A stretch of 64,000 nt of DNA from Urechis unicinctus (lineage: Eukaryota > Annelida > Polychaeta > Xenopneusta > Urechidae): positions 56,754,945-56,818,944 of the forward strand of contig CM067343.1 in NCBI GenBank assembly GCA_034190875.2. The letters are read 5' to 3'. The notes under the pieces were generated by a model. That model had not been told where the DNA came from. It searched no databases and was given only the letters and a program-made list of their open reading frames with translations. Shown one piece after another: positions 1 to 64,000 of the stretch (position 1 is its first letter; each line of letters opens with the position of its first letter). Position numbers and translations under genes: made by a program.

Positions 1-1214
1 CGTTATTAGCTAAATAATGGTACTATGTTTGTGATAGGATCGATTTGATCCCGGATAAGTGAATACTATTGAGTACAGTCAATAAATATTTAACTCAAAA
101 CGCAAATTATGAATTGAAAGGTTGAATCAAGCTGTTTTATAATAATGACACCCTACTCCATGGATATGTTCGAACGTTGATGCACAGGATATGCTCAAGG
201 GAGGTATTGGATGGTGTGACGGCATAACAGACGGCACACAAGAATAGCATATATCGATACGCATCGCACAAATGGCCTGGCTGCACCCAAACGGATCACA
301 CAAATGGCCTAACTGCGCCCAAACGGATCACACGAATTGCCTGCCTGTACCCAGAAGGCTAAAATGAACAGCAATACTGTAATAGAAGTATAAAGGCAGC
401 AATGATAATCACGTCAACATGCGACTGTTGTCATATTGTGCCCCTCTTCGATTGTATCAATGGTGATAATAGTCGATTGCACATAAGTATTTGCGCTTAT
501 GTGAGTTAGAAGGTACATGTTTACCATAGCAAGAACAAAATGTGACAGCTGTATTTGTTTAATTGTCGACCATAAGACAATTATTGACAGACCAGACGCA
601 AACAACTAAGACTTAAGAAAGTAATTTGCTTAACATCATTGACATTAAGATTGGTATGGCATACGTGTACGGTAAATATAGACAGATAATAGCCTGTGTA
701 CACATCTGGTCGCAATTCTTTATGTACTATTTAACACACTCGCCTGTCATAATTACGCGATAACACATTTTTAATATCTGGTTAAATAATAGCACTTGAT
801 GCGCACTGATCTTATTGTCGAAAGCATCGGTTTTCGTTGAATGTGCGATCAGTTTATGCTTAGATCAAATTCAACCAATAAGCTCCAAATAAAAAATGCT
901 TGGAAAAATAAATTGCTTATACCGACCTACTTATCCAACATTCCTAATCATTTGAATTATTTTGTGTATCGATTTTATTATATCTTAATTCGTTATGTTT
1001 GAATATTTTTTCCTTTGCTGTAGAGACACAGCCAATGCGAAGCAATGTGGCGCATTCTTTGCGTGAGAGCCAATGCTCTAATTTGCACATAAAACGATTT
1101 TCAGTCCAGTCGGACTAACGAATATTCTGGCTTATCAGCAGTATTAATTTGACACAAAGCGGGGGCCACAAAAGGCGTTAAAGGGAACTAAAAGTTCATC
1201 CACTTATTCATGTA
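1..1214. other. Noncoding, no gene seen
   Basis: AT-rich sequence without a recognisable gene on either strand. The open frames are short and resemble no family I know. The only structured element is the short minisatellite at 263-358. The right edge meets the first copy of the GAGT composite repeat. Confidence 0.6.
263..358. repeat. 32-bp minisatellite, three units
   Basis: Three head-to-tail 32-bp units (263-294, 295-326, 327-358). Each begins ATCRCACRAATKGCCT and ends in a CCCARAMGG-type block. Units 1 and 2 are nearly identical and unit 3 is more diverged, as in an ageing tandem duplication. There are no spacers, so it is not a CRISPR array, and no conserved frame, so coding is unlikely. 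Confidence 0.8.
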
Positions 1215-3960
1215 CATTTGGTAATAATGATCGTTCATAACGTTACACCTCCTGTAATCTGGAGCGGAAGTCAACCAAATAGGCCGTCATGGGTCGTCTT
1301 TATGCGAGCAGCAATGAAAGGCAATTTGGACGGCGCAGTTAGGTCATCTTTGCTAACAATTTGTAGATGTAAAAAATAGAGCTGATAATAAGAGGTTGAC
1401 GGACACAAATTCCCACACTAACCGTATGCACACCAATTGGGCTGAAAAGTGCCATGTAAATGAATCAAAATATAATATGAAACTTTAAATCATAACGAAT
1501 AAAGCATGCATATATATTGAATGCGGAAGTTATCAGTAGGTAAGTAAGTCAGTCAGACAGTCAGTGAATGATTGAGTGTGTGAGTGTGCGATTGGATGAG
1601 TGAGGAAGTCGGTGAGCGAGTCGGTGAATGTGTGAGTCAGTGAGACAGTCATCTAGTGAGCGAGTGTGTGAATGAGTTAGCGAGTGAGTGACATGTGAGC
1701 AGGGCGTTAGTGCGAGAGTGAATGGGTGAGTAAGTTAGTGAGTGAGAATGTGAGTGAATGAGTAAGCGAGTGGGTAAGTGAGGGAGCGGGTGAATGAGTG
1801 AGCGCGCGAGTGAGCGAGTAAGTGAGTGAGAGAGCGAGTAAGTGTGTTAGTGAGACAGTGAGTGAGACAGTGAGTGATATTGTGAGTGAGTTCGTCTCTG
1901 AGTGAGTATGTCCGTGAGTGAGTGAGTGAGTTGTGAGTAAGTGAGTGAATGAGTGAATGAATGAATGAATGAATGAGTGAATGAGTGAGTGAGTGAATGA
2001 GTGAGTGAGTGAGTGTGTGTGTGTGAGTGAGTGAATGATTGACTGAGTGACTGAGTGAGTCAGTGAGTGAGAGAGTGACTGAATGACTGAGAGAGTCATT
2101 GAGTGACATTGACAGAGTGGGTGTGTTCCACTAACAGGCCCCTTACATTGTGCGTCGATGGATGAAAGAGTAACCAATTAGACACACATGGTCTGTTCGT
2201 TGGTGTAGGCTGTCAATAGCATAATATTTGTGATTGTTGCTTCTCTTGCTCATCTGAATGAGTCATGAGCAGGGTATGGAACACGAGCAGAACTATCAGA
2301 TGTGCGGTTTTCATGGAGCCAGCATAAATGCATAATCCTTCGCAGTTGTCTAATGGTGAACATACTGTTGTAAATATCATTGATCTCATTGATACTTAAT
2401 GCATCACACTGGTCAAATTACAAAGAGAACTGCGACACACTGGCGTGTGCACTGAATGAGACAACAGGCGAAAAATTATGCATTTATACGTCTGTCGGCA
2501 AGGTAAATTTGAATAAACGGTAGAGTATGTTGGCACATATGTGCATTGTGAATAAGACAAATCACTATTATCATGTGGTCTTGGAACACGGTCACTGTGT
2601 TGGATAGTGTTAAAGACCATGAGTCCGTCCATTTCCAGCCTCCACTAAGTTCATAATCAGTGATTATAGCATGAGAGTTCACAGCACAAACCCGTATCAA
2701 TTTGGGCTAACATTTGCAAACTTAATTACTAATCGTATTGTAAACTGTTCATATGTTGCGGTATTAAGTCAAGTGAAATATTACCCTGAATAACAAAACG
2801 GCAGAAAATTGCTTCTGGTATTACAATAGTACTATTTAAAACCTTAACATTCAATATTTTCTAATCCGCCCCAGAATTAAGTAGACCCAGCTCCTACCTG
2901 GTTTTCCAAGAAGATTCTCTTGCTTGTTAATAGCTTCTTTGTACCATTGTTATTTGTAGACGAACAATGCTGTCACATAAAGAATGTAATAACTTGTTGC
3001 ATACGGCACCTGCAGACATAGTGAATTTTAAACTCGAGGTACATCTCGTTTATGAAGCTAATATGAGACCAATTTATGGAAGTCATACGATATTAATCAG
3101 CAAAGAAGGTCACAAAAGTTTCAGCTCTTTTCAAAAGACATAAGAAGGTGACTTGAAATGCTCAATTGTCCAAAAAGCAACTTGATTTTGTCAATTGTTG
3201 CATTGGCTAATCCTACCGACTGTGCTGTAGTATTTGGTTGAATGTTCAGTGTCGTATATATTGAAGACTGAGAGCATAGCATAGATGAAATTCCAACAAA
3301 ATGGAAATCCCAAAGGGCATTGAAGATAGTTTGTGCCCGTCCTTGCAAGCGATATTTGGTATATCTACGTTATGAGTTACTCATACCCGAGGGAGCGCAC
3401 AAATATTTAGCCGAACGCTAAACAAGATATTCGTCTTAAAAAACAGATAAAGATAAATTCAATACACGTTACTACTCATAAATTCTCGTCCGCTGTGTCT
3501 TATTAGCAATCAGGGAGATATATCACAATCTTATCATCACCAAAACTTCGAAATGCTCAGGCATATCACATTCAATGTTACGATTGGGACTTTGTTTGGC
3601 ACAGACATGAAATACGCTGCTAAAATCAACCTGGTGTTAGTTATTGCGAACAACATATGAGACACAAATAGACAAAAGGATTGTAAAACATGCAATTTAA
3701 TAGCACACTGTCATTGATATCGCTTTTCTACCCGTCTTTTGCATCGTTGGCACCAATTCGGGATGCTATTGCAGTAACAATGTATCGCTTCATATTATGT
3801 CCAACATAGAGCTTTCAATAAAGCTTCTGTTAAATGTATACGATAATTGTATAATATGATGCTTAGCTACAAATTATACTGTAGAAAGCATTTAGATTAC
3901 TTTCCGTTGAAATGGTAGATACTACTGTAATCTATATGCTAAAGCTATTACGAATACCAG
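1215..3960. repeat. GAGT composite repeat, copy 1
   Basis: First of three copies of a dispersed family made of an upstream flank, a central GAGT array and a downstream flank. The upstream flank (about 1220-1400) shares blocks such as CATAACGTTACA, ATCTGGAGCGG and GCGCAGTTAGGTCATC with 10760-10860 and 40530-40640. The downstream flank (about 2865-3700) shares ATCCGCCCCAGAATTAA, then AGAAG-TCTC and GGCTTCTTTGTACC-type blocks, with 11940-12060. It also shares a GTTACTACTCATAAAT block and GGCAATC..GAGATATAT with 41985-42050. There is no coding capacity. The copies are diverged, so the family is old. It is probably a nonautonomous transposable element carrying its own microsatellite; the class is unknown. 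Confidence 0.6.
1540..2130. repeat. GAGT/GTGA tetranucleotide array
   Basis: Imperfect (GTGA)n/(GAGT)n array of about 590 bp with interruptions such as GAAT, GTAA and CAGT. The minus strand reads as endless Ser-Leu-Thr-His repeats, which is a by-product of the array. It sits at the centre of composite repeat copy 1. Confidence 0.9.
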
Positions 3961-4740
3961 TTGCTAAAATCAAACATAAATAATAAAACTGTATTACAAT
4001 GTGGCGTCTTATCTCTTACAGTTGTTCCATTATTTGAATAGATGAAGTTGAAGTGCGCATGTCTTGATGCCAGTATAAAACATTTACACAAGTGATAAAT
4101 TTGCTAATAACTATATTTCAGCTTAAATAATAGTAGTAGTAATTCTCTCAATTAATAACGAACGTTTATCAACATATTGGGTGCTACACAAGATTAAACA
4201 ATATATCTTCATATATCCAAGTATCTAGCCATCAATACTTATAATGAATTGTTAACAAGTGATTGCCATATATATCATAGTGATGTTAATGACTTGAACG
4301 GACTAAAGAAATAAGTGTAAAGAAAACCCAAAGTAAATGCTTATACTTTGTAAAACCACAACCTTTGTTGACTAGCTTCATATGATGCATCGAAGAGAAT
4401 AACAACCGTCAGTGTAAAAGCTACTGGCATAGTTGTGTTCCTGACACAGCAGTGACATTTCCATTCTTTACTAAGCACTCGCTACGGCTTCAGTAGGTCA
4501 GGATATTCACGTCGCACATATGCAATGTGCTAAAACGTAATAGCATGTACATATTTAACAACCCCTTTATTTACAGATAATGAAGTCTGCTGAGTGCATT
4601 GGGAGCTGTAAGTGGTGGCTTAGAGCTAGTAATAAAATGGCGTTACATCAGCTTCCATCGCGACATCTGATAGATGACGCCGTCTATAATGTTAAATTAT
4701 AAGTGGTGCATTATCAAAAGAAACTATGAGTAATACAATT
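3961..4740. other. Noncoding, no gene seen
   Basis: AT-rich sequence with no recognisable coding, RNA or tandem-repeat signal. Confidence 0.5.
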
Positions 4741-6035
4741 ATATAATTCATAATGGCATCAAAACATACCACCGTTATGTTGTCTGCCAAAGAACACGTC
4801 CTCCAATCCTCCCTTGGTGAGCTGGTTGATATTTAAGCAAAACACAGCAATTAAGCATGTTATAGCCATTCATTGCACAATCATTTTATATGAACAATTG
4901 ACTTGATCACAATCAAACCTTCAAATAATCTCATCTCATCGCTATTTAAAGTTAAATCGGTGCCAAAATCATATCAAATTCGACGTCGTGCTTCGATTTT
5001 AAACAATTAACTGGAACGCCATTGCTTGGGGCAGGATATTCTCAGTTGAATACTTTTCTTAATAACGCACTTTGCCATGAAGCAATGACGTCCCTTTAAT
5101 CGATGCACTATGCTTAACAACGCAATAGTACATACGAACCTTTCTGTAAAACCCGCGAATATGGAAATCAAAAGTTGCTCGTTGGTTTAGGACGACTGTC
5201 TTAATCCCTCCTCCCCTCTCTATTGCCTACATTTGCAAGACGATCACGGCTCTTTTACGTGTGGAGAACAAAAACAAATTATGCATCTAGATTATTAGAT
5301 AGAAAAACATATCGTAAAGCTCGGGCCGCTTGCACTTCCCGTGTAGAGTAGACACAAGGCGGACATTCTAGCTTCCATCGGCCATTACAATAGATGTAAA
5401 CAGCACGTCTGATACTGTTTGGTTCAAACACTAACATTCATGCATCATCCAAGACAATAGAATGTCAATGGGTATATTACTATGAGGACTATGGCATCAA
5501 GCTCATGGCCACCCCGTTATGAAGCATTCGAACTGCAAAGCCACACGTCCTCCAACAAAATTGGTCTTTTGTGGCCACTGATTGAAGCAAAACACTGCAA
5601 TGCTCGGGTGGAATATTCTGAGCATTGCACAATACTATGAGGCTAATTGCAACCATTATGTTATAACAAACCATGAGCGAAAACTGTTGTACAAATCAAT
5701 CATTTTAAAAGAGAGCTAGGACTGAAGAGGACTATGGGCAGACTTTAATTGCGAGCCTATTTAATAATTATCGGGACCGAGTTTGAATTGGAAAGACGAG
5801 GCCAGCAAAAGCCTTTACAGGGCCCAGGGTCGAACCGCACAAGGCAGGGGAGGCAACGTCTGCTTGCAACTCGTTGAGCGGTTAGCGGGAGAGACAGGGG
5901 AGAAACAGGACAAGAACAAACAGTGACAGAATACGGGAGATAGATAGAGAGAGAGAGAGAGAGTACTGGCTAGAGACTGAGAGAGACTGGCCATTAGAGA
6001 GAGACACATTGAGAGATTTTAAACATCAGAGAGAG
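4741..6035. repeat. Dispersed repeat family B, partial copies 1 and 2
   Basis: A block at 4741-4900 (ATGGCATCAA, CACGTCCTCCAA, GAAGCAAAACAC-type motifs) recurs at 5485-5640. The block starting near 4965 (CATATCAAATTCGACGT, then AAACAATTAACTG, GGCAGGATATTCTC, CTTTCTGTAAAAC) recurs from 6625. The segment 5715-5790 (GACTATGGGCAG, TTTAATAATTATCGG) recurs at 7215-7290. These are diverged, partly tandem copies of one unidentified element. No protein can be read from them. Confidence 0.6.
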
Positions 6036-6135
6036 AGACAGAGAGAGATGAATAGATATAGGCATTAGAGCCAGTGAGAGAGAGAGAGAGAGAAAGTGGC
6101 AGATAGAGGGACAAGAGACAGAGAGATTTTGAGTT
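5941..6135. repeat. GA-rich simple repeat
   Basis: Interrupted (GA)n/(GAGAGACA)n purine tract. It lies in the older copy of family B, whose sister copy near 7480-7510 lacks the tract, so the GA expansion arose after the duplication. Confidence 0.8.
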
Positions 6136-6360
6136 AGATACACACAACAATAGATATATAGATATATAGATAGGATATATATATCAGATAGATATAGGCT
6201 AGGATATGTTGGCTACACAGTTCCTGTTTTCGAGGTCAGCGCCTGTCGACAATAACTCTGCCAAAAAAATATCATGAAGATATGCAGGCCGTAAACCGTA
6301 ATATCCTCGACACTAGCATTCACGCCTTCAATGTTTGTACGTATTTAGACAAGAGTTATC

Positions 6361-6645
6361 GTGTTATGGTCAGAGAAAAAACACGGGGACAACATAAATA
6401 GCATCATGCACCCCTGCTACCTGTCGAAATTGATTGATCAGCAGAAACATTCAAGGAATCTTCGATCAGCTGGCAAACATCTGGTGAAAATTCTTAAATC
6501 TGACCTTCTGCGATGGCACAGCGTTTACAAATGCCGCACCAAGCTCTATATCGCCATCCGCAAGTTGAATACACTTGACACATTTAGATATAATCTCATT
6601 CATTTATTTTTGTTCAATACAATAATCATATCAAATTCGACGTAA
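6361..6645 (+). pseudogene. Relic of a non-LTR retrotransposon RT C-terminus (tentative)
   Basis: A 94-codon frame has the spacing of the extreme C-terminal region of many CR1/jockey-type reverse transcriptases. An LRSAG segment is followed by a block ending in an IRKLNTLDTFRYNLIHLFLF-like helix, where intact elements show LWNSLP..IR..SL..FK..LK..LF. The LWN motif itself is not preserved, reading roughly KLYIAI. No fingers/palm catalytic residues lie upstream, so at most this is a truncated LINE tail. It lies between copies of repeat family B. A chance frame is a real alternative. Confidence 0.35.
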
Positions 6646-7510
6646 TATTTTCAAACAATTAACTGCGAACTCCATTGCCTTTGGGCAGGCAGGATATTCT
6701 CCTGGAATACTTTGTTAATATGTATGCATGAATGCAATTGCGTTTCCTTTAATGAATGCCTAAGGCATATTAACATTACCATGAAGAACTTTCTGTAAAA
6801 CGTGGAATCTGGAAACTTCAAATCCTTCATCGTTGAGCATTAGAACGACAGTTCTTTTGTGTAAAGAAAGCGTCTGCTCTAGATTTAACGGTCAGGCCTA
6901 AAGTAGGTCACGTCTTGCATACGTTTTGTTAGAACAAAAAACAAATTATGCAGATTGATTATTAAATAGAATAAACAATCACGTAGATAATTGTCTAACG
7001 TCTAACATTCATGCTGTCACAAGGAACATTCGATGGTAAAGCACTCGCCTATGAAAAAGCTCTTGGTGGCCACTGTTTACTAAAAAACTGCAATGCATCC
7101 GGGTGGAATATTCTGGGCTGTGTATTTACTATGATGCTAAGAGCAAGCCACCGTTCGACAAACAATGAAGCGAAAAACTGAAAAGAGTGACCCAATTATA
7201 ACAGATATTGTTCTTCTTGAGAGCACTATGGGCAATTTAATTGCGGGCTATTTAATAATTATCGGACAAGTTATGAATTGGATAAATTGTGCTTTGATGC
7301 ATTTACATTATGTAGGTCGACTTTGACAACGTATGTGTTGTGCTTGTTATGCTGCAACTCGGTGATTGTTATGGTTTAAGTTGAATATGCAGGACATAAT
7401 TTACAGTGACAGAATATGCCTATATAATAAAGCAACTTTACCTAGGCTAAACTGAAGTTACTGCCAGCAAATTCCACATTGCCCATTTTAAACATCAGAA
7501 GGCATTGGCC
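6625..7510. repeat. Dispersed repeat family B, copy 3
   Basis: Collinear with 4965-6035. Shared landmarks in order are CATATCAAATTCGACGTAAT, AAACAATTAACTG, CTTTCTGTAAAAC, AACAAATTATGCA, GGAATATTCTG, GCACTATGGGCA, TTTAATAATTATCGG and ATTTTAAACATCAGA. It is in direct orientation with the earlier copies, about 1.6 kb downstream. No coding capacity. Confidence 0.65.
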
Positions 7511-7612
7511 AGTCAAACGAAAGGCATTCAAGGCCAGCTGAGAGCTGAGAGACGGTGGCGCAGCGATAGAAAAGTTTTCCGATTTTGATAAACATAAAAC
7601 AATAACAACATA

Positions 7613-7617
7613 TACTT

Positions 7618-7651
<34 letters not shown>

Positions 7652-7805
7652 CATATATATACATATATATATATGTATATATATACATATATATATATAC
7701 ATATATATATATTAATATATATATACATGTATATATATATATATGTATACATATATATATATATATATATTTATATACATATACATATATATATATATAG
7801 AATAC

Positions 7806-7868
<63 letters not shown>

Positions 7869-7940
7869 CTATCTCTATATCTATATATATATATCTCTCT
7901 ATCTATATATATATCTATATCTATATATATATATTAATGT
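7613..7940. repeat. AT microsatellite with ATAC/ATCT variants
   Basis: About 330 bp of (AT)n with ATAC, ATGT and TCTA interruptions. Both strands show spurious Tyr-Ile frames. No gene. Confidence 0.95.
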
Positions 7941-7945
7941 ATATA

Positions 7946-9340
7946 TTTCGATTTCTATGAGTATTGGTTGCCAACCGGAAACTGTTTGTGTAGTTTAACA
8001 AACACTATAAGCAGATATTCTTCTTTACAACTGTGTAAGAAATTTAAATGTGAATTCGCTCTTTCCTACAAAGGACTACAATAATCTTGTAAAAGATGAG
8101 GCAGAAATCAGCTACCCGGTCAACGATACCAATATTTTATATATTTAATCTTTTATGACCTATCAGTGCAAGAGAATCGTTTTCCTGGCAAACGCTACAT
8201 CGGTCATGCATGTTTACTCTAGTGGTTTATGAATACCTTACATTTCATTGCAGCCCCTGGTTGTTTGAAAATTGTCACATGAGTGAACTGTAAGGTCAAT
8301 GCGTAAGGATGCTTATGTCCCAACGTCTTTTCAGTTTATGCATAAATGTGTATACACAAAGGTGTTTGTGACGATAACTTGTATTTATCAGCTCTTTGTA
8401 AGACCAATTTATACCGTAAATCCTTATAACCTTGGTCATAAAGACAGCATGCGATAAAAGTCTATGCGATGATAAAGACCGTCAGGGGCCCCACCAAAAG
8501 TATTAACTCGACCCACGCACGCACGGAGGCACTGCTCGCTGTATCCTGCCTGCTTGATATAAAGTCCCTAATCGCTGTCATCATAGTCTATTCCATCAAG
8601 CCAAAAATGAGCTGAAGCTGCTTGACCTTCGTAAAGCGAAACAAAAAGTAAAAACAACGTATAAACAGACATATGTTATAACTGCAATAAATTAGACGTA
8701 ATGTCACAAATATTGCAGTGAGACCTGTTTAAATCTGTAACAGAAACCCCAGGTTCATTCCATATTGTTAAACAGTGCTGAAACCATTTAATGGTGAATA
8801 CATAGATTGAACAAATACTGTGCATAGAGTTTTTTTTTTTAAAGAATCGATAAACAATACCAAAGTGTAAACATAGCGCCGCGTTTCTTGTTGGAGTTGG
8901 TCTGAGCTTAAATCCAAGGATCTAATGAAACGATCATCGTTTATATGGTACATATACTGTATTGTAGATACGATCACGATTACGTACCTAGGAAATAAAA
9001 AGATTAGAAATACAAAAATATACATGCAGTGGTAAATTTCCTATCCATTAATATAAATAACCCTACGCATTGAAATTGCTGACTCGGATGTTTTATGATG
9101 AATATAACACGTTATCATCGCCAAAAGCTTAACTGTTAATACGATATGTGTTGACGTGATAATGCGGATATTCTGTTCGCGAAAATGTACGCAAACAGAA
9201 TAATGTTAATCCGTGTTGATACAGTCAAACATCCGGAATATTGTTCATGTAATCTACCTTTGAACAACAGTTTATCTCCCTTACCTCTACGTTTATTGGT
9301 TAACTTTGATATATTTTAGTAAGCTGGCGTTGTTTACATC
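7946..9340. other. Noncoding, one dispersed-repeat fragment
   Basis: No gene recognised. About 8530-8640 resembles 39480-39600 (shared CTGCTT.ATAT.AAGTCC, ATTCCATCAA, ATGAG.TGAGCTGCTTGACCTT blocks), so the two are copies of one dispersed repeat. A short homology continues around GGTTCATTC at 8753 and 39663. The rest is unremarkable AT-rich DNA. Confidence 0.5.
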
Positions 9341-9440
9341 ACCCATTCCTCCCTCTCACTCACTCAGTCGCTCTCATAATCTCTTTCGCTCTATCTCTCC
9401 CTCTCTCTCAAGAGAATCCTCTGCGAACAATTTATTGCTA

Positions 9441-10090
9441 TACATACGTACATACATACATACATGCATACAAACATACATACATACATGCATACATACA
9501 TACGTACATACAAACAAACAGACATAAATACATGAATGCATTCACCATTCATATACATATACATGCATACATACAAACATACATACAAACATACACATAC
9601 ACATGCATATGTACATACATATATACATTCATACATACGTACATACATGCATGCATACATAAATGCATACAGACATACAGACATGCATGCATGCATGCAT
9701 ACATGCATACATGCATACATTCATACATACATACATACATACATACATACATACATACATACATACATACATACATACATACATACATACATACATACAT
9801 ACATACATACATACATACATACATACATACATACATACATACATACATACATACATACATACATACATACATACATACATACATACATACATACATACAT
9901 ACATACATACATACATACATACATACATACATACATACATACATACATACATACATACATACATACATACATACATACATACATACATACATACATACAT
10001 ACATACATACATACATACATACATGCATACATACATACATACATACATACATACATGCATACATACATACGTACTTACATACGTTCGTAT
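9441..10090. repeat. ACAT tetranucleotide array
   Basis: (ACAT)n array of about 650 bp, essentially pure from about 9723 to 10024, with CATG, CAAA and CAGA variants at both edges. A CT-rich tract (9350-9420) precedes it. All six frames stay open for long stretches (Tyr-Ile-His-Thr or Cys-Met-Tyr-Val repeats) because the unit contains no stop codon; these frames are not genes. Confidence 0.97.
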
Positions 10091-10329
10091 ATGCATAAAT
10101 GTTACGTCATATTAAACATAATTATAGTACTAATTAAGAAAGATTAGCTTTAAACGAGTAAAGTTAATTCTACTTGGAGTAGCGTGGCACGTATGCATTC
10201 CGCAATCTTGGCGTGGCATTTCCATATTCACTGCCAGCTTAGGGGGTCATAATTGGATATGTGGGAATTTGCAGCTAGCAGATGTTTGTCCATACTTCGA
10301 AGACCATGGTATATAGTGCTTGAAGCTTA

Positions 10330-12720
10330 CCAAAATCTTCCATCATTGTTCGGAGCATTATATCTCATCTCGCCTGTGATGCTTCCTATGATAAAAGTTA
10401 TGATGCAGGATCAATTAGAAGAATCGTATTATTCACTCGATTTAATGAATTAGTTGCAAGCAATAGCCCGCTTAAACAAGTGAAATCGGTTGATGTTTCA
10501 TATTCAATAGTTCTAACGAATGAGCGTGTTATGTAGACAAAGTTTCCCATTGACCACTTTCGTTTTGCGCTATAAACAACGGATATTCACAGTCACAAAG
10601 CAAAATTCGTCGTGAAAACCGTTCTAAATCATTACACCGATTGCTTTAACCCTCCCCACCCTCTCAATGTCAGTAATAATAGCTATTTGTTGTAGCTAAG
10701 ATTGAGCTGAAAGAATTGGTAAACGAAACAAGCATGCAAAAATCTGCTTTTGGTGTTAAAGATCAATCATTCCGTAACATGTTAAGGCAATTTTGAAGGC
10801 GCAGTTTAGGTTATCTGAGCTTGCATTATGAAAATAGAGAAAAAGGATACCCCCGCAGATATGTGAAATATTGAGATAGTTCTGCCTTTGATGCCTTAAG
10901 AAAAAAGTTTGATAAAGGGCCATTGCATATTTGTTCTGTTGCAACAATGGTGCTCACTTTTCAAAATGTCCGCCAGCGCTTGTTATTTGTTCTGCAGCTC
11001 ATGTTCTACACCAACTAGGATCTTGACTCCGGTGGCTAATTCTACATTGTCATGAATGACAAATGCATATTTACTACAAACAAAGCGTTTGCAACTACCT
11101 CATTACATATATATGGCATTAAGAGAACTAAATATTAGGAAAACCATCAACGTATTCACAAAATCTTATTTAGTTACATACACATGGCATATAGCATCAA
11201 AATCTAGTCACATTGATACAGTATGTTATAGATACAGCTTTTAGAACCTGCATACACTGAGTTACATTATACATTTGCATATGTATGCTTTCAGCTGATC
11301 AAGAGTGGCCTGACATACCTTCGTTTTAGAGTAGCATAGCGCATTGAGGGGGAAATGCCAAAATATTCAAGGTGATGGACCAAGCCACCAGGTCTTGGCA
11401 TTTTAGATGACAGCAACATGGGACGAAATGTTGCTTTAATTTAGACCGTATGACAAACAATGTGAGTGAGTAGGTGAGTGAGTGAGTCAATCAGTCAGTC
11501 AGCCAGTGAGTGTGTGCGTGAGTTACTGAGTGAGTGAGTAAGTCACTAAGTGAATGAATGCGTGAGTGAGTGAGTGAGTGAGTGAGTGAGTGAGTAAGTG
11601 AGTGAGTGTGTGAGTTAATGCGTGAGTGAGTGAGTATGTGAGTGATCGAGTGAGTGAGTGAGTGAATAAGTAAGTGAATAGGTGAGTGAATAAGTAAGTG
11701 ATTAAGTGAGTGAATGTGTGGATCAGTCAGTCCGACAGTCAATCAATGCACCAGTTAGACAGGCTGTAGTTATAAGCATCATCAAGCAAACACGTTATTG
11801 ATTTGTAAAGCACACGCCATTGATTGAAGCATCAAATTACAAGGCTGTGAAATTTTTGCATATCCACTGATTGGGACAAAAATGAAGCCACGTTACCGTG
11901 CACGTGCACGTATGCTCCGTTTTGCTGCACCCAGGTTCATATCCGCCCCAGAATTAAAATACAGACCTTCCAAATAATGACCTCCTCCAAGAAGACTCTC
12001 TCATGGTTTATTGGCTTCTTTGTACCTCCTTGTTACAGTCAAACAATGCTGTTACAAGAAGATGGTCATCAGTGGTTGTATTTGCCATCTGCTGTAGCTA
12101 TGAAACTTAATCCTGAGGCACATGGCGTTTTATACAGCAAAACACAGAGTTATACGATGGCAATCAGCAATAAAGGCTACGAATGTTGGAGTTCTTTTCA
12201 ATAGACGCAAGGTGTTTGTTTTGACGGAGCCATCATTTAATTTCCAGAAAGCAATCTGTAGGTGCTAACTGAGACGCACATGACATTCAATGTGACGGTT
12301 AGAATTACTGTTCGGCACAAACACAAAATACACTCTTACAGGCAACCTGCTATTAGTTATCGAGAACAATAGATGAGATGCAAACATAAAATGGGATTAA
12401 ACGTTTAAAGCAGGCTGATATAAGTATCACTTCTTTACCCGTGTTTCTCATCGTTGGAACTATTGTTTTAATACAAGAGCATCAATTATGTATCGCTTCA
12501 TGTAACGTCTGACAAAAGGTTTCTGTTAAAAAGTGATAATCGAATAATATCCTACAATTATACGTTAAAAAGCCTTTGTATTAATTTCCGTTTCACTGGT
12601 AGAAGGCACTGTGAGTAGCATAGTAATCTGTATGTTAAAGCTAGTGCGTAGATACAGAATCTTGAATCACAACGATTTGTAAACTGTACGGATTTCAATA
12701 ACTTGCAATCTCTAAGGGAA
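10330..12720. repeat. GAGT composite repeat, copy 2
   Basis: Second copy of the composite family. Its upstream part (CCATCATTGTTCGGAGCATTA near 10342, ATGATGCAGG near 10403) aligns with about 40040-40175. A GATCAATCATTCCGTAACAT block at 10763 aligns with 40530. The array at 11460-11740 follows, then CCGCCCCAGAATTAA at 11943, which aligns with 2865. Past 12070 a stretch with CAGTGGTTGTATTTGCC and CAGCAATAAAGGCTAC aligns with 41540-41660. It is about 2.4 kb long, in the same orientation as copies 1 and 3, and noncoding. Confidence 0.65.
11460..11740. repeat. GAGT/GTGA array of copy 2
   Basis: About 280 bp of (GTGA)n with scattered substitutions, at the same relative position as the arrays at 1540-2130 and 40873-41180. 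Confidence 0.92.
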
Positions 12721-13186
12721 GGAAGTTCTTGCGTGAAACTGTGCAATGATGTCCAGACGACACATACATCCGGTGTTATGTGCTACAATGTGCTTTAGGT
12801 TTCTTCTTATCAACTCCAGTTTTTCTAATACTTGAAATGGTGACGTTGGTGTGCAGATGTGTTGATGTCAGTATCACAAAACTGGCGGCACAAGTAGAAG
12901 GTGACATGATCAGCTGATACGTTCGCTAAATCAAAGCTTGTAATTGTTTACAATTTGAATCAAACCACGAAAATGCAGGAGTTATTCTATCCATTATTCT
13001 ATGTATAAATTTATTATATTGGCGCTATTGAACTGAATCTACAGAGATACAATATTATGTTTCATTAAAGTACCTGACCGACAGTGGTTGAGGCTTATAT
13101 CATTTAAGTATGTAAGTATGTCAGGTTATCTACGTCGTGGCATGATACCTGTTTTCACGATGGTATGCACTGGCTGCATAGAATAT
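12721..13186. other. Noncoding, no gene seen
   Basis: Nothing recognisable. The segment ends at the assembly gap. Confidence 0.5.
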
Positions 13187-13286
13187 NNNNNNNNNNNNNN
13201 NNNNNNNNNNNNNNNNNNNNNNNNNNNNNNNNNNNNNNNNNNNNNNNNNNNNNNNNNNNNNNNNNNNNNNNNNNNNNNNNNNNNNN
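13187..13286. other. Assembly gap (100 N)
   Basis: Exactly 100 undetermined bases, a conventional size for a scaffold gap of unknown length. The base after the gap is the first base of the duplicated block shared with 61685, so assembly across this repeat was difficult. Confidence 0.98.
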
Positions 13287-14758
13287 AGAAAATAATCCTG
13301 AAAAGTTGACAATCTGTCATGATAGGTAAAAGAATCGATGGTTTAAGCGTGTCACAAGAAGGAATGAAGCTGGTAGGGGACGGAGTTTACGAATTGGTAT
13401 CTCGTGGACCGAGCAGTAGAAGCGATAGGAAATGATTGGTAAGATAAAGAAGGAACAAAGCGTGACCACAACTGATTAGATGGAGCTTATTGTCAGCCGT
13501 GAGCTACTGAGTGAAGGATAATGACAATGAAAAGATCATATAAAGTCACAAAGCCTGCATTGTTTCTTTCATAAATGATAATTCGGTTAATTGTTGGAAG
13601 TGATTTACATTAGTCCGCGAAATTGGTTAATCTGTTCTTTGAATACCGATCTACTTGCTAAACGCCAACGTGGGCCAGCAGTAATGGTTATATGCGTATA
13701 TCATGATGAGTAAAAGAGACTGTTCAGCCCCATATAAGGCAATCAGGGATCATTTCGTTATTACATTACTACGTTTAACACAGACGTAAGTAATGCCATC
13801 TTCTAATTTGTGCCGCAAAGTTTACATGATGGAAAATTATGTTGATTAGTTTTTAACATTATTATTTGACTGGAAATATTCATGATCTAATGTGGAAATC
13901 TGTTTTATTCAGCTATGTAGTTCCATCGATAACGGTGTCTCCCTAAAACCATGAACTACGCGAATGTTAGCTGTAAATTAAACGCGCTCAGAATTTACCT
14001 CGCTATCGATGTGTATTCTTCCGCTTTGGTTACATAATGTAGATTTCATCAAATCTTCACTCATTCAAGTTGTGGGCATCTTTGCGCACACATTACACCG
14101 ACAAGAAGGAAGGTTAATGCCCGACATCATAAATGGCGACAGCCGAAGTAAGGATCTATTTTCTGAGACCACAGCGCCGCGTAGCGACTGAAAGTCTAGA
14201 AACTTTTGGTTTCCAAGGTGCGGTTGCCAAGCAGCTTGCTAGTCAACCTCATTCCAAATAAGAGGATGAACAGTCTCTTTAATTCAGTTAATATTTGTTT
14301 TGTAGCGTGAATCCTTTTTTTGATATCTAGTGATGATATTTGTACGCTTCAATGCTACAGAATGCGAGGCCAATATGTTGGTTTGTTTATTACATACATA
14401 GTATCATTCGCTATATAAACTCCATTGACTACAAACGACGGAATTTCAAACCCTTTATTGCCGAACTCATTTGCTGTAGCTTGTTCTGGCGCCGCGTGAC
14501 TGCTATAACCATCGTTTGACGGCAGGTGGAAATTGCATATTACCATTCACTGAACGTATTTGCACTGTACGAATGCGATACTTTAACAACGTTATCCGCT
14601 TGTCTTCTAGGATTCGCTCATGATTGTGTTCCATGTCTCTTGCCTACAGATAAACGCAACTAGAAATAGACATCCAACACTTCGTGCTGATTGTGGCAAA
14701 CTAATACAATTTGATGTTATTGTCGGCAGCAAAGCAGCTCATTTGTTTGACAGACTAT

Positions 14759-14762
14759 TTAA
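14759..14762. other. Target-site duplication, left (TTAA)
   Basis: TTAA borders the element on the left and again at 18027-18030. The uninterrupted copy B has a single TTAA at 63157-63160. Because TTAA is palindromic, a TA duplication with an outer AA/TT in the repeat fits equally well. Confidence 0.8.
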
Positions 14763-14782
14763 AGGTCAACTACAAAGATTTT
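14763..14782. repeat. Left terminal inverted repeat
   Basis: AGGTCAACTACAAAGATTTT. It pairs with the right end (AGGTCAACTACAACGATTTT read on the minus strand from 18026), with one mismatch at position 14. Confidence 0.9.
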
Positions 14783-14945
14783 TTTTATTCCATTTTTCCA
14801 AAGTTCTATGTTTTAAAAGGGTATCGTGACCAAAATAAGGTGATTGCGCGCTTTTTTTCTTTACGAAAAATGATTTTTAAATGAATATTTCCCACGTCAC
14901 ATCTGACAAGATACCGCTCGGTAAAATTCGTGAATTTCCGTACAG

Positions 14946-14953
14946 TGACGTCA
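14946..14953. promoter_or_regulatory. CRE-like palindrome near left end
   Basis: TGACGTCA (in CAGTGACGTCATTC) lies about 185 bp inside the left terminus and about 100 bp before the transposase frame. The same octamer lies near the right end at 17813-17820. TGACGTCA is the classical binding site of CREB/ATF bZIP factors. That it drives the transposase is inference. Confidence 0.45.
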
Positions 14954-15041
14954 TTCAGGTTGTTTGCGAATATTCATCTCCTTCTTTAGCCTTCCCGGTT
15001 GGTTGACAGCGTTTGACTAACTCGTCTTTCTTCACGGTCTG

Positions 15042-16592
15042 GTGCGTTTCTTGGTGTGGATTATTCCTTATTGTTGTGCGTTTGGTTGTCGGAACAATGA
15101 GAAGTCAGGCGTGATTTTTTTTGTTTCTAAAAGACATATGCGCCGCATATGGGTGTCGAAAGTCAAGCGTAAACACTGGAGTCCTGTCCTTTTCGTTATA
15201 CGACAGTTCTATGTTCTGATCATTTCGAGAAAAGTGCTTATGAGACTGACCCAGAGCTGCTCAAAAGTCTAGGATTTCGTAAGAAATGGTATTGGCAGCT
15301 GAGCAGATAGATAAATCAAGTGACAGTGGTGAATCACAGACTGAGGTGTCACACTCAAGTACTGCCGACCTAGGCTAGGCGAAGAAACTTCGCCTGTCAG
15401 CGTCCGCGCTGTTTGCTACACCAGGGGCGAGTGCCTTGCCGTCTGCCGACCATGAAGCTTGCTCTCACTTGTCATTAGGGGTGCAGACAAATGTTTTGGT
15501 GAGTGTCACAAGGCAACTGCATTATTATATATGATGAAATGCATTGGCAGGGATAACTTCTGTTGTATGTATCCATGAGTCAATTTGTAAACATTTACAT
15601 CCTTAAAGGCTATGATGAATGAAATTGTAGCATACTTATTGTATTGATTCCATAGATGGCTGACAAGTCTCTACAGACACAGAGTTCTCTTTCCTGGGAT
15701 AAAGAAATATTCAAGAGGTACCCAAGTTGGACCATCTCACCAAAAGTGTCACCAGGGGCACCCAATATGAGCCCCAGGAGGAATCTGTTGGACTGGTGGA
15801 CAGCGATGATGAGATGGAAACTGACCCTGACTATGACTTCACTGACGAAGTGATGATGCTGAGATGGAAACTGATGATGACATGGCGTTTGAAGAACTGT
15901 TAGGTAAATATTGTTCTGTTTGTAGTGTAATCACAGGGTTTTATTTGATGGAAGAAAAATTTAGCTCACAGAATGCTTATGTACAGTGGTGTTGATCTGG
16001 AGGATGGCCCTAGTCAGAATCAAAGATACTGGGAGAGTTTTGCTTGTTTTGAACAAATCGGCGTGAATGGACACCGTAAGATGTGGGATTGCCAACTTTT
16101 TACAGGAGCTATGCCCGCAGGGAATTTGTTTATGGCTTCAGGGATTTTTGTTATTGGCAGTAGTGCTATTAGAACACTGAACTGTTCAGGTATGGGAAAA
16201 TCCCAAGCCTGTCAAAGTACCAATTTCTTTTGGTGTGAACATGCATTAATCTAAAATGAAACACATGTTATTTTGACATTTATTACCAAAACCTGAATAA
16301 GTTTCATTTGCACAAACATTGTTACCCAATTAAAAATTGGCATATAATATAACTAACTTATTATATGACTACCATAAAATATGAATATCATTGATTTGCT
16401 TCAGACTATGTACATCAGGTGCTTCATCTAAGGCAAAAATACCCAAGCTACCGACTTGCTGAGGTCCTTGCAGATGACAGGACTGTCCCACCACCTATAG
16501 CCTCCCAGTACGAGAAACCTGAAAAGGATCTTCTCGTAGGTGCTCACAGGTGTCGATTCAACCTGATCAAGAAATCTTCCGCTCCATTGTAG
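15042..16592 (+). pseudogene. THAP-domain transposase relic (Kolobok-like)
   Basis: The first exon encodes an N-terminal THAP zinc finger: CCAFGCRN near the start, a W-S-K-V-K-R-K-H-W-SP block, then, after a one-base frame change near 15190, CSDHFEKSAYETDPELL, which carries the final Cys and His. A GTGAGT donor follows near 15498. A second exon (from the AG at 15654) encodes an acidic linker, DSDDEMETDPDYDFTDE, in a shifted frame. An exon from about 15973 reads GHRKMWDCQLFTGAMPAGN, matching the GHSRVW.SQP...PAGN core that precedes the catalytic region in THAP transposases. A last exon (16405-16592) ends YEKPEKDLLVGAHRCRF plus a stop at 16590. An in-frame TAG, at least three frameshifts and loss of most of the DDE core make this a pseudogene. 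Assigning the last exon to the same gene is tentative. Confidence 0.75.
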
Positions 16593-17714
16593 ATAATCTG
16601 TATATTTGCCGCCCAGGTCAGGGAAGGATTTTCTAACAGCTGTTACCACACAGGCTGCCAGCACTTTCCTGTTTCTTTTGCCCAGTCTGTGCCATATCCA
16701 GAGTGTAAACTGGCGGTAAGCTAGATACCTGAATAATCTGAAGCACTATGTCAATTAGTTGTCTATGGTTTTAAAATAAGTTGTATAGTTAAAAAAACAA
16801 TTGTCATTTGTCAACCATTCCCTCACTTCATAATTTTATTGTAAGCTCTACCTCTGGATTTCATGTAACTGGCATTATTTATTCTTGGCGATGTAAAATA
16901 TATTGTAGTTCATCAATATGAACACTGAATATTTTACACAGCGGGATTGATGTTCCCTTAGCAATAAATATGATTGTTCAACCTCAAACCATCCTTTTTG
17001 GTAGCAATAATGGCTAACTTACTCATTGTAGAGACCTCATCTCCAACAGGTCTGTCCATTTGAATAGATTCAAATTTGGACACTTCCAGCACATTTTTAT
17101 TCATGCAGCTAGCCAGGAATCTGGGATGCTTGGTGATGCATGTCCATTCCTCCGTTAGAGCCATCACTCTCTCCAAACTTCTGTGGCTGTGTCCAATGGG
17201 ATGCAGTAGTGACATCTACACCTAAGTTAGAGAAATAATTAAAGAGTCATTGTAAATTTTTATATTTGTGGTACAATGAATGAATATAAAAGGAAAATAC
17301 TTTATAAACTGCATGCAAACATCTGTCCACAATATTCAATGTGCTCAGGGTACAATGACAAAGCTACATTCACTAGCCAAGTACTATTTGTTGTAGTAGT
17401 TAGGTCTGTCAACATACCATCCTCAACTTACAGAATGTGTAAATTTATTGGGTAAATGAAACTAACGATTATTTTTTACCAGTTAATATAGTTCAATAAA
17501 GCTTGGGAAGGGTATTCTAAAACTTCCCATTCATCGAAATCTTTTGTTGATTCTTCATCCGAAGCGGACCCTTGAGTTAGACTCCCTGTGTCATTTCGTA
17601 GTGTGACTTGGATTTTTCAACTCCCGTCCGTATTGGCTCAAATAAATAGTCATAGACATGATTTGCCCCAATGTTATGCTATGGGGACTCGTAAACTTTA
17701 TCAAAAGACGACAT
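16578..17714 (-). pseudogene. P2X7 ballast-domain-like protein relic, three exons
   Basis: Exon 1 (from ATG at 17714) encodes VYDYLFEP and, in a shifted frame, an acidic SASDEESTKDFDEWE stretch. Exon 2 (17215-17023, AG acceptor and GTAAGT donor) encodes CHYCIPLDTATE, then WTCITKHPRFLASCMNKNVL. Exon 3 (from 16728) encodes YLAYRQFTLWIWHRLG, then VLAACVVTAVRKSFP and GGKYTDY. The order C-x2-C, C-IT-HPxF-xx-C, AYR, C-x7-RKxFP-xxxGxY matches the zinc-binding intracellular C-terminal domain of vertebrate P2X7 receptors and its free-standing invertebrate relatives. There is no transmembrane segment or P2X channel domain. Damage includes a stop in exon 1, a frameshift in exon 2, and loss of the Cys pair after the first C-x2-C. 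Its position inside the terminal repeats suggests it is an accessory gene of the transposon. Its function is unknown. Confidence 0.75.
17563..17583. repeat. 21-nt block shared with copy A right flank
   Basis: A 21-nt block starting AGCGGACCC and ending TTAGACT is identical at 17563-17583 (inside the ballast-like gene) and 18484-18504 (outside the transposon). Copy B lacks it at the matching place near 63640. Confidence 0.85.
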
Positions 17715-17812
17715 GGCTTGTCAAAACGGTGTAATTTTAAAATCCAAACAATCGTTTTTCACTTCGCTCGCTCGCTCGCAGTAAAATTCTCTTGGAGGCA
17801 GCGCAGCAGGAA

Positions 17813-17820
17813 TGACGTCA
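17813..17820. promoter_or_regulatory. CRE-like palindrome near right end
   Basis: TGACGTCA about 207 bp inside the right terminus and about 100 bp upstream of the minus-strand ATG at 17714. It mirrors the site at 14946-14953, so each of the two inward-facing genes has one such octamer in front of it. Confidence 0.45.
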
Positions 17821-18006
17821 CGCAACGTGCACCTAGCGGCCAACTGAGGCAAAATGGCATCGAGAAGATGGCTTCGTATTTTCTTCCGAATGAAACTTTA
17901 TCGGTGGATTTTTAGTACTTATGCATGCCGTTGCAATGAATTGTGGGTCCCCGTTGGTTTATGAGTTATTAATCTTTAATTTGAAACACATTATAAAGAA
18001 ATGATG

Positions 18007-18026
18007 AAAATCGTTGTAGTTGACCT
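18007..18026. repeat. Right terminal inverted repeat
   Basis: Reads AAAATCGTTGTAGTTGACCT on the plus strand, the inverse of the left end. TTAA (18027-18030) follows directly. Confidence 0.9.
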
Positions 18027-18284
18027 TTAACTGTTGGATAGTAGTGACCTCTATCTGTTGTTACCCGCCACAATACGGGTCTTGTTTATCGGCGCCACCT
18101 GGCTCTAATTGTTTGTTATATGTGTAGCAATTAAAAACCCCTTCCAGTGATGGCGAAGCACGATGATTTGACTTTTTTTAATCGTGCCCTCATCATGGCA
18201 GAAGGAGGACCTCTAACATTAACTACTGTTTTGATTATCTAATAAAAGCGTCATCTATCACGGAATAGGAAACAATTCGACACG

Positions 18285-18285
<1 letters not shown>

Positions 18286-18371
<86 letters not shown>

Positions 18372-18392
18372 AGTGTGTGCGTGTGTGTGTGT
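18286..18392. repeat. GT microsatellite in copy A
   Basis: About 107 bp of (GT)n with a few interruptions at its right edge. The matching array in copy B (63406-63542) is about 30 bp longer, the main length difference between the copies apart from the transposon. Confidence 0.97.
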
Positions 18393-18642
18393 ACGTTTAT
18401 GTATGTCAGTTACAGGTATCACAAAATGCACGGTTTTAAACAATACGACGCGTTCGACTTGCAAACAAGACTTAAGTAACTTTAGCGGACCCTTGAGTTA
18501 GACTTTAGTTATCGGCTCCGTTGAGCAAATTGTACATTTTTGCTATGCAGTGACCTGTATATTCAGAGCAATATCAGTATGGCACGAATAAGTACATAAT
18601 TAATTACCTGTTATTAGTTAAAGCCCCATGTGGGTCCGGGGG

Positions 18643-18650
18643 TATATAAG
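18643..18650 (+). promoter_or_regulatory. TATA-box-like site in the duplicated block
   Basis: TATATAAG sits between two GC-richer flanks (GGGTCCGGGGG before, ACCCGCTG after), unusual in this AT-rich setting and typical of a TATA core promoter. It is conserved in copy B at 63783-63790. The region about 30 bases downstream (CTGCATTTCGTTAGAG) would be the start-site zone. No gene can be read downstream, so this may be the promoter of an unrecognised element or noncoding transcript. Confidence 0.35.
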
Positions 18651-18885
18651 ACCCGCTGTATCCTCCTGCATTTCGTTAGAGTTTGCATTGTGTTGCATCT
18701 CGTGTCATTGGATGTCATCTAGAAGAGTGTGGGAATATCCTAGTCCACTAAATTTTTATATATTTTCCCGTTTCGTGTTTATTTTCATCGACGTGGGTTT
18801 CCCATTTGTTTCATTTAACTCAAAATGTGGCTGCTCAATCAGGTTAATCTTTTATATTTGCTCTTCTTTTGTAGGCACGATATAA

Positions 18886-20630
18886 CACATAAGTGCAGAT
18901 GTACTGTTCACTGCTACACTTAGTTACCTACTCAAAACTTCAACTGATATGCTGCTTATTGCCAAAACATCAAGGAAAACCTTTTGTTAGATATTTGACT
19001 TAACCATTATTAACTCTACAAACAACAATATTAGATAAGTTGCGTACATTTTGCAAAGGTGAAAATATTTTTATAATTTGTCGTACACATAATCGCGAGG
19101 TATTATACAATATTTCACTATTAATCTCATTTTATATATTTGCATAGGATAGGGGATTCCATGAACCTCTCCTCTTACTTACAGCAATAGCTTCATCCAG
19201 GGATTGCATATTACCGATGACGGCGACAGAACCTATTATATTTTGTACACATTACCAAATGCAATTAACCTAAATGCAGCGATCAGCATTGTGTTAATGT
19301 GGGATGTTACACAAACAAGAAAAAATACAACTGCATCTAGTAGTAGAGTTATATTCAATGACCTGACATTGCCTGCGATTAAACACACAAATATCTAAGA
19401 GCATCCGCAGCACTATTTGTCAATCGTGTGGAAGTTTATCCTAAAGCTCTGTTGCGTGACCGTACCCATGATTCTTTTTCCAAAGTTAATAGCTATCCAA
19501 ACATCAACCACCGCAGACTTCCCAAATACCACATTTTATCAAAAATATCGTGTTTCAATACAGCAATTTGAATATTTTTATGCAACGAGAGAGGCCAAAA
19601 AATCGGGTTTATACCGTACTGGCATATGTTGCTTAGCTACAGTCATCATACTTTAGCAATAGTTTGGGCGCCATATAAATCAAGGATGGAGATGGGTTGT
19701 GAGTGTGCAATTTGTAGTTCTAACTAAAGAGTTATGCCGTTGAGCTTTCGGCAACATATATCGTTTCTCGACCATCACGATTATTCTCGGTGTGTAGCAA
19801 ATCATGAAACGTTGGATATATTTGTACATATAATGAAGAGATTTCGTATAGGTTACCTTCTGTCTGTATAATCAAAAAGGCGATTTTCGGTGGATACATG
19901 CTTACCAGAGGCAAAAACAGCGTAAGTCGTTCAATGGAGTATGGCTCTTTCGGGCAGTGTGTATTGATGTCTTCTGGGCAGGCTGCATTATCAGCTTGCA
20001 TATGTTTGATCAAATGGCGAGCGAAATTATCGTTTGAATCTGCGCTCGCAGTTTGTAATATAGGTTAGGCTAATCAAAATGACTACCATTCGTTACTGAA
20101 TAAACAAACATTAACAGGAAGATTTCGCATCAACCCTTGACGTATATTTATTTGAACAATGCAAAAAAGGATGATATCCCGTCCTACAAAACATTTGTTG
20201 ACACACTGCCGATCCTTAGGTTTCGCAAATAATGTCGATAAATCCCTTTTATTCTTTAAGGAGCTAACGCGATTGATTTCTTTTACGTCTATGACTTGAA
20301 AACGCTAAGTAAGTCTGCTTTCAGATGGTTCTTTCAAAGAGGCAACTTGATTGTTTGCAGGATTTATTGGTTACTCTCGGTTAGTTTCCAGTTTTCTTGT
20401 TCGTCCAGAAATATAATGGATACTATGTTCTGGTGTGAGAGTGTATCCTCTTTGTGGGCTACTATTGTGTCGATATGTGTGCTAACTAATCAAATCTAAT
20501 TGACAATACCTACGTATGGATGAACAGGTAATGGATTTTTATGAGGCCATTCACTGCCAGTATACGCGGCTGAGTTAATTAGTTGTCAAGTCAATATTTG
20601 TAGTGTCAATACATTCAGGTTACTGATTAG
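18886..20630. other. Noncoding, no gene seen
   Basis: Open frames up to 93 codons occur but resemble no family, and none has supporting splice or domain signals. Confidence 0.5.
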
Positions 20631-20635
20631 CGCAA

Positions 20636-20945
20636 AGCCGGTTCCAGTGGCGTAATGGTAAACAGGTTGTGAGTTCGATACCAAGGTGTAAAAACCTGAC
20701 TGGCTCCTCGTGACTCGGATGATCAAGTTAAATGGCGGTTCAATCTGACCCGGTAGCTCAATAGTACCATGCTGTAGCTTCGTCCCAGCGGCATGAATTT
20801 CGCAGCCCGGTCTGGGCAACGGATTTGTGCCAAGTGGGCGCTGGCACAGGAAGAACTGTCCAAGCATCATAAACATCCTCATCAATCACCGTCGCGATAT
20901 TAGCTCGTTGTTGAACATGTCGTTAAACCCCAATATCACCATTAC
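20636..20945 (+). mobile_element. tRNA-derived SINE
   Basis: The head has RNA polymerase III promoter boxes: an A-box-like TGGCGTAATGGT at about 20648 and a B-box-like GTGAGTTCGATACC about 25 bases later. The body contains AACCTGACTGGCTCCTCGTGACT and ends with TGTTGAACATGTCGTTAAACCCC. The same head-body-tail order is found inverted at 45425-45690, and the body and tail recur at 55810-56095. The tail motif is of a type I associate with molluscan SINEs. SINEs encode no protein and rely on a partner LINE for copying. Confidence 0.75.
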
Positions 20946-21294
20946 CGTTACGGATTAGCGCAGACCTTCAGCATCAATGATATTTCGTAATTAATGTAAC
21001 AAATGACAATGTATTTATGTAAACATTTAGTACAGGAAAAGCAATGGGATACATCAGCTTCTTATCTATTTAGACAACAAACTTACAAACAGTAAATACT
21101 TCGTTATAGGCAACAAACTGCTTGATGGCGCATTCTATAAACGTAAAGCAACTGTCGGTACCTATGCCGATAATACAATGTTAAGATTAAGATAAACCAG
21201 TGGTGAACCAGGATCTGAATATGTGAACACTAGACCTAACAAATTCTTATGGCGTTCTATATGGTATGCACTAGAACAACATTGGCTTTATGGC
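20946..21294. other. Noncoding, no gene seen
   Basis: Unique-looking AT-rich sequence between the SINE and an AT array. Confidence 0.5.
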
Positions 21295-21551
21295 GGAGAT
21301 ATATATATGTACATATATGTATATATATGTACATAGATATATATATGTACATAGAGATAGATATATATATAGGTATATAAATATATAGAGTTATTATATA
21401 GATATAGAGATATATATACACGTTATTATATATATAGAGAGGGATATATATTATATATAAGAATATATATATATATATATACATATAATAGAGACGTGTT
21501 ACTATATAGGGATAGATAGATAGAAATATTTAGATATAGAGACAGATATAT

Positions 21552-21593
<42 letters not shown>

Positions 21594-21630
21594 TTATATA
21601 GATATATATATATAGATTCTTATATATATA

Positions 21631-21701
<71 letters not shown>

Positions 21702-21705
21702 TCAT
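21295..21705. repeat. AT/TATC microsatellite cluster
   Basis: (AT)n mixed with GATA and TCTA units over about 410 bp. Long Tyr-Ile frames on the minus strand are artefacts of the array. Confidence 0.95.
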
Positions 21706-23868
21706 ATTTCATGTGTCTATTTTTAAATGTCGAGCAAAACCAAAACGTAATTGGAATAATGTGTGCTGGAAGTCAAGAAGCCGTTAATGAAAGCTGATGC
21801 AGTAGCAAACGCAGGCTTAGTTGGGGGTACACGGAAGAGCAAACGAGATGCTAATCATTTTCAATAAAGACGATAAGCATGGTTAGAAAGTGTATCACGT
21901 TTTACAAAGAGTATGAACGAGTGTTCAACAACTCTTCATGTGGCATCCTATATATATGGAAATATTTGTTTAAGAAATGAATGAGAAGAACCCACGGGAC
22001 GAGAACGGTCATGAAATAGAAGCACGGGTGTACTCATTTGAATGCGTAATGTGCATTAGTCTATTCAAGAAGGAATCAGAAATGATAGCATTCCTTTAGC
22101 GAATATAGATCACAGGGATACATTAAACTGTTCGAAGGTTGTTAAACGTTATTAGGAGTGAGTTGTCCAGAAAAGACGAATAGAAAGACCAAATACATTT
22201 TTTGGTGGCACTTGATACGTGCGCACATTTAGAGGGAAGTTCATTCGTAAACATTATATAGTCAAATGAGTGTTGATAGGGCGCTTAGATACTGTAACAC
22301 CATCATTGAAAAATACCTGTAACCCAAATGATTTATATATTCACTGCACCAGTCTCATGGCGCAGTGTTGCATGCTACATGCATAATTGAGCTGTATAAA
22401 CATTAAACCCACACAGCAACCATAACGCTAAATGATCGAGAAGGTTACCCTGCATAGTTGACCGATTAATCGTCCTTCTGGTAATTCGGGTCACTGAAAG
22501 TTGACACGAAACTGAGAATTAAATGACCGGAATCACGATATGTAGCATTTCAGTGTTATCTACTGGCTATGCAAAGTGGTGTTTAATGGCGATTGAACAG
22601 CAGCTACGCAAATTCATATTTAATGGTAAAATGGTAAGCTAGCCTGAATTTAACCTCTATATTGATAACACTTGTTAAAATGTTTCTGAAAAAATATTAT
22701 TTTACGAGCGTACCTTATCTATCTATTAAGAGCGACATTGAACAAAATCCGTGTGTTATGTAATAATGACCGTGAACGAAAAATAATTGTTTAGATATGT
22801 GTCAAAATATGACGAAGTTATTCGGGGTGCTTTTTTATTCAGGTTGCAGCAGCTGTAGGAATCTTGAGCTTGGCTAACCAGACATAACGACATAACCTTT
22901 AAAATGTCATAATTTGTCTTACTATTGTCAGATGTGCTACGAGTGATATAACAGACCCTGCTAGTATACAATACTTGGTTTGCGCAGTACAAATCTTATG
23001 GTCAGAGAATCTTTGACTTTTTGCCATCGGTGCGTATTGGCAATACAAGACAATTTTGACTGTTCATTCCCAATGTGTTACTGGTTTGGAACACAATGTG
23101 GCTCATCAGCCGTGGCTACTAATGCAAATGGTGCAACCTCTATCATGTCTTGTGAGACTCATAAAGCAATTACAAAAAGGGTAAGGCAAATTACTCGATT
23201 GTCCACCCTATTGGAGGGCCGCAGGCAATAACTGATCGACTATTGCTCATGCCCATGGTATTTGCTCTTTAAAGCCAATTTCTCTGCTAAAAGAGTCCCT
23301 TCAAATACACCTTCCATCTGTTCTCCATAGGCATGGACGAAATGGGGCCTTGATCCTTCCTCATGAATAAGTTCTTAGCAAATAGTGCTTAAGCTGCAGC
23401 CTAATGATATGGCCCCTAAGGAAATAAACTTAAATGACAAATCGCGCGCTAATTGGTCGATGTTGATACTCCTCCATCACGAGTGGCTTAGAGACATTCC
23501 CAGGGCGACGATTAAAACAGTTTGGCATTGATGAAAGATGAAAATGACAAAATGCGATTGTCGAGTCAATGACACACTAAATCAATTGATTTTTCCACAT
23601 TTTGTAACAAAAAGAAAAAACACGAACTAAAAATATGAATTTAGTAATGAGAAGGAGTTTTTAATCAAAGCTAAAACAATTAAAGTTCACAGAGATATTG
23701 CGCTTATCACAATTGAGGCTTTCATAAACATAATGAGAGCTATAAGAGCAGCTCAATTTGAAAAAGCTTAAATGAAATGTTATATCAACTAAAAGAGGAC
23801 AGCTCTCAGAAGGATTCAAATTGATTTTCTTTTATTCATACTGAAATGTGCGCCTTTATAAAGAATTC
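21706..23868. other. Noncoding, no gene seen
   Basis: About 2.2 kb with no recognised gene. A frame at 22980-23231 (83 codons, Cys-rich) matches nothing I know and has no supporting context. Confidence 0.5.
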
Positions 23869-23918
23869 AGTCATATATATATGTATATATATTTATATAT
23901 GTATAAATATATACATAT

Positions 23919-23987
<69 letters not shown>

Positions 23988-24165
23988 CTTTTTCAGCAAT
24001 AAATGGGTATCTTTTGTCATATATGAAAGTAGATACACATTCACATCATATATATGAATATATTAAGCATATATGTAACTTAACGTAGAGTTAAATATAC
24101 ATAAATATGTATTTTACTTACATAAATAGTTAAATGTATATGTATATATATAGGATCATGTGCAC

Positions 24166-24260
<95 letters not shown>

Positions 24261-25060
24261 TTATTTATTTATATCTAAACATATATCTATATATAAAGGT
24301 AGAAAAGAATATATATATATATATAAATGTGCATATTTATATATATATCTATATATATATATATATAAATTTGTAAATATAATTTTGTGTGTGGTGTACA
24401 TATATATATATTATATATATATATATATCCGTGTATATAAATGTATATGTATATGTACATATATAGGTCCATGTGCGCATGTTTAATATATAAATAGATG
24501 TGTTTTTTTTTTCTATCTAAATATATATCTATACATAAAATAGAAAAATATATATATATATATATAAATATATATACATGTATATATATATAGATATGTA
24601 TATATATATAGATATATATATGTATAGATATATATATGTAAATATATATATATATAATGATGTATGTATATACATATATGTTTTTATATAATGATGTATA
24701 TATATAACTATATAATTTGTCAAAGCGTTGTAATGGAAGAAATATAATGACACATTGTGTAATGTCAACAGAAAACAGATTGATGAGTTGAGTTTGGAGA
24801 AGTGGCACTCATTCGACAATGGGTCAATGTGATAAGCTATGGATACAATGTAGAGACTCAAATTGAATAGTAATGTTGAAATACCGTGTAACTGTATGTT
24901 TTTTATTAAAGCGTAATGATATTGAAATCATACATTCCAAAGACATGAGGCCTACACAAAATCCATTAAACTGTCGCCTTATCCAAACACAACTCCTTTC
25001 TCAACAGTTGCTCTCGCAAACGTAAGCATCAATATCAATAAGCATGCATATATACAGGTA

Positions 25061-25120
<60 letters not shown>

Positions 25121-25207
25121 AAAGATATATATGTATGTATAAATGTAAATGTATATATACATATATTTATATATACATATGTATATATACATATATATAT
25201 ACATATA

Positions 25208-25256
<49 letters not shown>

Positions 25257-25690
25257 CATGCATATATACAGGTATATATGTATATATATATATAAAGAAA
25301 GATATATATATATGTATAAATGTATATGTATATATTTACATATATTTATATATACATATGTATATATACATATATATACATATATATATATGTATATATA
25401 TATATATGTGTGTGTGTGTATATATATATACATCACATATGTGTGTGTACATATAACAATATATATTCACCTATATAATCATGTACATCTGTATATTCCT
25501 ATTTATTTATAAGTTGTACATAAAACTATTCTTATTAATATATGTACATGCAGATTTATACATATATATAAATACAAATATATGTACATCTGCATATGTA
25601 TCTATATACATATTTATATATATTTATATATATCTTATATGAATGTACATATATGTATGTACATAAATACATTATGAACTGTAATGGTCA
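23869..25690. repeat. Large AT microsatellite complex
   Basis: A chain of (AT)n arrays with ATAC, ATGT and TGTA variants, broken by short unique stretches (23985-24120, 24720-25040). Pure (AT)n runs from about 24171 to 24258. Internal duplications are visible: TCTAAACATATATCTATA at 24273 resembles 24517, and 25042-25254 is repeated at 25256-25430. Frames of over 100 codons on both strands are low-complexity artefacts. Confidence 0.95.
25042..25430. repeat. Tandem duplication within the AT complex
   Basis: Both halves start AGCATGCATATATACAGGTA (25040 and 25255) and proceed through AAGAAAGATATATAT, ATAAATGTA and ATATTTATATATACATATG. The units are about 213 and 176 bp and differ mainly in (AT)n length. 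Confidence 0.75.
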
Positions 25691-28600
25691 CCAAAAGCAA
25701 TCAATTTAATTCTAAACTAGCTGTTGTCAATATATATTTTCGGAACGGGGCTCTATGCAGTGTATTTTTTGGCTTGCTAGATTACATTCGTTCACTGCGA
25801 AAAATTGGCCGCAGGCATCAATTTAACCACGCTTTATATTATGCTATTTATGAACGCAGCGGATCGTGTCTATCAACTATTTCAGCATTGTTATTGGGTA
25901 GTTTTTAACATCAATGATCCGCTAACTCTATATTATAATATATGTAGAAGGCGAGAACACAGAGCGATCGTACTGGTAAACTGCCTTCTGCTGCTGTGTC
26001 AAAGCTGTACGCTTTGTATGATTGTCGTATGAAGAGCATTATTATTATGATGCTGAATTAAGAGACTAAATCGTTTTCCCCTAAACACACAATAAAACAC
26101 AAATATGTTTTTACAAAAATAACAAACATGGGATGACAACGCTCACACCTTAGCAACAACACACTTGTGCGCTGCTTTAAGGATATTTCCTTTAGAAGAG
26201 ATGAATGATTATACTCCGATTGAATAAATTTGGCAAGTGCTATCCACAACATTTCAAATCGAAACCGTAACGCAAGCATAGAAGCAAAAAATTGAAACGA
26301 GAAGCTCATCTGAAATCTAAATTGGTTCCTATTAAGAACATAATAGGCAGCCGTAATTGTTAGATGACTTTTATTTTAACATAATGCTACATGGATATCT
26401 CGTGAATTTTTATATTTTCTTATACGTTAAATGTGTGTAGTTAATCAGGATATCACTTTATAGAATGTAGATGTTGACAATGAGTGCATAACAATAATAA
26501 CAACATTTAGCTTGCTATGTTGCAAATTAAATATGAAAGACCTCAATAATATATCAGATATTTACTTGTTTTTCTCTTTGACTGCAGCAGCAATAAGGAT
26601 AAGAATGGAGCGTTTGACATAACCCTTCAGTGATAGTAAGGGATAACGTCCTGGCCTCGATTGGTGATTAGCGATATACGGAATGTTTAAGTGGGGCTCA
26701 ACGTGGTGTAAACAGGTCACCACAAACCACATCTTTGCGAACTGAAAACATGGCCGTTCTCTTTCGCGCTTGTGATTCAAGCGAGCATTTGTAACGACTT
26801 CGGTGCCTCAACTGCTGATGCCTTTTAGTGATGATGAAAGTGTGATGCTCGTAAATCGTTGACTGTCACCGCCCAAGAGATAAATGGGTCGTCAAGAGCC
26901 TTAGTGGAAAACATCATTCATGACATCGTATGATAAACGCCACGTAGCAACTTGGCATAGGTAACAATGGGGTAGCTACCAAGGGCTGCAGTTGCACTGC
27001 GCATTCTTATAACGTTGCAATTGTAAAATGTTTGATAAGTGATCTCGACGAAGATGCATTCAGTATCACAATAGCCCTTACAGCAGTATTATACAATTTC
27101 TGCTTGCACATGAGATTGTGTGCACTGGATCATCGCTATCGGTGTGTTAATCATATGAACGGGTTTACATATTTAAACACATGACCTAATGGAATAATCA
27201 CTTTTAGTATTTAGAGTAGTCGCATGTAAGCAATGAACTCATACATCAGGAACCTAGTTTGCCATTAATAATTGCAAAATTTGAACTCTTTTAATAACAC
27301 ATATCTCGCAAAGTTATTGCATTTCTTTTGATTTGATCACAATGGTACAGCGCATCACAATAATAAATGTCTTTCAATTAAGGCTTAGAGCCATTGATTT
27401 TCAGCATTTTGGCTTAGCCGTTATTGATTTAGTTATAGACTGTTATGGCAAGTGACGCATTTATTTCATCTATTTTTCATGAGATTTTGTGACTGCTATA
27501 GAGGCTAATTAACTTGCATTATTACTTGCCAAAGGTGTCTAATAATATTGTATTTAATTGGATCTGCGAAGAAAATGGTTATTCAATACTGTATTTAACA
27601 TATGGTGACGATAATACTTTCCAGAATCCGACAACGAACGACAATAATTTTGATGATGCTTGACACAAACCAACTGGGCTTTTATTACAAAAACTTAGTT
27701 GTACACTGTAGGACAGTAATTTATTCTCTTTCCATTGTCCAAGTTTAATTCAGAAATGATAATGTATAATGCACTTAGATGAGCATATCTTTGTTTGTCG
27801 AACTCAAACCACGTCGATGTCAGTAAACCGCGATGATGTCGATACTCTGAATAGCCGTATCTTTCATGCCAATCCCAAATAACGGAACTAAATATTAACA
27901 CAGTGTGGTAAAAATAACAGGGAAGTATGACAGTTTTTTTCAGGGTGAAAATGTAAATAATGCTACGATGGCACGTAGAGACGACCGTTAAACAAAACGA
28001 GCAAATCTGAAAGATTAATGGAGGATGTTAAGCTTGTGTCTTGCCATTGTGTGATAAAGTGTATTTATGGGATCGTTCCAAGCAACTGTTATTGCTGTGG
28101 GGGGAGTAGGTTAACGAGTATTGCAATAACATCACAAGGGCCCATATTACAAACTCTATACAGAACAATCGCAAATTGCGGCCAACCCTTGGCTGTAAGA
28201 CCTCTAGATTAAATATGGAGACATGACTGCTATATGTTTTAACAAATGATGCGTGGTATGTTCAATTCAACAATCTAGTCTTAGTTTGTATATAATGTAG
28301 GTGTTTTCGGTAAAATCAAATCAAAGTTCAAGCACTAGCCCAAAGGGCATTTCTGTCAAAACATCCATTAAACAATCGCGTCCATTAAAGAAATTTACGA
28401 CATGATCGTTTTTACTGGTAACTCTATAGGCGGCTTGTCTTGCCCATTTGTCACCTTTATCATCATATCGTGTCAGTGTATTTGCATTCGCAAAACCACG
28501 ATATGGAGACCACGAAGCATTAAGTCAATCAATGATTCGCCTTTTCGCAATAATCGTCTGGATAATACAGTAAAACCTCTAGTGTCTGGTCAATGACTAC

Positions 28601-29924
28601 TGTGGCCGTTACTTGGGTCGGTTATGGATTTACCGCCTTCGTTTGATATCAATAAATTCGGATAACGTACCAACAATCACATCATGTATAGATGCTAGTT
28701 TGAGCACACATGGAATAGGTGTTAGTAGCTGTACATGCATTACACGATGCTCATTTGTGCTCTACTACAAGTTCATTGTGTCACTGGGTTTTTAACACGG
28801 TAAGTTAAACATTTGTCGTCGGGGTTATGTGTAGAAAAACTATGCAACACAATCATCTATTGTTCTTACTCAGTAGTATTCAATTTCTTCTAACCCATTA
28901 ATAGCGTTTAGCATTCATCACCTCATTCAAACAAACCCCTAGAGCTCATGAGGCATTCAATATAGGCGATCAGGGAAAATAAAAGTGTATGTATAATTAC
29001 GGCTGGGTGAATCAATAGACATCGTAGCCTCTCACATATGGTTATGCTACGATAGGCACTTTATCATAGTGCTCTTTCACTAATTAATCAGTTCTTATAC
29101 CCCGTGTAGTAAAGCATGATTATAAATTAGTCAAAACTAATCCTGATAATCCCGTAACATCTTGATCTCCCCGTCGTTTATAATAGGCGGCTGGTAAATA
29201 ATTAATCATAAAGTAAACAGAAGTGCGTCAGACAGGCAATCCCATTAAGCAGGTTGCCACTCGTTGCCGAGCCATAGAGGGCGGTTGGAGAAGGGTTCTT
29301 AGGAGTGAAAGGATGCCATAGATTGGGGTCGTCATTAATGGGCCTAGAAGGTCGAACCCTTTGATGTGTCACAATTACGAGACCCACAATGCAGACAAAC
29401 AACATCTGCAAAAAAGGAAATTAATTTTACGACAACAGCTCCTAAAACCAGAAAATATCCAAACAACGCAATTATGCTGCCATATTCCTCATCAGTAGTT
29501 GAATAAAAAAGGGTAACGAACATAAGCAAATATATTTGACCACTTTACACTTCAGCTACTCTCTACACGGAATATTATGTATTAAAATGTTTTTAAATGA
29601 GTGCAAGTGACAAACACACAATAGCGTCTATTACATTGTTTTTTTCCATTCCTTTTGCTTTAATTATCTTGAATAACTTCATTAATGCTTGAGTGACGGA
29701 TCATACGGATGTAGACAGCCCTTCCTCATTCCGCATTGGTTTGCACTACACGTGCGTCACATGATGCCTGTCTGCATAATGATAATAATAACCCACAATT
29801 GGCTGTATGAGTGCTATAACAGCAGCTTTTCTAAGCATATATAGATGACTACAATGACATGGCTCGCTATACAATCCAAATCTCTCCTTGTGCAACCATC
29901 CACACGTTCGTTACCCATTGTATT
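25691..29924. other. Noncoding, no gene seen
   Basis: About 4.2 kb without a recognised gene. The segment 27300-27430 (TATCTCGCAAAGTTATT, TTCAATTAAGGC, CATTTTGGCTTA) is a weak, diverged relative of 38730-38825. Everything else looks like decayed unique DNA. Confidence 0.5.
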
Positions 29925-30000
29925 GTAGAAAAAAATATATATATATACATAAATATATATGTTTATATATGTATGTTTATATATATATATGTATATATGA
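29925..30000. repeat. Short AT microsatellite
   Basis: About 75 bp of (AT)n with ATAC and ATGT variants. Confidence 0.9.
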
Positions 30001-30514
30001 TGTGCATACTCTGCCACCACGCGTCGGATCATTCTGGATAGGTGCTACACTTGCAAGATTAGCAAACCATATTGATTATAGCCCCTTGTTTGTATGTTGA
30101 TCTTAAAGGAAAAGCAGCTCTTGGATTTCAAATATTCGATTGAATCGTTTCGCCTTTAATGCACGTACATATGATATTTTAGGACCGTTCTTGCACTAAC
30201 GTGTTTGAAATTCATATGCCAATTGCAGTGTGCTCAATCACTCCACCGACCATTATCTAAACACGGTGAGCGACAACAATGCCTATTATTAGAGACAGAA
30301 CAAATGAAAGTCGAACACCATGTTTAGACAGGTTAGCCGTGCGTGCTAATCTATGTGCTGCTATACGTAGGCGCAATTTATTTGCCAAACTAAGTGACAT
30401 TCTACACCCAATACGTCCGTCACAAGTTTCTATTTCGGTAGACTTATCTCATTAACTGCCGTAAGCAGTAGATTTACAGCTATGATTATGCGGTACGTAC
30501 AAGTTGCTGATTTA

Positions 30515-31316
<802 letters not shown>

Positions 31317-31485
31317 TGTATATTACTTAACAGAATACATGTTCACATGACGCGACAAGCGGACTGTATTATTTTACGAGTTGAGCGAACACGTTTAGTG
31401 ATTATAAGAACGCAGGAGCAACCAGAACGAGTCCAGCTTGATGGCAAGCCTCACGTACACTAAACCTATGGGAAGTCATGTAACA
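31317..31485 (-). repeat. Possible 3' LTR of the gypsy element
   Basis: On the minus strand, downstream of the pol stop, a segment runs from TGTTACATGACTTCC (31485) to AGTAATATACA (31317). It has the 5'-TG...CA-3' ends expected of an LTR and a CTTATAATCACT block where a weak TATA might lie. The second LTR was not found, so the boundaries are conjectural. Confidence 0.3.
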
Positions 31486-31650
31486 ATAAATATGAATACT
31501 CAATGTAACAGTCCAGTTACAAACAGTTCAACAGCTGATAAAACGAAACAGAGGGAATTAAAACAATGTCCATAATAATGGATAATATGTCCATGAGATA
31601 GTAATATTGATGTCCGAAATTACTTAAACAAAACTGTGCAAACTAGTACT

Positions 31651-32945
31651 CTACATCTGATAGTCCTTGTATTTCACTGGCAAAACAGTCTGACGACCGC
31701 TTCTTCTAGGTGGCGGGCTTTGACTCGCTGGCTGTTTTGAAGTCTGTGTTTGTTGTTGTTTGTGTTGTTTAGGCTAATTTTCGGTTGGTTTAGCTGAGGG
31801 TAACTTATTCAGATGACAATGATTTCCGCAATAGCATAAACCTGCTTCAACCTGAACCAGATAAGATCTGTCAGAATATCGCTCTTTCACAACTGCTTTC
31901 TCTCTCCTGTCTTTAGTGTACACGACATTTCCCAGAGGGAGTACAGGGAGTGGTGCAGCCTAGTGTCTTTTGTCACAATTCACCTTTTGTCGCTGCTTTG
32001 CATTAGCTTCTACGTTACTGAGAAGCTTGGTGTCAGGCAATGATGGATTCAGATGTTTAGCAGTTACCGGCAGTTTTGTACGGAGCTTACGGTTCATTAG
32101 CAGTTTAGCTGGGCTGTATCCATTGACCAGCGATGTACTTACTGTAACAAAGAAGAGCTGCATAGGGATCCTCCTCAGCTCGACCCAGTAGTTGTTTAAC
32201 AGTGCTAACAGCTCTTTCGGCTTCACCGTTAGCAGAATCATGCATTGAGGTTTTATGAATAAACCCGTAGCTGACAGCAAACTCCTGCGACGCATACTTA
32301 GGTCCATTGTCGGACATTATGATCTCAGGAATATCGTGTCTGGCAAAGATACTTGTCAGATGGCTGATGACATTTGCACGAAATTCAGGAAGCACCTAGG
32401 TCAGTAGCCACATGTTACCATGGTCGATGAGGCAGATCTTTCGCCATTTGATTGATCATTCTAACAATGCGATGGAGCTCGGTGATGTTCGGCGGGCTTT
32501 GCATGTTACGGACAGCAGACACTTTATCAAAATCTGCCATCACTGATGGTATGTCCCGAACAAACATTTGTCTTTGTTCAGAGTAACACTGGCTTCAGGG
32601 AGTCCTTCTTCTGTTCGGTGTTTGCAAATACAACTATGGCATCCATGAGGCAAGTGACACCTGGTAGACCTTAGAGAATTTGGCGTATTTGCATTTGATA
32701 ATGTTCAGGTACCGAGTTGATTCCCAAACGGCAACCGTCGATAACAATATAAACGTTGTCAGTAGCTGGGAGGCTTTGTCGAGTTTGATCTGATGAAAGC
32801 CTGAGTTTGTGTCCACCTTGGAAAACAAAGTGGCACCTGACATTTGTCCGAAAGTGTGATCCACAGATGGGAGTATGTGCCTCTCACAGGACAATGGGTG
32901 TAACATTGGTTTTCCATCACTTGTCAGGTTTTATTTCCAATGTCG
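31651..32945 (-). pseudogene. Ty3/gypsy-type pol relic (RT fragment + integrase)
   Basis: Reading from 32945 downward, the reverse transcriptase fingers/palm start is recognisable: HILPSVDHTFGQMSGA, FSKVDTNSGFHQIKL and LTTF, then in another frame RRLPFGI. The catalytic aspartate pair is lost, reading LMDA where LxDD is expected. About 100 codons on, an RNVT/TELHRIV-type segment jumps to PW-HVATDL, the usual start of the integrase core, so most of the palm end, RNase H and the integrase N-terminus are deleted. The integrase core follows: SDNGPKYASQEF with the second catalytic Asp, and SANGEAERAV with the catalytic Glu. Then come NGYSPAKLLMNRKLRT and a C-terminus ending RRSGRQTVLPVKYKDY before the stop at 31651. 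At least three frameshifts and several stops make it a dead copy. No gag is visible. Confidence 0.85.
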
Positions 32946-36836
<3,891 letters not shown>

Positions 36837-37109
36837 TTTGAAAGTGGAACTTTTTGCGCAATAAGCTTACAAAAATGTTCCAGTTATATGCTTAGATATG
36901 AATTCCTTTATAACACCTAGTATTTATGTGTTTTATGCTTTAGAAATAGGAAGTTTATCGCACTGAATCAAAATATACATCACGAAAACAGAGGCATCTA
37001 TGCTTGAGGCGACCATGTTCATCTGGATATTTTGAGGCATGTTCGCCAGGCTCTGCTCGCTTAGTTTATAATGCATTATACTTTGAAGGCTTACATATAG
37101 ACACCCAAT

Positions 37110-39405
37110 ACCTGCGTCGTTGCAAATTTGTTTCAGATCACCGAAGCTGGTCGATTGACTGATATCAAATATATACTTAATGTGTATTGTGAATGACTAC
37201 ATTCGCAGTCATTTGATACATGTGCGTCAATCGATTTCGCCAATTGATGGCCATGCGACTAACACCTAATAAACAAATAGAAATCAAGTAGCAATTATTA
37301 TCAGTAATTTTCCATCGCATGTGTACACTGTGTACGTACCTGTGAAAATTTTAGAGAGATGTTGTAAACAACTTTCACCACAAAAGGGTAACAAATGCAC
37401 ATGCAATGCGTCATGGTATTCAAGGCACTCACTGTAAATGACAGTCATACCAGTACTATATTAGTATTCCTCGGCTTGTCTCTAAAGGCTGACACATTAA
37501 CGCAAATACCCCTACAGTAATCAATAGGATTTTCATTTCGAAATGCCTGATTGCCAATATCTAATATGCCAATATATGCATGAAAGGGGCATGAGTCACA
37601 ATATCCATCTTGCATATGAGGAGTTGATCTGGGCGCTCACTGACAACATTCAACGCTTTCCATGTCGCTTTATCACACAAAAGTGGATCGTTCCTGTACA
37701 TCACTACACCGCCTGTCACAAATAAATGACGTACATACACATCACATGTTATTGATGCATAGTCTCGTCCCAATGTGAGAAAAATATTGCGTTAACATAC
37801 ACTTAAGCAGCGGCATATTGCATTGGCAGCCCAATTCACACCTTCGGCCATCAAGTTATGCTGTTAAGATAAATTGGGTGTTAAATCCATTTTCATGCTT
37901 GGAACCTACCTGTCGCTGTCTGCCGTTATATCCGTGAGCGATAAATTGACCAGTGTGTCGTCGCGCTTACCACCTAGAAGGCAATCTGAGCCGGGGGTGG
38001 AGGATCAAAATTCGCATTGGTTTTTTTTATGTCATCCCATGGTGGGTTTTAATGAGGTCTTATTCCTGGAATTATTGCTAAGAACAGGGCGTGCCACGTT
38101 AACGAGTATTTATACAGACGTCGGCGCATATACGGCTGATGCCACTTTGTCAAGCTTAATATACAGTGTTTATTAATCGTGAGGTTAGGCAAAACATACC
38201 ACAGTGCGATTAATGACCATGAATCATTCAACCTCATGCATCTCAAGTCAAGGTCATCAAGAGCCATAAACAACACTGCACTGAAATGTTCCGTGCTGCT
38301 TATTTAACATTGCCATGAGAAAACTGTAGCAAAACCAATTATCTAACAGTATTTAATACTTACTCATGACAAATTCTTGCCACACGCTGTCAAGTGCTTG
38401 CTGCTTAATACTACTATTGTTCTACAGCTGAAGTTCTGCCAATTCGTATAAGATAATACAATACGCCATCGTATACCTTTGTATTTGTACGCAGCATACA
38501 AGGTGATACACTTTTCTGACTCGCAGTAATGCGTTTAACATTTCGCCAAACAGTTGCAACATAACTTCCTGTGTGCTAACAAGATTACTCTATGGCGAAT
38601 TTCGGCATTTTGTCCCGTCTGATTGCTTATCGAGAACTTCGTCTTATGACAGGTCATAAATCATTAGACACATGTCTTGGTCATGAGCATATTATGCAAA
38701 GCAATTGTATGTAATGAACATATATCTCGCGAGATTATTACTACTGATTACAATAGTTTGACACATCAAAATGACAAATGGGTTTCAAATTAACGCCCAG
38801 TTTGTGTTATTTTGGCATATGCAGTTTTGTTTAAGTAAATAAACGACATGTGTAAAACCGGTAATTACATTTCAGAATAACTATGACTCTGCCTATTTTG
38901 CTCAAACCATCGTGACCACTGTAAAAGGGCAATTACTTTGGAAATAATCAAAAAGCATCAGTAAATATTGTTTTCTATACGGCTTACAGTCACACCATGC
39001 TTAGGTCAATATGTCTTTACCATACGCTAAATGAATTATCATAATTACTTCCTTATGTATATAGCCTGCTATTTCATCTCTAGACAATGGTAAACTATCC
39101 CACCGCATTTACTTCGTGGAGAAGCCATGTGCAATGAAAACGAAATTGTCACTTACCCATTTAATCATTCCCTCATTGTGGATAGAACTGATTTGTTGTC
39201 CGAATGGGGCATCACATTAGACGTTTGATTTAATGTGTGATATAGTGAATGACGGTACAGCACCACTGTCGAAGCCAATACAATTTAATTTATAAACTGC
39301 AAACAGCGAATATGCAAAGATGCAGTATGACAAAATACCCTCCCATAAAATCTAAATCCGTACTGAATAAGTGGGACAGGATATAGTCATTGACTGGTCA
39401 CAGTT
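37110..39405. repeat. Inverted dispersed repeat, left arm
   Basis: This segment matches the reverse complement of 49285-50575. Landmarks are GTCGTTGCAAATTTGTTTCAG (here 37116, inverse at 50545), TTCGCAGTCA (37203), ACTTACTCATGAC (38381), ATACAATACGCCATCGTATACC (38457), GTTGCAACATAA (38551), ATTCGGCATTTTGTCC-type (38600), CATTCATCGAAGCC-type (39265) and ATAGTCATTGACTGGTCA (39382). The left arm is about 1 kb longer because of an extra segment around 37250-38270. No coding capacity. Confidence 0.75.
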
Positions 39406-39439
39406 GTGATATGGCTACAATAGAATACACGGTCGGCGT

Positions 39440-39700
39440 ATTTGATAGCCGTGACATATCGAAGGAGAATCACTCCACGCTGTACCCTACCTGCTTTATA
39501 TGAAGTCCATATCCATTGTCATTATAAGGCATTCCATCAACGCAAAGATGAGTTTGAGCTGCTTGACCTTTACTACGAGCAGCGCAATGTCGCGAATATT
39601 AGATCATTACCACTATTTGTAGCTGACGTGAGAACGGTAGTTATTAATAATAGAAAACCATAGGTTCATTCGTGCAATGTGAGCATATTTTGTTTGGAAG
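39440..39700. repeat. Dispersed repeat shared with 8530-8640
   Basis: Direct-orientation relative of 8490-8770: CTGTACCCTACCTGCTTTAT, ATTCCATCAA, TGAGCTGCTTGACCTT and GGTTCATTC in the same order. The 74-codon open frame across it is not conserved in the other copy. Confidence 0.55.
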
Positions 39701-40872
39701 TTGAATAATTTAATGTTAACAACCGTGCATTAAACTACTGTACACAATGGTGTCGTTATTACTCTAATAATCATGGGCTGCATAAATATCGAATTAAACC
39801 ATCATATGATTACTACATTAATTGTAGTTTGTTCATGATGGGCATTGAGTTTTGTGTACGAACCATTGATTGTTAGAGATGAAACAAAGCTAAATGCGAG
39901 CAAGTGAGTATTTGGAATGATATTGAAACGATTAGAAAGAAGAATGTTGAGAGGGTTAGGCATAATGCAAATTAAGTGTAAAATGCTAGTCATAACCTTT
40001 ATTTTGCTTTGAGAAAAGCGTGAAGCTAAGAAGAGTCCACCATCATTGTTGGGGGCATTACAGCCCATGAAGAACTTAATGTCTTATCCCAGGATACGTC
40101 GCAATAACGCGCCTTTAATTGCTTCCTGTGCAACACATGGTTATCATCGTGGGTGCAAGTAATCATGCAGGAAATACTACACGATATTAGCGTTCGCATC
40201 CATCAGGAAGGGATTCATTGACAAAACTCAAACGCTGATATTTCATTAGCTGCGGATGAGCATGGGTTATGTTGACAAAATTAATCATTGCCCACTGTCC
40301 AATGTCAATCAATATAAAACAAACCTGCTAATATTAGTTTGAGAAAATGAACTCGTTTTGCTTGTGCGTTAAATCTGATATGATCATTCTCAAACATACA
40401 ACGATTGCTTACTAAGAACTGCCACAAGTAATCAATATTTATTATAGTTATTTTTGAGTCGAAAGGATTTGATAAATGATGGAAGCTTGCATAGCTCATC
40501 AACTTAGCCAAATACTCGTTGGTATCAGGGATCAATCATAACGTTACATAGACTGTTATCTGGAGCGGCGTCTGAGCGAGAAGCATTAAAATGCAATCTT
40601 GGAAGGTTAGTTAAGGCTATCCAGGCTCGCAATGAGTAGGCGTAGAATATGAAGAGGATAATGGACCATGGCGATTGTGTAATTTTGACCATTTCTTTGA
40701 TCACCATTTCCAACTAACATGTCTTCAAAAATTGAGACAGAACCAGCATATACCACAGACAGAAATAGGGGACCGATTGTTGCGCGAATGATATCATGTG
40801 GGTGACTAAAAGGTTAATATGTCAACTTCATTTAAAGACGATATTTTATATATCAATATTCAAAATGTAACT

Positions 40873-41183
40873 AATGAGTGAGTGAGTGAGAGAGTGAGTG
40901 AGTGAGTGAGTGCAGTGAGTGGAGTGAATGAGTGAGTGAGTGAGTAAGTAAATGAATAAGTGAGTGAATAAGTGAGTGAATAAGTGATTGCGTGAGTGAT
41001 TGCGTGAGTAAGATAGTCATTGAGTGGAGTGCGTGCGTGAGTGCGTGAGTGCGTTAGTGAGTGAGTGAGTGAGAGAGTGAGTGAGAGAGTGAGTGAGGGA
41101 GTAATTGAGTGAGTGAGTGAGCGAGAGATTGAGCAAGCGTGTGAGTGAGTGAGTGAGTGAGTGAGTGAGTGAGTGAGAGAATG
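40873..41183. repeat. GAGT/GTGA array of copy 3
   Basis: About 310 bp of (GAGT)n with GCGT and AAGT variants, switching to ACAT repeats at about 41184. Confidence 0.93.
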
Positions 41184-41184
41184 C

Positions 41185-41461
41185 GTACATGCATGCATAC
41201 ATACATATAAACATACATACATACATACATTCATACATACATACATACATGCATACATGCATGCATACATACATACATACATACATACATACATACATAC
41301 ATACATACATACATACATACATACATACATACATGCATGCATACATACATACATACATACATACATACATACATACATACATACATACAAACATACATAC
41401 ATACATACATACATACATACATACATACATACATACATACATACATACATACATACATACA

Positions 41462-41495
<34 letters not shown>

Positions 41496-41512
41496 CATAA
41501 ATACATACATAA
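41185..41512. repeat. ACAT array fused to the GAGT array
   Basis: About 330 bp of (ACAT)n. The change from GAGT to ACAT units takes only a few bases (GAGAATGCGTACATGCATGC). All frames are open on both strands; none is a gene. Confidence 0.96.
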
Positions 41513-42070
41513 ACTAAAACTTCCAAATAATGACTTATTCAGTGGTTGTATTCGCCACTGGCTGTGATGGTGAATTCTAATTTCCAGGCATATGTTATTT
41601 GTCCGTCAGAGACAAAACATTGGGCTTATAAGACGGCAACGAGCAATAAAGGTTACAGGTCGTACAGCACGTTTCAATTGATGTATAAACGTTATTTGCC
41701 AAAGAGGAACAGAAGCTTGTTGTTGCCAATTATCATACTGGCTTAGAATAAATCAGTCCAGTATTCCGAGTCGGATACATTGTTGCATTGTTATTGGGGA
41801 CATAGACCATAAAGACATGAGCTTCCAATAAAAGGGAAGTGCCAGTGGACATATAAGTCTGTTTGTTTCCGTCCTTGAAAAGGATATTCGGTATATCTGC
41901 GTTTTGGTTTCCTCACGCCTAAGGGCGCACACAAACATCTAGCCATTTGTCTGTTAATATCATAGAAAATGATAAATACAATCCGCGTTACTACTCATAA
42001 ATACTCATCAGTTTCGTTATATTGGCAATCCGAGAGATATATCCCGATATATTTTCCTCTACGAAATTTC

Positions 42071-42715
42071 TCTTTCAGCAGTTAACCTTGTGGCGTTGAT
42101 TATCCTTTAATATTATTCGTAACAAATAAAAAAAAACTATAGGTTATGCATTTATTCCGACCCAACACGTGGCTTTGTGTTTATACCCAACAGATTTATG
42201 ATTAGCAGGTCAATGAGTGTGCTAATTTTGATTATGAGTATTTGTTAATCTTTTTTGCTGCTGTCAAAGTGCGCGAATATATAACATATATTCAAGTAAT
42301 GAAGAAGTGATTGTAAATTCGGTCGTCCATTTAAATCAAGCCATGTCATATTTTTATCCAACATAAGCTAACATTTCAAGGGAAATTAGAGCATTACACG
42401 TCACCATGTAAAAGGTTAAGGTCTATGGTATTAAGAATATCATTTGTTTGGCTTGTCATGATATCATTTGTTTACTTATTCTGTGCGCGGGATATTGCAC
42501 TAGCAAAACAAATTTGATATCGCGCGGAGTGCATCAGCAGTTGTCTTTCACTAGTTACAATTGTTCACACTGCTAACATCAGTAGTGATGATGATTCACA
42601 TTTCAAATGCTGTTTAACCTGATATCGGATAGTCATATCATGCAACAAGTATCATATAAAAGTTGTACTATCTATACATCAATTCTGTCAGCAAGATTGA
42701 ACAGTACATTTAAAA
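42071..42715. other. Noncoding, no gene seen
   Basis: AT-rich sequence without a supported feature. Confidence 0.5.
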
Positions 42716-42717
42716 GC

Positions 42718-42790
<73 letters not shown>
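42718..42790. repeat. AT-GT microsatellite
   Basis: A short (AT)n followed by about 56 bp of pure (GT)n. Confidence 0.95.
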
Positions 42791-42795
<5 letters not shown>

Positions 42796-45424
42796 ATCAA
42801 TTCAAATATATATGCATATATATATCACATTCTGTACATTTGCATTGATCGCAAAATAACCATATGAACATCTGTTTGTTGATTCTTATTGTTTATTTCA
42901 CTTGATTTGTGTCTCAGAATCGTGTTCTCATGTATAAGTCGTCGTTATATTATCGTATGGAAGGTGTATGGTTTCTGAAAGTACATCTCGGAGCCCAATT
43001 ATGTAAAAAGTGTTATGACGATGTTAAAATATACAATATCTTAAAACATGACGTTCTGCATACATTAAGTGTAGGGAATACCAGAAAAAACGTTCGTAAG
43101 CCGGTTGAAATTTTCGCATCCCTATTACAAGCAATCATTTGAATATGTTCAAATATGGCTCAGCATGGCAATAAAAAAATAAATACAATTTGTTGTGACG
43201 TCAGCCGTCAATAATTTGTCTTTTTATATGCAGCTGGATATATTGTAATGGCCACCGAGTGTGATGTATGTATTTATCCGTCGAATGTTTTATCCATCCA
43301 GCCTAATAATGATCCTCTTTAAGCTTACGGACACGGTACCGACCGTTGTTCACATTGTTTTATAGTGATCGAACTATCTTAGCCCAAAGTATAATGATTG
43401 ACATTTTCAACCCTGAATATCAATATCATCATTCTAAATTAGAAAAAGAAACGCATAACAGGTGCGCGGGTCCTGAAAGGGTCATTAATACTTAATAGAT
43501 GGTGCAATACGCTGTGGTTATTATTAGACTCTAATTGAGAGCTGATCATAAAGTGAATGTTTTCTCGTGCTGCTTATTTAATGTGCATATAATGTCAAGT
43601 ATATTATAACCACTGAATATTTAAAACCAATTTATCAACATGAAATAGGTTGGAATAGAAGCCCAAGGACAAATTGATTATATGGATAAAACATGTCATG
43701 GACTACCCGTTTTCAAAATTTTAAGGAACCATAACCGTTTGCCAGTTGTGTTCAGGGCTTGCCTCGAAAGGATCAACCGATGCACTCTGCTCATGGTAAT
43801 GCAAAATCAAACTGTTCCTGGTATGGTATGTTCAAAAGTAGATTTAAGTAGTACGAGCCGCATGGATACCTTGTGCGAATAATGTTGCTGACATCATAAT
43901 TTTACTCTATTGTGTTGATGCGGCTTTGTGCAGCAATTGTTTCTGAACAAACTCGCAAGAGCGCCCATTGTCAAAGAATAATTAAAATGATATTGGCATA
44001 TAAATTAAGAATATCAACCACTGTCATTGTCACCCAGTAGGTGACGAATACGGGGGTTGATAACTGTCAGTTGTAATGAAAATTATTTAAATGATAAAAT
44101 AACAGCGCCATTCGTTAATCATCCATATGTGAATTACTACAGCACACCAAATGCATACATAATCAAAACTTTTAACGGCGGTCTTACCGGTGACGCGTCC
44201 CTTACTTTCACTTTCATAGATCTACAAAGATTGCCAACCGAGAACTGGTCCTTAAGTGCCCTGCCAATGTTCATAAATAACTATTCCATGGGTCACAACG
44301 CGATAAGAAAAGCTATATTCCTTTAATTATTCCCAAGGTTTATTTATATTCCCGGAGTTTAGAGTTATCAGCACAAAACTGACAAAACAGATCGACACAA
44401 ATAGGATTTGATCCATTGAATATTATGTATACCTAGCTGTGTTAACCATTTTGATGCCGTGCTTCAAATGATGCTAGCTCTAACAAACGGAAAGCTTCGT
44501 TTGTAACCTAAATCTGGCATATAGTCTACGAGCTCCGTAGCATGTCAGTTCTTTCCAATATACCTATGCCACATTGAGGGAATGGTGACAACGTTTGAAT
44601 TGCATGTTCTAAATGGGGCTTAATAAGAGCCCTCTTTAGTTTGATAAACACTGCCTTAGAGCGACTTGTGAATGTCCGCCTGATTATTCTGAGCGCTGTT
44701 GCTGCACTGCACTGTATGCTGAATTTGAGTGGGTGATCAATTATGACACCTTAATTTCTTTCCTCTAGGGGAAAATTCGATATTAAACATTTCGTCCTTT
44801 ATCCGAGCTTTATTGTCAATGCGGTTATCAAGCAGTTTGCATCGCAGACCGGTGATATTGTAACTCAGATATAAACTTGACTTATTACCATTATTATACA
44901 TGACAATGAAGCTTGAGGAGAAATTGATTGTGCATCGAAACCAAAATCTGCAAGGTGCGGATACATTCTTGATATTTCTCATCGCTCATCTACTAAGAGT
45001 GACAGTGGATTAAGACAACATTGACTAACCGTAATTTGAACACAGCATTGACCTACATGCTATGGAAGTTGCAATAGACGCAATTTTATATTGTTTGAGG
45101 TTTTATTTCGTCCAATCGAAGTTTTATTGCAGTCTTTTGGTTGAATGGTACTGCCAGTTGGTTTGGTTTAACTTCTTGAAACAATTAGTGCATGGTTTAG
45201 ATACACGAATCAGGGACAGATATATATTGATTATGAATAATAAACAATACGATGAATACCACAGACTACGTTTGATCCTTCTTATTGGTTGACATATATC
45301 ACCATTAACGAGTCTGAAGTTCACAAACATGACGCAGTCAATTATATAATGATAAACACTGATTTTAATCTTGCCTTGCCAGATTAATTTATATAGTGTT
45401 GAAAGTGTAGGGTCTTTTTGTCAC
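42791..45424. other. Noncoding, no gene seen
   Basis: About 2.6 kb without a recognised gene. The stretch 43545-43650 (CTGCTTATTTAA, AACCAATTTATCAACA) is weakly related to 38290-38350. Short frames (66-89 codons) resemble nothing known. Confidence 0.5.
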
Positions 45425-45690
45425 AAGTATCGTGGCGTTTAACCCCATTCTTCAAGCAGCAGCACCAAGATGTCTCAATGCCTGTGATGGATGGACCTAT
45501 TTTGCTGCCAGTGTAGTTCTGGCTATTTTGACGCACATTTTGTAGCATAATTTTGATAAAGAACCGCTATTTGATGTGATCACCTGAGTCACGCGGAACC
45601 AGTCAGATTTTTACAGCTTGGCATCGAACCCACAACCTGTGGATCGAAAGGCGACGCATGAACCACTTCGCCACGGGCACCGGCTGAAGC
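45425..45690 (-). mobile_element. tRNA-derived SINE, inverted copy
   Basis: Read on the minus strand from 45690, the head shows an A-box-like TGGCGAAGTGGTTC and a B-box-like GTGGGTTCGATGCC. The body begins AATCTGACTGGTTCCGCGTGACT, matching the SINE at 20636. It ends near 45430 with GGGTTAAACGCCACGATAC, close to the GTTAAACCCC tail of the plus-strand copy. Confidence 0.75.
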
Positions 45691-45739
45691 CTCATGTAAG
45701 GGAAGTTACTGGCTTTTTCATTCAAAACGAGGTGGTATT

Positions 45740-46030
45740 ATTGCTAACGTATTCAGTATGCTTTGCCTTTGGTTGATGTAAATCAAATGAAATAAATATT
45801 TACAGATGCCTTTGATCATTCACAAGTACCATTTGTATCAACGAAATGTTGTCGAAATAAGAAAGAGCAATACTTATTCTGAAATGTCACTTGCTATAAC
45901 AAGTTTTGATCAACGTCATTTTCGTTTTACATTAGTGCTTCAATGCCAATATGCCAAAATACCAATAACAGCATGAGAACCATTCATCATACTATACTGT
46001 GTCATACTATCATAACCAAATGTAAGCAAC
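45740..46030. repeat. Diverged copy of the inverted-repeat family
   Basis: Same orientation as the right arm. ATATTTACAGATGCCTTTGATCATT aligns with 49742, CTTATTCTGAAATGT with 49833, and AACCATTCATCAT followed by GTGTCATACT with 49928. Only the central part of the family is present. Confidence 0.55.
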
Positions 46031-46456
46031 ATAATCGAGTTTGATATCTGTTATTGAAAGTTCAGGGCAGCCCACTGACAAGTAATGAGGCATGTTAAAG
46101 TATTGCTACAATTTTCACGTGCCAATGTGAAATAAATAGTGAAAACATTTGTCGCATAGTTTCTTGTAAATCACCCCCATTTCACATGAGATGTGGTAGT
46201 CAATGTGTTTCACTTCACCTCACGATAAGCAAATCATCACACATTAACCATGATTGAATGTCTACAGTGGCATATGCGTCGACGACCGTAGATACTCCAT
46301 GAAAAAGTGGGCTCTTCTAAGGGTTCGCATTCCAGGAATATAGAACATGTATCTACGTGTGCTCACTACACGGTTTAGAGTAGTATATGTCAATACATCC
46401 TGCCGTCTACAACTACCCGCCTTAGTCGCTTATCGCTTTTCTGCACTTTTAACCAG

Positions 46457-46469
46457 ATATATATATATA

Positions 46470-46549
<80 letters not shown>

Positions 46550-46774
46550 TATATATATATATATATATATATATGGTATATATATATATATATATAAAAG
46601 ATAGATACTATATATAATATAAATATAAATATATATATATATATATTATATTCTCTTTATATATATATTGATGTATATCAAGCTGCGCTCCTGTCATCAT
46701 ATCTATATATTTATGTATATATTTATATGTATATATATATACATACGTATATATATATATGTATATATATATGC

Positions 46775-46814
<40 letters not shown>

Positions 46815-46825
46815 GTATATATATG

Positions 46826-46895
<70 letters not shown>
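46457..46895. repeat. AT microsatellite cluster
   Basis: (AT)n with ATAC, ATGC and ATAG variants, interrupted by a short unique stretch at 46675-46705. Confidence 0.95.
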
Positions 46896-46897
<2 letters not shown>

Positions 46898-48355
46898 TAA
46901 AGGAGCAGAAGAGAGATCAGTGTTTATGTTTATGATACGAATTGTCGCACAGCAGTAAGACGTTTATTGTCGTTTGCAAGCATAAAAATTTATGGGACAT
47001 TCAAGCTGCCATCATAGCATAACATATAAAGGCTGCAGGTGTGACAGGGTTGCCGGCACAACTTGTCACTACTGTAGTGACCATAACAGCCCAATTTTGT
47101 TTTCCGTTTCGACACAACGCTTTGCATCGGAAGCATATATGCTGCAGCTGTAGCAGTTTATAGCTTCGCTAAAAGAGATCACTCGAGCACTCGCCCGAAG
47201 ACGCAACCTGTTGGCCGAAGCGTTATTGTCATAGCGCGTTGTCGAAGTGTCTCTTAAAACCACGTAGAATTCTCTGTTGAATTTGGAGCTGTTGTCGCCT
47301 CGACTTATCAGGTGACTCCATATCTTTAACAGCCGCCGAGCCCCGAGTTGTTGGATCAACGGTCCCATGTGCTTTTGTTGATTTCATGGTATCGTAGCCT
47401 GATGTCGGGGGTGTCTTTTGTGTAATTTCATAATCGTCACACAGATCAGCGTAGCTATAAACTCTTCGCTCGAAACCATCGTACCCCTCTGACATGCCAA
47501 AAATGTTAATGTCGACCCCACGCCCGTTCCCTTGCTTCAGACAGTTATTGACAATCTAAAACTACCATCCACAGTGCAGACATGAAAGATCGAGGATCGT
47601 AAACTGGGTGGACGGTGTAAGAGGCGAACTGTTTTCCACATGGGCAACCAGTACCGGGTAGTTTCTCAAGATGACATTTATTTAGTAATGTGCTTACTAT
47701 TTTTGCTATTCACAAGCCTATTGTGCGACGAATTTTGGCAGCGTCGAGGCTCTGCGAAACGACGTTTTCCCCACTCTCATCAATTGCAGAGACCCTTTTA
47801 AATGCTTCGCGGTAGCGCCAGCTTACGATTGCAATGTATCATAATTAGGGAAGCGATCACCGCAGAGCCACTCGAAGTGAGCCCTCTTAGCGTAGCTATA
47901 AACTCTTTGCGTGTACGTCATTGTTCCCATAGAGCCTTTACGACAGTGTCCTAATGTAGAGTAACGGTACAACATCGTGCGATATAGCAATATTGAAGGT
48001 ATTTTATCAATGAGCTTCCATACCACTCTTTGATTTAGACGATAGACAGTGCGACTCCTGACTTGTTGATGCAAAGTTAGAGATTGGCTGCCACGGATAA
48101 CCGTTGATTACCGCTGACATATTTGCATTCATGTATAAGCCATGAGAGACAGATAAAAGCAAACCGATAGAGAGGGAATATATGTCATCTGCTAGTTAAA
48201 GCAACGATAGCATCGCATACAAATCCCTAGATTACCTGAGGTTTTACTATATATAACAACGTACATCAGTCAACAGCGTGAATTCCAATGCAAACAAACT
48301 AACTTGATATAAAGAAGTCACAATACTGGAAATGTTCTATCGGCAACGAAGCCTT
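46896..48355. other. Noncoding, no gene seen
   Basis: An 88-codon minus-strand frame (47495-47229) is rich in charged residues but matches no family I know. A 19-nt identical block (AGCGTAGCTATAAACTCTT) occurs at 47448-47466 and 47889-47907 within otherwise loosely similar surroundings, suggesting an old local duplication. Confidence 0.45.
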
Positions 48356-49285
<930 letters not shown>

Positions 49286-50575
49286 ATATGTTGACCAGTC
49301 AATGACTATGTCCTGCCCCTGCATCCAGTACGGATCTACATTTTACGGGAGGGTGTTTTGTCATATTGCATCTAAGCATATTCGCCGTATGCAGTTGACA
49401 AATGAAATCAGATTAGCTTAGATTTTTGTATTGGCTTCGACAGTTGTGCTTTACCGTCATTCATAATGGCATACATTTAAACAGATATCTAATGTGATGC
49501 CCCAATTCTAATGCAAATCATTTATATCGTCAATTAGCGAATGATTAAAAAGGTAAGTAACAATCTCCCTTTCATTGCACATGGCTTGTCCACTAAGTTA
49601 ATCTGGTGGGATTGTAAACTATTGTCATAAGCTGAAATCGCACGCCATATACAAAAGAAAGTACTCATGATAGTTTATTCACCTTATGGTAAACACATAT
49701 TGACCTTAGCATTGTGTGATTGTAAGCCGTATTGAAAACAATATTTACAGATGCTTTTGATTATTTCCAATGCAAAGTAATTCCATTTTTACAGTGGTCA
49801 TGAGATTTCGAGGAAAATTGTCAGAGCCATAGTTATTCTGAAATGTAATTACCGGTTTTGCATATGTCGTTTATTTACTAAATCATATGCATATGTCAAA
49901 ATAACACCAGCTGGGCGTTAATTAAAAACCATTTATCATTATGATGTGTCATACTTTTGTAATCTAATCAAAGCAGTAATAATAATCTAGCGAGATATAT
50001 GTTCATTACATCCAATCGCTTTGCATAATATGCTCATGACCGAGATTAATCTAATGATTTATGACCTTTCATATGATGAGGTTCTCGATGAGCAATCAGA
50101 CAGGACAAAAGGCCGAAATTCGCCATGGAGTTACCCTGTTAGCACGCATGAATTATGTTGCAACTGTTTGGCAAAATGTTAAAAGCATTCCTGCGACTTA
50201 GAAGAGCTGATTACCTTGAATACAGTGTACAAATACAAAGGTATACGATAGCGTATTGCATTATCTGACACGAATTTGCAATTCTTTAGCTGCAGCACAA
50301 TTGAAGTATTAAGCAGCTAGTACTTGACAGCATGTGACAAGATTATGTCATGAGTAAGTAAAAAATAATGTTACATAAATGATGTTGCTTAAGTTGTCTC
50401 ATGCCCATTATAAATAAGCAGCGGTATAGATAGACGCACGTGTATTAATTGACTGCGAATTTAGTCAGTCATGGTAAACATGAATGAGCAACTATTTGCT
50501 ATCAATCAATCGATCAAAAAAGTTAACGTTCAGGTGATCTGAAACAAATTTGCAACGACACAGTTGTTCGCTTTA
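49286..50575. repeat. Inverted dispersed repeat, right arm
   Basis: Reverse-complement relative of 37110-39405. It begins TTGACCAGTCAATGACTATG (39400 inverted) and ends CTGAAACAAATTTGCAACGACA (37116 inverted). The arms are clearly diverged, so they are old copies of an unidentified dispersed element and not a recent hairpin-forming palindrome. Confidence 0.75.
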
Positions 50576-50789
50576 TTACTGTGGCAAATCACCCGTCTGT
50601 GCACGACTTTTACTAGGTGCATGCTACTCACTGCCAATTAGCAAATGTCGTTATCTATTACCTCAAACCATATATAAATTACGCTATCCAGCTTTTTTAA
50701 GGTAAAATTGTAGATCTCATAATCGATTTTCCATATGTTGATACCTTGATTGATGTTTGGTTACAAAAGGATCTAATGTAATATACCAT

Positions 50790-51236
<447 letters not shown>

Positions 51237-54200
51237 GTGACAATGGTTGAGGGCAGTCTACGATAAAAGCACGTTGCAAGCTCATGTTTTCTTTCGTTTA
51301 ATACCATTAACCAAACAACATTTTGCATGTGCAGTTTTTCTCGCAATTATAATCTGGACTGTCATCAATTACTGAGCCAAACTGTTGCATTATATATTTA
51401 CCGATTCAAGTACCTCATCAAAACTGTCAATAGCTTTGAAAGTGCATTTCTTCCAGAATCATCCATATTCTGTTATTGAAAACAAATTCATCGACTGATT
51501 CCTTACTACGTTTAGTAATGATACCAAAAAAACTCGGATCTAATCGGTGACTCCAGCTGTGTTTATGGCCTTCGTATTGTTCGATTTCGTATGTTTGACG
51601 AATCAATTTTGTACCTGTATATGGCATACAGTAGACCCTATAATACATCCGAAGCTGAGAACGGCTGGAGTTTGAACAATGACACAAGAACATTGTACAG
51701 TTGCACATGGGTGGTTACTGGTCCAGATCGTTATTCATGTGAATATTGTTGTAAATAAAGTTCGGTGACCATTTCAACGCGTCTTTATCGATCAATCATC
51801 GATTATTTAGTATTGTCAATATCATTCAACGACTACACAGAAATGGATGCAAAATAGAAATTTCACTAAATCGCCGTAAAATGGAATTTAAATTGGATTA
51901 AAGAAAGGAGATTTTACGACCACAGATTTTCCTTGCTCTGATGTAGTCCAAATAACACTTAATGCAATATCAAATCCCATTACTTAGTGCAGCAATCAAG
52001 TTTGCTGCCTGATGAACTAAGAAGACAATGTTAGAGAATATGTTGATTTATGCGCACAAATGTTTTGTCTGAGTTTATATCAATATAAAATGTATAACAC
52101 GATTTTTTTTATCAATTGAATATGCATGTTCCATTGTAGTTCCCTGGACGGACAGAGTTGAATAAGCAATGAGATCATCAATAACCTGCTCTTTCATTTA
52201 ACGCATGAATGCAACGTGTTCTCTCGGGGTCATGCCGTTAATGATATGATAAGCTGACAGATATCAGTAGCAGCCTATTTATGAGCATCCTGTTTGGCCA
52301 AGCAAATGTTTGGCCTAAATAGCATGCAGATCTCGTGGATTAGTTTTTGCGCGTAGCCAATTGTGTATGGACTTTGCATCATGATTTTTACATCATTAAG
52401 TGTCGATGACTTTATTTTGTGCCAGGGTTGGATAAGTAAACACGCACCAACATCCCATCCGCTACTGGCAGATAAAGCCCAGGGCATAATTCGGTATTTT
52501 ATCGCCCATTTATTAAATATTGCTAAGGTAAATCTGCTGGATGTCTGGCTCATTTGTTACTTGTACATTGCGGCTCCCTAGTAGACGTTAGGGAGGTAAG
52601 TAAGTCCCCCTGTTGGCTTCCCCTGAGCTATTCGTTAGGTGCAGTCCGCAATCAGTGTGTGGTTCAATGCTTAAGATACGGAAAGCGACTAACTGTAGTC
52701 GAATATGACAACACTGCTGAAGGCTCCGCCTTAGAACATTCATGTGTGTTGAATGTATGTTTTGTAATATGTTTCACATGTAGTGTGCATGTTTTGTTGA
52801 GTAATGCGTGACCGTTTGCATTACGGTTATGGGTTTCATATTTACCGTTTGCTGGTACAGCGCGCCGAAATCATTATGGCCAAAACTTATGCGGACACAG
52901 GAATGTACTTATAATGTTATACAGTGTCACCAATATGTTACGTAATAAGTTAGTATGCACGCTTTTTTGGTGTAATCTGTCTCCATGCACTGAGGAATAT
53001 GGGTTCGAATTAAGTTGGTGTTGCGAAGTTGACATTTGCAGCTGCAAAGCTCTCAACCCCTTATGACAAGAAAGTCTTGCTAACAATGAAAGCTGCTCAT
53101 GGTGGTTGATCGGGGTATTTAACCCTGTTTAGCATTACATACACGTGTGCTACTCCCATTCTACGATTTCACACATGAAATACTCAGTTCAGTTTACGAT
53201 AATGTAATTATGGGGTGGCGATCAACATTAAATTCAGAGTAGCTGTGATACAGTCATATGCACACTTTGAATACATCTATTATGGGATGTATTAAAACGG
53301 ATTCATAGATGGTCCTAGTGTAGGCAATGTTACATGTACAAATGAGAAACTTGAAACCTTAGTTGTTGCAATTTGTTCACGAACAACATCATTCTACCAA
53401 ACCAAGTCAATTTATCCGAATAAACAATACTTTTCATGGCTAATAATCTCCTATGCAACTTGCGGAAGTGTGCCATATAATATCACATAGTGAACGACTG
53501 AAAGCCCACCACGGTAAGATTCAAACATAAATTATGTAAGAGCCGGATCAACGCGTCATAGGCAATGCTGTGCTGATGTTGTGGCATGAAGATATGCCCG
53601 TTTTATCCATATTGCCATGCATACTTATTCGGCTTTTTATCCATTCGTGCGTCTCCTTTGGAGCTCTTTTGAGCTTTGTCGATAGGTTATATAAGTAAGC
53701 CATCACTCATGTTAGATAATTATTGTGCGAATAAACACCTGCCATCGGGTAACTGTTCTACGCTTACGTGGTTATTTTGACTGGCTACTTATCCCAAAAT
53801 GACAATCGTAACCAGTTGTGTTGTCTTTTCTGCAATTATAGGCAGTGTTTAGTGGATGTCATTATATGATATGCATCATATCGCCTAATGTAGACGTTTC
53901 GAACAAATGTTACATGTGATGGCATACATCACTAGCATGTGATCTCTCACATTTGTTAAAATCAGTAAAATGTTAAAGATGACCGATAACACATGCAACT
54001 TATGACAGCATAGTGATTTTACTGCGTGGTCTATATGTAAGGCATACAGTCATGAAGTGTTATTCTGTAAGTTGAAGTTACATGAGTACTTGACTCGGAC
54101 AAGTCGATAGCTAACAAACGAAACAAATGTATCGATTCAAAACAGCTCAATATTATAAATATCACAAGACACCGCATTCAAGACTTTCTATTGGCCTTTG

Positions 54201-55795
54201 ATACCTGCATGCGATTTTAAATTGATGTTGCTAATTAAACAGTTCTCAACAAATTAACCTAAATTGACCAACTAAAACTTAATGATCCCTTCCAGGGCAT
54301 AACTCAATGGGTCTTCTACGGGTCAGCAAGAGAAACAGAACACTTTAGAGTAGCACAAATAGCATCGGGGAATGTTAATTTACATTCACACTGATCGTTG
54401 ATTAGCCACGACGTTTAACGGTTGTAGGACTGTTGAGACATGATTCTCTGCCGACATGATCAAACCATGCCGCAAATCATTATCATTACATAGGGAATTA
54501 CGAATACCGATGTAGATATATATTTGCGCTATCATACGAAATATGTGAATGCAAGCGTAAAACAATAAAAACGTTATCACGGCAGCTACAGCATTCCAGG
54601 TACATAAAATATATGACTGATAAATGTTTCTACCTCGGTTATCAACAATTCAAGTTGAAACAAGCATTACGTGTAAATTTGTGTCATAATGTGTTATAAT
54701 CAAAATGCGCCACAACATGAATTGAGGTGATGGTCCATCAATCTGAATAATGCGCAATCGGTTCAAAGCCTTCCCAAATTACGCGAACTCTCTTTGACAT
54801 GATAGCGCATCATCTCAAGGCCAATCATAATCACAAGAGGCTCGTTAGTTGGTGCAATGAAAACCACAAAATATTAACTTAGTACAAAATTTGCAGACCA
54901 TGACGCATGGGTTCATGATTTGCTTTCATTGAGTTCAAACTGGTAAGATTTGACAAGATATGTAGCATTTCACGATTGTCAACAGCAAATTACTATTGGG
55001 CCCAATAATGACACATAAGGATACCACTAATTCATGTGCATAGTTTTACGTTTATTGGGAACACAAAATGCGAATAAAAGCTGCAATTCGTAGAGATACG
55101 CACCGAACATGCTGGAAGTAACTGATATGTGTCTATAGCGTTATGAAAAATAATCAGGAAGTACAACTGATTGTGCTCTTCAATTGAACCTTCCCTAACC
55201 TGTTCCGACGGGGAAAACTTGCCAATGGTCACACATGCACATGCTACTAAACAATGCGAAACTATCCGGCTGTATTCAATGAACCAAGAGCATTCGGATA
55301 ATGTTCTGGTGAATTGTTAGCAGCCCCTCGCAGCCATTCGGCTACAATCTCGTGTTGAATCTGGAACAATGTGACAAAGAGGTAAAGCATAAAGCCGGTG
55401 ATTTCAAAAGAGATTTCCAAATTGACATCTGTGGGAAAATCTATCTGAGTGGTGACAAGGGATGAGTATTTCATAGACAGAGCGATAGGAGCAGATGTAC
55501 TAAACCTTATTATCGCATAGAGTAATGGATACTATGACAAATGGGAATATCTTAGATTGATGGTCAGGGCAAGGATACTTTGATAGGCAGATATCAGTTA
55601 AAGAAATTAATAGAACGTCAAATGCATACCCTTTATATCGTCAGATGTGCTCTATAGTAATATCCAAAACCGACATTCAGCAAACAATCAATCAACTATG
55701 CAATAAACATGTTTTACTCGACAAACATAATAATTGAATCCATATAATTTTGGCAAATTAATATGCTGCGTCGCCTTTTGAACAATATGATGAGG
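51237..55795. other. Noncoding, no gene seen
   Basis: About 4.6 kb of AT-rich sequence. Frames up to 93 codons (for example 51708-51427, minus) match no family I know and lack a splice or neighbour context. No RNA gene or array seen. Confidence 0.5.
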
Positions 55796-55809
55796 ATGCA
55801 ATCTCATAG

Positions 55810-56095
55810 CATGAAAACCTGACTGGTTACTCGTGACTTTGATGATTATATCATATTATGGTTCCATCGTTGTAAGTGGATGCACCCGACCTTCTGATTC
55901 AATTATATCGAGTTGGACATTTATACCAGCAGCACAAATATTTCAGCCCGACCTGAACAACGGGTATGCGCCAAGTGGGAGCTGGCTCTTAATGGGAGCT
56001 ATCGGAGCATCACAAGTATCCTCATCCATCATCGTTGCGATATCATCTCGTTTTTGAAAGTGACGTAGAACACAAATATTACCTTTACCTTTCTC
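55810..56095 (+). mobile_element. SINE body and tail fragment
   Basis: Aligns with 20690-20940. AAAACCTGACTGGTTACTCGTGACT starts the body, GCCAAGTGGGAGCTGGC and CATCGTTGCGATATCATCTCG continue it. The tRNA-like head with A and B boxes is missing, so this is a 5'-truncated or decayed copy. Confidence 0.65.
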
Positions 56096-56815
56096 ATACC
56101 GTCATTAGTTGACTTCATATCTTCAACAGTTGCGTTAGTAACGCACTCTGTGGATGCAATTATGATAAACATATAGCAGCTTTTTGGGAAAGGCAGTTAA
56201 GCTACTTTGTGGCATATGCATTGTATTATTTAGACGCATTTACATGTAACCATCAACCCATTCACGACGTGGAGGATCAATTAAACAACTTTAATCCAAT
56301 TACTCTAATAATTATAAACCTTGTACCGCCCATACCACACTTTGCCGACGAGTTGCACTATAAAATGCCTTACTCGCGCACGAATCACTTAACCAGTGTG
56401 CTCGAGAGACAGCAATTCGTTGAAAACGCGCTTATGTTGGCATATTTCTGTTCCTGTTCGTTTTCATCGCGTTTACCCAGCTGCATTGCATTTGGCAATT
56501 GCACATTTCCTAACATACTTCAAACGGACAACTCATGAGCATTGCCCTTAATCCTAAAACTAGTACCTGTGTGCTGGCGCACGGACACAGGCAGCATTCC
56601 TAAAAAAGGGGCATTATTACCTTAGTAACGAACCACCTAAACTTAACATGCAAGGCAGTGTTTGTCCCTTAGTCTTCAGCAAATTTGTTTCTTGCATAAA
56701 AGTAGTCCATTTATTTGATTACCACTGCTCTTTAAATGTGAATAATTGTGAACACTTCATCAGTTATCAGAACATTCACTGCTTCTTGTCAGTAATAAAT
56801 CTATAATTTGTATGC
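56096..56815. other. Noncoding, no gene seen
   Basis: A 109-codon plus-strand frame (56209-56538) starts MAYALYYLDAFTC. It has no recognisable domain, signal peptide or flanking signal, so I treat it as a chance frame. Confidence 0.45.
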
Positions 56816-56996
56816 TATCTTAAAGTGACAATATACACAGTGGATGCCTAAATCGGGTTCGGTCATCTAAACAGCTGTTCTGAAGGGTTTTCGATAAACA
56901 TTAGGCAATGCCAGGAGATAAGCGGATAACCTCTTTCATGTTTTGCACGCATGCGACAACAAAGGCTAATCACTTTCACCTGGACATCTCGTTCTA

Positions 56997-57134
56997 ACGA
57001 GGGGCGTGTTTACCTGTGGTACAATATTAACAAAGAGGCGTTTCATGTACACGACAATAAGTCGGACAAAACACGAGGGGCGTGGCCTGGGTACAAACAA
57101 AGAGGCTCATTACGCGACAATGTCGGACAAAACA
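56997..57134. repeat. Tandem duplication upstream of the nuclease start
   Basis: Two imperfect units begin ACGAGGGGCGTG (56997 and 57073), continue through GGTACAA and ACAAAGAGGC, and end CGACAA..GTCGGACAAAAC. The second unit contains the likely start codon (ATG at 57120); the first has AATAAGTCGG in its place. This is a duplicated leader plus start region. Confidence 0.7.
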
Positions 57135-59535
57135 GATTTCTCGTGTTGGAAAGTTGATCAACTGCGGAATTTTTTGAAGGATAGAGGAGTTACCACGACG
57201 GATTACCGGCGTCAAGCTTTAGTTAAACTTGCGGAGTGTGCAAATGGACTTAATTTGCCCTGTGATCCCGACTTCAGTCATGTTAGTGAGAAGCCCGACG
57301 ACCGTTTGGAAAAATTTGGATTGCCCCCGTGCTCGGATGCTAGTTTGCAGTTCTCCACTGACTTTTCTGTGGTTCCGGAGATTACTCTCTACGACATTTT
57401 TAACTATTTAATAGCATCGCGCTCTGATTTCGACAAGAGAAAAGTCAAAAGCTACAAGTCTTTCGAAGACTACAGACTTTTTGCCGATGGTCATGTGCTC
57501 CAGCTAGAGTTTTGCCAGGTGACCAGCCGAGGGAGGGAAGGGTGTGTTGTGTTGCTCGTGGCCGAGTAAAGCCAACATGCAAGGACAAAACATACCTAAA
57601 GACTGACTCATACCAAGCCTGGATTGCTATTGACTGTGAGCTGTGCGAAGTCCTCACAGCCTTCTGTGAATGCCAGGGAGGGTGAGTTGAAATTAATTAC
57701 TGTTTCAGTTTGCACCTGATGCATTATAAATATCTTACTCAAGATAATATTCTAAACATTAAAATAGCCTGAAGCTCCATCCATAAACATGGTCTAACAG
57801 CCCCATAATCAGCATCTTTTGTAGTCCAAATAGTGTAGGGTATATTGTGAGTGTTGTGCTAGATAATGTATCATAAAAGTGCTGCAAATTATTTTGCCAT
57901 GTTAAATGGGGAATAGCATGTGTGTTTTACCCCTCTCGTCCCTGATTTCAATATGTTATATTTTTCACTTCATTGTTTGTTTCATAGGGCTGATGGAGCA
58001 TGCCGTCACGTGTCTGCCATGCTCTATGAAGTTGAATCCTTCGAAAGGAAATCTTGTACTGATGGGGCCAACCAGTGGGCAAGACATTCAAGACAGCATG
58101 ACCATCCTGTGCCAGTACAGGATATGACGATTCGAAGTGTGAGGTGAGACAAATATTTTGGTTCATTTGAGACAACATTAGCTGTATTTATCCCAAGCTA
58201 AAGTTGTCAGTTAGGATTATAAAGACTATGAATAATTCCTACTATCATTTTTGTATCTGTTCTAGGTATAGAACCACCCTCGAATCACCGCTTGGTCAAA
58301 AAGTTGATGACTTTGACCCTCGTCACCCAAGTGACAGGTTGCCTGCCTCAGAAGACCAGCTACAGGGCCTGGCACACCAAATTAGACAGGTATGGATTAA
58401 ATGCTTCAGTTGACTGCACATATAGGGAAAAAAATTGCATAAAGTTTTATTTGTTTAGAACTGATTGTACAGAATAAATAACTGCAGAATTGTAAATATG
58501 CAACCAGAATTTAGTAACTTTATTGATTCTTTCTGTTGAACAGATTAGCCCTCGCGCTCAAGTCCTCGAAATACTGGAGGACCCAAGTAAGCACATGTCT
58601 GAGTCTCCAGCGCCAGAGCCCACATGCCTCTCACTGGGTGTGCTGGCTAGAGCTAAAGAGTTTGTTGGGCAGATCATTGAGTCTGCTCAAGCCATACCAG
58701 GAGAAACTACAGTTACCTGCACTGCAGATGATTTCGTCAGATTTTTCAAATACACCCCCGCTGAGATTCAACTCATTGCTTCGGACACTGAAGGGCAAGC
58801 TGAAAACTCTGCCTGGCATGCAATGAGGCGAGGAAGAATAACAGCCTCAGTGTTCACCAGGTGTGCACCAGGATGCACACCATTGTGAACCAACCAGACA
58901 CTGATCCATCTGTTCTCATTGCCAAAATAATGGGGGACAATGCACCAGTTACTACGCCAGCTCTCGAATGGGGTCGCAAGAAGGAGAAGTGTGCCCGTTC
59001 GTTATACGCCACAGTCAGTAGAAAGATGCACAAGCACCTTAAAGTTGATACAGCAGGACTTCTTGTGTCTTCAGACAGACCCTATATGGCGTGCTCTGCT
59101 GATGGCATTGTGACTTGTTCATGTCATCCCAAAAGACTACTTGAGATCAAGTGCCCATACGCAATGAGGAAAAAACATCCGCGATTGGCAGCCATGGAAA
59201 AAGGGTGTGTTGAAAGTGAAGGTGGGGTTCTTCAACTCAAGCACAACAGTGCTTACTTCACACAAGTACAGGGACAGATGGGAATTTACGGTTTGCATAA
59301 TTGTGACTTTGTGTTGTACACAATGAAAGGAATCCACATCATCAGTGTACCCTTTGATAAAGAAAAGTTTGAAGAAATTGCCTGCAATATGTCACTTTTT
59401 TTTTTCATCATTTCTGTTTCCAGAAATTATAAAGTTGGCACAGCAATAGTGTTCTTGTTTTTTCTGTGGATAAATGTTTTGATGTATAGTTTGTTTAAAT
59501 TTATAATATTTCTTTTCATGTTCCTGTCGTACTAG
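57120..59535 (+). pseudogene. SAP-SWIM-YqaJ nuclease gene of the transposon, lightly damaged
   Basis: Exon 1 (57120-57681) starts at MSDKTDFSCWKVDQL, a SAP DNA-binding motif over roughly the first 40 residues, and ends with the first half of a SWIM zinc finger. Exon 2 (57988-58143) completes it, giving CECQGGADGACRH across the junction. Exon 3 is 58266-58389. Exon 4 starts at 58544. All junctions have GT/AG signals. Exon 4 holds the YqaJ-type nuclease: RRGRITASVF, ALEWGRKKE, then the PD-(D/E)XK-like core CSADGIV (Asp) and LLEIKCPY (Glu, Lys), and a downstream TQVQGQMGIYG. Two single-step frame breaks are visible, near 57530-57555 and at about 58860 (beside a CACCAGG duplication). The hydrophobic C-terminal tail after about 59390 is probably unspliced intron. 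The likely role is DNA end-processing or recombination linked to transposition (inference). Confidence 0.8.
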
Positions 59536-59806
59536 CCATAATGTATATAAATAAATGGTACTCGGTTAACTGCAATAGAAGTGTGTTTATCATCATTTAT
59601 TATATAATCGATCCAGAGAACATACATTAACCAGATCAAGCAATTTATGTTATGAATATTAAGATATCAAAATTGGACCTTTACTGACCAGTCAGCTAAG
59701 TAACCAGAAAACAATGTTGGGTATAGCATGGCTAACAACCTTTGAGTGAACACATGACAAATGATATTCAAAATGTACAATTGTTATGCTCAAAACAATA
59801 TTCATT

Positions 59807-60159
59807 CTACTTGACAAGCTTGGTGTCCATATTAGCCAAAGCACTGCAAACAACTAAACAATCATCCATAATGCGATGCTGTTTTAGTGGTATGACACCA
59901 GACAAAATATTGAAGGTCTTCAATCTTCCTATTGCATGTTCAACATGAATCCTGAGAGAAGCAATACGACGGGTCCGTATTACTGCTGGCTTGCTGGCCC
60001 AAAATTTCCCCGTCCACATGCCCTGGCCCACTCTCTGCATTTTTCTGGATTGGAGCGTGGCTTTGGAAACGGAATAAAAGACACGCCATTCATTCTTTCA
60101 CGGTCTTTATATCGGCTGTCTGAGTTGCACCTTCCCCAGCAACAATGTTTTGTTGGCAT
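59807..60159 (-). pseudogene. THAP + DDE transposase relic, core deleted
   Basis: The minus strand from ATG 60159 encodes a THAP zinc-finger start: MPTKHCCWGRCNSDSRY, FIPFPKP, CREWARACGR, with the expected C-x4-C-type spacing and W. After about 50 codons, in a different frame, the protein resumes at TRRIASLRIHVEHAIGRLK and ends with LVVCSALANMDTKLVK plus a stop at 59807. That is the C-terminal end of DDE_Tnp_4-type transposases, in which the Glu of the RIHVE(R/H)A motif is the last catalytic residue. The THAP C-terminal Cys/His pair and the two catalytic Asp regions, some hundreds of residues, are missing, so the gene cannot make active transposase. The deletion joins THAP to tail near 59990. 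Confidence 0.8.
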
Positions 60160-60420
60160 TTTGGTTCGATATGATCGTTTATTATAAGGCAAAAACAGAT
60201 TATTATATACGCTACAAACTGTTCATAAAAGGGACAGCTTGATTCACGTAAACAACAACTTTACGATGGTCTATTACGCTACAAACTGAATATTCATACA
60301 GCGTTTGCTATGGGACAAGCGTTTTTTCTCTTCACGATAAAGCGCTTGACAAGACGGGGTACGCATAAACGGAACTACTTCCGGGTCACCGGGTAATTAT
60401 ATTCACAAATTCTTAAATCA

Positions 60421-61683
60421 AATTAGTGTGTATGCTATATTTGCAACGCTTCACATAGAGGCTGGCATTATCAACGCGACTTTGAGGCTTCCATTTTATG
60501 TAGGTAAATGTGATGCAGAAACTACAACAACGATGGCATATTTTTCTTTTCATACTGAACAAGTCAAATTCCAAATTGGTATTTTTTAATAAATCACACA
60601 ATGCTAATCCGCATCACAAAAATCAGTAGCTCAACATCGAGGTTAAGGGTATCAGTCAAAATCTGTCAAAGCCTGCCTTGCAAAAATCTTGCATAGACAA
60701 TCTGTTAACACGTCCAATTATAACTAAAGCAATTGCCTACTGTCATCTGTCATCATACGCCATTGCTTACCAATTAGCTAACTAAGGGGAGACCTACAGG
60801 CCCATGTTAGTTTTTGCTTCTCCAATGTTTGTCTTCTTAATGATACATTACGCCTTTTGGGCTGCGATAATAGATTCGCCCGCAGATATCAAGGATTTTG
60901 TCTCAACACGTAACGCTTAATTCGACCTTAAACTGCATTGAATAGTATGAAGGTAACATTTAGTACATATTATATGCCTCTATACAAAATACCGAAACGT
61001 TCAAATATTGTAGCTTTTAACCATTTTTGACTAAAGCACCAAACAATGCCAGTGCTAACCCCATAATGCATTTATTTTTAAGAAGCTTTGGAGTGCTATC
61101 TCGAACAATTACCATACTCACCTTGGTTTTTTTATATATTCCATGTGTTTACATTAGCACCGTTGTCTAACGCATTCTGTTCTGTATGTTTCAAAGTTAA
61201 TCATGAATAATAGATATCGGATGTAGTTAAAATAATGGTATAAAGCACTCCGCAAGGATCAATCTATCAGTTGCATGCTCCACAGTTTCTTGCATTAATC
61301 TAAATATGTGGCGCTGAATAAGAGATAAGTAACATCATTTGTAAACAGATCCCTCCGTCGGACCAGCAGTGTAGCCTTTCCAGTGCATATACAGTGTTAA
61401 AAAATAGACCAGAAACGAAAATAAAGAGGAAAAAGGGGGCAGCTGTATCAAGAGTCAAAAAGAAATGAAGATGAGGGTATAAGTCGGGTGTACGCAAGCA
61501 GTTGACTGCTGCAAGCAGTCATTGTTTGTGCAGCGTTTAGTGAATTTGCACAGAATTGTTGCGCGCAATTCGGTTTAGATTGGAAATGCAGTTTATAGCT
61601 AAAAGGTTGATAGCAAAATTGTACGTTATGTGGAAGCGAACATCGATATTTGAAGATGAAATGACAAAATTTAACCCATTAAG
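60421..61683. other. Noncoding, no gene seen
   Basis: No recognisable feature between the second transposon and copy B of the long duplication. Confidence 0.5.
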
Positions 61684-63156
61684 GAGAAAATAATCCTGAA
61701 AAGTTGACAATCTGTCATGATAGGTAAAAGAATCGATGGTTTAAGCGTGTCACAAGAAGGAATGAAGCTGGTAGAGGACGGAGTTTACGAATTGGTGTCT
61801 CGAGGACCGAGCAGTAGAAGCGATTGGAAATGATTGGTAAGATAAAGAAGGAACAAAGCGTGACCACAGCTGATTAGATGGAGCTTATTGTCAGCCGTGA
61901 GCTACTGAGTGAAGGATAATGACAATAAAAAGATCATATAAAGTCACAAAGCCTGCATTGTGTCTTTCATAAATGATAATTCGGTTAATTTTTGGAAGTG
62001 ATTTACATTAGTCCGCGAAATTGGTTAATCTGTTCTTTGAATACCGATCTACTTGCTAACCGCCAACGTAGGCCAGCAGTAATGGTTATATGCGTATATC
62101 ATGATGAGTAAAAGAGACTGTTCAGCCCCATATAAGGCAATCAGGGATCATTTCGTTATTACATTACTACGTTTAACACAGACGTAAGTAATGCCATCTT
62201 CTAATTTGTGCCGCAAAGTTTACATGATGGAAAATTATGTTGATCAGTTTTTAACATTATTATTTGACTGGAAATATTCATGATCTACTGTGGAAATTTG
62301 TTTTATTCAGCTATGTAGTTCCATCGATAACGGTGCCTCCCTAAAACCATGAACTACGCGAATGTTAGCTGTAAATTAAACGCGCTCAGAATTTACCTCG
62401 CTATCGATGTGTATTCTTCCGCTTTGGTTACATAATATAGATTTCATCAAATCTTCACTCATTCAAGTTGTGGGCATCTTTGCTCACACATTAGACTTAC
62501 AAGAAGGAAGGTTAATGCGCGACATCATAAATGGCGACAGCCGAAGAAAGGATCTATTTTCTGAGACCACAGCGCCGCGTAGCGACTGAAAGTCTAGAAA
62601 CTTTTGGTTTCCAAGGTGCGGATGCCAAGCAGCTTGCAAGTCAACCTCGTTCAAAATAAGAGGCTGAACAGTCTCTTTAATTCAGTTAATATTTGTTTTG
62701 TAGCGTGAATCCTTTTTTTGATATCTAGTGATGATATTTGTACGCTTCAATGCTACAGAATGCGAGGCCAATATGTTGGTTTGTTTATTACATACATAGT
62801 ATCATTCGCTATATAAACTCCATTGACTACAAACGACGGAATTTCAAACCCTTTATTGCCGAACTCATTTGCTGTAGCTTGTTCTGGCGCCGCGTGACTG
62901 CTATAACCAACGTTTGACGGCAGGTGGAAATTGCATATTACCATTCACTGAACGTATTTGCACTGTACGAATGCGATACTTTAACAACGTTATCCGCTTG
63001 TCTTCTAGGATTCGCTCATGATTGTGTTCCATGTCTCTTGCCTACAGATAAACGCAACTAGCAATAGACATCCAACACTTCGTGCTGATTGTGGCAAACT
63101 AATACAATTTGATGTTATTGTCGGCAGCAAAGCAGCTCATTTGTTTGACAGACTAT

Positions 63157-63160
63157 TTAA
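63157..63160. other. Empty TTAA target site
   Basis: Single TTAA in GACTATTTAACTGTTGG. The same flanks enclose the transposon in copy A, so this is the pre-insertion or precisely restored site. Confidence 0.9.
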
Positions 63161-63404
63161 CTGTTGGATAGTAGTGACCTCTATCTGTTGTTTTACGGGT
63201 CTTGTTTATCGGTGCCACCTGCCTCTAATTGTTTGTTATATGTGTAGCAATTAAAAACCCCTTCCAGTTATGGCGAAGCACGATGATTTGACTTTTTCTA
63301 ATCGTGCCCTCATCATGGCAGAAGGAGGACCTCTAACATTAACTACTGTTTTGATTATCTAATAAAAGCGTCATCTATCACGGAATAGGAAACAATTCGA
63401 CACG

Positions 63405-63542
<138 letters not shown>

Positions 63543-63782
63543 ACGTTTTATATATGTCAGTTACAGGTATCACAAAATGCACGTTTATTTTAAACAATAC
63601 GACGCGTTCGACTTGCAAACAAGACTTAAGTAACTTTAGCCATCAAAGTTATCGGCTCCGTTGAGCAAATTGTACATTTTTGCTATGCAGTGACCTGTAT
63701 ATTCAGAGCAATATAAGTATGGCACGAATAAGTACATAATTAATTACCTGTTATTAGTTAAAGCCCCGTGTGGGTCCGGGGG

Positions 63783-63790
63783 TATATAAG
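63783..63790 (+). promoter_or_regulatory. TATA-box-like site, copy B
   Basis: TATATAAG with the same GGGTCCGGGGG upstream flank as 18643-18650. The downstream base changes ACCCGC to GCCCGC, but the TATA core is unchanged. Confidence 0.35.
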
Positions 63791-64000
63791 GCCCGCTGTA
63801 TCCTCCTGCATTTCGTTAGAGTTTGCATTGTGTTGCATCTCTTATCATTGGATGTCACCTAGAAGAGTGTGGGAATATCCTAGTCCACTAAATTTTTATA
63901 TATTTTCCCGTTTCGTGTTTATTTTCATCGACGTGGGTTTCCCATTTGTTTCATTTAACTCAAAATGTGGCTGCTCAACCAGGTTAATCTTTTATATTTG

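Follow-up and report, generated by a model that had tools for sequence, protein, structure and literature searches.

The DNA analyzed here (the window, a 64,000-nucleotide stretch of the Urechis unicinctus genome) includes, between two inverted repeats, the remains of a gene related to the cytoplasmic ballast domain of the ion channel P2X7. The question raised by this locus is whether the domain belongs to a transposon family as one of its own components or is a host sequence that a transposon happened to meet. The earlier note inferred the former, suggested that P2X7 may have acquired its tail from such an element, and knew of no description of the pairing of a transposon with the P2X7 ballast. 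Both the pairing and the suggestion on P2X7 were already in print in 2022: in the account that Kojima and Bao (2022, PMC9587614) give of the Kol0 lineage of Kolobok transposons, the second protein, KolX, is clearly similar to residues 476-595 of human P2X7 and has the ballast fold, P2X7 is proposed to have originated when a P2X4-like gene fused with KolX, and nanor is a likely domesticated KolX. The first point was pursued below, and the coordinates of all features are collected in Table 1.

Insertion with TTAA duplication and its natural empty site

The description of the segment as a Kolobok-like element enclosed by matching terminal repeats and TTAA duplications was borne out almost to the base. 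The inverted arms (14759-14794 and 17995-18030) have 36 nt each and 83% complementarity, and TTAA is found on both sides. As a control for chance, the first 16 bases were compared at all TTAA pairs of the window located 1-8 kb apart, and a left end had to contain at least three kinds of base to count as a hit. The inner ends of the element's pair match at 15 of 16 bases, and this was the sole pair with at least 13 of 16 matches among 19,064.

The window also includes a second version of the flanking DNA. For the left flank (13287-14762), a match of 1476 bp with 98.1% identity lies at 61685-63160; the right flank (18026-18860) has its counterpart at 63156-64000, with 91.0% identity in a gapped alignment. 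In this duplicate the element is absent and both flanks meet at one TTAA. Since the flanks are joined at a single TTAA without the element, these results directly demonstrated an insertion with TTAA duplication, and the duplicate is its natural empty site. The empty site may instead have been produced by precise excision of the element from the second flank copy, or the flank duplication may be an assembly artefact. The segmental duplication itself (13287-18860 versus 61685-64000) comprises copies about 45-48 kb apart that are 98% identical to the left of the element.

Table 1. Positions in the window of the element, its gene remnants and the empty site
Feature	Positions	Strand	Basis or remark
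Probable Kolobok-type (Kol0-like) non-autonomous transposon	14763..18026	+	3264 bp
Left TTAA target-site duplication	14759..14762	.	Single TTAA in empty site 63157-63160
Right TTAA target-site duplication	18027..18030	.	Direct reading and empty site
Left terminal inverted repeat	14763..14794	+	Starts AGGTCAACTACAA
Right terminal inverted repeat	17995..18026	-	Inverted-repeat search
Remains of a THAP zinc finger, split over two frames; presumably the N-terminal part of a former transposase gene	15072..15247	+	PF05485, below cut-off
Open frame, possible further transposase remnant	15949..16254	+	Repeated in genome
Last exon of ballast (KolX-type) gene remnant, YLAYRQF...CVVTAVRKSFPDLGGKYTDY	16428..16745	-	PF20478 E 9.3e-6; local ballast profile E 6.8e-14
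Zinc-finger exon remnant, CRCHYC followed by CITKHPRFLASC in another frame	16958..17226	-	Motifs and local profile; continuous in L004, L005 and L007
Relic of a presumed first exon; VYDYLFEP and the acidic stretch lie in separate frames	17527..17660 (approximate limits)	-	Motif level only
Flank duplicate without the element	61685..64000	+	Empty target TTAA 63157-63160

The duplication seen at the empty site is the 4-bp TTAA of the Kolobok superfamily, and the element reads AG...CT at its ends, in agreement with the 5'-RR...YY-3' termini of that superfamily. TTAA duplications are compatible with the piggyBac superfamily too, and in its treatment of KolX the paper by Kojima and Bao (PMC9587614) mentions a few piggyBac families with a KolX-like protein. 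A piggyBac element carrying such a protein is nevertheless an improbable explanation, because the 5'-AG...CT-3' termini obey the RR/YY rule that, according to the same source (PMC9587614), distinguishes Kolobok from piggyBac, and because the element includes THAP-like pieces.

Gene remnants inside the element

The minus strand carries VYDYLFEP, an acidic stretch, CHYC, CITKHPRFLASC, YLAYRQF, CVVTAVRKSFP and GGKYTDY, that is, all the peptides that had been assigned to a three-exon relic. The number of exons is presumed, and the first of them is recognized at the level of motifs. As had been proposed, the order of the peptides resembles that of the C-terminal domain of P2X7, and the suggested profile search of the exons against the corresponding family gave a significant result for the last one. 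ORF 16428-16745 matched Pfam PF20478 (P2RX7_C) with E 9.3e-6 and 26.1 bits, the gathering cut-off being 23.5, and a local ballast profile, derived from 11 ballast frames without stops in the same genome and run against the 2887 ORFs of the window, matched this ORF at E 6.8e-14. The pieces with CHYC and CITKHPRFLASC are collinear with the local profile (positions 16-29, 33-61 and 80-128); taken alone, they scored below significance in that search (5.6 and 3.9 bits). Broken in the window copy, they form a single open frame in three of the nine other aligned copies (L004, L005 and L007); even these frames score low with the profile (9.0 bits at best). Since L004 and L005 have flanking sequence in common, these continuous frames probably stem from two independent insertions. 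The exon with VYDYLFEP was matched by no profile, and a YRFEP motif located upstream of another ballast-like fragment of the genome, in L046, bears a suggestive resemblance to it.

The set of seven conserved zinc-binding cysteines is incomplete in the window copy, where the CC pair is missing. With the frame broken and the CC pair absent, a working ballast protein is not expected from this copy. When the window exon alone was compared with solved structures, P2X7 was found at E 0.37 and 0.59. The best matches in that search were flavivirus polymerase chains (E 0.065-0.22), with no stretch passing alone. As these results were too weak to use, the open relative L041, described below, was compared in place of the window exon.

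On the plus strand, two frame-shifted pieces resemble the THAP domain (PF05485), namely ORF 15021-15272 (E 0.00096) and ORF 15173-15310 (E 0.06). Both are under the Pfam cut-off, and neither Pfam nor comparison with the transposase-like frames of the relatives described below revealed a DDE core or other transposase match (DDD/E and C/DxxH signature) in the window copy. The open frame at 15949-16254 is repeated in the genome (at least 150 matches scored, from 1179 candidates) and has no match in Pfam or among the transposase-like frames of the relatives.

A chance resemblance, in which accidental open frames had arisen within an ordinary short repeat, would be compatible with the weakness of the first and zinc-finger exons when each is considered alone and with a plus-strand frame that matches nothing. 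However, for the last exon it is already refuted by the E values in both profile searches, and the pieces have the order and strand expected of the ballast domain. This explanation can be regarded as negligible.

Copies of the element and relatives of the ballast domain

Comparison of the whole element with its own 1.19-Gb genome gave 54 matched pieces, window copy included, a count that comes from the best 40 scored of 1920 candidates. Among these pieces, 28 are at least 3 kb long. The last ballast exon is covered by 42 of them and the zinc-finger exon by 41; the remaining ones are shorter. The window copy (L001) and the nine best others were aligned. They depart from the majority sequence by 0.8-1.7% and from each other by 1.9% on average (range 0.7-2.7%), figures that describe the near end of the family, as the copies were picked as best matches. 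The majority sequence is itself interrupted, which indicates that the defects are largely shared and that the amplified form was already non-autonomous.

The exact 24-base termini occur 246 and 253 times in the genome (499 in total), while the reversed patterns used as a control occur 0 and 0 times. Among the 100 places listed, 18 neighboring pairs of ends point toward one another at distances of up to 20 kb; one of these pairs, at 17.9 kb, was set aside. The facing pairs closer than 5 kb, again among the places listed, are spaced 3158-3363 bp in 15 of 17 cases, and the other two are spaced 2675 and 4594 bp. Two loci were picked for their plus-strand frame. The first, L057, is another copy of about 3.33 kb. 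The second, L058, of about 2.7 kb, has lost the stretch matching 16653-17135 and with it parts of both main ballast exons, so the gene remnant is not whole in every copy. The pair spaced 4594 bp, the left 2.7 kb of which was read as L059, carries some 1.3 kb of inserted sequence around position 450 of the family. As candidates for the autonomous parent, L057, L058 and the 4594-bp pair were ruled out by their length of about 3.33 kb, their length of about 2.7 kb and the insert of about 1.3 kb, respectively, and no autonomous parent with the same termini was found in the copies examined (L057, L058 and L059).

The segment at 14763-18026 is therefore a decayed member of a non-autonomous family whose copies, where read, are short and have the same fossil fragments. 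The earlier note had asked whether the ballast-like gene always lies inside the repeats of sibling copies. The last ballast exon is found within the inverted repeats in all ten aligned copies, window copy included, and the loss in L058 is partial only. Thus neither of the outcomes that the note had named as refuting it, siblings devoid of the gene throughout or exons with no significant profile match, was observed. The claim that the transposon carries a ballast-domain gene has to be restated, however: a remnant does lie inside the repeats, but the copy is decayed and non-autonomous and the gene is not a working one.

The ballast domain is not restricted to this family. A search of the genome with the PF20478 profile found 2591 candidates, from which at least 150 matches were scored, each of them above the cut-off; the same profile had zero matches in 14 control genomes. 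Eight strong matches without an internal stop (L041-L048), with scores that reach 106 bits, were taken as relatives, and 9.9 kb was read around each. TTAA and inverted repeats appear to bracket five of the eight (L041, L042, L043, L045 and L048), and the bracketing repeats fall into a AGAGGCTGTTCAGCC-like and a AGGTGCATTT-like kind. Such a bracket was not found within the 9.9 kb read for L044, L046 and L047. A frame with the motif DG(R/S)xDSPG is present on the strand opposite to the ballast gene in four of the eight relatives (L042, L043, L044 and L047), and bracket and frame occur together in L042 and L043. We take this motif to be that of the Kolobok transposase, and its presence beside ballast genes is a further argument against the piggyBac explanation. 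The relatives that have these transposase-like frames have termini different from those of the window element. In Pfam, the L043 frame gave sub-threshold matches to Mutator and to Stereocilin, and two pieces of the L044 frame gave nothing. Among solved structures, the ballast frame of L041 matched P2X7, aligning with residues 470-593 of the chains (E 4.2e-18). The cysteine motifs CxCxxC, CC, C and SCC are kept in L041, and CxCxxC, CC, C and SCM in L042.

Some other features were observed around the relatives. L046 has a second, different ballast-like fragment (6127-7551, minus strand; YTAYRQFVRWCWGHLGQ), the one preceded by YRFEP; an open ballast frame lies next to it on the opposite strand, and the ORF of the fragment has no Pfam match. 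An open frame in L048 (642-1130, plus strand), also with no Pfam match, seems to resemble capsid-like proteins of invertebrate mobile elements. When the ballast alignment A1 was compared with viral contigs, 51 pattern hits were obtained and 0 were confirmed.

These findings bear on the possibility that a host ballast gene of the nanor-like type was captured by a transposon or was hit by one through chance. In their sections on stand-alone ballast (ZCD) domains, Rump and others (2020, PMC7016195) describe fewer than 10 per species, encoded by ordinary short genes with some conserved linkage, and few of the 150 matches listed here were read in their context. However, the structure of the copies contradicts a host gene: all ten aligned copies have the last ballast exon between their repeats, two more kinds of TTAA element harbor the domain (transposase-like frames accompany it in one of them), and at least 150 scored matches over the cut-off (2591 candidates) are many for a host gene. 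Capture or a chance hit of a host gene is thus very unlikely. The inference of the earlier note that the domain belongs to a transposon family was instead supported by the ten copies, by the P2RX7_C match and by the relatives.

Relation to Kol0 elements and to the P2X7 tail

The segment is best explained, with a probability of roughly 90%, as belonging to a Kolobok family of the Kol0 type that is non-autonomous, internally deleted and present in many copies. This reading draws on the empty site and its TTAA duplication, the inverted-repeat control, the counts of termini, the P2RX7_C match, the low divergence among copies, the brackets and frames of the relatives and the published identity of KolX as a ballast protein. 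Weighing against it are the lack of a DDE core, THAP matches below the cut-off, the fact that a parent was not found, three of eight relatives without a bracket, the weak zinc-finger exon and the loss in L058. The second protein that marks the Kol0 lineage, KolX with its ballast domain, is present as a remnant. The Urechis family shares with Kol0 Kolobok elements, as these are described for the Kolobok-1_XT type (PMC9587614), the TTAA duplications, the 5'-RR/YY-3' termini and a KolX gene with a ballast domain like that of P2X7; it differs in being short and non-autonomous and in its broken KolX gene, and the window copy yielded no DDE core.

Compared with the cytoplasmic ballast of P2X7 (PF20478; PDB 9e3m, 6u9v and 8tr5), the order CxCxxC, later C, AYRQF, FP and GxY is the same, and L041 and L042 also keep the CC pair. 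By eye, L004, L005 and L007 have CY in place of the CC pair, which the window copy has lost, and SCC is changed to AAC. Unlike the domain of P2X7, the remnant sits on a transposon with no ion channel. Elsewhere in the genome, 15 matches to the P2X channel (PF00864) were found at about four places, all on contig C15, and no fusion of ballast to channel was detected, as all 150 listed PF20478 matches are more than 4 Mb from the PF00864 matches. Stand-alone ballast and nanor-like proteins are likewise short metazoan proteins ending in a ballast domain, and one Ixodes frame joins a THAP (printed "TAHP") domain to it (PMC7016195). In contrast to the at least 150 scored matches of this genome, they are given as fewer than 10 per species, and the sections of that paper on them do not mention transposons (PMC7016195). 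The domain is thus far more abundant here than reported earlier, and the raw sequence of another genome backs the published view that the P2X7 ballast is a transposon-borne domain. The concept linking transposon and P2X7 is already in print; what is new is only this family, its empty site and the abundance of the domain.

A pathway can be proposed for the origin and spread of the family. The ancestor would have had two convergent genes, one for a THAP-DDE transposase and one for KolX, and a master copy would have lost the transposase core before it was amplified. Kolobok transposase made elsewhere would act in trans by recognizing the inverted repeats, excising the element and joining it into TTAA in a cut-and-paste reaction. 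In the weakest step of this scheme, KolX may serve the transposition complex as an accessory zinc protein and, through a zinc-folded, ballast-like structure, act with the transposase on DNA; our confidence in this role is low. Internally deleted P elements act as repressors of their parent transposon. By analogy, the deletion family might keep the THAP end and part of KolX since short products once repressed the parent; in that case KolX would regulate transposition, and the tail of P2X7 would be a regulator captured from a transposon, an idea that we consider very unlikely.

The window has other features of interest. KolobokE elements are described as carrying a lambda-exonuclease-like nuclease (PMC9587614). 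A YqaJ-like exonuclease frame is located at 58496-59532 on the plus strand (PF09588, E 1.1e-16), and a piece upstream of it matches viral alkaline exonuclease (PF01771, E 1.9e-5). The frame was not found to be enclosed by any TTAA inverted-repeat pair with at least 11 of 16 matches, and nothing ties it to KolobokE. Finally, inverted repeat arms of 270 and 333 nt, with 83% and 81% complementarity, are found in 38295-39283 and 49426-50422, about 10-12 kb apart, and are possibly another element pair.
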